Positions 1 to 64,000 of a DNA stretch of 64,000 bases are shown one piece after another. The notes beneath the pieces were generated by a model. The model saw only the letters and a program-made list of their open reading frames with translations. It was not told the DNA's origin and did no database searches. The translations under genes and the position numbers were made by a program. Every line of letters begins with the position of its first letter. Position 1 is the first letter of the stretch. This stretch comes from Limnohabitans sp. Jir61 (GTDB taxonomy: Bacteria; Pseudomonadota; Gammaproteobacteria; Burkholderiales; Burkholderiaceae_C). The stretch spans positions 124,001 through 188,000 of the forward strand of contig NZ_NESD01000003.1 of the NCBI RefSeq assembly GCF_003063545.1, given 5' to 3'.

Positions 1-702
1 GACTACATTGCAGGCTTCCCCAACCACCCTCACCGAGGCTTTGAGACCGTGACCTACATGATTGCGGGTCGCATGCGCCACAAAGACAGCGGTGGCCATG
101 AAGGGCTTTTGCAAAACGGCGGTGTGCAATGGATGACTGCAGGACGAGGCCTGACACACAGCGAAATGCCCGAGCAAGAAGAAGGCGTGATGGAAGGCTT
201 TCAGCTATGGCTGAACTTGCCCGCCAAAAACAAACTGTGCGAGCCTTGGTACCGCGATATTCAAAGTGAAGATATCCCTGAAGTCACCACCGAAGAAGGC
301 GTGTTGCTGCGTGTAATTGCAGGCAGCTCACACGGCACGAAGGGTGCGGTGCAACGCGAACACACCGAACCTTTGTATTTAGACCTACTCTTTCCTGCGA
401 CGGACGGTGTTGTGTTTGAGCAGCCATTGCCAACGACACATAACGCGTTTGTGTATGTGTATCGTGGTGGTGTAGATGTGGTGCAAGGAGAAGCAAGCAC
501 CACTGTGCCTATCAAGCGCATGGCCGTGCTCACCAGCAATGGAGATGGTTTGGTGCTGCGTGCGCAAGCCAACACACGGGCCATCGTCATTGCAGGCAAA
601 CCATTGAACGAGCCCATTGCACAATACGGCCCCTTCGTGATGAACACACGCGAAGAGCTGGTGCAAGCCGTGGACGACTTTCGTGCAGGCTTGATGGGCT
701 AA
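1..702 (+). CDS. Pirin family protein (5' end cut off by window)
   Basis: The reading frame is open from base 1 and ends in TAA at 700-702, so the true start lies upstream of the window. The first codons read DYIAGFPNHPHRGFETVTYM, which is the pirin metal-site signature. The His residues of HPHRGFE and a later His-Glu pair bind Fe(II) in the N-terminal cupin half, and a second cupin half follows. Pirins are cytoplasmic iron proteins. Some bacterial members have quercetinase activity and others act as redox-sensing partners, so the substrate cannot be read here. The 114-bp gap to the next gene separates it from the Spy-like gene. An internal ATG at 58 exists but would remove the metal site, so it is not the start. 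Confidence 0.9.
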   Translation, partial: DYIAGFPNHPHRGFETVTYMIAGRMRHKDSGGHEGLLQNGGVQWMTAGRGLTHSEMPEQEEGVMEGFQLWLNLPAKNKLCEPWYRDIQSEDIPEVTTEEGVLLRVIAGSSHGTKGAVQREHTEPLYLDLLFPATDGVVFEQPLPTTHNAFVYVYRGGVDVVQGEASTTVPIKRMAVLTSNGDGLVLRAQANTRAIVIAGKPLNEPIAQYGPFVMNTREELVQAVDDFRAGLMG

Positions 703-816
703 GGTCCTGCTACAAAACTTTACGTAACTTGTGCAGCAGCGCACAGACGCGATACACAGGCGGTTCACAGTAGGAACTTGACAGAGGCACCTCGCCACTG
801 ACTTCAAGGAGCTTAG

Positions 817-3902
<3,086 letters not shown>

Positions 3903-3932
3903 TCAATCAGTAAAAAAGGAAACAGCAACGCG

Positions 3933-5039
3933 TTAGATACGCATTGGCATCACCACGTATTTAAAGGTGGTGTTTTCTGGGATGGTGATGAGTGCTGAAC
4001 TATTGGAATCAGCCAAGTCAACCTGCACCATGTCTTGGTCCATATTGGTCAAAGCATCGATCAAGTACGTGACGTTGAAACCAATTTCAATGGCGTCGCC
4101 GTTGTAATCAATTTCAAGTTCGTCGACAGCTTCTTCTTGCTCAGCATTGCTTGATGCGACGCGCAAAACACCAGGTTCTAAGTTCAGGCGAACGCCTTTG
4201 AACTTTTCGCTGGTCAAAATCGCTGTGCGCTGCAAGGTAGCGAGCAAAGCCGTACGACCCATGGTGATGGTGTTTTTGTGGTTCTTTGGAATCACACGGT
4301 TGTAGTCAGGGAACTTGCCTTCAACCAACTTGGTAACAAACTCCATTCCATCGAATGTGAACTTTGCTTGATTACCAGCAAACTGCATTTCAATTGCACC
4401 TTCTTTGTCGCTCAACAAGCGCTGCATTTCGAGCACTGTTTTGCGCGGCAAGATGACTTCTTGGCGTGGGACTTCTACATCCAGTGTTGCTGATGAAAAG
4501 GCCAAACGATGGCCATCCGTAGCAACCAAGCTGAGCTGCTTGCCTTCAGCAACAAACAGAATACCGTTCAAGTAGTAACGAATGTCATGCACTGCCATGG
4601 CGAATGACACCTGGTGCAACAACTCTTTCAAAGTCTTTTGCGGCACGCTGAAAGAAGGACCAAAGTTGGCAGCCTCTTGCACCAATGGAAAGTCTTCAGC
4701 TGGCAAGCTTTGCAAAGTAAAGCGGCTTTTGCCACCTTTCAAAATCAATTTGTTTTGGTTTGATTCCAAACTTACCGTTTGATCTGAAGGCATGGTGCGC
4801 AAGATATCAATCAGCTTACGTGCACCAACTGTCGTTGTGAAGTTGCCGGCATCACCATCGAGCTCTGCAGTCGTGCGAATTTGAATTTCTAAATCACTCG
4901 TGGTCAGTTGTAACGAACTGCCTGTTTTGCGAATCAACACGTTTGCCAAGATTGGCAATGTATGGCGACGTTCAACGATACCTGCAACAGATTGCAGAAC
5001 TGACAAAACTTTGTCTTGTGTTGCTTTCAGTACGATCAT
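3933..5039 (-). CDS. dnaN: DNA polymerase III beta sliding clamp
   Basis: 368 residues, the normal length for the clamp (E. coli 366). It begins MIVLKATQDKVLSVLQSV and ends TFKYVVMPMRI, the conserved C-terminal P-M-R hydrophobic-pocket strand. Three repeated clamp domains can be followed (about 1-125, 130-250, 255-368). The homodimer encircles DNA and tethers polymerase III and other partners. The ATG at 5039 is preceded by an AG-rich stretch. The gene lies 232 bp downstream of dnaA and 69 bp upstream of the gyrB start, all on the minus strand. Confidence 0.98.
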   Translation of the reverse strand: MIVLKATQDKVLSVLQSVAGIVERRHTLPILANVLIRKTGSSLQLTTSDLEIQIRTTAELDGDAGNFTTTVGARKLIDILRTMPSDQTVSLESNQNKLILKGGKSRFTLQSLPAEDFPLVQEAANFGPSFSVPQKTLKELLHQVSFAMAVHDIRYYLNGILFVAEGKQLSLVATDGHRLAFSSATLDVEVPRQEVILPRKTVLEMQRLLSDKEGAIEMQFAGNQAKFTFDGMEFVTKLVEGKFPDYNRVIPKNHKNTITMGRTALLATLQRTAILTSEKFKGVRLNLEPGVLRVASSNAEQEEAVDELEIDYNGDAIEIGFNVTYLIDALTNMDQDMVQVDLADSNSSALITIPENTTFKYVVMPMRI

Positions 5040-5271
5040 CTCTTCCTCTTGTTTTCTTTATTTAAATTAGTAGTAGTAGATAAGCAAAGCATCTTTCTGT
5101 GGACAACAGCATTTTCCTCTTTTTTTTCAAGTACTTGGACTCACCCTTAAGGTGTTGGCAAGCTTGCTTTTCTGCTGTCGTTCAAAAGGGGATAACTTCT
5201 TAATTCCTACTTTTCTGTGGATAACTCTGGTGTTGTCCAGAAACTATCCACAAGGTTGTTGTTTTAGCTGT
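5040..5271. other. dnaA-dnaN intergenic region, candidate oriC part 1
   Basis: No gene fits here. It holds a perfect DnaA box (TGTGGATAA, 5216-5224) and two boxes with one mismatch (TGTGGACAA at 5098-5106; CTATCCACA at 5244-5252). An AT-rich segment (5045-5090) contains four tandem TAG trinucleotides (5068-5079), read 5'-3' towards the boxes. Read 3'-5' these are GAT repeats, the form of the DnaA-trio element described in the B. subtilis origin. The dnaN promoter must also lie here. Whether the functional origin is this gap or the one upstream of dnaA cannot be settled by eye. Confidence 0.65.
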
Positions 5272-6684
5272 TTAGCCCTTGAGTGTTTGTTCAAGAACAT
5301 GCAGCTGTTGGTTTAAATCAGCCATTTGCTGCCGTTCGGCGGTAATTTTGCGCACTGCGTGGAGCACAGTTGTGTGATCACGGCCTCCAAACAGCTCACC
5401 GATCTCTGGAAGACTCTTTTGTGTGAGTTCTTTCGCAAGATACATAGCAATTTGGCGAGGCCTTGCAATCGACGCTGGACGCTTCTTAGAGTACATGTCT
5501 GCTACTTTGATCTTGTAATAGTCAGCGACAGTTTTTTGGATGTTCTCTACGGAAATTTGGCGGTTTTGGATAGAAAGCAAATCACGCAGAGCATCGCGAG
5601 CTAGCTGAATTGAAATTTCTTTCTGATTGAACCGCGAGTAAGCCAAGATTTTGCGTAGCGCACCTTCTAATTCACGCACGTTAGAGCGCACGTTCTTGGC
5701 CACGAAAAATGCCACTTCTTCTGGCATTTCAGAGCCTTCTGCGCGTGACTTGCTAATCAAAATCGCCACACGCATTTCAAGTTCAGGCGGCTCGATGGCC
5801 ACGGTCAAGCCTGCATCAAAGCGAGAGACCAAACGCTCATGGATGTCGGTGAGACCCTTTGGATAGGTGTCACTCGTCATGATGATGTGGGACTTTTTGG
5901 CTAGCAGCGCTTCAAACGCGTTGAAAAACTCTTCTTGCGTACGCTCTTTGTTGGCAAAGAACTGAACATCATCAATCAAAAGCAAGTCGAGCGAGTGATA
6001 ACGCTCTTTGAATTCATCAAAAGTTTTGCGTTGGTAAGCTTTAACCACATCCGAAACAAACTGTTCGGCATGGATGTAGAGAACTTTGGCTTCAGGGCGT
6101 TCTGACAAGAGCTTATTACCCACCGCGTGCATCAAATGAGTTTTACCTAAACCCACACCACCGTAAATGAACAAAGGGTTGTACAACTGCCCTGGCATGG
6201 TAGCCACATGCATGGCCGCAGCACGAGCCATTCGGTTAGCCGTACCTTCAACCAAAGTGTCAAAGGTCAGCGCAGTGTTGAGGCGTGTACGTGGGCCGCT
6301 GGGGATGCCTTCTTCTAAGCCAACAAAGCTTTCAGGTAAGGATTCGAGTTCTTGAGAAAACGAGACAGGCTTAATTCTGACGGGAGTTTCTTTGGGAGTG
6401 ATCGCTAACTCAACTTGAATTGGCTGGCCATGGAGTTGCTGCAGCAAACCCGCTACGCGGTTAGCATATTGGGCACGGATCCAATCCAATTTAAAGCGGT
6501 TACCAACAAAAATAACGACTTTGCTTAAGTCGTCAGCCACGTTGGCAACGAGCGGTTTAATCCACGTGTTGAACTGTTGTTCCGGCAGTTCTTGCGCCAA
6601 TTGATCAACGCAAGCTTGCCACAAACCGTCACCTGATGGGGGTGGTAGGCCGTCAGCGGCAGAGGAAGGTAGACCCTGATTCAT
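5272..6684 (-). CDS. dnaA: Chromosomal replication initiator DnaA
   Basis: 470 residues. Domain I (about 20-90, with [20 protein letters not shown]) binds DnaB and regulators. Domain II is a short linker. Domain III is the AAA+ ATPase, with Walker A GGVGLGKT at 175-182, Walker [11 protein letters not shown], and a sensor/arginine-finger region [11 protein letters not shown]. Domain IV has the DNA-binding signature [15 protein letters not shown]. It oligomerises on DnaA boxes and opens the origin. Boxes lie on both sides of the gene, consistent with autoregulation. It starts at ATG 6684, within 15-20 bp of a near-consensus box (6697-6705). Confidence 0.98.
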
Positions 6685-6887
6685 GAGATATTTTTCTGTG
6701 GATAGCTGCCTTTAAAAGACAGGCAATAGAGCACTTTATCAAAAAATTATCCACAGGGCGCACAAATTTGTAAGTCTTTTAAAAAAGCCAAGCTAAAAAG
6801 AGTGTGGATAAAAGTCTGCAAGTGCCCCAAAAGTTTGAGATAATCATTGGTTTCCCTGATCTCAGGGCTTAGCTTTTTGGAAAAATC
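6685..6887. other. rpmH-dnaA intergenic region, candidate oriC part 2
   Basis: A divergent promoter region between dnaA (left) and rpmH (right). It contains two perfect DnaA boxes (TTATCCACA at 6747-6755 and TGTGGATAA at 6803-6811) and one with a single mismatch (TGTGGATAG, 6697-6705), set in AT-rich DNA. In several proteobacteria the origin lies between rpmH and dnaA, so this is as good a candidate as the dnaA-dnaN gap. It also carries an extended -10 for rpmH. Confidence 0.65.
6836..6844 (+). promoter_or_regulatory. Extended -10 promoter of rpmH operon
   Basis: TGAGATAAT is an extended -10 element (TG-N-GATAAT) 44 nt before the rpmH ATG. No clear -35 is visible, as is common with extended -10 promoters. 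A small perfect hairpin (CCCTGA-TC-TCAGGG, 6854-6867) follows in the leader. Confidence 0.45.
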
Positions 6888-7022
6888 ATGAAACGCACTT
6901 ACCAGCCTTCTAAAACCCGTCGCGCCCGTACCCATGGCTTTTTGGTCCGCATGAAAACACGCGGTGGCCGCGCTGTGATCAACGCACGCCGCGCCAAAGG
7001 TCGCAAACGTCTGGCTGTCTAA
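6888..7022 (+). CDS. rpmH: 50S ribosomal protein L34
   Basis: 44 residues, starting [18 protein letters not shown] and ending [10 protein letters not shown], the invariant L34 sequence. It is a very basic protein of the large ribosomal subunit. It is the first gene of the rpmH-rnpA-yidD-yidC cluster that lies opposite dnaA in most proteobacteria. rnpA begins four bases after its stop, so translation is probably coupled. Confidence 0.97.
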
Positions 7023-7025
7023 TTT

Positions 7026-7460
7026 TTGACCGCTGAACAGGCCCGCGACCCAAGCGCCGTGGAACGTCTGAAACAGTGGTCAGAATTTCAGGCCGTCATG
7101 TCGGCAGGATCTGTGGCACGTACGCCGCATTTTGTGTTGCACCAGTGGCAACCATCTGCCAAAGCCTCAACAGGGTCTGGGTTTGAACAAACCCCGACCC
7201 TGTTTGTCGATGGTGTGTTGATGATGGGCGCACTCACCCCAAAACGGTGGGCCAAGCGTGCCGTTACGCGCAACTTAATTCGACGACAAGTTCACGCGGT
7301 TTCGCGTGAGTTTGAAAAAGGCTTGATGCCGACCGCCTATGTGGTTCGCTTGCGAGCAACGTTTAACCCGAAAAAGTTTGTGAGTGCATCCTCGGATGCG
7401 CTGAAACAAACGGTTCGAGAAGAGCTCAAACAATTGTTTGGCCGAGTGAGCACCGCATGA
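7026..7460 (+). CDS. rnpA: Ribonuclease P protein component
   Basis: Protein subunit that helps the RnpB ribozyme bind pre-tRNA 5' leaders. The family core is visible: ERLKQWSEFQAVMSAG at the N-terminus and the RNR motif region KRAVTRNLIRRQVHAVSREF (about residues 80-99), followed by YVVRLR. The start is uncertain. TTG at 7026 follows the rpmH stop by three bases and gives 144 residues. GTG at 7059 starts directly before ERLK, where most homologues begin, and would give 133 residues. Neither has a clear Shine-Dalgarno site. The 3' end overlaps yidD by ATGA. Confidence 0.9.
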   Translation: MTAEQARDPSAVERLKQWSEFQAVMSAGSVARTPHFVLHQWQPSAKASTGSGFEQTPTLFVDGVLMMGALTPKRWAKRAVTRNLIRRQVHAVSREFEKGLMPTAYVVRLRATFNPKKFVSASSDALKQTVREELKQLFGRVSTA

Positions 7461-7720
7461 TGCAGTCAATTTTGATGACATTGGTGCGTGGTTATCGTTT
7501 GCTGCTCAGCCCGTGGCTAGGTTCGTCGTGTCGGTTTGAACCTACGTGTTCCGTGTATTCGCTGCAAGCTTTAGAGCTTCATGGTGCCGCACGGGGTAGC
7601 TATTTGACTTTGCACCGTTTGGCACGTTGTCATCCTTGGTGTGTTGGCGGGAATGATCCTGTTCCACCTGCTTTGTTTAGCTCTTTGACCTCTTCCAACT
7701 CAGGAAAGAAAACTTCATGA
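7457..7720 (+). CDS. yidD: Membrane protein insertion efficiency factor YidD
   Basis: 87 residues of the YidD/UPF0161 family, a small inner-membrane-associated protein that aids YidC-dependent insertion. The family hallmark RFEPTCSVYSLQALELHG is at about residues 26-43, followed by RLARCHPWCVGGNDPVP. It begins at an ATG that overlaps the rnpA stop (ATGA) and ends with a TGA that overlaps the yidC start in the same way, so the three genes should be translated together. Confidence 0.95.
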   Translation: MMQSILMTLVRGYRLLLSPWLGSSCRFEPTCSVYSLQALELHGAARGSYLTLHRLARCHPWCVGGNDPVPPALFSSLTSSNSGKKTS

Positions 7721-9426
7721 ATGACATTCGCCGCACCATTTTGTGGGTGATCTTTGGTTTCTCCATGGTTCTTTTGTGGGACCAATGGCAAGTTCACAAC
7801 GGAAACAAGGCCACGTTTTTCCCAACGCCTGCACAGCAAGCCAAAGTAGCGCCAGATGCTGCTTCTGCCTTACCGCAAGCGGCAGGCGTACCAGCGGCAG
7901 TTTTGCCACAAGGCACCGCAGCAGCAGTTCCTTCGGTTGAAACGCGTGCAGCTACCAAAGAGTTGGTGCAAATCGAAACAGACGTTGCCAAAATCAGTTT
8001 TGACACAGAAGGCGGCACCTTGGTGCGTCTTGAGTTGTTGAAGCATGCGGATGAACACAAGCATGGCAGCAATGTGGTGTTGCTGGATGACAGCAAAGAC
8101 CGCATCTATACCGCACAAACGGGTTTGATTTCCAGCGTTCCCGGCGTGGCATTGCCTACACATAAATCAGTGATGACGGTCCGCCCAGGCGCACGCCAAC
8201 TCAAAGAGGGTGACAACGAGTTGTCCATTACGTTTGAATCTGCGGCACAAGGTGGCGTGAAACTGGTAAAGACCTACACCGTCAAGCGCGGCGCTTACGA
8301 CATGGTTGTGAAGCACGACATCGTGAACACAGGCGCACAAGATGTGGCGCCTCAGTTGTATTTCCAATTGGTGCGTGACGGCAACAAGCCTACTGGCGAA
8401 TCTTCGTTTTACTCCACCTTCACTGGCCCTGCGATTTACACAGAAGCCAAGAAATATCAAAAGGTGGAATTTGCTGACATCAAAAAGAAAAAAGTAGATG
8501 TTGAAAAGCAATCCACCACAGGCTACATCGCCATGGTGCAGCATTACTTTGCCAGCGCTTGGATCTTGCCCGAGGGCATGAGCCGTGACATTTCAATCGA
8601 TGCCGTGGATATTGGTTCCACCATGCCCGATTGCTGCTACCGCGTGACGATGATTTCTCCTTTGGAGGCTATCAAACCGGGTCAGACAAAGAGCATTGCT
8701 GCCACCTTGTACGCTGGCCCACAAGAAGAGAAAAAACTCGAAGCTCTTTACCCAGGGTTGGAGTTGGTCAAAGACTACGGCTGGTTGACCATTTTGGCCA
8801 AGCCTTTGTTTTGGTTGTTGCACCAACTCAACAACATTTTGGGAAACTGGGGCTGGTCTATCGTCAGCTTGGTGGTCTTGCTCAAAGCGGCGTTCTATTG
8901 GTTGAATGCACACGCTTACCAAAGCATGGCCAAGATGAAAGCCATCAATCCAAAAATCATGGAAATGCGCGAACGTCTCAAAGACAATCCGCAACAAATG
9001 CAAATGGAGATGATGAAGATTTACCGCGAAGAAAAGGTCAACCCCATGGGTGGTTGCGTTCCTATCGCGCTTCAAATTCCGGTGTTCATTGCCTTGTATT
9101 GGGTGTTGTTGTCGACAGTTGAAATTCGCAACGCACCTTGGATGGGCTGGATTCACGACCTGTCAGCGCCGGACCCGTACTTCATTTTGCCCATCTTCAT
9201 GACGCTGACCACAATGTTGCAAACAGCATTGAACCCCGCGCCACCAGATCCTATGCAAGCCAAAATGATGTGGATCATGCCGCTGGCCTTCAGCGTGATG
9301 TTCTTCTTCTTCCCTGCCGGCTTGGTGCTCTACTGGATCACCAACAACGTGTTGTCAATCACTCAGCAGTGGCTCATCAACACGCGCATGGGCGTGCCAC
9401 CACAATTCAACTTGCCCAAGTTCTGA
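7717..9426 (+). CDS. yidC: Membrane protein insertase YidC
   Basis: 569 residues. An N-terminal membrane anchor (about 5-22) is followed by an Ala/Pro-rich linker, a large periplasmic beta-supersandwich domain (about 70-350), then the conserved five-helix insertase core (about 360-550). The core includes the cytoplasmic coiled region [20 protein letters not shown] and [20 protein letters not shown]. It inserts and folds inner-membrane proteins alone or with SecYEG. It starts at the ATG overlapping the yidD stop and is followed by a strong terminator. Confidence 0.97.
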
Positions 9427-9444
9427 TTTAGAAAATTGGCATTC

Positions 9445-9479
9445 AAAAACCCGCCATCTTCGGATGGCGGGTTTTTTTC
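9445..9479 (+). terminator. Rho-independent terminator after yidC
   Basis: A nine-base-pair stem CCCGCCATC / GATGGCGGG closed by a TTCG tetraloop (9459-9462), preceded by an A run and followed by seven T. It lies 18 bp after the yidC stop and 15 bp before the mnmE start. The tail is an ideal intrinsic terminator. Confidence 0.9.
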
Positions 9480-9493
9480 TGGACAATCTACCC

Positions 9494-10933
9494 ATGCTTT
9501 CTCAACACGACGCCCCCATCATTGCCATTGCCACCGCCCCCGGTCGTGGAGCCGTGGGCATCGTGCGCGTCAGCGGAAAAAACTTAGGCGCATTGATAGA
9601 AGCACTGTGTGGCCGAGCACTGAAGCCACGCGAAGCCACGTATTTGCCTTTGCCAGACGAAACAGGTGCACCAATAGACCATGTGTTGGCGCTGCACTTT
9701 CCAGGCCCCAATAGCTACACAGGCGAAGACGTGTTGGAGCTGCAGGCCCATGGTGGCCCTGTGGTGTTGCAGCTCATCTTGGCCCGTTGTTTGCAGGTGG
9801 GGGCAACGTTAAATGAGCAGAACAAACCATTGCTCAGTGGCCTTCGCTTGGCCCAGCCAGGTGAGTTCACGCAACGTGCTTTCTTGAATCACAAGCTTGA
9901 TTTAGCCCAAGCCGAAGCCGTGGCCGATTTGATCGATGCCAGTACCGAAGCTGCAGCACGCGGTGCGAGCCGTTCGTTAGCGGGGGCGTTCTCGAATGAA
10001 ATTCACCAGTTGCGTGATGCGCTAATTCACCTGCGCATGTTGGTCGAGGCGACACTGGATTTTCCCGAAGAAGACATCGATTTTTTAAAGCAAGCCGATG
10101 CTCAAGGCCAGTTAACGCGTTTGCAACAAAACTTGGCACGCGTGATGGCACAAACGAAGCAAGGCGCGTTGCTGCGAGAGGGCATTCGAGTGGTCATTGC
10201 AGGCCAGCCCAATGCAGGTAAAAGCTCCTTGCTTAATGCCTTAGCGGGCGCAGAGTTGGCCATCGTCACGCCTATTGCCGGCACCACACGTGATGTGGTG
10301 CAGCAAACAATCCAGATAGAAGGCGTGCCCTTGCATGTGGTGGACACGGCAGGTTTGCGCGAGCATCCAGATGTAGATGAGGTCGAACGCATTGGCATTG
10401 CCCGTGCATGGGATCAAATTGGCCAAGCTGATGCTGTGCTGTTTTTGCATGACCTCACGCGCAAAGATGAAGCCGCATATGCTGAAGCTGACCTGCAAAT
10501 AGAACAAACCTTGCAAGATAAGTTAGATACCCATGTGCCCGTTTTGCATCTGTGGAACAAAGCGGATGCAAACAGCATAGTCGCAACCGTGCCCAACCAA
10601 GCTGGCACGACAACATCCACACACATCACCTTGTCGGCCAAAACTGGCGATGGCTTACCGGCCCTGCGCCAACAGCTGCTGAATGTGGTGGGTTGGCAAG
10701 GCGGGAGCGCCGAGGGCATGTTCATGGCCCGCGAGCGCCACGTACAAGCTTTGCACGAGGTCGATGAACATCTCATGCTGGCCAACGCTAGCTTGCAAGC
10801 GCAGGTCCCAGCGCTCGACTTGCTGGCCGAAGAGCTGCGACTGAGCCAAAACGCACTCAACACCATCACGGGCGAATTCTCACCAGATGATTTGTTAGGC
10901 GTGATCTTCTCCAGCTTTTGCATCGGCAAATAA
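9494..10933 (+). CDS. mnmE: tRNA uridine-5-carboxymethylaminomethyl GTPase
   Basis: 479 residues. MnmE works with MnmG to modify U34 of certain tRNAs. The N-terminal folate-binding domain starts [20 protein letters not shown], the helical domain follows, and the G domain is inserted near residue 236 (G1 [15 protein letters not shown]3 DTAG, G4 NKAD). The C-terminal CIGK motif, whose Cys is family-invariant, closes the protein. An ATG 30 bp upstream (9464) lies inside the terminator stem, so the ATG at 9494 is taken as the start. Confidence 0.97.
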
Positions 10934-10958
10934 GCCACCCCACCGATAAAATGAAGCG

Positions 10959-11972
10959 ATGACCCAAAACCACGCACACACCACAGTCACACAGTCGCTG
11001 TTGGATGACCAGCGCATTTTGCAACTCGCTCATGACACGCTCGACATTGAGGCCGATGCCGTGCGTCACTTGCGCAATGGTTTGTCGCCAAGCTTTGTGC
11101 AAGCTGTGCACGCCATTCTCAAAGTTAAAGGCCGTGTGGTCGTGATGGGCATGGGCAAAAGCGGCCATGTGGGTCGCAAGATAACTGCCACACTTGCTTC
11201 AACCGGAACCCCCGCCATGTTTGTTCATCCGGCCGAAGCCAGCCATGGCGACTTGGGCATGGTGAAAGACACCGACTTGGTCATTGCTATTTCTAACAGC
11301 GGTGAAAGCGACGAGCTCGCTGCGATTTTGCCGGTGCTCAAGCGTCAAGGCGTTCCATTGGTGGCACTCACAGGTGGTGCAGATTCAACCTTGGCGAATC
11401 ACGCCGACATCGTGCTCAATACCGGCGTGCTGAAAGAAGCTTGCCCTCTCAACTTGGCCCCCACCGCCAGTACCACCGCACAGATGGCGATGGGCGATGC
11501 ATTGGCAGTTGCGTTGCTAGACGCACGTGGTTTCAGAGCCGAAGACTTTGCCCGCTCACACCCAGGGGGCGCGTTGGGCCGCCGCTTACTAACGCATGTG
11601 AGCGATGTCATGCGTAGCGGCGATGCTGTGCCAAGCGTTTTACCAACAGTCAGTTTCAGCGACTTAATGCGTGAGATGAGCGCCAAAGGCTTGGGCGCAT
11701 CGGCGGTTGTGGATGCCAATAAACAAGTGTTGGGCATCTTCACCGATGGTGACTTGCGCCGCTTGATCGAAACCGGCACAGACATGCGTCAGCTAACTGC
11801 GCAACAAGTCATGCACGCCAACCCACGCACTGTCCGCTCTGGCGCATTAGCCGCTGAAGCGGCAGAGCTGATGGAGTTGCATCGCATCACCAGCGTGCTG
11901 GTCGTGGACGAGCAAGGCACACTGTGTGGTGCACTCAACACCAACGACCTCATGCGCGCGAAAGTCATCTGA
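10959..11972 (+). CDS. kdsD: D-arabinose-5-phosphate isomerase
   Basis: 337 residues of the KpsF/GutQ/KdsD family. It interconverts ribulose-5-phosphate and arabinose-5-phosphate, the first step of Kdo synthesis for LPS. A SIS sugar-isomerase domain occupies about 30-190 (MGMGKSGHVGRKI, SNSGESDEL, LNLAPTASTT) and two CBS domains occupy about 205-337. It is 25 bp after mnmE and its stop overlaps the kdsC start by one base (TGATG), giving a kdsD-kdsC-lptC operon. Confidence 0.95.
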   Translation: MTQNHAHTTVTQSLLDDQRILQLAHDTLDIEADAVRHLRNGLSPSFVQAVHAILKVKGRVVVMGMGKSGHVGRKITATLASTGTPAMFVHPAEASHGDLGMVKDTDLVIAISNSGESDELAAILPVLKRQGVPLVALTGGADSTLANHADIVLNTGVLKEACPLNLAPTASTTAQMAMGDALAVALLDARGFRAEDFARSHPGGALGRRLLTHVSDVMRSGDAVPSVLPTVSFSDLMREMSAKGLGASAVVDANKQVLGIFTDGDLRRLIETGTDMRQLTAQQVMHANPRTVRSGALAAEAAELMELHRITSVLVVDEQGTLCGALNTNDLMRAKVI

Positions 11973-12526
11973 TGAGCACTCATACACCCGCGTTGAACAT
12001 AGACCCAGCCATTCTGTTGCGCGCGCAAAACGTGCGCGTGGCGTTCTTTGACGTAGATGGCGTGCTCACCGATGGCGGGTTGCTGTTCACTGAAAGCGGT
12101 GAAACCATCAAACGCTTTTGTACGCTCGATGGCCATGGATTGAAGATGCTGCAAAAAGCAGGCATCACACCCGCTGTCATCACAGGGCGCGACAGTGCAC
12201 CATTGCGTGCACGCCTCAAAGCGTTGGGCATCACGCATGTGCGTTACGACACCGAAGACAAGGCACCCGCCGCACAAGAAATTTTGAACGAACTGGGTCT
12301 TGACTGGTCGCAAGCCGCACACATGGGCGACGATTGGCCAGACATGGCGGTGATGACCCGTGCTGCATTTGCTTGTGCTCCGAGCAACGCGCACATCGAA
12401 GTCAAAGCCATTTCGCATTACGTGACAGATCGCGCGGGCGGTCATGGCGCAGCGCGTGAGTTTTGCGATTTGTTGCTGGTTGCGAGTGGTCGCTACGCTG
12501 AACTTTTGCGAGGTTATCTCGCATGA
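11972..12526 (+). CDS. kdsC: 3-deoxy-D-manno-octulosonate 8-phosphate phosphatase
   Basis: 184 residues, HAD superfamily C0 type, normally a tetramer. Motif I is FFDVDGVLTDG (about 26-36) with the nucleophile Asp and acid/base Asp. Motif II/III regions include VITGRDSAPLRARL and the metal-binding MGDDWPDMAVM. It dephosphorylates Kdo-8-P to Kdo. The ATG at 11972 overlaps the kdsD stop, which decides the start over an in-frame GTG 48 bp upstream inside kdsD. Confidence 0.95.
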   Translation: MSTHTPALNIDPAILLRAQNVRVAFFDVDGVLTDGGLLFTESGETIKRFCTLDGHGLKMLQKAGITPAVITGRDSAPLRARLKALGITHVRYDTEDKAPAAQEILNELGLDWSQAAHMGDDWPDMAVMTRAAFACAPSNAHIEVKAISHYVTDRAGGHGAAREFCDLLLVASGRYAELLRGYLA

Positions 12527-13179
12527 TTATTGCGACGCCTTTGTCGCTGCTGATGCGTGTGCGGCGCGTGTTTGATCGCTTAGCGGTTTACTTGCCACTG
12601 TTACTTATGGGGCTGATGGCCATGACCACTTACTGGCTGGTTCGCAATACCCCCGTTATGGGTGAGGCTGAGTTAGAAGCCGCACCACGTCACGTGCCTG
12701 ACTATTTCATGCGCGATTTCTCGGTCAAGGTGTTTGCCGAAGATGGTCACTTAAAAAGTGAAATGGTAGGCACAGAAGGGCGCCACTACCCGGACACCGA
12801 CACATTAGAAATTGATCAGCCGCGCATACGCATATTGGGCGCTGAGGGGCGTGTGACAACTGCAGTTGCCGCACGAGGCTTAATTAATGCAGATGGCTCA
12901 GAAGCGCAGCTGTTTGACAAAGCAGTCGTGGTGCGCGAGGCCAGTACGGACGAAAAGGGCTTGTTTACACCGCGCAGCGAAATGCACAGTGACTTCTTGC
13001 ATTTGTTTGCCAATACCGAACAGGTGCGATCGCATTTGCCGGTTGTGTTGGTGCGCGGGGCGGGCGACCGCTTTACATCGCAAGATGGCATCGACTATGA
13101 CAATCTAGACCGCGTGATGCAACTCACAGGCCGAGTACGAGGCACCTTGCTACCGCCGAAAGATAAAGATAAGAAATAA
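12523..13179 (+). CDS. lptC: LPS export protein LptC
   Basis: 218 residues. One transmembrane anchor near the N-terminus (about 18-42, LAVYLPLLLMGLMAMTTYWLV) is followed by a periplasmic beta-jellyroll of the OstA/LptC type (motifs YFMRDFSVKVF, IDQPRIRI). LptC bridges the LptBFG transporter to periplasmic LptA. It overlaps kdsC by four bases (ATGA). In most betaproteobacteria lptA and lptB follow directly; here the operon stops at a terminator and an oppositely oriented gene follows. Confidence 0.93.
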   Translation: MIIATPLSLLMRVRRVFDRLAVYLPLLLMGLMAMTTYWLVRNTPVMGEAELEAAPRHVPDYFMRDFSVKVFAEDGHLKSEMVGTEGRHYPDTDTLEIDQPRIRILGAEGRVTTAVAARGLINADGSEAQLFDKAVVVREASTDEKGLFTPRSEMHSDFLHLFANTEQVRSHLPVVLVRGAGDRFTSQDGIDYDNLDRVMQLTGRVRGTLLPPKDKDKK

Positions 13180-13204
13180 AAAAGGCTCCCGCGGGAGCCT
13201 TTTG
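13178..13204. terminator. Bidirectional terminator between lptC and RRM gene
   Basis: GGCTCCC / GGGAGCC inverted repeat (13184-13199) flanked by an A run on the left and a T run on the right, so it can serve both the rightward lptC operon and the leftward RNA-binding-protein gene. Confidence 0.85.
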
Positions 13205-13225
13205 ATATGCAGTGAAGCAGTTCGA

Positions 13226-13699
13226 TCAGTAGTTGTTGCCACCACCGAAACCGCCGCGGCCACCGCCGTCGCCACGACCGCCGCCGCCTTCACGACGACC
13301 GCCACCAGCACCGCCGCCGCCGTAGGGGCTACGGAAACCGCCACCACCACCTTCGCGACCGCCACCACCGTAGCCGCCACCGCCGCCTTCACGGCCACCA
13401 CCACCGTAGCCACCGCCACCACCAAAACCGCCTGAGCGGGGAGGACGTGGCTCCATGGGACGAGCTTCGTTCACCACCAGGCTACGACCACCCAAAGGTG
13501 CGCCGTTCATGCCTTCAACTGCTGCCAGAGCTTCGGCATCGCTGCCCATCTCGACAAAACCAAAACCTTTAGAGCGGCCGGTGTCACGCTCCATCATGAC
13601 TTTCGCGCTGGTCACAGTACCGAACTGTCCAAATGACTGCTCGAGATCGCTGTCGCGCACTGAATATGGCAAATTGCCGACGTACAGTTTGTTGCCCAT
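13226..13699 (-). CDS. RRM RNA-binding protein with glycine-rich tail
   Basis: 157 residues. A single RNA recognition motif spans about 3-80, with RNP2 LYVGNL (5-10) and RNP1 KGFGFVEM (about 44-51). The rest (about 90-157) is low-complexity Gly-rich sequence with Arg, Tyr, Glu and Phe, including two near-identical copies of a GYGGGGREGGGG-type unit and an end in GGFGGGNNY. This architecture matches cyanobacterial Rbp and plant glycine-rich RNA-binding proteins, often cold-induced RNA chaperones. The same layout is common in betaproteobacteria. A good aaggag site lies upstream of the ATG. The gene is monocistronic. Confidence 0.9.
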   Translation of the reverse strand: MGNKLYVGNLPYSVRDSDLEQSFGQFGTVTSAKVMMERDTGRSKGFGFVEMGSDAEALAAVEGMNGAPLGGRSLVVNEARPMEPRPPRSGGFGGGGGYGGGGREGGGGGYGGGGREGGGGGFRSPYGGGGAGGGRREGGGGRGDGGGRGGFGGGNNY

Positions 13700-13892
13700 G
13701 AAAGGGACTCCTTAAAACACAAAAACAAAGCGATGGAGTCCCGAACCGAAACTGACCGATCACCAAACACAACCTCATAAATGACTTGCATTTATAAAGT
13801 CGCAATCATTATGGAGCACAAGTTAGAAAAAAATCCAAGCGTTTACCTGTATTTAAGCTGACTCATGCCCGAAAAACCACAGTTGGAGAGTT

Positions 13893-15095
13893 TTACCAGC
13901 TCACTTCACGGTCAGGAGACGCTGTGATTTTGTGAATGGTGAGGTCGGCACCTTCGAATTCCTCTTCTTGGCTCATGCGCAAGCCCATGGTCATTTTGAG
14001 TACGCCGTAAACCACAAAGCCACCGACCAGCGCCCACACCACACCCAGTGCCGTGCCGGCCAATTGCGCAGTGAGGTTGATGCCGCCAATGCCGCCCAAA
14101 GCCTGTGTGCCAAAAATGCCAGCGGCAATACCGCCCCAAGTGCCGCACAAACCATGCAATGGCCACACGCCCAAAACGTCGTCGATGCGCCACTTGTTTT
14201 GAGTGAGCGTGAACATCACCACAAAAATGCCGCCAGCCACAGCGCCCACGACCAATGCGCCCATGGGGTGCATCAAGTCAGAGCCTGCGCATACCGCGAC
14301 CAAGCCAGCCAAGGGGCCGTTGTGCACAAAGCCAGGGTCATTCTTGCCAGCGATCAGTGCCACCAAGGTGCCGCCCACCATGGCCATCAACGAGTTGACG
14401 GCCACGAGGCCAGAGATCTTGTCGAGGGTTTGTGCGCTCATCACGTTGAAGCCAAACCAGCCCACGATCAAAATCCAAGCGCCCAAAGCGAGGAACGGAA
14501 TGCTCGAAGGTGGGTGCGCAGAAATGGCGCCATCTTTGCGGTAGCGGTTGCTACGTGCACCGAGCAACAACACCGCAGGCAAAGCAATCCAGCCGCCTAC
14601 GGCGTGCACCACCACAGAGCCAGCGAAGTCGTGGAATTCATCACCGGTCAATTCTTTGAGCCAAGCCTGAAAACCGAAATGTTGGTTCCAAGCAATGCCT
14701 TCGAAGAAGGGATAAACAAAACCAACAATGACGCCTGTGGCAATCAGCTGTGGCCAAAACTTAGCGCGTTCAGCAATGCCTCCGGAGATGATGGCGGGGA
14801 TGGCTGCAGCAAAGGTCAACAAGAAAAAGAACTTCACCAGCTCATAGCCGTTTTTATCGGCCAATGATTCAGCACCGATCATGAAGCTTGCGCCATAAGC
14901 CACGCCGTAACCCACCACAAAGTAGGCGAGGGTGGACACACAGAAGTCCACCAAAATTTTGACCAATGCATTGACTTGGTTCTTGCGGCGAACTGTACCC
15001 AGTTCTAAAAATGCGAAGCCAGCATGCATGGCAAGCACCATGATGGCTCCCAGCAGAATGAACAAAGCATCCGCGCCCTGTTTGTGTGCATCCAT
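13893..15095 (-). CDS. amt: Ammonium transporter (Amt family)
   Basis: 400 residues, about 11 membrane helices. Amt/Rh landmarks are visible: FLELGTVRRKNQ at helix I, FAAAIPAIISGGIAER, FAGSVVVHAVGGW with the first pore His, GWFGFN, and PLHGLCGTWGG with the second pore His. It conducts ammonium across the inner membrane. The ATG at 15095 has an AAGGAT site at proper distance; a longer frame from 15140 would add 15 unconserved residues. There is no glnK beside it, although glnK-amt pairing is common. A sigma-54-like promoter lies upstream. Confidence 0.95.
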   Translation of the reverse strand: MDAHKQGADALFILLGAIMVLAMHAGFAFLELGTVRRKNQVNALVKILVDFCVSTLAYFVVGYGVAYGASFMIGAESLADKNGYELVKFFFLLTFAAAIPAIISGGIAERAKFWPQLIATGVIVGFVYPFFEGIAWNQHFGFQAWLKELTGDEFHDFAGSVVVHAVGGWIALPAVLLLGARSNRYRKDGAISAHPPSSIPFLALGAWILIVGWFGFNVMSAQTLDKISGLVAVNSLMAMVGGTLVALIAGKNDPGFVHNGPLAGLVAVCAGSDLMHPMGALVVGAVAGGIFVVMFTLTQNKWRIDDVLGVWPLHGLCGTWGGIAAGIFGTQALGGIGGINLTAQLAGTALGVVWALVGGFVVYGVLKMTMGLRMSQEEEFEGADLTIHKITASPDREVSW

Positions 15096-15167
15096 AAATC
15101 GTATCCTTGGAAAATTGAACTTATTTGGTGCGTATTGCACCTGTTTTATCGAATCGCACCAGATATA

Positions 15168-15184
15168 AGCAAAAAATGCACCAA
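15168..15184 (-). promoter_or_regulatory. Candidate sigma-54 (-24/-12) promoter of amt
   Basis: On the minus strand the sequence reads TTGGTGCATTTTTTGCT. It has GG and GC dinucleotides separated by exactly 10 bases, close to the sigma-54 consensus TGGCAC-N5-TTGCT. The predicted start point is about 60 nt before the amt ATG. Nitrogen control of amt by RpoN fits what is known of the family. Three GCACC repeats (15137, 15156 and 15178) lie in or near the promoter but are not in the arrangement of NtrC sites. Confidence 0.5.
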
Positions 15185-15283
15185 ATCTAACGATAACTTA
15201 AAATGAAACAGATTCTATTGCGTTCTTTTGAACTACATCAGGGTAATTGCTATGTTTGCCATGTGCCGCGGTAGGATCAATTG

Positions 15284-15958
15284 ATGGAAGCATTTTTGAT
15301 CTCAACGGGCATCGTCGCCCTCGCCGAAATGGGCGACAAGACGCAACTTTTATCGCTCGTGCTCGCCGCACGTTTTCGTAAACCTTGGCCCATCGTGTGG
15401 GGTATCTTGGTGGCCACGTTGGCCAATCACGCTTTAGCCGGTGGTTTTGGTGCATGGATCACCAGTTTCATGGGCCCCACCGTGTTGCGCTGGGTTCTGG
15501 GCGCGTCGTTCTTGGCGATGGCGGCTTGGATGTTGGTGCCCGATAAGTTAGATGACGAAGATGCGGATGTCGCGCCAAAGTTTGGCGTCTTTGGCACAAC
15601 AGTCATTGCCTTCTTCTTGGCCGAGATGGGCGACAAAACACAAATCGCCACGGTGATGTTGGCCGCTGAATACAAATCATGGTTTTGGGTGGTGGCGGGT
15701 ACCACCTTGGGCATGATGTTGGCCAATGCGCCAGTGGTGTGGTTTGGCGAGCGCATCACGCGTTTGGTGCCGCTCACTTGGGTGCACCGCATCAGCGCGG
15801 CGGTGTTTGTGGTGTTGGGGCTTTTGGTGTTGTTCGGCGGTGAAGCTCCAGAGACGCATGGCCAAACGCACAATGCTGCTGCACAAGTCGTCGCCCCTAG
15901 CGAGCCAGCGACTTCGGCATCTGTGGTGACAGCACCCGCTGCTTCAGTTGCGCAATAA
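15284..15958 (+). CDS. TMEM165/GDT1 family cation transporter
   Basis: 224 residues of UPF0016. Two homologous three-helix halves each carry the signature E-x-G-D-K-T: LAEMGDKTQLL near residue 15 and LAEMGDKTQIA near residue 110. Bacterial members export manganese; eukaryotic ones move Ca2+ or Mn2+ against protons. The C-terminus (about 190-224) is an Ala/Val/Pro-rich tail with no domain. The ATG at 15284 has an AGGAT site; a TTG immediately before it is in frame. I found no clear manganese riboswitch upstream. Confidence 0.85.
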   Translation: MEAFLISTGIVALAEMGDKTQLLSLVLAARFRKPWPIVWGILVATLANHALAGGFGAWITSFMGPTVLRWVLGASFLAMAAWMLVPDKLDDEDADVAPKFGVFGTTVIAFFLAEMGDKTQIATVMLAAEYKSWFWVVAGTTLGMMLANAPVVWFGERITRLVPLTWVHRISAAVFVVLGLLVLFGGEAPETHGQTHNAAAQVVAPSEPATSASVVTAPAASVAQ

Positions 15959-15986
15959 AAAACGCCAGCGTTTTGGCGCTGGCGTT
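15957..15986 (-). terminator. Terminator downstream of gap (16023)
   Basis: Ten-base-pair stem AACGCCAGCG / CGCTGGCGTT with a six-base loop. Read on the minus strand it ends in six T, so it terminates the GAPDH gene; on the plus strand it lacks a T run. Confidence 0.8.
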
Positions 15987-16022
15987 GTATGAACCACAAG
16001 GCACATCAAGTGCCAGTGTTGC

Positions 16023-17069
<1,047 letters not shown>

Positions 17070-17115
17070 TCAAGTAAATTCACGTATTTTTTTTACCAAG
17101 CTGAAAGTACAGACG

Positions 17116-17141
17116 AAAAAAATAGCGCCCGAGGGCGCTAT
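17116..17141 (-). terminator. Terminator between the two GAPDH genes
   Basis: Stem ATAGCGCCC / GGGCGCTAT (17122-17141). On the minus strand it is followed by a run of seven or more T, so it ends the tkt-gap transcript before the second GAPDH gene begins. Confidence 0.85.
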
Positions 17142-17162
17142 GTTGTGGGTAGGCGGTGAAGA

Positions 17163-18179
<1,017 letters not shown>

Positions 18180-18288
18180 TCAGGAGGAAGTTAGAAACTT
18201 TTAATAGACCAGTTTGTAGATCATTCGCCTTTCACGAGGCTGATCTTGGGACGGCCCCTCCACAGAAGCCATCCCGCTGGTCGTCGGT

Positions 18289-20361
18289 TTAAGCGAACTT
18301 TTGTAGTGCAGCTTGAACCGTGTCGGCCACGTTTTCTGGCGTGAAACCGAAATGTTTGAACAAGACGGGGGCAGGGGCAGATTCGCCGTAGGTGTCGATA
18401 CCCACGACGGCAGACACACCGTATTTCCACCAGCCGTCAGTGGAGCCCATTTCCACCGCAATGCGAGGTACGCCTGCGGGTAACACGGCAGATTTGTAAG
18501 CAACGCTTTGGCGGTCAAAGGTGGTCGTGCTGGGCACAGACACCACGCGCACGGCGATCTTGCGCTCGGCCAACAAGGCTTGCGCTTTCATGGCCAGCTG
18601 CACTTCTGAGCCCGTGGCCATCAAAACAGCTTGCGCCTTTTTCTTGATGCCCACTTCGCTCGGCTCAGCCAACACGTAAGCACCTTTGTTGATGGCATCG
18701 AGGCCAGAGATGTCACCAGCAGTTTTGTGAGGAGCGGCATCGCCTTTTGGCAGGTACGGGAGGTTTTGGCGGCTCAACAACAGTGCGGTTGGGCGGTTGG
18801 TGTTTTGCAATGCCACGGCCCAAGCCACAGCGGTTTCGGCGGTGTCAGCAGGACGCCACACGTCGAGGTTAGGAATCAGGCGTAAAGAAGCTGCGTGCTC
18901 GATGGACTGGTGGGTCGGGCCGTCTTCGCCCAAGCCAATCGAATCATGGGTGAACACGTGCACCACGCGTTGCTTCATCAGCGCGGCCATGCGGATGGCA
19001 TTGCGTGAGTAGTCGCTGAACGTCAGGAACGTGCCGCCGTAAGGGATGAAACCACCGTGCAAAGCCACGCCGTTCATGATGGCGGCCATGCCGAATTCGC
19101 GCACGCCGTAGTTGATGTGGCGGCCACCTTGGCCAGCTTCGTTTTTCACCACATGGCCCGCTGCATCAAAGCGCAGGTTGGGCGTGGATTTGGTGTTGGT
19201 CAGGTTAGAGCCGGTCAAGTCGGCGCTGCCACCCAAGAGCTCGGGCAGTGCAGCGGTGAAGTGTTCCAGTGCCAACTGACTGGCCTTGCGACTGGCAACC
19301 GTTTCGGCTTTTGTGTGTGCATCAATGACCGTGTCGACCACGGTTTGTGCAAAGTTCTTGGGTAATTCGCCGGCCATGCGGCGCAGCAGCTCTTTGGCCA
19401 AGCCGGGGTGAGCGGCTTTGTAAGCGGCGAAAGCTGTTTTCCACTCTGCTTCTTGAGCCTTGCCTTTGGCTGCAGCGCTCCAATCAGCGTAAACCTCTTT
19501 GGGCATTTCAAACGGCGCGTGGTTCCAACCGATAGCTGCGCGTGTGAGCGCAATTTCTTCAGCGCCCAAAGGTTCGCCGTGGGCCTTGGCCGTGTCAGCG
19601 CGGTTGGGGCTGCCTTTGCCGATGCTGGTTTTGCAAACGATGAGTGTGGGCTTGTCAGTGCTCAGCTTGGCGGATGCAATGGCTTGGCTCACCACCGCGG
19701 CGTCGTGTCCGTTGATGGGGCCAATCACGTTCCAGCCGTAGGCTTTGAAGCGTTCGGGTGTGTTGTCGACAAACCAAGGGGCCACTTGGCCGTCGATGGA
19801 GATGCCGTTGTCGTCGTACAAGGCAATGAGTTTGTTCAGCTTCCATGCGCCTGCCAATGAGCAGGCTTCGTGGCTGATGCCTTCCATCAAACAACCGTCG
19901 CCCATGAAGGCGTAGGTGTGGTGGTCCACCACGTTGTGGCCTTCGCGGTTGAACTCAGAAGCCAACAATTTTTCGGCCAATGCCATGCCCACTGCGTTGG
20001 TGATGCCTTGACCCAAGGGGCCCGTTGTTGTCTCGACGCCTGGCGTCACACCCACTTCAGGATGTCCGGCGGTTTTGCTGTGCAGCACGCGGAAGTTTTT
20101 CAACTCGTCCATCGGCAAGTCGTAGCCGGTGAGGTGCAACAAGGCGTAAATCAACATCGAGCCGTGGCCGTTGGACAGCACAAAACGGTCGCGGTTCAAC
20201 CAATGGGGGTTCTTGGGGTTGTGGCGCAGGTGGTCGCCCCATAAAGCGACGGCCATGTCGGCCATGCCCATCGGCGCGCCGGGGTGTCCTGAGTTGGCTT
20301 GTTGTACAGCGTCCATTGCCAAGGCGCGAATTGCGCTGGCCATTTGTTGGGTGTTTGCCAT
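18289..20361 (-). CDS. tkt: Transketolase
   Basis: 690 residues from the ATG at 20361 (E. coli TktA has 663). The thiamine-diphosphate N-terminal domain has [17 protein letters not shown] and the Mg/TPP motif [13 protein letters not shown]. The pyrimidine-binding domain has [15 protein letters not shown], the transketolase signature 2. A C-terminal domain follows. It moves two-carbon units between sugar phosphates. The frame is open to 20520, but [14 protein letters not shown] is the normal N-terminus and a GGAG site precedes it. It is head of a tkt-gap unit and divergent from murU with 128 bp between. Confidence 0.97.
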
Positions 20362-20489
20362 GTCAGGCGACTCCGGTGGGTAATGAGGGAAAACCACGAT
20401 TTTAGCGAGCCTGCCCCCCCTTTGGCTGACCGCAAGCGACAGATGTTTTGCAAATAGACCGCATCGCTGGCTGGCTACACTGACACGTG

Positions 20490-21275
20490 ATGACAAAACC
20501 CCTTGTTTACGCCTCTTCACCAGCCTTGGCCACCGCCCTGCTTCTGGCCGCAGGACGCGGCGAGCGCATGCGCCCGCTGACCGACCACACGCCCAAGCCC
20601 CTGTTGCCTGTGCGCGGACGACCCCTCATGCAATGGGCCATGCAGGGCCTGCAGCGCGGCGGTGTAGAACGCTTGGTCATTAACACCGCTTGGCTGGGTG
20701 AGCAAATTCCTCAGCACTTTGGCGCAGCGTTTGACACGGAAGGCCTCGCGCCCATGCACTTGCATTACTCGCAAGAAGGCGTGGACTTCGGTGGTGCACT
20801 AGAAACCGCAGGCGGCATCGCCCGTGCCCTGCCCCAGCTGGCTGATGTGTTTTGGGTAGCTGCGGGCGATGTGTTTGCGCCAGATTTTGTATTTGCCCCC
20901 GAGGCCTATGAGCGCTTCAAGGCCAGTTCGCAGCTCGCCCACATTTGGTTGGTGCCTAATCCCGAACACAACTTGGGCGGCGACTTTGGTTTGTCCGCCG
21001 AGGGCTTGGCTTTGAATTTGCCCAAGTTGACTTCGCCTGCGGCTGGCACAGAGCAACTGCGCTACACCTTCAGCACCATCGCCCTTTACAAACGCACCTT
21101 CTTTGAGGCAGCGTGGTGCCCCATTCCCGCAGGCAACCCCGCTGGCGTGAAGGCCCCACTCGCCGCCATGCTGCGCGCCGCCATGGACAATGGCGCGGTG
21201 AGTGCGTCGCTCTACTCAGGCGCGTGGACCGATGTGGGCACGCCCGAGCGATTGGCGCAACTCAACGCCGCCTGA
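20490..21275 (+). CDS. murU: N-acetylmuramate-1-phosphate uridylyltransferase (MurU-like)
   Basis: 261 residues, sugar-nucleotidyltransferase fold. The nucleotide-binding signature [20 protein letters not shown] is near residue 17, followed by [16 protein letters not shown] holds the metal-binding Asp. The end [11 protein letters not shown] is typical. In the Pseudomonas cell-wall recycling pathway MurU converts MurNAc-1-P to UDP-MurNAc after AmgK. An AmgK gene lies 12 kb away at 32908, which supports this assignment over a mannose-1-phosphate guanylyltransferase. GTG at 20487 directly precedes the ATG. It is followed by pepP after 16 bp. Confidence 0.8.
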
Positions 21276-21291
21276 ACACACAAGGTAAGAC

Positions 21292-22692
21292 ATGACACAC
21301 CCGATTGCACACGCCCAGATTTATGCCGCACGTCGCGCCCGTTTGGCGGAACAGTTGGGCGAAGGTGGCGTGGCCATCATTCCCACTGCGCCAGAACACG
21401 CGCGTAATCGCGACAGCGATTTTCCGTATCGCCACGACAGCTACTTTTATTACCTGACTGGTTTTACTGAACCCAATGCGTGGTTGGTGCTCGACGCCAC
21501 AGGTCGCAGCACAATGTTTTGCCAGCCCAAAGACTTGGAACGCGAAATTTGGGATGGTTACCGTCTGGGGCCAGACGCCGCCGTGGCCGTGCTGGGCGTG
21601 ACCGCCGCCCTATCGGTGGCTGAGCTGGACAAGCAACTGCCTAAATTGCTGGAGAACCAACACACGGTTTGGTATCCGTTCGCCACACACAAAGGGTTGG
21701 AAACCCGCGTAGACGGTTGGCTCAATGCTGTGCGAGCACGCGTGCGCTTTGGTGCGCAATGCCCTGCGCAACAGCGCGATGCTTGCGGCCCGCTGGATGA
21801 GATGCGCCTCATCAAAGACGCCCACGAACAAGACGTGATGCGTCATGCCAGCGCCATCAGCGCATGCGCCCACATCCGCGCCATGCAAACCAGCGCACGC
21901 ATGTTGCGTGCAGGCCAAGATGTGCGTGAGTACCTCTTGGATGCTGAATTGCTGCACGAGTTCCGTATGCACGGCTCGCAGTTTTCCGCGTACACCTCCA
22001 TCGTGGCGGCGGGCGCCAATGCCTGCGTGTTGCACTACCGCGCCGATGCCGCACCTGTGCGAGATGGTGAATTGGTGTTGATTGACGCGGGTTGCGAGTT
22101 GGATGGCTATGCCTCCGACATCACCCGCACCTTTCCGGCTAACGGTAAGTTCACAGGCCCGCAGCGGGACTTGTACAACTTGGTGCTGGCTAGCCAAGAC
22201 GCAGCCGTGGAGGCGACAAAGGCAGGTGCGCGATTTGTAGATCCGCACGACGCAACCGTCAAAGTGTTGGCGCAAGGCTTGTTAGACCTTGGGTTGTTAA
22301 AAAAAGCCAAGCATGGCAACGCGCAAGACGTGATTGAAAAGCGTGCCTACTTTCCGTTTTACATGCACCGCACCAGCCATTGGCTGGGTATGGATGTGCA
22401 CGATTGCGGCAGCTATGTGGAGCCGTCTGAGTTGGGTCAAACCAGCGAGCGCAAAGACCCGCTGTCGGGCGAAACCATCGTCAACCGGCCCAGTCGTATC
22501 TTGCGCGAGGGCATGGTGCTGACCATTGAGCCAGGCCTGTATGTGCGCCCCGGGCCGGATGTGCCAGAGGCGTTTTGGAACATTGGCATTCGCATTGAGG
22601 ACGATGCCATCGTCACGGCTGGTGGCTGCGAGTTGATTTCTCGTGGTGTGCCTGTAATTGCTTCTGAAATTGAAGCGTTGATGCGTTCTTGA
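21292..22692 (+). CDS. pepP: Xaa-Pro aminopeptidase (aminopeptidase P)
   Basis: 466 residues, M24B metallopeptidase that removes an N-terminal residue next to proline. The N-terminal creatinase-like domain contains RDSDFPYRHDSYFYYLTGF. The pita-bread catalytic domain supplies two metal ions through Asp in LVLIDAGCELDGYASDITRTF, His in HRTSHWLGMDVHDCG, and Glu in LTIEPGLYV and GIRIEDDA. It starts with an ATG preceded by AAGGTAAG and probably shares a transcript with murU. Confidence 0.96.
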   Translation: MTHPIAHAQIYAARRARLAEQLGEGGVAIIPTAPEHARNRDSDFPYRHDSYFYYLTGFTEPNAWLVLDATGRSTMFCQPKDLEREIWDGYRLGPDAAVAVLGVTAALSVAELDKQLPKLLENQHTVWYPFATHKGLETRVDGWLNAVRARVRFGAQCPAQQRDACGPLDEMRLIKDAHEQDVMRHASAISACAHIRAMQTSARMLRAGQDVREYLLDAELLHEFRMHGSQFSAYTSIVAAGANACVLHYRADAAPVRDGELVLIDAGCELDGYASDITRTFPANGKFTGPQRDLYNLVLASQDAAVEATKAGARFVDPHDATVKVLAQGLLDLGLLKKAKHGNAQDVIEKRAYFPFYMHRTSHWLGMDVHDCGSYVEPSELGQTSERKDPLSGETIVNRPSRILREGMVLTIEPGLYVRPGPDVPEAFWNIGIRIEDDAIVTAGGCELISRGVPVIASEIEALMRS

Positions 22693-23092
22693 GTTCTCTT
22701 TGCACGGGCGGCGAGGTGCGGGTGGGGTGAGCCCGCCCTCCTCAGAGTCTTACGCCTCGATTGCGTCGGCCGGGCTCACCCCACCCACACCTCTAGTTCA
22801 CGCGAGGCCTTTCAAACCTTGCTTTCTAGCTTGGCTGTGGGGCGGTGCGCGCGTAGGCGATATTCTGGCGCGCAGCGACAGCGAGCCCTAGTGCGTGCCG
22901 CCTCGCAGCCAAGCGGCAGCAAAGGCAAATGGCTTCGACAAACGAAGTGGCAACGCATCTTTCAGGGCAAGACAGACAAGACCCCTCGATAGCCCCTATC
23001 AATGATTTAGGAAATCTCAATTGGCCAAATCAATTAACTGTACCTATCATTCCTCCTGTCCCGATTAATTTCGTTAACTGAAGGAAATTCAA
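22693..23092. other. Gene-free 400-bp stretch between pepP and rubrerythrin
   Basis: No convincing ORF, tRNA or known RNA is seen. It contains a long imperfect inverted repeat (22713-22793, listed separately), a short hairpin CTTCG-ACAAA-CGAAG near 22930, and near its right end the rubrerythrin leader. Two TTAACTG direct repeats occur there (23035 and 23073 regions). The last part is AT-rich and probably holds the rbr promoter. Confidence 0.6.
22713..22793. repeat. 23-bp inverted repeat with 35-base loop
   Basis: Left arm 22713-22735 and right arm 22771-22793 match at 22 of 23 positions as reverse complements (core GGTGGGGTGAGCCCG). It begins 20 bp after the pepP stop. The stem is very GC-rich and is not followed by a T run, so it is not a classic intrinsic terminator. 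It may stabilise the pepP mRNA end or be a dispersed genomic repeat. Confidence 0.8.
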
Positions 23093-23581
23093 ATGACTGC
23101 ACAAACCCGCCCCGAAATCAAAACCATGGCCAATCTCGAAGCGGCCTTTGCTGGCGAATCGATGGCTCATATCAAGTACCGCTACTTTGCCAAGTTGGCT
23201 CGCGAGATGGGTGACGAAGAAACCGCCCGCACATTTGAAGAAACAGCCGATCAAGAAGTCATGCATGCCTTTGGTCACCTTGACTTGCTTTATCCAAAAG
23301 CAGAGATGACGCCCGCCAAAGCTTTGCAAATTGCGATTGACGGTGAAACCTACGAGTACACAGAGATGTACCCCACCTTCCGCAAAACTGCCGAGGCCGA
23401 AGGCCATGCGGCAGCGGTGGCCGAGATGAACGAACAAATTGAAGATTCCAAAGCGCACGCCGCGCAGTTCACCGCCACGTTGTTGAAAGCCCAAAAGCGA
23501 TTTGCTGCGTTGGCCAAAGTGGAAGAGCGTCACGCCAACCATTACCAAGCTCAGCTCAACAAAGTTAAGGCTGCTGCCTAA
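23093..23581 (+). CDS. Rubrerythrin (di-iron domain only)
   Basis: 162 residues. The ferritin-like four-helix bundle carries the two E-x-x-H-type iron ligand sets: NLEAAFAGESMAHIKYRYFA near 13-32, EETADQEVMHAFGH near 53-66, and KVEERHANHY near 143-152, with Glu in YEYTEMYP. It lacks the C-terminal rubredoxin domain of classical rubrerythrin, which is instead the next gene. Rubrerythrin reduces hydrogen peroxide to water using electrons from rubredoxin. An AAGGAAA site precedes the ATG. The next two genes complete a plausible NAD(P)H-to-peroxide chain. Confidence 0.9.
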   Translation: MTAQTRPEIKTMANLEAAFAGESMAHIKYRYFAKLAREMGDEETARTFEETADQEVMHAFGHLDLLYPKAEMTPAKALQIAIDGETYEYTEMYPTFRKTAEAEGHAAAVAEMNEQIEDSKAHAAQFTATLLKAQKRFAALAKVEERHANHYQAQLNKVKAAA

Positions 23582-23614
23582 GCCACACACCATTCACTTC
23601 AAAAAGGAACACTC

Positions 23615-23794
23615 ATGAGTAACGCCAATTTCAAATCTTTCATCTGCATTGTTTGCGGTTTTGTGTACAGCGAAGAAGCCGGCCGTCCTGAAGACGGCAT
23701 CGCGTCGGGCACCAAGTGGGCAGACGTGCCCGAAGACTGGGCCTGCCCAGACTGCGGCGTGGCCAAGGCTGACTTTGAAGCGGTTGAGTTTTAA
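23615..23794 (+). CDS. Rubredoxin
   Basis: 59 residues. It has the two knuckles that bind one Fe: CIVCGFVY (Cys 10 and 13) and CPDCGVAKADF (Cys 43 and 46 approximately), with GTKWADVPEDWACP between. A strong AAAAAGGA site precedes the ATG. It sits 33 bp after the rubrerythrin stop and should carry electrons from the downstream flavoprotein to it. The downstream flavoprotein is in the same reading frame, separated only by this gene's single TAA and 39 bases without an AUG. Confidence 0.95.
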   Translation: MSNANFKSFICIVCGFVYSEEAGRPEDGIASGTKWADVPEDWACPDCGVAKADFEAVEF

Positions 23795-23833
23795 GGACGC
23801 ACCATTACTGCACAACGTCACCCAGATGGCCCA

Positions 23834-24973
23834 GTGGTGGTCGTGGGCTCGGGCCTCGCCGGTTGGTCGGCGGTGCGCGAGTTTCGCAAGCTTGACAGCA
23901 TCACGCCAGTATTGATGATCACCGCGGATGCGGGCGACTTTTATGCCAAACCCACGCTCTCCAACGCGCTCGTGCAAGGCAAAGCCGCCGCTCAGTTGGT
24001 CACTACACACGCCGAAAAAATGGTGGCCACCTTAGGCGTTACTCTGCTACAACACACACACGTCACCGGCATAGATGTGCAGACCCAAGAGGTCCACACA
24101 CAAAGCAAGGGTTCATTTGGTTACCGCCAATTGGTTCTCGCGACCGGTGCAAAAGCGATCCGCTTGAGCTTCACAGGTAATGCCGCGACTGAGGTGCTGT
24201 CGGTCAATTCGTTGGACGACTACGCCACCTTTCGTGCCAAGCTCAAACCGCAGGCTCGCGTGCTCATCATTGGCGCGGGCCTGATTGGCTGCGAGTTTGC
24301 CAATGACTTGGCAGCCTCTGGTTATGTCGTTGAGGTGGTGGATCCAGGTGCTTCACCTTTGGCGTCTCTCTTGCCCCTCAAAGCGAGCACTCAACTGCGC
24401 GAATCACTGGAAGCGCTAGGCGTGCGTTGGCACTTTGGCACATCGGCCTCGTCGATTGACCGTGTCAATGATGACTATGTGGTGGCGTTCGCCAGCGGTC
24501 AAACGGCTGTGGTGGATGTGGTGTTGAGCGCGGTGGGCCTGCGTGCCGACATGACTTTGGCACAAGCCGCGGGCTTGGCCACTGAGCGCGGCATTGTGGT
24601 GAACGCGCAGTTGCAAACCAGTACCCCGTATGTGTATGCCTTGGGGGACAACACGCAGTACGCCAGTGCCAGCGCGGGTGTGTCGCGCACCATGCCCTAT
24701 GTGATGCCCATTATGGCGGCTGCCAGAGCCTTGGCCCAAACATTGACAGGCACGCCCACCGATGTCCAATTTGCATTGATGCCAGTGGCGATTAAAACGC
24801 CAGCTTTACCGTTGTTGGTTGCCCCCGCACTGCCTGGCATACAAGGCGCCTGGGTCAACGTGCAAGACGGTATCTGGCAATATATAGATGTGCATGGCCA
24901 AGTGCGTGGCTTTATTTTGAGTGGTGCGCAAACCTCACGTCGCGCCGAACAAGCCAAGTTGGTGACCGCTTAA
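23834..24973 (+). CDS. FAD-dependent oxidoreductase, rubredoxin reductase-like
   Basis: At least 379 residues. FAD-binding GxGxxG is in VVVVGSGLAGWSAVREF at the extreme N-terminus and NAD(P)H-binding is in VLIIGAGLIGCEFANDL near 150. The ATG-like flavin motif YVYALGDN is near 265. It resembles rubredoxin-NAD reductase and NorW. The start is unusual. GTG at 23834 barely spares the first beta strand. An in-frame AUU at 23804 has an AAGGA site six bases upstream and yields MTAQRHPDGPVVVVGSG, which looks like a normal N-terminus. The frame continues upward to the rubredoxin TAA. Confidence 0.85.
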   Translation: MVVVGSGLAGWSAVREFRKLDSITPVLMITADAGDFYAKPTLSNALVQGKAAAQLVTTHAEKMVATLGVTLLQHTHVTGIDVQTQEVHTQSKGSFGYRQLVLATGAKAIRLSFTGNAATEVLSVNSLDDYATFRAKLKPQARVLIIGAGLIGCEFANDLAASGYVVEVVDPGASPLASLLPLKASTQLRESLEALGVRWHFGTSASSIDRVNDDYVVAFASGQTAVVDVVLSAVGLRADMTLAQAAGLATERGIVVNAQLQTSTPYVYALGDNTQYASASAGVSRTMPYVMPIMAAARALAQTLTGTPTDVQFALMPVAIKTPALPLLVAPALPGIQGAWVNVQDGIWQYIDVHGQVRGFILSGAQTSRRAEQAKLVTA

Positions 24974-25072
24974 GTTTGCTTTTGCGAATAAGTAAAAACC
25001 ATTGCCACCTGCATAAGCACATCCACGCATAAACCGCCCTAGACACAGGCCTAAAATGAAATCACAAGCTCA

Positions 25073-25105
25073 GGCGGCGTGCTTTTGCAAAGCATGCCGC
25101 CTTTT
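25073..25105 (+). terminator. Terminator-like hairpin in maeB leader
   Basis: A 13-bp stem with one mismatch (GGCGGCGTGCTTT / AAAGCATGCCGCC), a three-base loop and four T lies just ahead of the maeB ribosome site. It may end the rubredoxin-operon transcript, or act as an attenuator or leader hairpin if maeB starts at the TAAAAT (about 25052) upstream. Confidence 0.6.
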
Positions 25106-25124
25106 GCATCACAAGGAGATTTCA

Positions 25125-27434
25125 ATGAGTTCCAACGCCTCTCACAACAGCGCCGAAGCGCGCGCCGAATTACGCCGAGCCGCACTTGAGTATCACGAGT
25201 TCCCCACCCCAGGCAAAGTGTCGATTCAAGCAACCAAGCAGTTGGTGAACCAACACGATTTGGCGCTGGCTTACTCCCCTGGTGTGGCTGCACCTTGCGA
25301 AGAAATTGTCAAAGACCCCAACAACGCTTTCAAGTACACCAGTCGCGGCAACTTGGTGGCTGTTATCACCAACGGCACGGCCGTGTTGGGCTTGGGCGAC
25401 ATTGGCCCATTGGCCTCTAAGCCCGTGATGGAGGGTAAAGGCGTTCTGTTTAAGAAGTTTGCCGGCATCGACGTGTTTGACTTGGAAATTGACGAAAAGA
25501 ACCTCGACAAGTTGGTCGACATCATTGCGTCACTCGAGCCCACTTTCGGCGGCATCAACCTTGAAGACATCAAGGCGCCTGACTGCTTCTACGTTGAGCG
25601 CAAGCTCCGCGAGCGCATGAAGATTCCAGTCTTCCACGATGACCAACACGGCACGGCTATTACTGTGGGCGCAGCGATTTTGAACGGCCTCAAGGTGGCT
25701 GGCAAAGACATCAAAACTGTCAAGCTCGTCACCTCGGGCGCTGGCGCTGCGGCCTTGGCTTGTTTGGGCTTGTTGCTCAAAATGGGCATGCCTCGCAAAA
25801 ACATTTATGTCACCGACTTGGCTGGCGTGGTCTATGAGGGCCGCACCGAGTTGATGGACGAAGACAAAATTCAATTCGCCCAAAAAACCGATGCGCGCAC
25901 CTTGAGCGACATCATCGACGGCGCGGATGTGTTCTTGGGTCTGTCAGCAGGTGGCGTGTTGAAACCAGACATGGTGAAAAAGATGGCATCCAGCCCCATC
26001 ATCATGGCTTTGGCCAACCCCAATCCAGAGATCACGCCCGAAGAAGTGAAGGCGGTGCGTGACGATGCCATCATCGCGACGGGTCGCAGCGACTATCACA
26101 ACCAAGTGAACAACGTCCTGTGCTTCCCCTACATCTTTCGCGGTGCCTTGGATGCAGGTGCGTCCACCATTACCGACGAGATGGAAATTGCCGCGGTGTA
26201 TGCGATTGCTGAATTGGCACAAGCTGAGCAAAGCGAAGTGGTGGCTGCTGCCTACGCGGGTGAGACGCTGGCCTTTGGCCCTGAATACCTCATCCCCAAA
26301 CCGTTTGACCCACGCTTGATGATGAAGATTGCCCCTGCAGTGGCTAAGGCTGCTGCAGACAGCGGCGTGGCCACGCGCCCCATCCAAGACATGGAAGCCT
26401 ACATTGAAAAGCTGCAAGGTTTTGTGTATGCCTCGGGTTCCATCATGAAACCCATTTATGCAGCGGCCAAGCGCGCCACTAAGAAGCGCGTGTGTTTCGC
26501 CGAAGGCGAAGAAGAGCGCGTGTTGCGCGCGGTGCAAATCGTGGTGGACGAGGGCTTAGCCCAGCCCACTTTGATCGGTCGTCCTGCGGTAATTGCTCAG
26601 CGCATCGAGAAATTTGGCTTGCGCCTTAAAGAAGGCGTTGACTACCAAGTGGTCAACGTTGAGCAAGACCACCGCTACCGCGATTTTTGGCAAACCTATT
26701 ACAAGATGACCGCCCGCAAAGGTGTGACCGAGCAATTGGCCAAGATCGACATGCGTCGCCGTCTCTCGCTCATCGGCACGATGATGTTGCATAAAGGCGA
26801 GGTCGACGGGCTGATCTGCGGCACGTGGAGTACACCACTGACCCACTTGAAGTACGTCAACGAAGTTATTGGCAACCGCAAAGGGGTGAGTACCTATGCG
26901 GCCATGAACGGCCTCATCCTGCCTGATCGCCAAGTTTTCTTGGTCGACACACACATCAATTACGACCCAACCGCTGAGCAATTGGCCGAAATCACGGTCA
27001 TGGCGGCTGAAGAAATGCGTCGCTTTGGTATTCAGCCCAAGGCAGCCCTGCTGTCGCACTCCAACTTCGGTAGCAGCGACCAGCCATCCGCCATCAAGAT
27101 GCGCGAAACCTTGGCCTTGGTCAAGAAAAAAGCGCCGTGGCTTGAGATTGATGGCGAAATGCATGGCGATGTGGCCTTGGATGGCCACGCACGCGAAGCG
27201 CAGATGGCCGACACCACGCTGATTGGCGACGCCAATTTGCTGGTCTTGCCTAATTTGGACTCGGCCAACATTGCCTACAACCTGCTCAAAACAGCAGCTG
27301 GCGGCAACATTGCCATTGGCCCAGTGCTGTTAGGTGCAGCCAAGCCGGTGCATATCTTGACTGCGAGCACCACTGTGCGCCGCATCGTCAACATGACCGC
27401 TTTGACTGTGGCGGACGCTAGTGCAGCAAGATAA
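25125..27434 (+). CDS. maeB: NADP-dependent malic enzyme (MaeB type)
   Basis: 769 residues. An N-terminal malic-enzyme part (about 20-430) contains [26 protein letters not shown] and the NADP-site [14 protein letters not shown]-terminal phosphotransacetylase-like part (about 440-769) contains [13 protein letters not shown] and is thought to be regulatory. It decarboxylates malate to pyruvate with NADP reduction. The frame extends up to 25056, but ATG 25125 has a consensus AAGGAG site and the MSSN start. A terminator follows at 27484. Confidence 0.96.
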
Positions 27435-27483
27435 AACAGGTTTTTCCTATCAAAATTAGTTATTTTTAATTAAATAACCCTTT

Positions 27484-27521
27484 AAGGGGCCCTCAGAATT
27501 GGTGGGCCCCTTGCTTTTTTG
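27484..27521 (+). terminator. Terminator after maeB
   Basis: Stem AAGGGGCCC / GGGCCCCTT with an 11-base loop, followed by GC and six T. It lies 50 bp beyond the maeB stop. Confidence 0.85.
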
Positions 27522-27611
27522 TTTCAATTCGAAGACACTTGCGCTTCCAAATTTTCGGGTTTACCCGAAGATTCATTGAATCTTTAGAAGCTTTAAGAAC
27601 GGCTAATTTCC

Positions 27612-28169
27612 ATGCCTTTGCGTACCGTCAAAACCAATATCGTTCAGTCCATCCGCGCTTTTCGCGTGCCTGATTTGCAAGAGGCTGCTCAAGGCCTTGG
27701 TCACCACTTTTTGTATGTGAATTTGGCTCAAGCCCAAAGCAAACAAGACATTTTGGACATCATCTCCAAAGAGTTCAATTTGGCAGCCACTGCCAGCAAA
27801 AACTTTGACTCGTTGTACGACGGCATGACCGACCCGCTGCACAAGTCTGGCCCACAGCCCGGCTTTATTTTGGTGTTGGAGCACATTCCAGCGCATGCCA
27901 AGTTCGACAAAGAAGCCCGCGAACAGCTGTTAGACATTTTCCGCGAAGCGGCAGACTACTGGTCTGATCGCAAAGTGGCGTTCCGTTGCTTCTACTCTTT
28001 CTCTGTAGCGCGTGCACCTTCTGCCGAAAAAGCGGGTGTGGCTGCTGAAGGTATCGAGTTGATGGAAGAAGGCGAAAAAATGCCAACCGACAAGTTGGTG
28101 GACGTGTCGCCTATGGCTTTGCGCATGAGTAGCCCGTTCAATGCGGGCTACTGGCAAACAGCAGCCTAA
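27612..28169 (+). CDS. Barstar family protein
   Basis: 185 residues. The middle matches barstar, the barnase inhibitor fold: FNLAATASKNFDSLYDGMTD (about 55-74), then FILVLEHI and AREQLLDIFREAADYW (about 110-125), ending in the beta strand VAFRCFYSF. Extra sequence at both ends is not in the 90-residue Bacillus protein. There is no barnase-like ribonuclease beside it, and it has its own terminator. It could inhibit a ribonuclease encoded elsewhere, serve as immunity to a competitor's toxin, or have a different role. Confidence 0.8.
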   Translation: MPLRTVKTNIVQSIRAFRVPDLQEAAQGLGHHFLYVNLAQAQSKQDILDIISKEFNLAATASKNFDSLYDGMTDPLHKSGPQPGFILVLEHIPAHAKFDKEAREQLLDIFREAADYWSDRKVAFRCFYSFSVARAPSAEKAGVAAEGIELMEEGEKMPTDKLVDVSPMALRMSSPFNAGYWQTAA

Positions 28170-28198
28170 TGGGTTCGCTGCTACAGCGCAGCGCAAAA

Positions 28199-28236
28199 AT
28201 AAAACCCGTCGCAGGCAGCTGCTGACGGGTTTTTTA
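28199..28236. terminator. Bidirectional terminator between barstar gene and rsmA
   Basis: Stem AAAACCCGTC / GACGGGTTTT with a long T run on the right and an A run on the left, between two convergent genes. Confidence 0.85.
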
Positions 28237-28252
28237 TTGGGTGTTCGATGAA

Positions 28253-29011
28253 TTAAAGGCTTTGCACCAGTGCCACGTATTCAGCGACAGGCACTTCTTC
28301 TGCGCGGCGTTGTACATCGAAGCTGCCCGCAAAGTTGCGACCTTCCAACCAGCGGCCCAAGGTGTGGCGGAGCAGTTTGCGCCGTTGGCTGAAGGCGGTT
28401 TTCACCATTTCTTCCATCAGCTTGACATCTATCTGCGGCGGCTGAGCCACAGGTACCATGCGCACCACAGCACTGTCCACGCGAGGTGGTGGGTCAAACG
28501 ATTCGGGTGGCACAAACAACACGTCTTCCATGTCGTAGCGCCATTGCAGCATCACGCTTAAGCGGCTGTAGTCGCTGGTGCTGGGCTTGGCCACCATGCG
28601 GTCAATCACCTCTTTTTGCAGCATGAAGTGCTGGTCTTGCACCACGGCCACATGCTCAAGTAAATGAAAGAGGATGGGCGAGGAGATGTTGTACGGCAGG
28701 TTGCCCACCACGCGCAGCTTGGGCACGTTAAGGGTGGTCGCTAATTGTGTGAAGTCCACGCGCAGCACGTCAGACTCAATCACATTGAGATGCGGGTGCT
28801 CGCGCAGGCGAACGGCCAAGTCGCGGTCGAGCTCAATGACGTTGAGCTTGCCTAAGCGCTCCACCAAGGGCTGCGTGAGGGCGGCTAGACCTGGGCCAAT
28901 TTCGACCATAGGGTCGTTTGGTTGCGGGTTGATGGCGTCAACGATGCCTTCAATGATGGCGCCGTCGGTTAAAAAGTGTTGGCCGAAGCGTTTGCGAGCA
29001 ATGTGTTTCAA
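28253..29011 (-). CDS. rsmA: 16S rRNA dimethyladenosine transferase (KsgA)
   Basis: 252 residues. It dimethylates two adjacent adenosines near the 3' end of 16S rRNA during 30S maturation. Rossmann methyltransferase motifs are visible: [10 protein letters not shown] at the N-terminus, motif [15 protein letters not shown], and the catalytic [15 protein letters not shown] (NLPY). It follows surA by 12 bp on the same strand, giving lptD-surA-rsmA. The pdxA gene that usually sits between surA and rsmA is absent here. Confidence 0.96.
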
Positions 29012-29023
29012 AGTGGGCTCGGC

Positions 29024-30346
29024 TTATTGCGGTGCGTCGCGGTATTCCACATAGGCGCGGCCACGCACTTCTTGGGCCCACAGTTGGTAGGTTTCTTCGA
29101 ATTTCTTTTCACGCAGGCTACCGCGAGCCATGTCGCGTAATTCACGTTCACTGATCGGTGCTTCACGGCGTTCGAGCACTTGTATCAAGTGCACACCGAA
29201 TCGCGAAATCACGGGGTCAGCGATTTGACCTAGTTGCAGCTTATTCATCACCTCTTCAAATTCGGGCACAAACATGCCAGGCGAGACCCAGCCTAAGTCG
29301 CCGCCATCAGGACCGCTGGCGTCTTGCGAGTGCTCGCGGGCAAGTTTGGCAAAGTCAGCCTTGCTCGCTTCGATTTGGCGTTTGTAATCAGCCAATTGCG
29401 CGCGCGCCGTTGTTTGGCTAAGTTGGCCGCCTGGGCGAAGCAAAATATGGCGTGCATGTGTTTGTGTAATAGTGACGACACTACTTGCACGCTTGGTCAC
29501 CAGTTTTAAAACATGAAAGCCGGCGCCGGAACGAATCAGGGTGATGTCACCTACTGCCAATTTGTTTGTGGCTTCAACAAAGAGGGTGGGGTAGCGACTT
29601 GCAGGTCGCAGACCCATGAGACCACCTTTTTCACGGTCAGGGCTGTCGGAAAAATCTTTGGCCAAGCGCGCAAAATCATCACCGCGCTTTGCATTAGCGA
29701 GAACAGTTTGGGCCTTGCTTTGTAGTGCAGCAACCTCACTATCGCTGGCTTTTTCAGGGACTGCGATCAAAATATGACCCAGTTCTATGTCTGGATTTGT
29801 ACCCATACTTGCATTCAGGCGTTCGCGGACCGCTTGATCAATTTCTGAGTCACTGATTTTGATGCGGCTTGGTACATTGCGTTCCGTTAGTCGTTGGAGC
29901 GTGAGCTGGTCGCGTAAGTTTTGTTGGAGACGATCGACGCTTGAGCCTTCAGTGATGGCCTTTTTATGGAGCTGTGCGACAGTGATTTGACTTTGCGCGG
30001 CAAGACGCTGTTCGGCTTGGCTGACGGCTTCATCTTCAATGGTGACGCCAGTTTCCTTTGCAAACTGCAATAGTGCCTTTTCAACAATCAAACGGTCAAG
30101 TGCAGCTTTCAACAAAGCTTCGCCTTCGGGAATGGCACGTCCCTGTTGCTTAAGTTGCTCTCGCAATTGAGGCGCTCTCGTGCGTACGTCATGATTGGTA
30201 ATCGGAACGGAGTCAACCACGGCAACGATGAAGTCACGCCCGTCAATTTTTGCCTCGGTCAGGGTTTGAGCGCCGACTGATAGTGCGCACAGCAGGATGA
30301 CTGCCGTCAGGTAAGAGCGTGTGTGTGTCAATATCATGGTCAACAT
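29024..30346 (-). CDS. surA: Periplasmic chaperone / peptidyl-prolyl isomerase SurA
   Basis: 440 residues. A signal peptide (hydrophobic YLTAVILLCALSVGAQ) leads into the SurA N-terminal chaperone domain (SVPITNHDVRTRAPQLREQL). Two parvulin PPIase domains follow: ELGHILIAVPEKASDSEVAA (about 190-290) and THARHILLRPGGQL (about 300-405). It escorts outer-membrane porins and LptD. ATG 30346 overlaps the lptD stop by one base; a TTG one codon earlier is also open. Confidence 0.95.
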   Translation of the reverse strand: MLTMILTHTRSYLTAVILLCALSVGAQTLTEAKIDGRDFIVAVVDSVPITNHDVRTRAPQLREQLKQQGRAIPEGEALLKAALDRLIVEKALLQFAKETGVTIEDEAVSQAEQRLAAQSQITVAQLHKKAITEGSSVDRLQQNLRDQLTLQRLTERNVPSRIKISDSEIDQAVRERLNASMGTNPDIELGHILIAVPEKASDSEVAALQSKAQTVLANAKRGDDFARLAKDFSDSPDREKGGLMGLRPASRYPTLFVEATNKLAVGDITLIRSGAGFHVLKLVTKRASSVVTITQTHARHILLRPGGQLSQTTARAQLADYKRQIEASKADFAKLAREHSQDASGPDGGDLGWVSPGMFVPEFEEVMNKLQLGQIADPVISRFGVHLIQVLERREAPISERELRDMARGSLREKKFEETYQLWAQEVRGRAYVEYRDAPQ

Positions 30347-32814
30347 CAATCGTAATTGCCAAAGCGGCTAGGGTTCATCGTTGGCTGACGCAAAGGTTGG
30401 TAGCGGGGCACGTTGGTACGTAAGGATCCTAATGCGTTAAAGCCAGCACGCGAAAACCCAACAAACTCCAACTGGAACAAGATTCGTTGTCGCGCTAGGC
30501 CATCTGCAATTTGCAAGCGTTCGATGACAGTTCGACTCAGCCAGCAACCTGCATCGTATTCGAAACCGACGATAGACTGAATGGCCGACTTGGTCACTAA
30601 ATCGTAGTTCATGCGCGCAACGCTGTACCAGCGCCCTTCGCCTAGGCCGCGACCTTGCCCGTCATCGCTGTCTACGCCACGCCATAAATCGTGCAACGGC
30701 CATTGCCAACCCAGATCGAGTTGTTTGGAGACAACGTTAGAAGATTCGTCATTCTCTGTTCGCCAGGCGGCATTGATGACGCGATAGGACCCAGGGTTGT
30801 AATGCCCGCCAACGACGCGTCGTAAATAGTTATCGGTATGCGGGTTGTATTGAACAGTTGAATCAACGGCCCAAGCTCTAGACAAGTTCAGTGAGGCTCC
30901 AGCCAAAATGTCGCTCAGACCAGCCTTGGCAGTTGGATCATCAGGCATGACAACTTTTTGCTCTTGCATGCGCAAGCGCTGCGCTAACCCGAAACGCGCA
31001 CCCTCTGCGCCAGTTTCGGGATCAATGAAGCGAGACGTTGCGCCCACGGTGAGCAATTTGCTGTCAGAAATACGGTCGTTACCGCCGAATGCATTTTCTG
31101 TAAAGATGCTGGCGAAGTTAAATGCGTTGCTACCCGAGTCATAGTTGGGCAGGTAGTTTTGGTCGCGATAAGGTGTATTGACGTAAAAAATACGCGGTTC
31201 AAGGGTTTGTGTCCAATTTCGACTGAAAAGTCGTTGGCTGCGCTCAAAGGCCATCCCTGCGTCCAAACTGAATGTGGGCGTGGTGACGCTTGCCGAGGTT
31301 TGACCTTGATGGCCATCGTAAAAAAGCGTGTTCTTCAAGCCACCGTCGAACTGATAGCTTCGACTATGAACTTGCATTTTTGGTGTGACATAACCGTAAG
31401 GTGTCACGAAAGGTCTGCTGAGTTGCACCAATGAAACGGCCCGATCTGCGTTTGGGGCGCAGTTGTAAAACAGTTTGCTAGAGCTGTTGGCGGAGGCAGT
31501 TGTGCAATCAATGTCTCGCGCAGAGGAAAAGCGTGTGAAATCTCCGTCTACGCTGAAGTCAAATCCACCAGCTAGGTTGTAGCGCTGAAGTCGAGCAGTT
31601 AGCTGTGGCAAACGATCAAACGGCGGTGTGATTCGGTTGCTGGTGTTTGCCAAGTCTTGCAAGGTTTGCCATTTTTGCGCGCGAATGCCTGTGGTGACAA
31701 ACCCATCGGTCCAAGTTAGACCTGCATCGCTTGAAAGCAAGCGTTGCGCGCCTGCAGAGTTGCTGAGTGAAAAGTCTTTCCAATAGTTGTCGTCGCTGAC
31801 TCGGTTGACGTTGAGGTTCAAAGTTAGGCCGCCGCCAGCAACGAAAGGGTTGATCAACCCAGTATGCGCGTAATTCATGCCCCAGCGACGGGCGTCGTCA
31901 CGAAGTGAGTCTTTCTCCATGTAGTCAAAGCGCATCACGCCCTGGAATGGTGGGAGTGGAGGCATGCCTTCTAAATAACGCAGCTCGGTACTTAAATTAA
32001 CGCCACGTTTGCTCCAGTAGGTGGGCGTGAAAGTGATGTCGCGGTTGGGGGCGAGATTCCAGTAGTAAGGCTGCGTGTATTCGAGACCACCAATGTTGTC
32101 CACACCAATGTTGGGAGGCAGCAAACCTGATTTACGCTCATCATTGAGCGGAAATTCCATTTCTGGAACAGGGAGGATGGGCACGCCTTTGAATCGAACG
32201 GAAGCCCCTTCAACGAGACCCGTGTTACGGTCTGTATCAATGGAAATTTTGTCGCCTTTGAAGAACCAATCGGGTACCCAGTCTGGGCCAGGTTTGCGCT
32301 GACAAGTGGTGAAGTTGGCGTTGTGCATCACCGTATGCGCCTCGTCAATAAAGTCGATACGGTCCGCCGAGCCGTAAGCGCTGTTCTTTAAGAGTTTGTA
32401 GTTGGGTTGAGTGAAGAATCCTTCAAATGCATCCAAATTCAAATCAAGCGCAGGCCCTTGGTAAACGTTTCCAGATAAGTTGATGTAAACATTACCTCTG
32501 GCTTTGGCAAGGTCGCTCACTTGGTTGTAATCGACTTTGTCGGCTTTTAACAAAAGCTCGCCACGTCGTAAGACCACTTGTCCATTAAGTAAGGTTTGCT
32601 GGTTGGTGCGCTCATTCAGCGAGTCACTTTGCAAAAATGTTGGGAGTTCTTTGCGCGACGCTTGTGGGAACGCCTCTTCCAATAAGCTGCTCGAACGAAG
32701 CACGAGGGGCGGTGTACCGGATACTTGGCTTTGCGCGACAGCATTGCCACTGAGCACGCTCATCACCAGCCATGACAAGGCATAAATTTGGCGGTGAAAA
32801 TCAGGCAACTGCAT
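30346..32814 (-). CDS. lptD: LPS-assembly protein LptD
   Basis: 822 residues from ATG 32814, which begins a plausible signal peptide (MQLPDFHRQIYALSWLVMSV, then a VAQSQ cleavage site). A frame open to GTG 32877 would add 21 residues. The periplasmic OstA jellyroll (VVLRRGELLLKADKVDYNQ) precedes the large beta-barrel. LptD inserts LPS into the outer leaflet together with LptE. Cys residues occur in FTTCQRKPG, DIDCTTAS, FYNCAPN and DAGCWLSR; two disulfides are needed in E. coli LptD. The gene overlaps surA, its own assembly chaperone. Composition is a little more AT-rich than its neighbours. Confidence 0.94.
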   Translation of the reverse strand: MQLPDFHRQIYALSWLVMSVLSGNAVAQSQVSGTPPLVLRSSSLLEEAFPQASRKELPTFLQSDSLNERTNQQTLLNGQVVLRRGELLLKADKVDYNQVSDLAKARGNVYINLSGNVYQGPALDLNLDAFEGFFTQPNYKLLKNSAYGSADRIDFIDEAHTVMHNANFTTCQRKPGPDWVPDWFFKGDKISIDTDRNTGLVEGASVRFKGVPILPVPEMEFPLNDERKSGLLPPNIGVDNIGGLEYTQPYYWNLAPNRDITFTPTYWSKRGVNLSTELRYLEGMPPLPPFQGVMRFDYMEKDSLRDDARRWGMNYAHTGLINPFVAGGGLTLNLNVNRVSDDNYWKDFSLSNSAGAQRLLSSDAGLTWTDGFVTTGIRAQKWQTLQDLANTSNRITPPFDRLPQLTARLQRYNLAGGFDFSVDGDFTRFSSARDIDCTTASANSSSKLFYNCAPNADRAVSLVQLSRPFVTPYGYVTPKMQVHSRSYQFDGGLKNTLFYDGHQGQTSASVTTPTFSLDAGMAFERSQRLFSRNWTQTLEPRIFYVNTPYRDQNYLPNYDSGSNAFNFASIFTENAFGGNDRISDSKLLTVGATSRFIDPETGAEGARFGLAQRLRMQEQKVVMPDDPTAKAGLSDILAGASLNLSRAWAVDSTVQYNPHTDNYLRRVVGGHYNPGSYRVINAAWRTENDESSNVVSKQLDLGWQWPLHDLWRGVDSDDGQGRGLGEGRWYSVARMNYDLVTKSAIQSIVGFEYDAGCWLSRTVIERLQIADGLARQRILFQLEFVGFSRAGFNALGSLRTNVPRYQPLRQPTMNPSRFGNYD

Positions 32815-32907
32815 GAAAAGGGAAAGACCTTCGATTGAACGACCCAGAAAGTAGCGAAGCCCGAAAAGTCGGGGCACTTGGGGCGGTTTGTAGAATTTAG
32901 ATTATCC

Positions 32908-34047
32908 ATGAGCACACCCACTATTTCCGAGCCTTTGGCCACATCTCCCCACATGTCTTTGCATCCTCCCATCGAATGGGCTCAGCCCGAACGCCAAGCC
33001 GCCTTTCATCAATGGCTAGAAGCCCAAGCCAGCGCCCACGGCGTGCTGCCCGTCACTGTGCGAGCCGCCTCGGCAGATGCCAGCTTTCGGCGCTATTTCC
33101 GTGTCGATACAGCTCAAGGTTCGTGCATCGTGATGGATGCGCCGCCCGATAAAGAAAATTGCGAGCCCTTTGTACGCATCGCCCGCCTGATGCTCGACGC
33201 AGGCTTGTATGCCCCGCGCATCTTGGCGTGGGATGAGCCCCAGGGCTTCATGTTGCTGGACGACATTGGCTCGCAAACCATGATGGACGTCATCAACCGT
33301 GACGACCCGCAAGCCAACCACGGCTTGTACATGCGTGCGGTGGATGCGCTGTTGATGCTGCAACAAAGTAGCCGCCCCGGCGTGTTGCCTGCGTATGACG
33401 AGGCCTTGTTGCAGCGCGAACTGTCGCTGTTCCCTGACTGGTACCTCACCCAGCACCGCCAACTGCAAATCGACAGTACCCAGCGCGAAATGTTGGACAA
33501 AACCTTCCAAACCATCGTGCAACGCAACCTGGCCGCACCCAGTGTGTACGTGCACCGCGACTTCATGCCGCGAAATTTGATGATGCCGCATGACCCAGCT
33601 GAGCAACGCTTGGGCGTGCTCGACTTCCAAGACGCGGTCTATGGCCCCGTGACCTACGACATCGCCAGCCTCATGCGCGACGCGTTTTTGACGTGGGAAG
33701 AAGACGTGGTTTTGGACGTGACCATTCGCTATTGGGAACGTGCCCGCAAACTCGGCCTGATGGACTTTGAAGACTGGCACAACGATTTCGGTGCGTTCTA
33801 CCGCGCCGTAGAGTGGATGGGCCTGCAACGCCACCTCAAAGTGGCTGGCATCTTTGCGCGCCTCACCTTACGCGACGGCAAGCCCAAGTACTTGGCCGAT
33901 GCGCCGCGCTTCATCAACTACATCCGTTCCACCGCCAGCCGCTACACAGAGCTGACGCCCCTGCTGCGTTTGATTGACAAGATTGAAGGCACAGAGCCCG
34001 CCATCAGCTTGGCCTTCCCACGCCTCACGCCCGGCGGGCGGGGCTAA
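32908..34047 (+). CDS. amgK: Cell-wall amino-sugar kinase AmgK
   Basis: 379 residues, aminoglycoside-phosphotransferase fold. The nucleotide region RAASADASFRRYFRV is near 60, the catalytic loop VYVHRDFMPRNLMM (HxD...N) is near 215, and the metal site VLDFQDAVYGPVTYDIASLM is near 238. AmgK phosphorylates MurNAc and GlcNAc at C1 in peptidoglycan recycling. The position divergent to lptD matches Pseudomonas, where amgK-murU follow; here rsmE follows and MurU is at 20490. A later ATG (32953) could be the true start. Confidence 0.88.
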   Translation: MSTPTISEPLATSPHMSLHPPIEWAQPERQAAFHQWLEAQASAHGVLPVTVRAASADASFRRYFRVDTAQGSCIVMDAPPDKENCEPFVRIARLMLDAGLYAPRILAWDEPQGFMLLDDIGSQTMMDVINRDDPQANHGLYMRAVDALLMLQQSSRPGVLPAYDEALLQRELSLFPDWYLTQHRQLQIDSTQREMLDKTFQTIVQRNLAAPSVYVHRDFMPRNLMMPHDPAEQRLGVLDFQDAVYGPVTYDIASLMRDAFLTWEEDVVLDVTIRYWERARKLGLMDFEDWHNDFGAFYRAVEWMGLQRHLKVAGIFARLTLRDGKPKYLADAPRFINYIRSTASRYTELTPLLRLIDKIEGTEPAISLAFPRLTPGGRG

Positions 34048-34049
34048 GG

Positions 34050-34793
34050 ATGGCCCGCTTTTATTGCCCGCTGCCTTTGGTGTCTGGCCAAGTGGTGGAT
34101 TTGCCACCGACGGCTGCCCGTCATGTGCAAGTGCTGCGCATGCAGCCCGGCCATACCTTGACCCTGTTCAACGGCGAAGGCGGCGAGTTCAGCGCCGAAG
34201 TGCAACACATGGGCCGCAGTGATGTGCGTGTGGTCGTGGGCGAGCACCGAGACGTGGAGTGCGAAGCCGTGTGCCAAGTGCACCTCGCCGTGGGTATGCC
34301 TGCCAATGAGCGCATGGATTGGCTGGTGGAAAAAGCCACCGAGCTGGGCGTGCATCGCATCACCCCCTTGATGACCGAGCGCAGCGTGATTCGCCTGACG
34401 GGCGAACGCGCGGAGAAGAAACAAGCACATTGGCAGGCTGTGGCTGCAAGCGCGAGCGAGCAGTGTGGCCGCAATCGTGTGCCTGTGATTGACGCGCCTG
34501 AGCGTTTAGAGGCTTGGTTGGCGCGACAAACCGCTCAGGCGGATAGGGTGCATGGGGTGTTGTCGCTGCACGCGAGTACGCAGCCTTTGACCACCATGCA
34601 CGGTGGAGCAGTTGCTGCCAAGACTTGGGTGCTGCTGAACGGCCCAGAGGGTGGCTTGACCGATGCAGAAGATGCCGCAGCCCGTGCCAAAGGCTTTGTG
34701 GCGTTAAGTTTGGGCGACCGCGTGCTACGCGCTGAAACAGCCGCTCTAGGTGCTTTGACCCTGCTGACTTTGGCGCAGCCTAGCGTTAGCTAG
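34050..34793 (+). CDS. rsmE: 16S rRNA m3U1498 methyltransferase
   Basis: 247 residues, SPOUT family. It starts MARFYCPLPLVSGQ and has an N-terminal PUA-like domain. The knotted SAM site is formed by LLNGPEGGLTDAEDAAA and LSLGDRVLRAETAALGAL at the C-terminus. It methylates U1498 of 16S rRNA in the assembled 30S subunit. It begins two bases after the amgK stop, so the two are co-translated. Confidence 0.94.
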   Translation: MARFYCPLPLVSGQVVDLPPTAARHVQVLRMQPGHTLTLFNGEGGEFSAEVQHMGRSDVRVVVGEHRDVECEAVCQVHLAVGMPANERMDWLVEKATELGVHRITPLMTERSVIRLTGERAEKKQAHWQAVAASASEQCGRNRVPVIDAPERLEAWLARQTAQADRVHGVLSLHASTQPLTTMHGGAVAAKTWVLLNGPEGGLTDAEDAAARAKGFVALSLGDRVLRAETAALGALTLLTLAQPSVS

Positions 34794-34877
34794 AAGCGTC
34801 CCACGGCCCTAGCGTCCCAAGGCTGCGAAGGCGCTGTGGTTGTGGCCTGTGTAGGAGGCCGCTAGGTAAATAGACGT

Positions 34878-35459
34878 TTATGAGCGCTCAAACTTAAACA
34901 CGGCCGTCCCTGCCATCAAGTTTGGCCACATATCCACGCGTTGGCCATCTTGCAGGCCAAAGGCGCGCGTCACTTGCAAACCATTTTTCTCAGCCAGCAC
35001 TTCAAAGTCTTTGAACGTGCCAACACGGATATTGGGCGTGTCGTACCACTGGTAGGGCAAGCGCTTGGTCACGGGCATGCGCCCTTGCAAAATGCTCAGG
35101 CGGTTGGGCCAGTGGCCAAAGTTGGGGAAGGCGACGATACCGGTTTTGCCCACGCGTGCGGTTTCGCGCAGCATGGTTTCGGCGTTGCGCAAGTGTTGTA
35201 AGGTGTCGATTTGCAGCACCACATCAAACGATTGGTCGGCAAACACGCTCAAGCCCAAATCGAGGTTGAGTTGCAGCACGTTCACGCCACGTTGCACGCA
35301 GGCGTGCACATTGGTGTCGTCTAGCTCCACGCCGTAACCGGTGCAGCCTTTGTGTTGTTGCAAGTGGGCCAGCAAAGCGCCGTCGCCACAGCCGAGGTCG
35401 AGCACGCGGCTGCCTTGGGGCACGAGGGCGGCAATGGCTTTCAAGTTGTCGTGGGTCAT
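34878..35459 (-). CDS. metW: Methionine biosynthesis protein MetW
   Basis: 193 residues with a class I SAM-binding fold: motif [18 protein letters not shown] (about 18-34), then [18 protein letters not shown]. In several proteobacteria MetW binds MetX and is needed for homoserine acylation. Its start overlaps the metX stop by four bases. Confidence 0.94.
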
Positions 35460-36652
35460 GCGGCAACTCCGGTGTGTGCGATTTGAGCCACTGGCGTGGC
35501 CAGTTCATCGTTGATGCGCGTGAAGTAAGAGCGCACCACATTCATGTAGCGGGCGTCGTCCAGCAAGAACGCATCGTGGCCATGCGGCGCGTCAATTTCG
35601 GCGTAGCTCACATCGCGTTGGTTGTTGAGCAAGGCTTGCACCATCTCGCGGCTGCGTGCGGGTGAGAAGCGCCAATCGGTGGTGAAGCTCACCAACAGAA
35701 ACTTAGCGGCTGTGCGCGCAAATGCTGCCGACAAATCGCCGCCGTAGGTGCGTGCAGGGTCAAAGTAGTCCAGCGCACGGGTGATGAGCAAATAGGTGTT
35801 GGCATCAAAGTACTCGCTGAACTTGTCGCCTTGGTAGCGCAGGTAGCTTTCGATTTGAAACTCCACGTCTTGCGTGGAGTACTTGTAGCCCGTGGCGCTG
35901 CCAACGACTGCATCACGTAACTCTCTACCGAATTTCTCGTTCATCACATCGTCGCTCAGATACGTGATGTGGCCCACCATGCGGGCGATGCGCAAGCCGC
36001 GTTGCGGCACAACGCCGTGCTCATAAAAGTGGCCGCCATGAAAGTCAGGGTCGGTCACGATGGCGCGACGCGCCACTTCGTTGAAGGCGATGTTCTCAGC
36101 CGTCAGGTTGGGCGCACTTGCCACCACCACGGCGTGTCGCACGCGGTCTGGGTATTGCAGCGTCCAACTCAGCGCTTGCATGCCGCCCAAGCTGCCACCC
36201 AAAACGGCGGCGAGTTGGGTGATGCCCAATCGGTCGAGCAACAAGGCTTGTGCGTTCACCCAGTCTTCCACCGTCACCACGGGGAAGTCCGCGCCGTACA
36301 CCTTGCCCGTGTCGGGGTGGGTGTGCATGGGGCCGGTCGAACCAAAGCAAGAGCCAAGGTTGTTCACGCCAATCACAAAGAAGTGGTTGGTGTCCACAGG
36401 CTTGCCTGGGCCAATCATGTTGTCCCACCAGCCTTCGCTCTTGTCTTGGCCTTCGTACACACCAGCGACGTGGTGCGAGGCGTTAAGCGCGTGGCACACC
36501 AGCACCGCGTTGGAGCGGTCAGCATTGAGCGTGCCGTAGGTCTCGTAGGCCAGCGTGTAGTCGCGCACACTTGCGCCACTTTGCAGCTGCAAGGCTTCCG
36601 CAAAGTGCATCGCTTGCGGCGTGGCAATCATGGGTTTGGCGTGGACGGTCAT
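35456..36652 (-). CDS. metX: Homoserine O-acyltransferase MetX
   Basis: 398 residues, alpha/beta-hydrolase fold. The nucleophile elbow is [12 protein letters not shown] (Ser near 155); the catalytic Asp is in [10 protein letters not shown] and the His in [16 protein letters not shown]. In betaproteobacteria with an adjacent metW the donor is usually succinyl-CoA; acetyl-CoA is the alternative and sequence alone does not settle it. It opens the methionine branch. A TTG at 36658 is two codons upstream of the preferred ATG. It starts seven bases after the topB stop on the same strand. Confidence 0.94.
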
Positions 36653-36658
36653 GCTCAA

Positions 36659-39616
36659 TTACTCGCCGATGGGTCGCAGGTGTTTGCCAGCAATGCCTGC
36701 CAGTTCAAACATGGTGACTTGGTCTTTGCCGAACACGGGTTTGAGTTTGGCGTCCGCGTTGATGGCGCGTTTGTTGGTGGCGTCTTGCAAGCCGTTGGCC
36801 TTGATGTAGTCCCACAGCTTTTTGATCACCTCGGTGCGGGCCACGGCTTCTGCGCCAATCACGTTGGCTAGGTCAGCGCTGGGCAGATAGCCCGCGGTGA
36901 CTTTGCGTGGTGCTTTGGGCTTGGCTACTTTTTCGGCTTTTGCTTTGGTGGCCTTAGTCGTTTTAGCGGGTACTTTTTTACCAGCCGCTTTGATGAGCGC
37001 GTTGGTCGTGGGCGTCTTGCCGCCCTTGGGCGGGTACTTGCTCACGCGGGGTTCAAACGCAAAGTTCACCTTGCCGGCTTCGGCATCCCATTGCAAGAAG
37101 GCCTTGAACGAACGGCGTGTGCGCATGGACACAAACTTGTCGAGCAAGTCGGTTTTGCCCTCAGACAACAGCTTGGTCATTTGCTCACGCTCGACGGGCT
37201 GCTGCAAGATGATCTTGCCACTCTTAAAGTCGCAGCTCGGTGTGGCTTGTGCGTGCGTGGGCACAGCCTTGCTACACACGTAATTGCTGCCGTGTTCGTG
37301 AACGGGGCTGCCGCACTTGGGGCAGTTGCCCAAAGCGGGTGCATCACTGAACTCCACGATTTCGCCGGAGTCTGCGCCGTCATCACCGAAGTCGAATTCG
37401 AGTTTCCAGTTTTGGTCTTCCTCGCTGTACTTGAGGGCGATCTCAGCCGTGAACGGCCAGCCCGCTTTGGAGCGAAAGCCATCAAGTGGGCCAATCTTTT
37501 TGTTGGTCAAAAATTCTTCCACTTCAGCCGCATCAAACGTGCGGCCGCCCGGAATTTTGCTGATGGAGAAGCCACAACCTGCGCCGTTTTCGCCCGAGTC
37601 AGACGCGCTGCCGTCTTTGCCTACGCAGGCGTATCGACGGTAGTTTTCTTTCACCACGCCGCCGCACTTGGGGCAGGGTGTTTTGAGGGTGGCGTAGTCA
37701 CCGGGGATGGTGTCGCGGTCAAACTCTTTGGCCTTCTTGACGATGTGCTCAGTCATCTCGGCAATTTCGCGCATGAATTCTTCGCGGCTGAGTTGGCCGT
37801 GTTCCATGAGCGAGAGTTTGTGTTCCCAGCCGCCTGTGAGTTCGGGCTTGGACAACTCTTCCACGCCCAAGCCACGCAGCAGCGTGAACAGCTGGAAGGC
37901 TTTGGCGGTGGGAATCATCTCGCGGCCATCGCGGATGATGTATTTCTCATTCAACAAGCCTTCGATGATGGCCGCACGTGTGGCGGGTGTGCCCAAGCCT
38001 TTTTCTTGCATGGCTTCGCGGAACTCGTCGTCTTCCACCAGTTTGCCTGCGCCTTCCATCGCGCCCAGCAACGTGGCTTCGCTGTAGCGGGCAGGTGGGC
38101 GGGTTTTCAGGCCTTTGGCGTCGGCTGATTCGTTCTTAGCCGCTTCGCCTGCTTTCAAAGCGACGAGGGTTTTGCCGTCTTCTTCGTTGTCAGAGGCCTC
38201 TTGCGCGGCGTCTTTGCCGTACACGGCCATCCATCCGGCGTTGACCAACACTTTGCCTTCGGTGCGGAAGTTGTGCTCTTTGCCAGCGGCTTTGACTGTG
38301 CTGATGCGTGTGGTCACCATGTATTCAGCACTCGGGAAGAACACCGCCATGAAGCGGCGCACCACCAAGTCGTACAGCTTTTGTTCGGCTTCAGACAAAC
38401 CGCTAGGCGCTTGCAAGGTGGGGATGATCGCAAAGTGATCACTGACCTTTTTGTTGTCAAACACGCGTGGCAGTTTGCGCACGTAGTTGTTGTTCAGCGC
38501 GACGGTGGCGTGTTGTTCGAGGTGCTTCATGCCACTGTCGGCCAACATGGTGAAGGTGTCTTTCACTACCGACACGTAGTCTTCAGGCAAGTGGCGTGAA
38601 TCGGTACGAGGGTAGGTCAGCGCTTTGTGGCGCTCGTACAAACTTTGCGCGAGGGCCAAAGTGGTTTTGGCAGAGAAGCCAAAGCGGCCGTTGGCTTCGC
38701 GTTGTAGCGAGGTCAGGTCAAACAAACCGGGGCTGGCTTTGGTGGTGGGTTTGCTCTCTTCGGTGACGGTGGCTTGCTGGTTGCGCACGGCGTCAGCAAT
38801 GGCCAAGGCTTCGGCTTCGCTCCACACGCGGTCGTGTTTTTTCTCGCCGTCTTCGGCGTCTTTTTTGTGCTCGGGGTTGAACCACTTGGCGGGGTAAGCG
38901 CCTGCAGCAACTTGGAATGACGCGTGAATTTCCCAATAGTCGCGGCTGATGAACTTGCGAATTTGTTCTTCGCGCTCCACCACCACCGACAGCGTAGGCG
39001 TTTGCACACGGCCCACGGTGGTCAAGAAGAAGCCACCCTCGCGTGAGTTGAAGGCAGTCAAGGCACGCGTGCCGTTGATACCCACCAGCCAGTCGGCTTC
39101 CGAACGGCTGCGTGCTGCGTCGGCCAAGCCTTGCATTTGTTGTTGGGTCCGTAAAGAGTCAAAACCATCACGAATGGCTTGCGGCGTCATCGACTGCAAC
39201 CACAGGCGCTTCACAGGTTTGTCGAGTGGCTTTTTGCCGCCTGCGTACTGCTCGATCAAACGGAAGATCAATTCACCTTCGCGGCCCGCGTCACAGGCAT
39301 TGATGAGGGCAGTCACGTCTTTGCGCTTGGCCAGCTTCACCACCGCGTTCAAGCGGCTCTTGGTTTTCTCGACGGGCTTCAAGTCGAAGAAGGGTGGGAT
39401 CACGGGCAGGTTGGCAAAGCTCCACTTGCCGCGCTTGACGTCGAATTCTTCGGGCGCTTGGATTTCCACCAAATGGCCCACGGCACTGGAGACGACATAG
39501 GTGTCGCTCTCAAAGTGATCGTCGTGTTTTTCGAACTTCCCCGCCACAGGCGTGAGTGCGCGCACGATGTCTTGCGCGACCGAAGGTTTTTCGGCAATCA
39601 CGAGGGTTTTGCTCAT
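36659..39616 (-). CDS. topB: DNA topoisomerase III with C-terminal SWIB domain
   Basis: 985 residues. It is a type IA topoisomerase that relaxes and decatenates DNA. The N-terminal TOPRIM domain (KTLVIAEKPSVAQDIVRAL, DAGREGELIFRLI) is followed by the catalytic core, with the active-site Tyr in ALTYPRTDSRHLPEDY. Two Cys-rich finger regions start at CPKCGGVVKENY and CPKCGSPVHEHG. Beyond the usual TopB end comes a Lys/Ala-rich linker (about 871-909), then a SWIB/MDM2-type domain (about 910-985, RTEVIKKLWDYIKANGLQD and VTMFELAGIAGKHL). E. coli TopB has 653 residues and neither addition. ATG 39616 has an AGGAAC site. Confidence 0.93.
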   Translation of the reverse strand: MSKTLVIAEKPSVAQDIVRALTPVAGKFEKHDDHFESDTYVVSSAVGHLVEIQAPEEFDVKRGKWSFANLPVIPPFFDLKPVEKTKSRLNAVVKLAKRKDVTALINACDAGREGELIFRLIEQYAGGKKPLDKPVKRLWLQSMTPQAIRDGFDSLRTQQQMQGLADAARSRSEADWLVGINGTRALTAFNSREGGFFLTTVGRVQTPTLSVVVEREEQIRKFISRDYWEIHASFQVAAGAYPAKWFNPEHKKDAEDGEKKHDRVWSEAEALAIADAVRNQQATVTEESKPTTKASPGLFDLTSLQREANGRFGFSAKTTLALAQSLYERHKALTYPRTDSRHLPEDYVSVVKDTFTMLADSGMKHLEQHATVALNNNYVRKLPRVFDNKKVSDHFAIIPTLQAPSGLSEAEQKLYDLVVRRFMAVFFPSAEYMVTTRISTVKAAGKEHNFRTEGKVLVNAGWMAVYGKDAAQEASDNEEDGKTLVALKAGEAAKNESADAKGLKTRPPARYSEATLLGAMEGAGKLVEDDEFREAMQEKGLGTPATRAAIIEGLLNEKYIIRDGREMIPTAKAFQLFTLLRGLGVEELSKPELTGGWEHKLSLMEHGQLSREEFMREIAEMTEHIVKKAKEFDRDTIPGDYATLKTPCPKCGGVVKENYRRYACVGKDGSASDSGENGAGCGFSISKIPGGRTFDAAEVEEFLTNKKIGPLDGFRSKAGWPFTAEIALKYSEEDQNWKLEFDFGDDGADSGEIVEFSDAPALGNCPKCGSPVHEHGSNYVCSKAVPTHAQATPSCDFKSGKIILQQPVEREQMTKLLSEGKTDLLDKFVSMRTRRSFKAFLQWDAEAGKVNFAFEPRVSKYPPKGGKTPTTNALIKAAGKKVPAKTTKATKAKAEKVAKPKAPRKVTAGYLPSADLANVIGAEAVARTEVIKKLWDYIKANGLQDATNKRAINADAKLKPVFGKDQVTMFELAGIAGKHLRPIGE

Positions 39617-39657
39617 TTCAAAGTTCCTTAAAAACTGACCACTACAATTCGTTCTCT

Positions 39658-39704
39658 CGCGTGCGCACGCGCGCCCATGCGCGCGCACGCACATGCGTAC
39701 GTAT
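39658..39704. promoter_or_regulatory. 47-bp alternating purine-pyrimidine tract (Z-DNA prone)
   Basis: Between the divergent topB and SET genes, bases 39658-39674 and 39676-39704 alternate strictly between pyrimidine and purine, mostly CG and CA/TG steps; base 39675 breaks the pattern. Such tracts flip to left-handed Z-DNA under negative supercoiling. The tract must overlap or adjoin both promoters, and one of the genes encodes a topoisomerase. Confidence 0.8.
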
Positions 39705-39725
39705 TAAAGTTAACAGAAAAATTCA

Positions 39726-40343
39726 GTGTCCAAAAAATCTCTTGCCCAAGCCCCCGCGCCCATCCAAGGCCGTCGCATTCAAACCCGTCGCTCAGGCGTG
39801 CATGGCAAGGGCGTTTTCGCACTGACAGACTTCGCCAAAGGCGAGACCATCATTGAGTACGTGGGCGAGATCATCAGCTGGAAAGAGGCGCTGCGCCGCC
39901 ACCCGCACGATCCCACCGACCCCAACCACACGTTTTACTTTCACATCGATGAAAAGCATGTGATTGACGCCAAGTACGGCGGCAACTCGTCGCGTTGGAT
40001 CAACCACTCATGCAAGCCCAGCTGCGAGCCAGATGAAGAAAACGGCCGCGTGTTCATCAAAGCCATCCGCGACATCAAGGCCGGCGAAGAACTGAACTAC
40101 GACTACGGCTTGGTCATCGACGCGCCCATGACCAAAGAGCTCAAGCTCGAATACCCCTGCTGGTGTGGCGCGAAAAAGTGCCGTGGCACTTTGTTGTCTT
40201 CCACCTCGGAGTTCCCGAAGGACGACAAGCACAAGGCAAAAAAGGCAGACAAGCCCAAAAGCAAACCAGCTAATGCCAAAGATAAGGACGACAAAAAGAA
40301 GTCGGCCAAGAAAGCCGACAAGGCCAAATCTAAAAAGGCCTGA
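39726..40343 (+). CDS. SET-domain protein lysine methyltransferase, lysine-rich tail
   Basis: 205 residues. The SET domain (about 15-140) has HGKGVFALTDFAKGETIIEY, the SAM/pseudoknot motif RWINHSCKPSC (90-100) and ELNYDYG (122-128) with the catalytic Tyr. The post-SET zinc motif is CWCGAKKC (145-152, C-x-C-x4-C). The last 42 residues are about half Lys, with Ala, Asp, Ser and Pro, like a histone H1 tail. SET enzymes methylate protein lysines; bacterial examples are known in Chlamydia, Legionella and Bacillus. It starts with GTG and no strong ribosome site. It is divergent from topB-SWIB and five bases ahead of birA. Confidence 0.92.
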   Translation: MSKKSLAQAPAPIQGRRIQTRRSGVHGKGVFALTDFAKGETIIEYVGEIISWKEALRRHPHDPTDPNHTFYFHIDEKHVIDAKYGGNSSRWINHSCKPSCEPDEENGRVFIKAIRDIKAGEELNYDYGLVIDAPMTKELKLEYPCWCGAKKCRGTLLSSTSEFPKDDKHKAKKADKPKSKPANAKDKDDKKKSAKKADKAKSKKA

Positions 40344-40348
40344 GCCGC

Positions 40349-41149
40349 ATGATCTGGCCCGCTGAAGACCTCTGGCTTGCGATGGTTGCTTTGCAGCCAG
40401 GCTTGACGGTCGAGGTGCTGCCAGAGATTGATTCCACCAACACCGAGCTCATGCGCCGCGCACGCGCTGGCCAAACCGAACCCGTGCTGCTGGTGGCCGA
40501 AACCCAAACCGCAGGCCGCGGCCGCTTAGGCCGCCAATGGCACGGTGAAGCTGGGCATTCACTGATGTTTTCGCTGGGGATGATGCTCAAACCTACCGAT
40601 TGGTCTGGCCTGTCCTTGGCCGTGGGCCTATCTCTGGCGCGGAGCCTAGATCCGCAGGGTGAGCTAGGCGTGCGCCTGAAGTGGCCCAACGACTTGTGGG
40701 TGAAGCGCCCTGATACCCCCACGGGCTGGGGCAAGTTGGTGGGCATCTTGATCGAGACGGCTTTGCCCACGGGCATGAGCTACAACGGTGAGCAAGGTCG
40801 TTATTGCGTGGTGGGCGTAGGCATCAACATCGCCCCGCCGGTGGCTGACGACTTGTCCACCGCGCCCTTGGGCCTGCAAGACCTGCAAAGTGGCATCACC
40901 GCACCCGAAGCTTTGATGAAGGTGGCAGAGCCCTTGTTAGCCACCTTGCTGGCGTTTGAACGCACAGGCTTTGCACCACTGCAAAATGCTTTCAATGCCC
41001 GCGATGCACTGAGCAACTTGAACGTCACCCTGAGCGATGGCCGTCACGGCGTGGCAAGGGGTGTGGATGCCACCGGCGCAATGCTGGTGCACACCGAACA
41101 AGGCCAAGAGGCCATCAGCAGCTCAGAGGTGAGCGTGCGGCCGGTTTAG
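40349..41149 (+). CDS. birA: Biotin-[acetyl-CoA-carboxylase] ligase
   Basis: 266 residues, without the N-terminal DNA-binding domain of E. coli BirA, so it is probably a pure ligase. Motifs: IDSTNTELMRRA near 28, biotin loop QTAGRGRLGRQWHG near 52, LKWPNDLWVK near 109 and VVGVGINI near 150. It attaches biotin to the carrier protein of acetyl-CoA carboxylase. In related genomes coaX (pantothenate kinase) usually follows; it is not present here. Confidence 0.95.
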   Translation: MIWPAEDLWLAMVALQPGLTVEVLPEIDSTNTELMRRARAGQTEPVLLVAETQTAGRGRLGRQWHGEAGHSLMFSLGMMLKPTDWSGLSLAVGLSLARSLDPQGELGVRLKWPNDLWVKRPDTPTGWGKLVGILIETALPTGMSYNGEQGRYCVVGVGINIAPPVADDLSTAPLGLQDLQSGITAPEALMKVAEPLLATLLAFERTGFAPLQNAFNARDALSNLNVTLSDGRHGVARGVDATGAMLVHTEQGQEAISSSEVSVRPV

Positions 41150-41177
41150 TGCCAATTCAACAAACGAAGGTGGTTTT

Positions 41178-41375
41178 ATGAAATCGAAATTCTTGCTGCG
41201 CAACGTGGTCTACGCCCTGGCCGCGATCAACCTTTTGTTCTGGTTGTGGAACGATGGTGGCTTGCGATTTTTAGGCTTAGGTCCAAAGCCCGTGCAGGAA
41301 CCGCATCGCGTAGAAAACCAAGTGGACCCAGATCTGTTGACCATCAAGCCAGCTGCGTCTGAGGCGACCCGTTAA
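41178..41375 (+). CDS. Small single-span membrane protein
   Basis: 65 residues: a short basic start MKSKFLLRN, one hydrophobic segment (about 10-25, VVYALAAINLLFWLW), then a Pro-rich periplasmic stretch EPHRVENQVDPDLLTIKP. The pattern transmembrane-EPxRxxxQxxPxxL is the N-terminal part of SPOR-domain proteins that lie near birA-coaX in related bacteria. Here the SPOR domain is missing, so this may be a shortened relict or a separate small protein. Function unknown. It is 28 bp after birA and precedes a terminator. Confidence 0.7.
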   Translation: MKSKFLLRNVVYALAAINLLFWLWNDGGLRFLGLGPKPVQEPHRVENQVDPDLLTIKPAASEATR

Positions 41376-41383
41376 TGCATAAA

Positions 41384-41418
41384 TAAAAAAGCCCAACGCA
41401 CACACATGCATTGGGCTT
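41384..41418 (-). terminator. Terminator downstream of ahpF
   Basis: Stem AAGCCCAA / TTGGGCTT with a longer imperfect extension. On the minus strand a T run follows, so it ends ahpF transcription, and it may also stop the birA operon from the other side. Confidence 0.75.
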
Positions 41419-41435
41419 GGCAGCTGACTTAACGA

Positions 41436-43001
41436 TCAGTTGCGAATCAAGTGATCAAACGCTGACAAAGCCGCCTTCGCACCCTCGCCCGCTGCAATGA
41501 TGATTTGCTTGTAAGGCACGGTCGTGCAGTCACCCGCAGCAAACACACCGGGCATGCTGGTGTGGCCTTTGGCATCCACCACGATTTCGCCAAACTTGCT
41601 CAGCTCCAACGAGCCTTTCAAGAACTCGGTGTTGGGCACCAAACCGATTTGCACGAACACACCTTCCAACTCAATGTGGTGCACCACATCGGTGGCGCGG
41701 TCTTTGTAGCTCAGGCCATTGACCTTGCCGCCTGCGCCTGTGATTTCGGTGGTTTGTGCGTTGGCATGGATGGTCACGTTGGGCAAGCTCTTGAGCTTGT
41801 TCACCAACACGGCATCAGCTTTGAGCTGGTCGGCAAATTCAATGAGCGTCACGTGTTCGACGAGGCCAGCCAAATCAATGGCGGCTTCCACGCCTGAGTT
41901 ACCGCCGCCGATCACGGACACGCGCTTGCCTTTGAACAAGGGGCCATCGCAATGCGGGCAGTAGGCCACGCCTTTGTTTTTGTACTCGGCTTCACCGGGC
42001 ACGTTCACATTGCGCCAACGTGCGCCAGTAGACAAGATGACGCTCTTGGCTTTGAGCACGCCGCCGTTTTCTAAGTGCACTTCGGTCATGCCGCCGGTTT
42101 GTTCAGCAGAGACAATTTTGCTGGCGCGTTGCATGTTCATGATGTCCACGCCGTAGTGCTGCACTTGGGCTTCAAGGTCAGCGGCGAGTTTGGGACCGTT
42201 GGTCTCGAGCACTGAGATGTAGTTTTCAATCGACATGGTGTCGTTCAGCTGACCGCCAAAGCGCTCAGCAGCGATGCCGACGCGGATGCCTTTGCGGGCT
42301 GCATACACAGCGGCGGCTGCACCGGCTGGGCCACCGCCAACGATCAACACGTCGTAAGGGGCTTTCTCGCTCATCTTCACGGCGTCGCGTGCTGCGGCGT
42401 TGGTGTCGAGCTTGGCCACGATTTCTTCCACACTCATGCGACCTGAGCCAAACACTTGGCCGTTCAAGAACACCATGGGCACGGCCATGATTTGGCGATC
42501 TTCCACTTCCTTCTGGAATGCGCCGCCTTCGATCACCACGGTCTTGACCTTGGGGTTGACGATGGCCATGAGCGAGAGTGCTTGCACCACGTCTGGGCAG
42601 TTGTGGCAGCTCAGGGACATGTAGACCTCAAAGTTGAAGTCGCCACCATCCGCAGAATCAAGGGCCTTGATGCTGTCAATCACATCTTGTTCCACCTTGG
42701 GTGGATGGCCGCCGGTCCACAACAGGGCCAACACCAACGAGGTGAACTCATGGCCGAGAGGCAAGCCAGCAAAGCGCACGCCTTGAGTTTCGCCTTCGCG
42801 AACCACAGCAAACGAAGGCTTGCGTGCATCGGTACCCGAGGTGTCGAGCGTGACTTTGTCAGACAAGCCAACGATGGTGCTGAGCAGCTCGCCCATGTCT
42901 TTGCCGGTTTCGCTGTCGTCGAGTGAGGCGATCAAGCGGATGGGCTGGCGCAACATGCCAAGGTATTGTTGAAGTTGTGCTTTGAGTGCGTCGTCGAGCA
43001 T
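41436..43001 (-). CDS. ahpF: Alkyl hydroperoxide reductase subunit F
   Basis: 521 residues, flavoprotein that recharges AhpC. The N-terminal double thioredoxin-fold domain contains [11 protein letters not shown] (CxxC near 130). The thioredoxin-reductase-like part has the FAD site [21 protein letters not shown], the NADH site [19 protein letters not shown] and the redox pair [11 protein letters not shown]. It ends [21 protein letters not shown]. Order is ahpC then ahpF on the minus strand, with 196 bp between. Confidence 0.96.
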
Positions 43002-43197
43002 GGTGTTCTCCTATTTCGGGGTGCATTAACTCAAGGTCATGCGCTTATGGCGCTGTCCTAGTGGGTTAAAAGGTTGGGGGGTGATTCGCTGAGTACAACG
43101 CACGCTGGTGTACCAATGTGCGCTGCGCTCAACGACCTGCGCTAGCAGGTGTTGTCAATCATCGCCCTGCGTCAGCAGGGTTTAACTGGGGCAAAAA
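43002..43197. repeat. ahpC-ahpF spacer with twin hairpins
   Basis: The spacer holds two perfect hairpins of the same design: ACCTGC-GCTA-GCAGGT (43135-43150) and CCCTGC-GTCA-GCAGGG (43165-43180), both with a CTGC-N4-GCAG core. No T run follows on either strand, so they are not standard terminators. They could stabilise ahpC mRNA or tune ahpC:ahpF expression. Confidence 0.6.
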
Positions 43198-43761
43198 TTA
43201 GATCTTGCCGACCAAGTCGATGGAAGGAGCCAAAGTCTTCGCGCCTTCTTTCCATTTCGCTGGGCACACTTGGCCTGGGTTAGCGGCTGTGTATTGAGCA
43301 GCCGTCAACTTGCGCAGTGTTTCAGACACGTCACGAGCGATTTCGTTGGAATGGATTTCCATGGTCTTGATCATGCCTTCTGGGTTGATCACGAAAGTGC
43401 CGCGCAATGCCAGGCCGTCTTCTTCGATGTGCACGCCAAAAGCGCGTGTCAACTTGTGTGTTGGGTCACCGATCAATGGGAACTTAGCTTTGCCCACGGC
43501 TGGAGAAGTCTCGTGCCACACTTTGTGTGAGAAGTGAGTGTCGGTGGTGATGATGTACACCTCAGCGCCGGCTTTTTGGAACGCTGCATAGTTGTCAGCT
43601 GCGTCTTCGATTTCTGTTGGGCAGTTGAAAGTGAAAGCGGCTGGCATGAAGATGAACACGTTCCACTTGCCTTTGAGCGTGGCTTCGGTGATTTCAACGA
43701 ACTTACCGTTGTGGAAGGCTTGGTTCTTGAACGGTTGGATTTGGGTATTGATCAAAGACAT
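43198..43761 (-). CDS. ahpC: Alkyl hydroperoxide reductase subunit C (peroxiredoxin)
   Basis: 187 residues, identical in length to E. coli AhpC. The peroxidatic Cys is in AAFTFNCPTEIEDAADNY (Cys near 47) and the resolving Cys is in NPGQVCPAKWKEG near 166. It reduces hydrogen peroxide and organic peroxides and is recycled by AhpF. The frame is open 23 codons further upstream, but ATG 43761 has a GGAA site and the MSLINTQIQPF start. Upstream (43795-43813) is AATGAG-N5-CTCATT. Confidence 0.97.
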   Translation of the reverse strand: MSLINTQIQPFKNQAFHNGKFVEITEATLKGKWNVFIFMPAAFTFNCPTEIEDAADNYAAFQKAGAEVYIITTDTHFSHKVWHETSPAVGKAKFPLIGDPTHKLTRAFGVHIEEDGLALRGTFVINPEGMIKTMEIHSNEIARDVSETLRKLTAAQYTAANPGQVCPAKWKEGAKTLAPSIDLVGKI

Positions 43762-43899
43762 GTGGTTTCCTTTGGGTGGTTGATAAAAACTATCGAATGA
43801 GAAAAACTCATTGACATGAATGATAGACAAGATTTCTCAGGATGGTGATTGTTTGTCTCAATGAGACCGATTGAGACAGCCTTGCGCGCAGGCTCGGCT

Positions 43900-45342
43900 T
43901 TAGGCTTGTGTGTTGGAGAAACGCACTGAAAAGCGTGCGCCGGGCAGCGGTTTGCCGGGGCTAGCGTCTTCCAACGTGACCACCGCCGCATGCTGATGCG
44001 CAATTTCCAACACGATGGGTAGGCCCAGTCCCGAGCCATCCGCCTCTGTGCCCAAGGCACGGTAGAAGGGCTGGAATACCAAGTCGCGCTCGGCCTCTGG
44101 AATGCCAGGGCCAGAATCCTCGACTTGCAACACCACCACTTTGCCAAATTTGTCAGCCAACAACCGCACGGTGATCACGCCGGGGTTGTCTTCCGAGGAC
44201 GGGGTGTAGTTGATGGCGTTGTCCACCAAGTTGCGCACCATTTCTTTGAGCAGCGTGGGGTTGCCCATCACTCGCACGCCCGTGCTGCCTGACTCGACCC
44301 CTTCATAGCCAAGGTCAATGTATTTATCCATTGCGCGAGGCAGCGAGTCTTGAATCACATCGCTCACCAACTCGACCAAATCGCAAGGGCTGCGTGCAAT
44401 GTTGGTGCTGCCGCTTTCGGCCCGGGCCAAAGACAGCAGTTGGTTGACCGTGTGTGTGGCGCGAATGCTGGCCCGGCCAATCAGCTTGAGCGATTGCTTC
44501 AGCTCATCCGCACTCGAGTCTGCGCGTTGCGCCAAATCGGCCTGCATGCGCAATCCGGCCAGTGGCGTTTTCAGTTGATGCGCTGCATCAGCCAAAAAGC
44601 GTTTTTGTGTGGCGATGGATTCTTTGAGTCGTGTGAGCAAGTCGTTGATGGAGGCCACGAGTGGCGCTACTTCTTGCGGCACGGCTGATTCGTCGAGGGG
44701 GCTCAGGTCATCGGGCTTGCGCAGGCGAATGCGCTCTTCGAGTTTGTTGAGCGGGCGGATACCGCGTGCCAAAGCGAGCCACACCAACAACACCGCAAGC
44801 GGCAAGATGACGAACTGCGGCAGCATGACGCCTTTGATAATTTCAGTCGCCAGCACGGAGCGCTTCTCAAGCGTTTCACCTACTTGCACCAGTACGGGTT
44901 TTGCTCCGGGCATGTCCACGCGCACCCAGGTGTAGGCCACGCGCACATCTGCGCCGCGCATTTCGTCGTCGCGAATGCGCACTTCGCCTGGCAGGGGTTG
45001 TTCTTCGTCTGGGGGCAGCGGAAAGTCGCGCTCTCCACTGACAAACTCGCCGCGCGTACCCAGCACTTGGTAGTAAATCAAGTCTGCTTCGTCGGCACGC
45101 AAAATTTCGCGTGCAGGCAATGGCAAGTTGAAATACATGCGCGTTTGGTCGCTCTTGACGAGCTGCGCGAGGGCCTGCACGTTGTATTCCAAACCACGGT
45201 CAAACGGGCGGCCCGCAATGTTTTGCGCCACCAGCCAAGTGAGCGCCAAGCTGACTGGCCACAGCAGCAACAGCGGCGTGAGCATCCAATCCAGGATCTC
45301 GCCAAATAGCGAGTGTTGCTCGCGCCTAAACAGCTTTGCCAT
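43900..45342 (-). CDS. Sensor histidine kinase (TctE/QseC-like)
   Basis: 480 residues. Two membrane helices (about 18-40 and 177-197) enclose a periplasmic sensor of roughly 135 residues, followed by a HAMP-like segment RGIRPLNKLEERI. The H box is FLADAAHQLKTPLAGLRMQ (phospho-His near 257). N box RNLVDNAINYTP, G boxes DSGPGIP and GSGLGLPIV complete the ATPase. The periplasmic part resembles two-component sensors of tricarboxylates (TctE). The ligand is unknown, and no tricarboxylate transporter is adjacent. It begins 15 bp after the response regulator. Confidence 0.9.
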   Translation of the reverse strand: MAKLFRREQHSLFGEILDWMLTPLLLLWPVSLALTWLVAQNIAGRPFDRGLEYNVQALAQLVKSDQTRMYFNLPLPAREILRADEADLIYYQVLGTRGEFVSGERDFPLPPDEEQPLPGEVRIRDDEMRGADVRVAYTWVRVDMPGAKPVLVQVGETLEKRSVLATEIIKGVMLPQFVILPLAVLLVWLALARGIRPLNKLEERIRLRKPDDLSPLDESAVPQEVAPLVASINDLLTRLKESIATQKRFLADAAHQLKTPLAGLRMQADLAQRADSSADELKQSLKLIGRASIRATHTVNQLLSLARAESGSTNIARSPCDLVELVSDVIQDSLPRAMDKYIDLGYEGVESGSTGVRVMGNPTLLKEMVRNLVDNAINYTPSSEDNPGVITVRLLADKFGKVVVLQVEDSGPGIPEAERDLVFQPFYRALGTEADGSGLGLPIVLEIAHQHAAVVTLEDASPGKPLPGARFSVRFSNTQA

Positions 45343-45357
45343 GCAAGTGCGCCGTGT

Positions 45358-46032
45358 TTAGCCCGGAATTTTCTCGAGGCAGTAGCCTAAGCCGCGCACG
45401 GTGGCAATGCGGATGGGGCCTTTTTCAATCTTCTTGCGCAGGCGGTGGATGTACACCTCAATGGCGTTGTTGCTGACCTCTTCGCCCCATTCGCACAGGC
45501 GTTCGACCAACTGGTCTTTGCTGACCAAACGGCCGCTGCGTTGCAACAGCACTTCGAGCAAACCGAGTTCACGTGCAGACAGCTCGACCATCTTGCCGTC
45601 AATGGTGGCGACGCGGCCGGTTTGGTCGTACACCAGTGGGCCGTGTTTGATGGACGACGAAGTGCCACCCATGCCGCGGCGCGTGAGGGCGCGCACGCGG
45701 GCTTCAAGCTCTTGCAAGCTGAAGGGTTTGGCCATGTAGTCGTCAGCGCCGTAGTCCAAACCTTTGACGCGCTCTTCCACACCGTCAGCAGCGGTGAGGA
45801 TGAGCACAGGAATAGATGAGCCGCGTGAGCGCAAGCGCTTGAGCACTTCAAGGCCGTGCATTTTGGGGAGGCCCAAATCCAAGATGAGCAAGTCAAACTC
45901 ATCGGTGGTCATGAGGGCGGCGTCGGCTTCAGAGCCACTGGCCACATGGTCAGCTGCGGCGCCCGACGCACGCAAGGTGCGCAACAGGCCGTCGGCCAAG
46001 ACCAAGTCGTCTTCTGCAATCAGGATGCGCAT
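45358..46032 (-). CDS. OmpR-family response regulator
   Basis: 224 residues. The receiver domain has the acidic pair in ILIAEDDLVLADGL, the phospho-Asp in DLLILDLGLPKMHG (Asp near 51) and Lys in YMAKPFSLQEL. A winged-helix output domain follows (ELSARELGLLEVLLQRSGR, IEVYIHRLRKKIEKG). The frame is open further upstream, but MRILIAEDD is the normal start. It pairs with the kinase 15 bp downstream and is 36 bp after the MarR-like gene. Confidence 0.95.
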   Translation of the reverse strand: MRILIAEDDLVLADGLLRTLRASGAAADHVASGSEADAALMTTDEFDLLILDLGLPKMHGLEVLKRLRSRGSSIPVLILTAADGVEERVKGLDYGADDYMAKPFSLQELEARVRALTRRGMGGTSSSIKHGPLVYDQTGRVATIDGKMVELSARELGLLEVLLQRSGRLVSKDQLVERLCEWGEEVSNNAIEVYIHRLRKKIEKGPIRIATVRGLGYCLEKIPG

Positions 46033-46067
46033 GTGTTGTCTCCAGCTTCTTCGCGTTTTGAGATGTG

Positions 46068-46577
46068 TCAGGGAGGAGATTCTAGGCTGGAGTAGCCGCC
46101 TGCATAGGCTTCCAGCCCAAGACTTACCACCGTAGCCACGTCTGCACCCACTTCTAGTTTGAATTCCGCTTCGGTTTGCGCCACCGCTTGTTCGAAAGCG
46201 CGTAGCCATGCGAGGCCTGTTTCGGTGAACACAATGCGACGCGCGCGCGCGTCTTGTGGGTCGGGCGTACGTTGCACCAAGCCCCATGCTTCGCACTGGG
46301 TAACGAGGTCGCCCATGGCCTGTTTGGTCATGCCGGCACTTGCGGCGAGGTCGATCAGGCGCGAGCCTTCCAGGCTCAGGTGGCGTGTGATGTGAATGTG
46401 CGCTGCGCTCACTTGGGTGCGGGCGGCAAGGTTGGAGAGTGCCAAAGGCACATCTTCGTTGTGCGCCATCAGGTGCAGTACACGCGCATCAAAGCGTCGC
46501 ATGGCGTGGCCTAGCAAACGGCCGAGGTGGATTTGTCGCCAGTCTTGCTGGGTAGAAAAGGTGGGTGCAGAAGCCAT
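46068..46577 (-). CDS. MarR-family transcriptional regulator
   Basis: 169 residues with a winged helix: recognition region SRLIDLAASAGMTKQAMGDL (about 80-99), then wing residues WGLVQRTPDPQDARARRIVF. MarR proteins are dimers that usually repress neighbouring genes in response to small phenolic or redox signals. It is divergent from recA with 141 bp between, and upstream of the two-component genes on its own strand. A TTG at 46595 would add six residues; ATG 46577 is preferred. Confidence 0.88.
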   Translation of the reverse strand: MASAPTFSTQQDWRQIHLGRLLGHAMRRFDARVLHLMAHNEDVPLALSNLAARTQVSAAHIHITRHLSLEGSRLIDLAASAGMTKQAMGDLVTQCEAWGLVQRTPDPQDARARRIVFTETGLAWLRAFEQAVAQTEAEFKLEVGADVATVVSLGLEAYAGGYSSLESPP

Positions 46578-46612
46578 TTCTATATGGTAAGGCAAACTGA
46601 CTAAAAAAAGTG

Positions 46613-46640
46613 TTTACAAGTTTTGACTTTGCGGTAAAGT
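46613..46640 (+). promoter_or_regulatory. recA promoter
   Basis: TTTACA (46613-46618) and TAAAGT (46635-46640) separated by 16 bp form a reasonable sigma-70 promoter about 80 bp before recA. Confidence 0.5.
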
Positions 46641-46658
46641 ACTGGTCAAGCATCCAGT
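46641..46658 (+). promoter_or_regulatory. Candidate LexA (SOS) operator of recA
   Basis: ACTGG-N8-CCAGT is a perfect 5-bp inverted repeat that resembles the LexA box CTGT-N8-ACAG, with a G in place of T at the inner position on both sides. It directly follows the -10 element, where a repressor would block the start site, and recA is the standard SOS gene. Confidence 0.6.
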
Positions 46659-46718
46659 TGTTGTTAAACACAGTAACTGGACATTCTCGGTAAGCCCTTG
46701 ATTTAACGGAGATATCTC

Positions 46719-47840
46719 ATGAACAACAAACCCATCGTCGCTGACAGCGAAAAAGCCAAAGCCCTCCAAGCCGCCTTGGCGCAAATCGAAAAACAATTCG
46801 GCAAGGGCACCATCATGCGCTTGGGCGAAGGCGAAATCATTGACGACATCCAAGTCGTGTCCACCGGTTCATTGGGTTTGGACATCGCTTTAGGCGTGGG
46901 CGGTTTGCCCCGTGGCCGCGTGATCGAAATCTACGGCCCAGAGTCATCGGGCAAAACCACCCTCACCTTGCAAGTCATCGCTGAGATGCAAAAGCAAGGC
47001 GGCACTTGCGCGTTTGTGGATGCCGAGCACGCACTGGATTCGCAATACGCCCAAAAGCTCGGCGTGAACTTGCAAGACTTGCTCATCAGCCAGCCCGACA
47101 CCGGCGAACAAGCCCTCGAAGTGGTCGACAGTTTGGTGCGTTCAGGTGCGGTTGACCTCGTGGTTGTTGACTCGGTCGCTGCGTTGACCCCCAAGGCCGA
47201 ACTCGAAGGCGACATGGGTGATTCATTGCCAGGCCTGCAAGCCCGCTTGATGAGCCAAGCGCTGCGCAAATTGACGGCTTCCATCAAGAAGACCAATTGC
47301 ACGGTCATCTTCATTAACCAAATCCGCATGAAGATTGGTGTGATGTTTGGTTCACCCGAAACCACTACGGGTGGTAATGCGCTCAAGTTCTACGCCTCTG
47401 TGCGTTTGGACATTCGCCGCACCGGCACCATCAAGCGTGGTGACGAAGCGGTGGGTAACGAGACCAAAGTCAAAGTGGTGAAAAACAAAGTCGCGCCTCC
47501 GTTCAAGACGGCCGAGTTCGACATCTTGTTTGGCGAAGGCATCAGCCGCCAAGGCGAAATCATTGACATGGGTGTGAACGCCAAAGTCATCGAAAAGTCC
47601 GGCGCTTGGTACGCCTACCAAGGCGAAAAGATTGGCCAAGGCCGCGACAACGCCCGTGAGTTTTTGCGCGAAAACGAAGCCTTGGCTTTCGAGATCGAAA
47701 ACAAAGTGCGCGAATCTTTGGGCATTCCTCTGTTGGCCGGTGGCGTGGAAGCACCTGCTGCCAAAGAAGAAAAAGCACCCAAGGCAGCCAAAGCCGCGAA
47801 AGAGCCAAAGGTCCCTGACGCCGATGGCGTGGTGGCCTAA
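46719..47840 (+). CDS. recA: Recombinase RecA
   Basis: 373 residues. Walker [14 protein letters not shown] lies near 70, the Walker B region is [19 protein letters not shown], and L2 is [20 protein letters not shown]. It forms filaments on single-stranded DNA, catalyses strand exchange and stimulates LexA cleavage. The C-terminal tail is rich in Lys, Glu and Ala (about 345-373), as is usual. A GGAG site precedes the ATG. recX follows after 22 bp. Confidence 0.98.
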
Positions 47841-47862
47841 GCCTTAACCAACAGCCAGCTTC

Positions 47863-48366
47863 GTGACACACGACGTCGATTCAAACGAAGATTTGAAACC
47901 CAAGGCGAAAAGGGCCAAGGGGTTTCAAATCTCGCTCAAAGGCCGAGCCTTGCGTTTGCTCTCGCAACGCGAGCACTCGCGCTTTGAGCTAGAGCGCAAG
48001 CTCAAACCGTTTGAAGAAACGCCGGGCGAGCTGGCCGAGGCCTTGGATTTTTTGCAGGCCAAAGACTTCATCAACGAGCAGCGCGTGGTGGAGTCAGTCG
48101 TTAACAGTCGTTCTCGCAAGCTCGGTGCATCCCGGGTGCGTCAAGAATTGCAAGCCAAGGGGTTGCCTGTGGAGGCCATCGCTGAAGCCGTGCAAGAGAT
48201 GCGCAGCACCGAGCTAGAGCGAGCCCGTGAAGTTTGGCGAAAGAAATTTGGCGAGCCGCCAGTCGATCAAGCGGGGCGGGTCAAGCAAGTGCGGTTTTTA
48301 GTGAGCCGTGGCTTTGCACCGGAAGTCGTCAAGCGCGTAGTGGCTGGCGCTGATGATCTGGAATAA
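47863..48366 (+). CDS. recX: Regulatory protein RecX
   Basis: 167 residues, three-helix-repeat RecX family: LKGRALRLLSQREHSRFELERKL at the N-terminus (given here in part as SQREHSRFELERKL), then FINEQRVVESVVNSRSRKLG and FLVSRGFAPEVVKRVV at the end. It modulates RecA filaments. It starts with GTG, 22 bp after recA, and is expected to be read through from it at lower level. Confidence 0.93.
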   Translation: MTHDVDSNEDLKPKAKRAKGFQISLKGRALRLLSQREHSRFELERKLKPFEETPGELAEALDFLQAKDFINEQRVVESVVNSRSRKLGASRVRQELQAKGLPVEAIAEAVQEMRSTELERAREVWRKKFGEPPVDQAGRVKQVRFLVSRGFAPEVVKRVVAGADDLE

Positions 48367-48422
48367 AACGAAAAGGGAATTGAATTTTCCCATCCAATAA
48401 TTTCAAATGAAAGCTAATTTAA

Positions 48423-48968
48423 ATGGGGCGTTCTCGTGGGTTGCAGATAGGACTTGATTCGCAATGTCTTTCGTATTTGCTGGATGCAATTTCAGGCGTA
48501 GATGAACCAACAGACATCTTGGCTGATGAAAAGAAGGCACTATTGCGGACATGGTTTTATAGGTCGAATCACTTTGCATTTACGCTGACTGCAACAGTTC
48601 TCGAAGAAGTTCGCGCAATTCGAGATTCGGTACGTAGAGAGTTTCATGAGAGTTTTAGTAGAACCCTGATGCTCGATCATCCAGTTAAGGATCAATATGC
48701 AGTACAGAAACGAGCGGATGAGTTAGCTGAATTTCATCCTAGAGGAAGAGACTGCCGAATCCTCGCAGAGGCAGAGGAGTTGGGCTTAGATTTCGTACTT
48801 ACATACGATCATGACTTTTGGAAACGGTTGAAAGATAAGTCACCAATTACAAAGCTAATTAAACCCACTGTGTATTGGTCCAATTGCGGAATAGTGGCAG
48901 GGTCGCCACCGAAAACAGTTCCGCATAAAACAAATCCACTCAGCAATCAAGAGTGGTGGCGCTGGTAA
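48423..48968 (+). CDS. PIN-like domain protein, low-GC orphan
   Basis: 181 residues. A PIN-type nuclease pattern is visible: Asp in IGLDSQCLSYLLD (near 11), Glu in TATVLEEVRAI (near 61), Asp in GRDCRILAEAEELG (near 108) and Asp pair in VLTYDHDFWKRL (near 127). PIN domains are metal-dependent ribonucleases, often toxins. No antitoxin gene adjoins it; the neighbours are recX and the convergent argC. Base composition is visibly more AT-rich, and codon choice differs from flanking genes, suggesting recent acquisition. The first codons and ribosome site are weak, so the start is uncertain. Confidence 0.65.
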   Translation: MGRSRGLQIGLDSQCLSYLLDAISGVDEPTDILADEKKALLRTWFYRSNHFAFTLTATVLEEVRAIRDSVRREFHESFSRTLMLDHPVKDQYAVQKRADELAEFHPRGRDCRILAEAEELGLDFVLTYDHDFWKRLKDKSPITKLIKPTVYWSNCGIVAGSPPKTVPHKTNPLSNQEWWRW

Positions 48969-49018
48969 TGAAAAGCGACAACTGATCTAACGGATGCTCA
49001 TCTAGGCGTTGTTTGGGC

Positions 49019-49936
49019 TTAAACACCCAACATCAGTTGCAAGTTCTGCACCGCAGCGCCACTAGCGCCCTTGCCCAAGTTATCCAAACGCGCCATCAAA
49101 ACAGCATGACGATGGGTTTCGTTCGCGAAGACGCGAATTTCTAATTTGTTGGTGTCGTTCAGCGCGGTGGCGTCCAGCTTGCCGTTGTCGGTGGCGGGAT
49201 GCACGCTCACCCAGCCGTCTGGGTGTTGACCGTAGTGCTTGACCAGTGCGTCATGCAAGTCCGCTGCCTTGGGCTTGCCCGGCAACATGTCTAAATGAAT
49301 GGGCAGTTGCACCAACATGCCTTGGCGGAAGTTACCTACCGATGGCACAAACAAAGGCCGACGTGTGAGGCCGGTGTAGGCCATGATTTCTGGAATGTGT
49401 TTGTGCTCAAGGCCAAGTGCATAGGCCTCAAACAGCGGCGCTTTACCCGCTTCGTAGTCTTCAATCATGGTGCGCCCGCCACCCGAGTAACCGCTGACCG
49501 AAGGTAGGGCCACGGGGAAATCGGCAGGCACCAAGCCAGCGTCAATCAAGGGGCGCAGCAAAGCAATCGCGCCGGTGGCGTAGCAACCGGGGTTGGCCAC
49601 ACGGTCGGCGTTGACCACGGCATCGCGCTGGCCAGTGGCCAACTCGGGGAAACCATAGACCCAGCCAGGTGCCACGCGGTGCGCGGTGGAGGCGTCGATG
49701 ATTTTGGGTTTCTTGCCGCTCAGGCTGTCGATCATGGCGACTGATTCACGGGCGTGGTCGTCGTGCAGACAGAGGATGACCATGTCGACGCCAGCCATGA
49801 GCTCGCGTTTGGCTTCGGGGTCTTTGCGTTTGGCGGGGTCAATGCTGACCACCTGAACCGCTGGCATGAGGGCCAAGCGCTCGCGAATTTGTAGACCTGT
49901 GGTGCCGGCTTCGCCGTCGATGAAGACTTTAGACAT
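49019..49936 (-). CDS. argC: N-acetyl-gamma-glutamyl-phosphate reductase (type 2)
   Basis: 305 residues of the short AGPR class. NADP-binding start [19 protein letters not shown], catalytic Cys in [15 protein letters not shown] (near 115), and conserved [16 protein letters not shown]. It reduces N-acetylglutamyl phosphate in arginine synthesis. The frame runs to 50017, but ATG 49936 gives the normal [14 protein letters not shown] start. It stands alone, without other arg genes. Confidence 0.95.
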
Positions 49937-50108
49937 GGATGTCGCCAAAAAGTACAAAAAAAATTGGGCGTCGCTAAGCTGTTGTAAGCCAGTTAAAAGT
50001 TTGACGCGATGCAGCATGATACAGTCTTAAGGCTTTGTGCGGTGCGGCTCTTCGGTGTCGTTCACTGCAGAAAACGTTACAAATCCACCGATTACTAAGA
50101 GAGATCTC

Positions 50109-51269
<1,161 letters not shown>

Positions 51270-51279
51270 GGGAAACAAC

Positions 51280-52176
51280 ATGTCCATCTACATCAATAAA
51301 AACACCAAGGTCATCACCCAAGGTATCACCGGCAAAACCGGTCAGTTCCACACTGAGAAGTGCATCGAATACGCAAACGGTAAAAACTGTTTCGTGGCTG
51401 GTGTGAACCCCAAGAAGGCTGGCGAGTCCATCTTCGGCGTGCCAATTTTCTCGACCGTCAAAGACGCTGCCAAAGAAACTGGCGCAACCGTGTCTGTGAT
51501 CTACGTGCCACCAGCTGGCGCTGCTGCTGCCATTTGGGAAGCCGTTGAAGCTGACCTCGACTTGGCCATCTGTATCACTGAAGGCATTCCAGTCCGCGAC
51601 ATGCTCGAAGTCCGTAACAAGATGAAAGCCAAGGAAGCAGCTGGCGGCAAGAAAACCTTGTTGCTCGGCCCTAACTGCCCTGGTTTGATCACGCCTGACG
51701 AAATCAAGATCGGCATCATGCCCGGTCACATCCACCGTAAAGGTCGTATCGGCGTTGTGTCTCGTTCAGGCACATTGACCTACGAAGCCGTGGCGATGTT
51801 GACCGAAGTGGGCTTGGGCCAATCCAGCGCCGTCGGTATCGGTGGTGACCCCATCAACGGTTTGAAGCACATCGACGTGATGAAGGCTTTCAACGACGAT
51901 CCAGACACAGACGCCGTCATCATGATCGGTGAAATCGGTGGTCCAGACGAAGCTGAAGCGGCACAGTGGTGCAAGGCCAACATGAAGAAGCCAATCGTTG
52001 GCTTCATCGCTGGTGTGACTGCCCCTCCCGGCAAGCGCATGGGCCATGCAGGTGCCTTGATCTCTGGTGGTGCTGACACGGCTGATGCCAAGCTCGCCAT
52101 CATGGAAGAGTGTGGTTTTACCATCACTCGTAACCCATCTGAATTGGGCAAATTGCTCAAGGCTCAGTTGAAGTAA
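51280..52176 (+). CDS. sucD: Succinyl-CoA ligase alpha subunit
   Basis: 298 residues. The CoA-binding domain is at the N-terminus ([16 protein letters not shown]), then [20 protein letters not shown]. The phosphohistidine is in [16 protein letters not shown] (His near 247). It partners SucC. A clear terminator follows at 52199. Confidence 0.97.
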
Positions 52177-52198
52177 CTTCCTTCGGGACTTACCAAGA

Positions 52199-52235
52199 TT
52201 AAAGCGAGCGGTGTTTACCGCTCGCTTTTTTTTGA
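52199..52235 (+). terminator. Terminator after sucD
   Basis: Stem AAAGCGAGCGG / CCGCTCGCTTT with a six-base loop and eight T, 24 bp after the sucD stop. Confidence 0.92.
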
Positions 52236-52303
52236 ACTTGCGCATCGTCAACCCGAAGACAAGCGCTGCCTAGAATTCCTGCCCAACTTTCAAAGGACTC
52301 GCT

Positions 52304-52816
52304 ATGAAACACACTCTGCAACGCGGCTTCACCTTGATCGAACTCATGATCGTGGTGGCCATCACTGGCGTGCTGGCCTCGGTGGCTTTGCCCGCTTACC
52401 AAGATTACATGGTTCGTGCGCGTGTGAGCGAGGGACTTGGGTTGGCGTCTGCCGCCAAAACCAATGTGCTGGATGTAGTTAACAGCGGCAACATCGCCAC
52501 GGCAACGAGTGGCTACAAAACGGGTTACACATGGGGTGGTGCTACTAAGAACATCACCAGCATTGACATTGCCGCGAGTACAGGCGTGATCACCATCACG
52601 ACCACAGCGGCAGCGGGTGGCGGTAGCTTGCTGTTGGTGCCCTTCACCAAAAGCGGCACAACAGATTCAGCGCTACCAGCGCCCACAGCGACCAGCGTGA
52701 CCATTGAAGGTGCGGTGCAATGGAAGTGCATGGCCAAGGACGCAGCTGCGTTTGTGGGCGTGTCGGTGCCTACGGATGCGTTGGACAAGAAGTATGTCCC
52801 GAGCGAATGTAAATAA
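52304..52816 (+). CDS. pilA: Type IV pilin (PilA-like)
   Basis: 170 residues. A seven-residue leader ends in Gly before [12 protein letters not shown], the prepilin peptidase site, with Glu at mature position 5. The hydrophobic N-terminal helix is followed by a beta-rich head and a C-terminal Cys pair (WKCMAKD and PSECK) that would close a D-loop. The head has many Ser/Thr, including runs such as ITITTT. It builds type IVa pili for twitching, adhesion and DNA uptake. A PglL-type ligase is 77 bp downstream, which suggests O-glycosylation. No other pil genes are in the window. Confidence 0.92.
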
Positions 52817-52833
52817 GCGCTCAGCACCATGAG

Positions 52834-52864
52834 ATAAAGGCGCCTATGAGCGCCTTTATGTTTT
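52834..52864 (+). terminator. Terminator after pilin gene
   Basis: Stem ATAAAGGCGC / GCGCCTTTAT with a six-base loop, followed by G and four T. It separates pilA from the ligase gene, although partial read-through is plausible because the T run is short. Confidence 0.7.
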
Positions 52865-52893
52865 GAGGGCTGGAACTGTCGGAAAATCAGCGA

Positions 52894-54567
52894 ATGAATT
52901 CTTCAACGCAAAACAGCACTCTTGCGCGCAACATCATTTTGGCTTTGTGCGTCGCATTGCCATGGCTCAATCCATTTGCTAGCAGCCCATCGACAGCGGT
53001 GGTCCCATTGTTGCTAAGTTGGATGATGGCAGCTTGTGCATTACTTGCTGTGGTGGAGTTGTCGCTGGTAGAAGCGGCATGGGCCATGCGTGATCGCTTG
53101 TTTGCTGCGCTGCTAGGCGCCTGTCTATGCGTATCATTGCTATGGGTGCCACAAGTGGTTGACCGTGCATTGACATTTGGTTTGCTGGCTTCATTGCTAA
53201 GTATTGGGTTGATGGTGTCGGTCGGAAGGCGAGCCGCTGCAAACGACGATGTTCTGCGTTGCTTGGTCGTGGCTTTGCTTGCAGCGGCCGTGATCAGCAG
53301 TGTTTTGGGCGTGTTGCAGTACTTGGGTCTTGCGCGCGAGTTGTCACCATGGGTGAACCAACCTTTAAAGGGTGATGCTTTTGCTAACTTGCGGCAGCGC
53401 AATCAGTTCGCATCGCTAACAAGTCTTGGCTTCGCTGCACTTTTGGGAATGGTGTTGGCACAAGTCAAAGCAGCGCATATGTCACGGGTGGGATGGGGAG
53501 TGTCTTGCGTGCTGATCAACATCATGGCAGCAGGCGTTGCTTGTTCTGTGTCACGCACTGGCGCGATGCAGTGGATGCTAGTGAGTGGATTGGTCAGTGT
53601 CTGGGCGTGGAAAACTTTAGACAAAGATCAACGCACCGGCCTGATTAGTTTGGCGCTAATCGGACCAATCCTAGTAGCAATTTGGTCAATTGTGATGCCG
53701 TGGCTGTCCTTGCAGACGACAGGTGAATGGGGCGCAAGCATGATTTTGCGCGTCACTGGCCAAGCACAGGACTATGCCGCGTGTGGAGGACGCCGCGTGC
53801 TGTGGACGAATGTGTTGTCACTGATCGCGCAGCACCCATGGCTGGGATGGGGTTGGGGTGAAACAGACTACGCACATTTCATGACCCGTTATAGCAGCAT
53901 GCGTTTTTGCGACATGCTGGACAACGCACACGACTTTCCATTGCATGTGGCTTTGGAGTTTGGGGTCCCATTCGCTTTGATTGTGATGACTTGCATCGCG
54001 GCATGGGTGCTGCGACGTCAACCTTGGAAGGAGTCAAATGCCTGGCGTGTCATGGCGTGGTGCCTGTTGGTGGTGTTGGGGTTGCATAGCTTGCTGGAAT
54101 ATCCGCTTTGGTACGGGCCATTCCAAATGACTTTGGGTTTTGCGATGGGCTTGTTATGGGGCGAACCAAAGGCACAAAGTAAAGAAGTAGCTCAAGAGTT
54201 ACCAATGTTGATCGCGGCCATTGTTTTTATTGGATGCTTGTATGCCATGTGGGATTTCAACCGCGTAGGCCAAATCTACCGACAAGCGGCGTCGCGGGAT
54301 GCGGCGTACAAAGACAACCCCTTGCACCATGCAAAGCAGTCATGGTTGTTTAAAAATCAAGCGGATTTTGCGGAGTTGACGACACAAACGGTCACCGCTG
54401 ATAACGCAGCGGAGTTATACCCGCAAGCCATGCGGTTGATGCACTACTCCCCCGAAGCACGCGTGGTGCAGCGCGTCATCGATGCGAGTCAATGGCTGGG
54501 TGAGCGAGAACAAGCGCAAATGCTGGCGGACCGATTGGAAGATGTGAAGCAAAACACGCCACGCTAA
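52894..54567 (+). CDS. pglL: PglL-type O-oligosaccharyltransferase (Wzy superfamily)
   Basis: 557 residues with about 11-12 predicted membrane helices. The PglL_A motif FANLRQRNQFASL is near 165-177. The periplasmic Wzy_C loop contains HPWLGWGWGETDYAHF and NAHDFPLHVALEFG (conserved His near 348). A Wzy_C_2-like C-terminal region of about 120 residues follows, characteristic of pilin glycosyltransferases such as PilO/TfpO and PglL. It transfers lipid-linked glycan to Ser/Thr on periplasmic proteins. Being next to pilA favours pilin as the substrate over an O-antigen ligase role, which is the alternative. No clear Shine-Dalgarno site. Confidence 0.82.
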   Translation: MNSSTQNSTLARNIILALCVALPWLNPFASSPSTAVVPLLLSWMMAACALLAVVELSLVEAAWAMRDRLFAALLGACLCVSLLWVPQVVDRALTFGLLASLLSIGLMVSVGRRAAANDDVLRCLVVALLAAAVISSVLGVLQYLGLARELSPWVNQPLKGDAFANLRQRNQFASLTSLGFAALLGMVLAQVKAAHMSRVGWGVSCVLINIMAAGVACSVSRTGAMQWMLVSGLVSVWAWKTLDKDQRTGLISLALIGPILVAIWSIVMPWLSLQTTGEWGASMILRVTGQAQDYAACGGRRVLWTNVLSLIAQHPWLGWGWGETDYAHFMTRYSSMRFCDMLDNAHDFPLHVALEFGVPFALIVMTCIAAWVLRRQPWKESNAWRVMAWCLLVVLGLHSLLEYPLWYGPFQMTLGFAMGLLWGEPKAQSKEVAQELPMLIAAIVFIGCLYAMWDFNRVGQIYRQAASRDAAYKDNPLHHAKQSWLFKNQADFAELTTQTVTADNAAELYPQAMRLMHYSPEARVVQRVIDASQWLGEREQAQMLADRLEDVKQNTPR

Positions 54568-54581
54568 ACTCTTCTTTAACC

Positions 54582-55364
54582 ATGACCCAAACTCGCTCTA
54601 CTCTCTCGGCTATTGTCATCACGCGTAACGAAGCCCACAACTTGGATGATTGTTTGCAGTCCATGCACGGGCTGGTGGATGAAATCATCGTGGTTGATAG
54701 CCAAAGTACGGATGCCACAGTGGCCATTGCCCAGCAGCATGGCGCAAAAGTGGCTCAGCCTGCAGATTGGCCTGGCTTTGGTCCGCAAAAGAATCGCGCG
54801 CTAGATATGGCTACCTGCGACTGGGTGTTTTCAATCGATGCCGACGAGCGTGTGACACCTGAGTTGGCAGCTGAAATGAAACATGTGCTGCAAACAGGCC
54901 GCACGACTGCTGCCTACAAATTACCTCGTTTGTCGTCATATTGCGGCAAGTTCATTCACCATGCAGGCTGGCAGCCTGATTACGTGTTGCGCTTGTTCAA
55001 ACGTGGCACGGCCAAGTTCTCGGATGATTTGGTTCATGAACGCGTGGTGACTGAGCAGTTTGTGGTTGCCTTGCAAAACCATTTGCTGCACTACAGCTAT
55101 TTGAATTTTTCGCAGGTGCTGTCAAAAGTCGATGCCTATTCCACGGCATCAGCTAAGCAAGCTTATGCGCGCGGTAAGCGTTCATCTGTGGCGGGTGCGT
55201 TGGGCCATGGTGCGTGGGCATTTTTTCGCACCTATGTCGTACGCCGCGGTTTTATGGACGGCGCACATGGTTTAGCGTTGTCTATTTCTAACGCCGAGAC
55301 CAGTTACTACAAGTATTTGAAGCTTTGGCAGATGCAGCAGGCTGAAGAATCGGCTGCTAACTGA
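54582..55364 (+). CDS. Family 2 glycosyltransferase (WaaE/KdtX-like)
   Basis: 260 residues, GT-A fold: start LSAIVITRNEAHNLDDCLQS, DxD-type IDADERVTPE near 80, and a C-terminal helix with HYSYLNFSQVLSKVDAYS. It resembles LPS core beta-1,4-glucosyltransferases. It begins 14 bp after the ligase stop, so the two are likely co-transcribed. It may build the glycan used by that ligase or the LPS core; the sequence does not decide which. Confidence 0.85.
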   Translation: MTQTRSTLSAIVITRNEAHNLDDCLQSMHGLVDEIIVVDSQSTDATVAIAQQHGAKVAQPADWPGFGPQKNRALDMATCDWVFSIDADERVTPELAAEMKHVLQTGRTTAAYKLPRLSSYCGKFIHHAGWQPDYVLRLFKRGTAKFSDDLVHERVVTEQFVVALQNHLLHYSYLNFSQVLSKVDAYSTASAKQAYARGKRSSVAGALGHGAWAFFRTYVVRRGFMDGAHGLALSISNAETSYYKYLKLWQMQQAEESAAN

Positions 55365-55375
55365 GCGAGTCGAAA

Positions 55376-55852
55376 TCAGGCCGCCACGTAACTACCCGAT
55401 TTGCCGCCGTGTTTTTCAAGCAAGCGCACATCGGTCATCGTCATACCACGATCCACGGCTTTGCACATGTCGTAGATGGTGAGTAGTGCTACTTGAACCG
55501 CTGTCAGCGCTTCCATTTCCACACCTGTTTGTCCCACGGTTTCCACCGTCGCGGTGCATTGCACGCTGTGCGTTGATTCATCTATCGCAAATTCAACGGC
55601 AACGCGCGTGAGGGCGAGCGGGTGACACAAAGGAATCAAGTCACTTGTTTTTTTAGCGGCTTGAATACCCGCAATACGCGCAATGCCCAGTACATCGCCT
55701 TTTTTAGCTGTGCCACTTTGAATCAACGCCAATGTGACTGGCTGCATGACGATGCGGCCAGTGGCCACGCCCACGCGTTTGGTATGGGCTTTGTCTGCTA
55801 CGTCCACCATGTGGGCTTGGCCTTGTGCATCAAAATGTGTGAGTGAAGACAT
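55376..55852 (-). CDS. moaC: Cyclic pyranopterin monophosphate synthase accessory protein MoaC
   Basis: 158 residues. It converts the MoaA product to cyclic pyranopterin phosphate in molybdenum-cofactor synthesis. Family motifs: [52 protein letters not shown] and [11 protein letters not shown]. It is the only moa gene here and lies convergent to the glycosyltransferase and divergent from the M48 protease, with 46 bp to the latter's start. Confidence 0.96.
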
Positions 55853-55898
55853 GCTGAAATTTACAACGGGTTAACATCAAAGCAGCATCATACGGCCC

Positions 55899-57500
55899 AT
55901 GAATACCATGCCATCTTCGTTACCGCCGCAATCCTTACGTCGTTTGGGCGTCTTAGGAATCTGCGTGAGTTTGTTGTTGCCTGTTGCGCCCGTGCAAGCG
56001 CAATTGAGTGGCAATAGGTTGCCAAATTTGGGAGATGGCGCGGAAGTGCCGTTGGGTGTTGAGCGGCGATTGGGTGAAAGCATCGCGCGTGAAATTTATC
56101 GTGATCCGGATTATTTAGATGACCCGGTCTTAGGTGATTATTTGCAAGGTATTTGGCAAACGCTCATGGCGTCTGCGCGTCAACGTGGCGAACTCACGCC
56201 AGAGCTAGAGCAGCAATTTGCATGGGAAGTTGCGTTGATTCGCGACCGCAGCATTAACGCGTTTGCGCTACCCGGTGGTTATTTGGGCGTGCACTTGGGT
56301 TTGATTTCAGCCGTCAACAGTGCAGATGAGCTGGCGTCGGTGCTCGCTCATGAATTGAGTCATGTCACACAGCGGCATATTGCGCGCATGATCGCGCAGC
56401 AAGGGCGTCAAGGTCCGATGGTGATGGGCGCCATGATCTTGGGCATGTTGGCTGCCAGCCGAACACCCAGCGCAAGCAGCATGAGTGCGGCCAATGCAGT
56501 CATGGTGGGTGGCCAAGCTGCAGCGATACAGAGCCAATTGAATTTTTCAAGAGACATGGAGCGCGAAGCCGACCGTGTGGGCTATGGCGTGATGACAGAG
56601 GCCGGTTATGAAGCCCAAGGCTTTGTCACGATGTTTGAAAAGCTGCAGCAGGCAGCCCGCTTGAATGACAACGGTTCGTTCCCTTATCTGCGTAGCCACC
56701 CGATGACGACGGAGCGGATTGCCGATGCGCAAGCACGTCAGCAGTTGTTGCCTGCGAAGGGTGCAGTACCAACCACCGCCACGCATGCCATGATGGGTGC
56801 TCGTGCACAGGTGTTGGTGAATCCAGGTATCGATGTGTTGCGAAGCATTGTCGGTCAAGTCAATCCAACAACGTTAGCAGCCGCGACCAAGGCAAAGCAA
56901 GCTGGCATCCTGTATGGCGCAGCCATGGCAGAGATGAAGCAACGCAACTACCCCGAAGCCCGTCAATATTTGACGCGTTTGCAGTCTATGGGCAACTTAG
57001 ATTTGAGTGCTCAGAGGGTGATTCGTTTGTTTGCAGCCGAATTGGCTTTGGCCGCGGGAGATGCAGCACAGTCTGTGGCGATGCTAGAAACCAAATCCAC
57101 AGTATTGGCAACCAACGACCGCGCGACCCGCATTCAGTTGGCGCAAAGCCGTATCGCGACGCGCAAAATTGCGCAAGGCAAAGCGGCTGCAAGTGATTTG
57201 TCTTTGTGGTTAAACCAGCATCCGCGTGATGCCACGGCATGGCTGATTCAATCTTCAGCATATGAACTGCAAGGTGATGCGCTGCGTGCGTTGCGTTCAC
57301 AAGCGGAAGCACGGGCGATGGAGCTGGACTATGGTGCTGCACTAGATCGATTCAAGGCAGCACAAACATTGGCGCATCAAATGGACAGCGCTGGCAAGTT
57401 AGACCGCAGTGGTCACATGGAGGCATCGATCATTGATGCCCGTTTGCGTGAATTAGAGCGGTTGCGGCGGGAACAGTCGCTCGAGCGCGGCATCAATTAA
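55899..57500 (+). CDS. M48-family periplasmic metalloprotease (BepA-like)
   Basis: 533 residues. A signal peptide (LGVLGICVSLLLPVAPVQAQ) precedes the M48 protease domain with zinc motif HELSH in ELASVLAHELSHVTQRHIAR (near 145-164) and third ligand Glu in DMEREADRVGYGVM (near 225). The C-terminal half (about 330-533) is helical and TPR-like. BepA-type proteins inspect and degrade mis-assembled outer-membrane proteins such as LptD. The 3' end overlaps the next, oppositely oriented gene by 48 bp. Confidence 0.9.
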   Translation: MNTMPSSLPPQSLRRLGVLGICVSLLLPVAPVQAQLSGNRLPNLGDGAEVPLGVERRLGESIAREIYRDPDYLDDPVLGDYLQGIWQTLMASARQRGELTPELEQQFAWEVALIRDRSINAFALPGGYLGVHLGLISAVNSADELASVLAHELSHVTQRHIARMIAQQGRQGPMVMGAMILGMLAASRTPSASSMSAANAVMVGGQAAAIQSQLNFSRDMEREADRVGYGVMTEAGYEAQGFVTMFEKLQQAARLNDNGSFPYLRSHPMTTERIADAQARQQLLPAKGAVPTTATHAMMGARAQVLVNPGIDVLRSIVGQVNPTTLAAATKAKQAGILYGAAMAEMKQRNYPEARQYLTRLQSMGNLDLSAQRVIRLFAAELALAAGDAAQSVAMLETKSTVLATNDRATRIQLAQSRIATRKIAQGKAAASDLSLWLNQHPRDATAWLIQSSAYELQGDALRALRSQAEARAMELDYGAALDRFKAAQTLAHQMDSAGKLDRSGHMEASIIDARLRELERLRREQSLERGIN

Positions 57501-57812
57501 CACGCCAAATGCTGAGTAAATCAGCGAGCCCAACAGCGCCGAGCCAAATCCGCGCACCCAAAAGCCTTCAAGCAAACCTGCTGCGGCCCAAAACATGAAG
57601 GCGTTGATGACAAACAAAAACAGGCCCAGTGTCAAAAACGTCACAGGCAAGGTCAATACGACCAAAGCAGGGCGCACGATTAGGTTAAAAATTCCGATCA
57701 CCAAGGCGGCCGTCATAGCCGCACCAAAGCTGGTGACCTCAACGCCGCTGTAAAGGTGCGCCAAAGCTATCAAAGCGGTGGCGTGGAGTACCCAAGTTAA
57801 AAGTAGTTTCAT
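57453..57812 (-). CDS. Small membrane protein, YvlD/phage-holin-like family
   Basis: 119 residues with four hydrophobic helices (about 3-22, 28-50, 52-75 and 85-110). It matches the pattern of the YvlD/4TM family (NLIVRPALVVLTLPVTFLTLGLF is the hallmark; in short, RPALVVLTLPVTFLTLGL). Databases often label it phage holin, but nothing else here is viral and it is a conserved chromosomal family of unknown function. It overlaps the M48 gene tail by 48 bp on the opposite strand. Confidence 0.82.
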   Translation of the reverse strand: MKLLLTWVLHATALIALAHLYSGVEVTSFGAAMTAALVIGIFNLIVRPALVVLTLPVTFLTLGLFLFVINAFMFWAAAGLLEGFWVRGFGSALLGSLIYSAFGVLIDAALERLFPPQPL

Positions 57813-57891
57813 TGCGGTATCAGCATAGCATTCCCGTTATCATCCATCCCCCGACTTTCACCCTGCTTTTTAGGTAACAAACTCTAACGCG

Positions 57892-58353
57892 ATGGCTGGC
57901 ATTCACATCACCGACATTGAAGCGGCCATCAACTATTGGCGCGAACAAAAGCCCTCACCCGATGGCGTCACACTCGCGCCCGAAATTCGTGCGTTAGCCG
58001 AAGTCTATGCCTTGATGATTTATTACCATCATGAAGAAGCGGCAGAAAAAGGCTTTCCTAAAAAGGCCTATGAAGCATGGCTGGGTTGGTACAACACCAC
58101 ACCTGATGCGCCCTGTATTGCCATTTGTTCCACCAGCCAAGGCGACGAAGAGTGCAAAGGCTGCGGTCGCACCTTTGAAGAGGTGCAGTACTGGCCAGAA
58201 ATGTCGCCAGGCGAAAAGCGCAGCACTTGGCGACGTATCACCATGATTGGCACGTCTTGGCGTTTTAACAAATACGCCGAGCGTGCGCTGGTGAGTTCAT
58301 CCATCGATGTGGGCGAGCCTACAACTGAAGGCGAAGCTAAGGCCGGCGCATAA
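57892..58353 (+). CDS. DUF3717-DUF1289 protein
   Basis: 153 residues. The N-terminal part (about 4-55, ITDIEAAINYWREQKPSPDG and EVYALMIYYHHEEAA) looks like DUF3717. The middle (about 78-125) is DUF1289, with four Cys in DAPCIAICSTSQGDEECKGC that probably bind a metal, followed by RTFEEVQYWPEMSPGEKR. Both are uncharacterised domains; their fusion is seen in Burkholderiales. Function unknown. It starts with an ATG after CTAACGCG and no strong ribosome site. Confidence 0.8.
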   Translation: MAGIHITDIEAAINYWREQKPSPDGVTLAPEIRALAEVYALMIYYHHEEAAEKGFPKKAYEAWLGWYNTTPDAPCIAICSTSQGDEECKGCGRTFEEVQYWPEMSPGEKRSTWRRITMIGTSWRFNKYAERALVSSSIDVGEPTTEGEAKAGA

Positions 58354-58382
58354 AAAAAGCGCACCTTGAGTGCGCTTTTTCA
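58351..58382. terminator. Bidirectional terminator between DUF1289 gene and yaeQ
   Basis: Stem AAAAAGCGCA / TGCGCTTTTT with a seven-base loop, an A run on the left and a T run on the right, between convergent genes. Confidence 0.88.
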
Positions 58383-58398
58383 GTTGAAGTGGCGGCGC

Positions 58399-58959
58399 TT
58401 ATTTCCAGCGTTCGCACTCAATGTCAACGGTCGTTTTTCCGTTGCTCATCATCACCACACCCTCTTGAACCGTGGCTTGCAGTTGCATGCTGCGCTCAGC
58501 CAGCTTGGCCAAGTCTTGCGACGCGCTGCTAGGAATGCGCCAGACCTGCAGCGACGTGGGCTTGATAAGTTTGTTTTGCATGTTCTTCCACCAGACATCG
58601 CCAGAGCTGGAGAACACATACAACATGACTTGGTCGGCCTTGCTGCAGGCTTTAAGCAGTGGCTTTTCTTCAGGCTGACCCACTTCAATCCACAAGCGTT
58701 TGCGGCCGGTGAAATCGGTCAACATCACATCGGGTTCGTCAGGGTCAGATAGGCCTGCGCCAAAGGCCAACACGCCATCGCCGTTACAAACGTCTTGCAG
58801 CTGATGTGCTTGCAATGACAGTGCGACTAAACGCACCATCATGCGTTCGTCCGTCTCGCTGGGGTGGCGCGCCAAGGTCAGCGCGTGGTCGGCGTAGTAG
58901 CTGTGGTCAATGTCCGCGATTTGGACGTTCGCTTTGAAGATGGTGGATTTGATCGCCAT
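58399..58959 (-). CDS. yaeQ: YaeQ family protein
   Basis: 186 residues. Starts MAIKSTIFKANVQIADIDHS and contains HPSETDERMMVRLVALSL and a PD-(D/E)xK-like core (DVMLTDFTGRKRLWIEVGQP, then KADQVMLYVF). YaeQ has a nuclease-like fold, but no activity is established; it can suppress some transcription-elongation defects in E. coli. It begins four bases after the purB stop on the same strand, so it is co-transcribed. Confidence 0.92.
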   Translation of the reverse strand: MAIKSTIFKANVQIADIDHSYYADHALTLARHPSETDERMMVRLVALSLQAHQLQDVCNGDGVLAFGAGLSDPDEPDVMLTDFTGRKRLWIEVGQPEEKPLLKACSKADQVMLYVFSSSGDVWWKNMQNKLIKPTSLQVWRIPSSASQDLAKLAERSMQLQATVQEGVVMMSNGKTTVDIECERWK

Positions 58960-58963
58960 CTGA

Positions 58964-60376
<1,413 letters not shown>

Positions 60377-60450
60377 TTAGGTGCTGCGCTCCAGTGGCAT
60401 GTATACGCAAGATAGATAAACTAGAACTTCATTAAATCAACGAAAACTTT

Positions 60451-61065
60451 ATGAAACTGATTGGCTCACTCACCAGCCCTTATGTGCGCAAAGTGCGCAT
60501 CGTCATGGCCGAGAAAAAACTGGACTATCAGTTTGTGTCCGAGGACGTGTGGGCGGCTGATACCAATATTTCTGCTTCCAATCCTTTGGGCAAAGTGCCT
60601 TGCTTGGTGATGGAAGGCGGTGAGGCTTTATTTGACTCGCGTGTCATCGTTGAATATGTGGACACTTTGTCTCCAGTCGGTAAGCTCATTCCTAGCGCTG
60701 GGCGAGAGCGTGCCGAAGTCAAAACATGGGAGGCCTTGTCTGATGGCCTGCTCGATGCCGCTATTCTTGCGCGGCTCGAGGCCACATGGTCAGGACGCAA
60801 AGAAGGCGAACGCAGCCAGATGTGGATTGATCGTCAATTGAAAAAAATCGACGACAGCTTGATTGCCATGGACCTTGCTTTGGCTGAGCGTAGCAACTGT
60901 GTCGGTATTCATTTGAGTTTGGCGGATATTGCTGCGGGCGTGGCGGTGGGGTACTTAGATTTCCGTTTCCCAAACATCGATTGGCGTGGTCAGCATCCCA
61001 ACTTGGCCGCTTTGTACGAGCGGTTGTCACAACGCCAAAGCTTCAAAGACACCTTGCCAACATAA
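60451..61065 (+). CDS. Glutathione S-transferase family protein
   Basis: 204 residues. N-terminal thioredoxin-fold domain (MKLIGSLTSPYVRKVRIVMA; NPLGKVPCLV with cis-Pro; DSRVIVEYVD binds the glutathione gamma-glutamyl group). All-helical C-terminal domain with LSLADIAAGVAVGYLDF. The active residue region is SPYVRKVR, Ser/Cys type. The substrate is unknown. A hairpin terminator follows. Confidence 0.92.
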   Translation: MKLIGSLTSPYVRKVRIVMAEKKLDYQFVSEDVWAADTNISASNPLGKVPCLVMEGGEALFDSRVIVEYVDTLSPVGKLIPSAGRERAEVKTWEALSDGLLDAAILARLEATWSGRKEGERSQMWIDRQLKKIDDSLIAMDLALAERSNCVGIHLSLADIAAGVAVGYLDFRFPNIDWRGQHPNLAALYERLSQRQSFKDTLPT

Positions 61066-61083
61066 GCCCAAGTCGTCTGAACG

Positions 61084-61115
61084 AGGAAAGCCCTTCGTTG
61101 AAGGGCTTTCCTTTG
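61084..61115 (+). terminator. Hairpin terminator after glutathione transferase gene
   Basis: Twelve-base-pair stem AGGAAAGCCCTT / AAGGGCTTTCCT with a five-base loop; the T run is weak on both sides. Confidence 0.65.
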
Positions 61116-61152
61116 GCGTAGTGGGCTAGGCCTTGTGATGCGTGTTGTGCGT

Positions 61153-61620
61153 TTAGCTGTTGGCGCGCTGCTTCAGCCAGCGCATCAAGCTGCCTAAAAC
61201 GGGGAGTTTTTCATACAACTCTTCTGCAGCATCCCAGTAGTCACGGTGCATAGCAACGCGCCACACGCCTGCGTCTTCACGGAACACAAAGTGGGTGGCC
61301 CCTCGAATGGTTTGAGTTGCGCCGTTGTCCATCCGTGGCATGCCAAACAAAAAATCCCAAGTCACAAAGCATTGTGAGCTTTGGAGCACTTGTGTGGTGA
61401 TCACAAAGCGTGGTGCATGCAATGCTTCAAACATGTGGGCAAAGATGCGCTCGATGGCTGGGATGCCTTGTACTTCGTTGAACGGATCTTTGAACTGCGC
61501 ATCCGCGGTGTAGATGTTGGCAAGGTGTGCCAGATCGCTGGGCTGCATGTGCTCAAAAAAATGTACCAGCCGCTGCAATGCAGTCTCAGGCGTGTCAACC
61601 ATTGATTCGAGCAAAGGCAT
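61153..61620 (-). CDS. NTF2/SnoaL-like protein
   Basis: 155 residues from ATG 61620. The single alpha-beta cone fold is suggested by LQRLVHFFEHMQPSDLAHLA, then YTADAQFKDPFNEVQG and the strand WRVAMHRDYWDAAEELY. Such proteins lie next to cyclopropane-synthase-like gene clusters in many proteobacteria, with unknown activity. The open frame extends to 61749 but that part overlaps the SDR gene. It starts eight bases after the SDR stop. Confidence 0.8.
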   Translation of the reverse strand: MPLLESMVDTPETALQRLVHFFEHMQPSDLAHLANIYTADAQFKDPFNEVQGIPAIERIFAHMFEALHAPRFVITTQVLQSSQCFVTWDFLFGMPRMDNGATQTIRGATHFVFREDAGVWRVAMHRDYWDAAEELYEKLPVLGSLMRWLKQRANS

Positions 61621-61628
61621 TGCTGATC

Positions 61629-62414
61629 TTACATACCCGTGCTGCGACGCACCAAGGCAAAGTACCAGCGGTAGGGTAGTAAGCGAAGCAACATTAGCAT
61701 GCGTGTGAAGCGTTTTGGAAAGTGAATATGAAACGCACCCTGGCGCCATCCCTTCAAAATTTCTTGTGCCGCTTTCGCCGGCGTGATGAGTGCAGGCATG
61801 GGGAAGTCGTTGCCAGCCACCAGAGGCGTCTCTACAAAGCCAGGGTTGATCACACTCACGCCAATGCCATGTGGGGACAAGTCGTAATACAAGGCCTCGG
61901 CCAAATTGATGAGGGCTGCTTTGGTTGGGCCATACGCCAAGCTTTGCGGCAAGCCGCGAAACCCTGCCACGCTGGAAATGAAGCTGAGGTGCCCCTTTTG
62001 GTTGGGCAGCAATTCAGGCAACACGGCGTCCAGCACACGTAAGGCGCCTGTGTAGTTGATGTCGAGGTGGCGCAACATTTCTGGCAGCGAATACGAGGTG
62101 GCGCGTTGCGGTAGGTAGTAGCCTGCGCAGTACATCACCACATCTAAGCCTTGTTGTGCTTGCACGTAACGGGCTGCAGCGGTGATGGCCGCGGCGTCTG
62201 CTACATCGAGCACCACAGCTTGCGCACCAGGGTGTGCATCGACAAATTGTTGCAGCAACTCGGCATTGCGAGCTGATACCACCACCCGAGCGCCTGCGGC
62301 ATGCAGGGCTTTGGCGGTTGCCAAACCAATGCCGCTGGATGCGCCAATCAACCACACACTTCGACCCTGCCAGTCGGTGATGGGTGTGTTCATGGGTTTG
62401 AAGAAGAGCGACAT
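61629..62414 (-). CDS. Short-chain dehydrogenase/reductase
   Basis: 261 residues, classical SDR. Coenzyme motif WLIGASSGIGLATAKAL near 20, catalytic Ser in SFISSVAGFRG near 145 and YxxxK in AYGPTKAALINLAEAL near 158. The C-terminal RMLMLLRLLPYRWYF is hydrophobic and basic, perhaps membrane-associated. It lies within a lipid-modification operon, so the substrate may be a fatty-acyl compound. An alternative ATG is 62393. Confidence 0.87.
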   Translation of the reverse strand: MSLFFKPMNTPITDWQGRSVWLIGASSGIGLATAKALHAAGARVVVSARNAELLQQFVDAHPGAQAVVLDVADAAAITAAARYVQAQQGLDVVMYCAGYYLPQRATSYSLPEMLRHLDINYTGALRVLDAVLPELLPNQKGHLSFISSVAGFRGLPQSLAYGPTKAALINLAEALYYDLSPHGIGVSVINPGFVETPLVAGNDFPMPALITPAKAAQEILKGWRQGAFHIHFPKRFTRMLMLLRLLPYRWYFALVRRSTGM

Positions 62415-62431
62415 AGGTGGCGTGCAACAGA

Positions 62432-63661
62432 TTAAGGTTTGACCAAAGTGTATTGAACCACGTCCGTGTTGTGTTGCTCGAATGCCGCCTCGCAATAAGC
62501 GAGGTAGAACTCCCAAATGCGGATGAAGCGTTCGTCAAAGCCCAGCTGCAACACCTGCGCTTTGTCCGCCATGAACTGGTGACGCCAGCGGCGCAGGGTT
62601 TCGGCGTAGTCCAACCCAAAGGCCAGCTCGTCGATCACCTTCAAGCCAGCACGTTCTGCGTGCGCGCGGAACTCGCGTGGGCAGGGCAAGCAACCGCCGG
62701 GGAAGATGTATTGCTGAATGAAGTCGGTGCTCTTCACATAGCGGTCAAACAAGCTGTCATCGATGACGATGGTTTGCACACAAGCCTTGCCGCCCGATTT
62801 GAGCAAGCGTGACACGCTCTCGAAATACGTGGGCCAATATTCCTGGCCCACGGCCTCTAGCATTTCGATGGAGCAAATCGCGTCGTAAGGGGCGTCGTCA
62901 ATGTCGCGGTAGTCTTGCAGGCGCAGATTGCTGGTGGCGGCCAAACCTTGGGTTTGCATGCGTTGGTTGGCGAAGGCCAGTTGCTCGTGGCTCAGTGTCA
63001 CGCCGCTCATGTGTGCGCCAAACTCTTGACCGCCCAACTCGACCAAAGCTCCCCAGCCGCAACCGATTTCCAGAATGCGGTCGCCCGCTTTGGCGTCGAC
63101 CATACGCAGGGCACGGCGTACTTTGGCGGTTTGCGCTTGGGCCATCGGCTTTGAGCGGTCGTTGTCAAACCAAGCCGATGAATAGTTCATTGTGGGGTCT
63201 AGCCACAGCTCGTAAAACGCGTTGCCCAAGTCGTAATGCGCGTGGATGTTTTTCTTGCTGTTGCTACGTGTGTTGCGATGCAACAAGTGGCGCACACGGT
63301 AGAACAAACGGCCCAACCAGTTGCCGTAAATCAGCTCTTCCATGTCGCGGCGATTCGCCACCAGCAGTTGAAGCAACTCGGCCAAGTTGTTGGTGGTCCA
63401 TTCACCGGCGATGAAACTTTCTGCAAAGCCGATGTCACCCGACTTCATGGCCTGTGTCAGCGGCGCATAGCTGTGTAAATGCAAGGTGGCATTGAGCCCT
63501 TCACTGTTGGTCGAGCCAAACTGCTCAACGCGTCCATCAGGCCATTGCACATGCAGCGTGCCGTGTTGCAGGCGTTGGAGCAGACTGACCACGCGTCGCA
63601 CAGCTGTAGGCATGGCTTGGGTAGAGGTGTTCACAGGGGCCGAGGTCGTGGTGGGGTTCAT
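62432..63661 (-). CDS. cfa: Cyclopropane-fatty-acyl-phospholipid synthase family methyltransferase
   Basis: 409 residues. N-terminal lipid-binding part (QAMKSGDIGFAESFIAGEW) then SAM domain with HYDLGNAFYELWLDP, motif I LEIGCGWGALVEL, and IEMLEAVGQEYW. It transfers a methylene or methyl group to unsaturated phospholipid chains. In some proteobacteria members of this family are in clusters with DUF1365 and FAD/SDR genes that make unusual fatty acids, for example furan fatty acids. It is 17 bp before the SDR gene. Confidence 0.93.
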   Translation of the reverse strand: MNPTTTSAPVNTSTQAMPTAVRRVVSLLQRLQHGTLHVQWPDGRVEQFGSTNSEGLNATLHLHSYAPLTQAMKSGDIGFAESFIAGEWTTNNLAELLQLLVANRRDMEELIYGNWLGRLFYRVRHLLHRNTRSNSKKNIHAHYDLGNAFYELWLDPTMNYSSAWFDNDRSKPMAQAQTAKVRRALRMVDAKAGDRILEIGCGWGALVELGGQEFGAHMSGVTLSHEQLAFANQRMQTQGLAATSNLRLQDYRDIDDAPYDAICSIEMLEAVGQEYWPTYFESVSRLLKSGGKACVQTIVIDDSLFDRYVKSTDFIQQYIFPGGCLPCPREFRAHAERAGLKVIDELAFGLDYAETLRRWRHQFMADKAQVLQLGFDERFIRIWEFYLAYCEAAFEQHNTDVVQYTLVKP

Positions 63662-63680
63662 GGCAATGCTCTTCTCTGCG

Positions 63681-64000
63681 TCAGCGGGTCACAAAATCTT
63701 GTGGGGGTGTTGGTTTTGTAAAAAATGGCACTCGTTTTAGCCAAAGCTTCAGCGCCTGCCAATGGATGCGTGTCATCACCATCAGGGTCATCAATGGGTA
63801 GCCCCACAGCGCATGGCGTAGGACAAGGTGCGTGATGGGTTGAAGCTGGCCGCTCACGCTGGTTTCAATCAAGGGGCCGTGTGCATCGTCGTGGTCCACG
63901 CTGGCTACCGTGTGGTCTTCCGTACGCATGAAGCGAAAGCGGTAGTCGCCCTGTACGGCGCAAAACGGCGACACATGAAACACTTTGCTCGCGCGTTGCT
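63681..64000 (-). CDS. DUF1365 protein, C-terminal part (start beyond window)
   Basis: The frame is open to the right edge; the N-terminus lies beyond 64000. Visible residues (after an upstream QRASK) include VFHVSPFC, the DUF1365 hallmark, then RFMRTEDHTV and LIETSVSGQLQPIT. The protein is of unknown function but is consistently linked with cfa-like and FAD-dependent oxidoreductase genes. It is the most upstream visible gene of the operon running left. Confidence 0.88.
   Translation of the reverse strand, partial: QRASKVFHVSPFCAVQGDYRFRFMRTEDHTVASVDHDDAHGPLIETSVSGQLQPITHLVLRHALWGYPLMTLMVMTRIHWQALKLWLKRVPFFTKPTPPQDFVTR

What the first reader, a model, noticed from the sequence alone, without database searches (positions are those of the whole stretch)
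36659..40343. Divergent topB-SWIB and SET-domain genes: a candidate protein-lysine-methylation module for DNA topology
Seen: TopB carries a Lys/Ala-rich linker (about 871-909) and a C-terminal SWIB domain. The neighbouring divergent gene encodes a SET methyltransferase with intact RWINHSC and ELNYDYG motifs, a post-SET zinc cluster and its own Lys-rich tail. Known: SWIB fused to a topoisomerase, SET enzymes and histone-like Lys-rich proteins occur together in Chlamydia; SWIB and SET are otherwise typical of eukaryotic chromatin. Inference: the SET enzyme may methylate the Lys-rich linker of TopB, its own tail or another H1-like protein, and so couple methylation to supercoiling. The SWIB-TopB fusion may be widespread in Burkholderiales; the link to SET is what I would test.
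Basis: partly seen in the sequence, partly recalled or inferred. Interest (0 to 1): 0.78.

Follow-up and report, generated by a model that had tools for sequence, protein, structure and literature searches.

The report
Conserved Z-DNA-type tract beside topB-SET
In a common family of freshwater and soil bacteria, the DNA between a topoisomerase gene and a histone-methyltransferase-like gene usually keeps an unusual letter pattern that could flip into left-handed Z-DNA, which suggests a natural sensor of DNA twisting that can be tested directly.

Summary
TopB (36659-39616, -) carries a Lys/Ala-rich linker and SWIB. The divergent SET gene (39726-40343, +) has intact catalytic and post-SET motifs. 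SET is beside topB in at least 131 of 150 family genomes.

The proposed SWIB/methylation link is only partly supported. The pairing is as common without the SWIB tail (61) as with it (66). SET's Lys-rich tail occurs in 10 of 65 relatives. TopB's Lys/Ala tail also occurs without SET, and is nearly Lys-free in one family where SET adjoins topB. The real block is topB / SET-birA.

The surprise is the 109-bp gap. It holds TACAAT, then an alternating purine-pyrimidine (Z-DNA-type) tract, the only run of at least 24 bp in the 2.63-Mb genome. Runs of 16-56 bp recur in 53 of 65 relatives and 68 of 72 named loci (two shared). Letters differ while alternation is kept. Runs of at least 18 bp: 53 in 12.4 kb of gap, 2 in 1.01 Mb of flank. 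I read it as a supercoiling-sensing element of topB and SET-birA. Z-formation, promoter use and SET's substrate are untested. Elsewhere SET directly follows gyrB (15 of 15 SET-bearing genomes of one genus).

The parts
36659..39616 (-). topB, DNA topoisomerase III with C-terminal SWIB domain (985 aa)
36884..37006 (-). Lys/Ala-rich linker of TopB (about residues 871-911)
   Evidence: tails of relatives
36677..36883 (-). SWIB domain of TopB (residues 912-980)
   Evidence: Pfam PF02201, 86.6 bits
39617..39725 (.). 109-bp divergent intergenic region
39643..39648 (+). TACAAT hexamer, -10-like, pointing to SET; TACAAT present in the gap of 56 of 65 and 71 of 72 relatives
39658..39704 (.). Z-DNA-type alternating purine-pyrimidine tract (17-bp and 29-bp runs with a short interruption)
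39726..40343 (+). SET-domain protein lysine methyltransferase gene (205 aa)
39804..40109 (+). SET domain (residues 27-128)
   Evidence: Pfam PF00856, 90.7 bits
40158..40190 (+). post-SET Cys cluster, residues C145-C152 and following, with C96
40218..40343 (+). Lys-rich C-terminal tail of SET, in a minority of the family
40349..41149 (+). birA-type biotin-protein ligase, 5 nt after SET; usual third gene of the block
   Evidence: Pfam BPL_LplA_LipB 45 bits and BPL_C 28 bits

Best explanation
This is a conserved divergent regulatory unit of the Comamonadaceae-type family. topB lies on one side and a SET-birA gene pair on the other. The short gap usually holds a TACAAT hexamer followed by an alternating purine-pyrimidine tract. 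Proposed working: the two genes transcribe away from each other, which underwinds the gap. When negative supercoiling is high the tract flips from B- to Z-DNA, absorbs twist and changes transcription at the shared promoter region. topB (a type IA topoisomerase that relaxes negative supercoils) and SET-birA expression would then follow local supercoiling. SET is an intact, largely vertically inherited SET/post-SET lysine methyltransferase that works inside the bacterium. Its substrate is unknown; the best candidates are Lys/Ala-rich DNA-binding tails (the stand-alone SWIB protein first, TopB's tail second). Shown: gene order, motif integrity, and recurrence of the alternating tract where letters differ. 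Predicted only: the Z transition, by a simple two-state energy model. Inferred: the effect on transcription, feedback, and any substrate.
For: Tract length and place: 29 bp plus 17 bp, the longest runs of the 64-kb window. 53 of 65 relatives have a strict run of 16 bp or more in the gap, 52 of the 53 distinct. Second, named set: 68 of 72; two of its loci are the same as family loci. Runs of 18 bp or more: 53 in 12.4 kb of gap against 2 in 1.01 Mb of flank; 65 in 18.8 kb against 1 in 593 kb. Whole genomes: the own genome has three overlapping matches to a 24-bp pattern and one to a 28-bp pattern, exactly what the window's 29-bp run gives. Of the 22 genomes whose 28-bp places were printed, 19 have one in front of topB or SET. 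Letters change, alternation stays: transitions to transversions 251:98 inside tracts, 387:493 in the rest of the gap, over 90 close pairs. Pure dinucleotide repeats are at most 10 bp and hairpin stability equals phase-preserving shuffles, so it is neither a simple microsatellite nor a stem. Energy model with parameters from PMC3024258: most Z-prone site of the window (critical sigma -0.0376; next best -0.0405) and of its neighbourhood in 58 of 65 loci. Three of six SET-less relatives whose topB upstream region could be read keep a run of 17-21 bp there, so the tract goes with topB's upstream region rather than with SET.
Against: 12 of 65 loci lack a strict 16-bp run; some of these look like interrupted tracts, others (L077, L079, L089, L105, L108, L126) have no clear tract. 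Of the SET-less relatives G026 has no run of 8 bp (L057) and L058 and L061 have 11 bp, little above background. The TACAAT box has no evident -35 partner, and topB's own promoter was not located (one search found one weak site). Some 8-mers exceed phase-preserving shuffles (GCACGCAC 37 against 17.1; CACGCACA 30 against 9.7), as a protein-binding array would also give. The 90 pairs are not independent. 93 of 150 genomes have no 28-bp run anywhere. The tract is a feature of one family: the 20 outgroup topB upstream regions read had runs of at most 12 bp. The energy model ignores competing transitions and uses an assumed 5-kb domain.
Confidence: 0.5

Rival explanations
1. The tract is a binding array for a sequence-specific regulator or nucleoid protein that happens to like CG/CA steps; Z-DNA is never formed.
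For: GCACGCAC, CACGCACA and a TGTGCATAT-type end are over-represented against phase-preserving shuffles.
Against: 52 of 53 tracts are distinct; strict alternation up to 56 bp and the excess of transitions inside are more than a motif array needs.
Confidence: 0.25
2. One reading: SET methylates the Lys-rich linker of TopB (or its own tail) and so couples methylation to supercoiling.
For: Fixed divergent neighbours in the family; intact motifs; Lys/Ala-rich TopB tails are common and shorter in several SET-less outgroups; SET also adjoins gyrB or topB in other lineages.
Against: No difference with or without SWIB; Lys/Ala tails without SET; nearly Lys-free tails in f6 where SET adjoins topB; SET tail in 10 of 65 only; birA an equally constant neighbour.
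Confidence: 0.1
3. Ordinary conserved synteny: topB, SET and birA are neighbours by descent without a functional link, and SET has an unrelated substrate (one SET-domain enzyme, BurB, acts on methionine; abstract start in a listing).
For: 63 of the 65 adjacent SETs fall in one clade (98/95); topB and birA stay together after SET loss (L056-L059); elsewhere SET sits beside unrelated genes; the histidine kinase gene is also kept near by in 26 of 32 SWIB-clade loci.
Against: metX and metW are beside topB in only 2 of 65 loci, both of the genus, so the block outlasts its surroundings; the tract needs another explanation; a topoisomerase neighbour recurs (gyrB in 15 of 15 SET-bearing genomes of one genus).
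Confidence: 0.4
4. The tract is a neutral relic: an old dinucleotide repeat drifting mostly by transitions, which keep alternation.
For: Transitions preserve purine-pyrimidine alternation by nature.
Against: It recurs across many genera while the rest of the gap diverges; the flanks hold 2 such runs in 1.01 Mb.
Confidence: 0.07
5. SET is an effector injected into host nuclei, like BtSET or LegAS4.
For: BtSET of Burkholderia is described as such (PMC3980110 and PMC7819608, passages seen); weak hit to the AnkI/LegAS4 model, 42 bits against a cut-off of 550.
Against: Present in 141 of 150 family genomes, with relatives in Limnohabitans, Polaromonas and Hydrogenophaga records, and beside topB and birA in the family loci read. 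Secretion was not tested.
Confidence: 0.04

Closest known systems
NCBIfam PRK14724 (DNA topoisomerase III) / TopB-SWIB
   Same: Whole-length match, 1825 bits; the architecture is already a named family.
   Different: Nothing in the protein; what is new is the conserved gap in front of it.
SET/post-SET protein lysine methyltransferases (KMT2A-like; chlamydial and archaeal SETs)
   Same: Pfam SET, NHSC and ELxxDY motifs, CxCxxxxC post-SET cluster.
   Different: Free-living bacteria; beside topB or gyrB; substrate unknown.
Chlamydial SET + SWIB + topoisomerase I-SWIB set
   Same: Same three domains in one genome; a joint chromatin role was proposed (PMC6426960, passages).
   Different: There a topoisomerase I-SWIB fusion (same passages); here topoisomerase III, fused in only part of the family, with SET as fixed divergent neighbour.
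Z-DNA-forming alternating CG/CA inserts in supercoiled plasmids
   Same: Sequence class and predicted transition energy (parameters from PMC3024258, passages).
   Different: Natural, conserved, in front of a chromosomal topoisomerase gene.
Supercoiling-sensitive topoisomerase promoters (gyrA, gyrB, topA; recalled, no call)
   Same: Would tie topoisomerase supply to supercoiling.
   Different: Those rely on discriminator or promoter geometry (recalled); no Z-tract that I know of.

Membership tests
TopB-SWIB (PRK14724) | full-length TopB core plus SWIB | tested here: met
SET/post-SET lysine methyltransferase | SET domain above Pfam cut-off | tested here: met
   90.7 against 22.4 bits
SET/post-SET lysine methyltransferase | NHSC, ELxxDY with Tyr, post-SET Cys | tested here: met
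   N, H, C and Y positions kept in 64-65 of 65 family rows; the Ser of NHSC is Ala in 26
SET/post-SET lysine methyltransferase | methyl transfer to lysine | not testable with these tools
   needs enzyme assay
Z-DNA-forming element | long alternating purine-pyrimidine run rich in CG and CA/TG | tested here: met
   YR steps in 53 tracts: CG 353, CA 220, TG 89, TA 39
Z-DNA-forming element | transition at plausible supercoiling | tested here: met
   model only, critical sigma -0.0376 in the window, median -0.039 over 65 loci
Z-DNA-forming element | Z-form in the cell | not testable with these tools
   needs footprinting or Z-alpha ChIP
SET effector (BtSET/LegAS4 type) | match to the AnkI/LegAS4 model above its cut-off | tested here: not met
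   42 bits against 550
SET effector (BtSET/LegAS4 type) | secretion | not tested
   66 with and 61 without SWIB; SET tail in 10 of 65
   PF07432 in 0 of 40 family genomes; other H1-like families not searched

The most novel reading that the evidence does not exclude
A whole bacterial family uses a natural Z-DNA switch, often the only long one in the genome, as the supercoiling sensor of a topoisomerase gene. The divergent SET methyltransferase is part of the same topology circuit, as its second home directly behind gyrB in other lineages suggests.
Probability: 0.4. Interest if true: 0.88.

Novelty: new variant of a known kind. Interest (0 to 1): 0.7.

Why it matters
Whether Z-DNA does anything in living bacteria is an old open question. 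Here a Z-prone tract sits where one would expect it, in front of a topoisomerase gene and between divergent genes, and is kept across a family while its letters change. That gives a small natural element whose role can be settled with reporters and footprinting in harmless strains. It also moves the SET genes of these bacteria from putative host effectors towards conserved genes of free-living cells that lie beside topoisomerase genes.

Tried and rejected
SWIB-dependent pairing: rejected. SET Lys tail as general substrate: rejected. TopB Lys tail tied to SET: not borne out by f6 and by SET-less lineages with Lys-rich tails, though several SET-less outgroups have short tails. Chlamydial Hc1-type substrate: no match in 40 genomes. 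topB-metX as a conserved neighbour: found in 2 of 65 loci only. A null of 450-bp windows included the tract windows themselves and is not used. The motif patterns missed variants (its post-SET pattern matched nothing) and were replaced by the alignment. Hairpin or microsatellite reading of the tract: rejected. Paper searches that found nothing on the point: SET domain + gyrB + lysine methyltransferase + bacterial (0 papers); topoisomerase III + SWIB (0); Z-DNA + topB (1 review, passages unrelated); Z-DNA + Burkholderiales (1 unrelated, listing only). The broader Z-DNA search gave 95 papers, of which 20 were seen as a listing. Only open-licence PMC papers are held. Structure prediction was not run; sequence evidence for SET was enough.
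Full report
Observation. topB is 36659-39616 on the minus strand with a SWIB domain at residues 912-980; SET is 39726-40343 on the plus strand, and a biotin-protein ligase gene (birA) starts 5 nt after it. The genes are divergent across 109 bp.

How general is the pairing? In the window's GTDB family (f1; named relatives are Limnohabitans, Polaromonas, Hydrogenophaga, Ramlibacter, Rhodoferax, Variovorax and others) 150 genomes were searched. SWIB matched in 148, SET in 141 and TopB in 149. Joining the printed coordinates: SET is divergent and within 0.9 kb of topB in 66 genomes whose TopB alignment reaches the SWIB end, in 61 whose alignment stops before it and in 4 partial ones, 131 of 150. 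The other 19: seven listed genomes without SET (six without a SWIB tail, one with); two whose SET hit lay far off on the same contig (G017, later found adjacent; G079, 8 kb); four on other contigs (G045 and G131 later found adjacent; G065 lies at contig edges; the SET of G140 falls outside the family clade); and six whose TopB was not in the printed list, two of them also without SET. Of the 77 family loci read, 65 have SET beside topB, and birA follows in 63 of those 65; L125 ends too early and L063 has none, its genome having a second SET with birA elsewhere. metX and metW are there in 2 of 65, the two congeners; the histidine kinase is near by in 26 of 32 SWIB-clade loci. SET-less relatives L056-L059 keep topB and birA side by side. 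In the tree 63 of the 65 adjacent SETs fall in one clade of 70 rows (98/95), which also holds the own genome's second SET; L105 and L108, with longer gaps and no tract, fall outside it. dN/dS between the two congeners is 0.10 for the SET core and 0.03 for TopB.

What the pairing does not depend on. It does not depend on SWIB (66 against 61). A Lys-rich SET tail is seen in 10 of 65; many other family SETs end soon after the post-SET cluster. TopB's Lys/Ala tail is old: it is in most order genomes read, with or without SET, although several SET-less outgroups have short, mixed tails. In f6, where SET touches topB, the tails of the three loci read have one or two lysines next to the core and then none. 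Among 194 order genomes outside f1, SET associates with SWIB (34, 10, 33, 117; odds ratio 12) and with TopB (35, 9, 57, 93; 6.3); inside SWIB-positive genomes SET and TopB are independent. These counts are not corrected for relatedness. The own genome's stand-alone SWIB protein has about 100 residues of PAKKVAAKK-type repeats before its SWIB domain (L171), which makes it the better histone-like candidate substrate; in other relatives that tail is short (L175-L177). That remains inference.

The gap. While reading the 109-bp gap I saw an alternating purine-pyrimidine stretch. It contains the two longest such runs of the window, 29 and 17 bp, one after the other. In 65 family loci with adjacent genes, runs of 18 bp or more number 53 in 12.4 kb of gap and 2 in 1.01 Mb of the same loci outside it. 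A strict run of 16 bp or more is in 53 of 65 gaps; counted within 450 bp of topB it is 51, median 23 bp; the longest is 56 bp. In 80 named loci from another collection, 72 were scored as adjacent, 6 end at a contig edge and 2 were not scored (L284 has topB beside SET but a topB match that starts at residue 120; L290 has SET alone). 68 of the 72 have a run of 16 bp or more and 71 have TACAAT; runs of 18 bp or more are 65 in 18.8 kb against 1 in 593 kb. Two of the 72 are the same sequence as family loci, so the sets overlap a little. Whole-genome scans: with 24 bp, 32 of 60 genomes have a match, and the own genome's three overlapping matches are those of the window's 29-bp run, so it has one such run. 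With 28 bp, 57 of 150 genomes have a match. Places were printed for 22 of these, and in 19 of the 22 a place lies in front of topB or SET; G107, G079 and G022 are the exceptions.

What is conserved is the alternation. 52 of 53 tracts are different sequences; the longest pure dinucleotide repeat is 10 bp; hairpin energy does not differ from shuffles that keep the phase (mean z -0.19). In 90 close pairs transitions outnumber transversions 251 to 98 in the tract and are outnumbered 387 to 493 in the rest of the gap (pairs overlap, so the p-value is not to be taken literally). With the B-Z energies printed in PMC3024258 (table and junction passages; other constants recalled; domain of 5 kb assumed) the tract is the most Z-prone site of the window, critical sigma -0.0376 against -0.0405 for the next and -0.0498 for the median 500-bp bin. 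The gap is the most Z-prone site of its neighbourhood in 58 of 65 loci. Of 53 loci with a tract 45 have TACAAT, and in 32 of these 45 the tract starts 7-11 bp after it. If TACAAT is the -10 box of SET-birA, transcription starts at the tract's edge. That start site is a prediction.

To which gene does the tract belong? Of six SET-less relatives whose topB upstream region could be read, three keep it (L056 21 bp, L062 19, L059 17), two have 11 bp (L058, L061) and one has none (L057); L060 is cut off. In G079, where 8 kb separate topB and SET, only short runs remain before each (11 and 12 bp). The 20 outgroup topB genes read have at most 12 bp. So the tract arose with, and is mostly kept with, the divergent topB arrangement of this family.

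A second topoisomerase link. In f6 the order is dnaA, dnaN, gyrB, SET, then topB convergent (gyrB seen in 3 of 4 genomes, the fourth at a contig edge; topB in 4 of 4). In genus g171 of family f31 SET follows gyrB directly in all 15 genomes with a SET match (gyrB confirmed by Pfam), with a 1-3 bp gap in 10 of the 12 measured; G345 of another genus also has gyrB-SET (L212). Other SETs outside f1 that were read lie elsewhere, among unrelated genes or 4-17 kb from topB. Since gyrB and topB are both near the origin in some of these lineages, one ancestral position could explain all of it, so this counts as a pointer, not as independent proof.

Judgement. The family-wide topB / SET-birA block and the alternating tract are solid. 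That SET methylates TopB is possible but has no specific support. Prior art: a SET, SWIB and topoisomerase chromatin system was proposed for Chlamydiae (PMC6426960, passages), and the TopB-SWIB architecture is a named family. I found no paper on a Z-DNA element at topB in the searches, nor on SET beside gyrB or SWIB with topoisomerase III in those.

Noticed in passing
L161, L162, L216, L248-L259 (genus g171): SET gene directly downstream of dnaA-dnaN-gyrB, mostly 1-3 bp after the gyrB stop, in 15 of 15 SET-bearing genomes seen; possible replication/topology operon member.
   Followed up: partly
L131-L133, L263 (family f6): SET lies next to a convergent topB (after gyrB where the contig reaches); in L131-L133 the topB tail has lost nearly all its lysines.
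   Followed up: partly
L171 (G000:C1:814427-814642): Stand-alone SWIB protein of the window's genome with about 100 residues of PAKKVAAKK-type repeats, histone H1-like.
   Followed up: partly
L172, about 8811-9254: Second SET gene of the same genome (147 aa), overlapping the end of an upstream glmS-like gene (SIS and glutamine amidotransferase domains).
   Followed up: partly
L173, about 8549-8968: Third, very divergent SET gene divergent to an OsmC-YcaO fusion gene.
   Followed up: partly
L068 and L186 (G079): Family genome with about 8 kb between topB and SET; the tract is short on both sides.
   Followed up: partly
L063 and L183 (G017): Genome with two SET genes of the family clade: one beside topB without birA, the other beside birA.
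   Followed up: no
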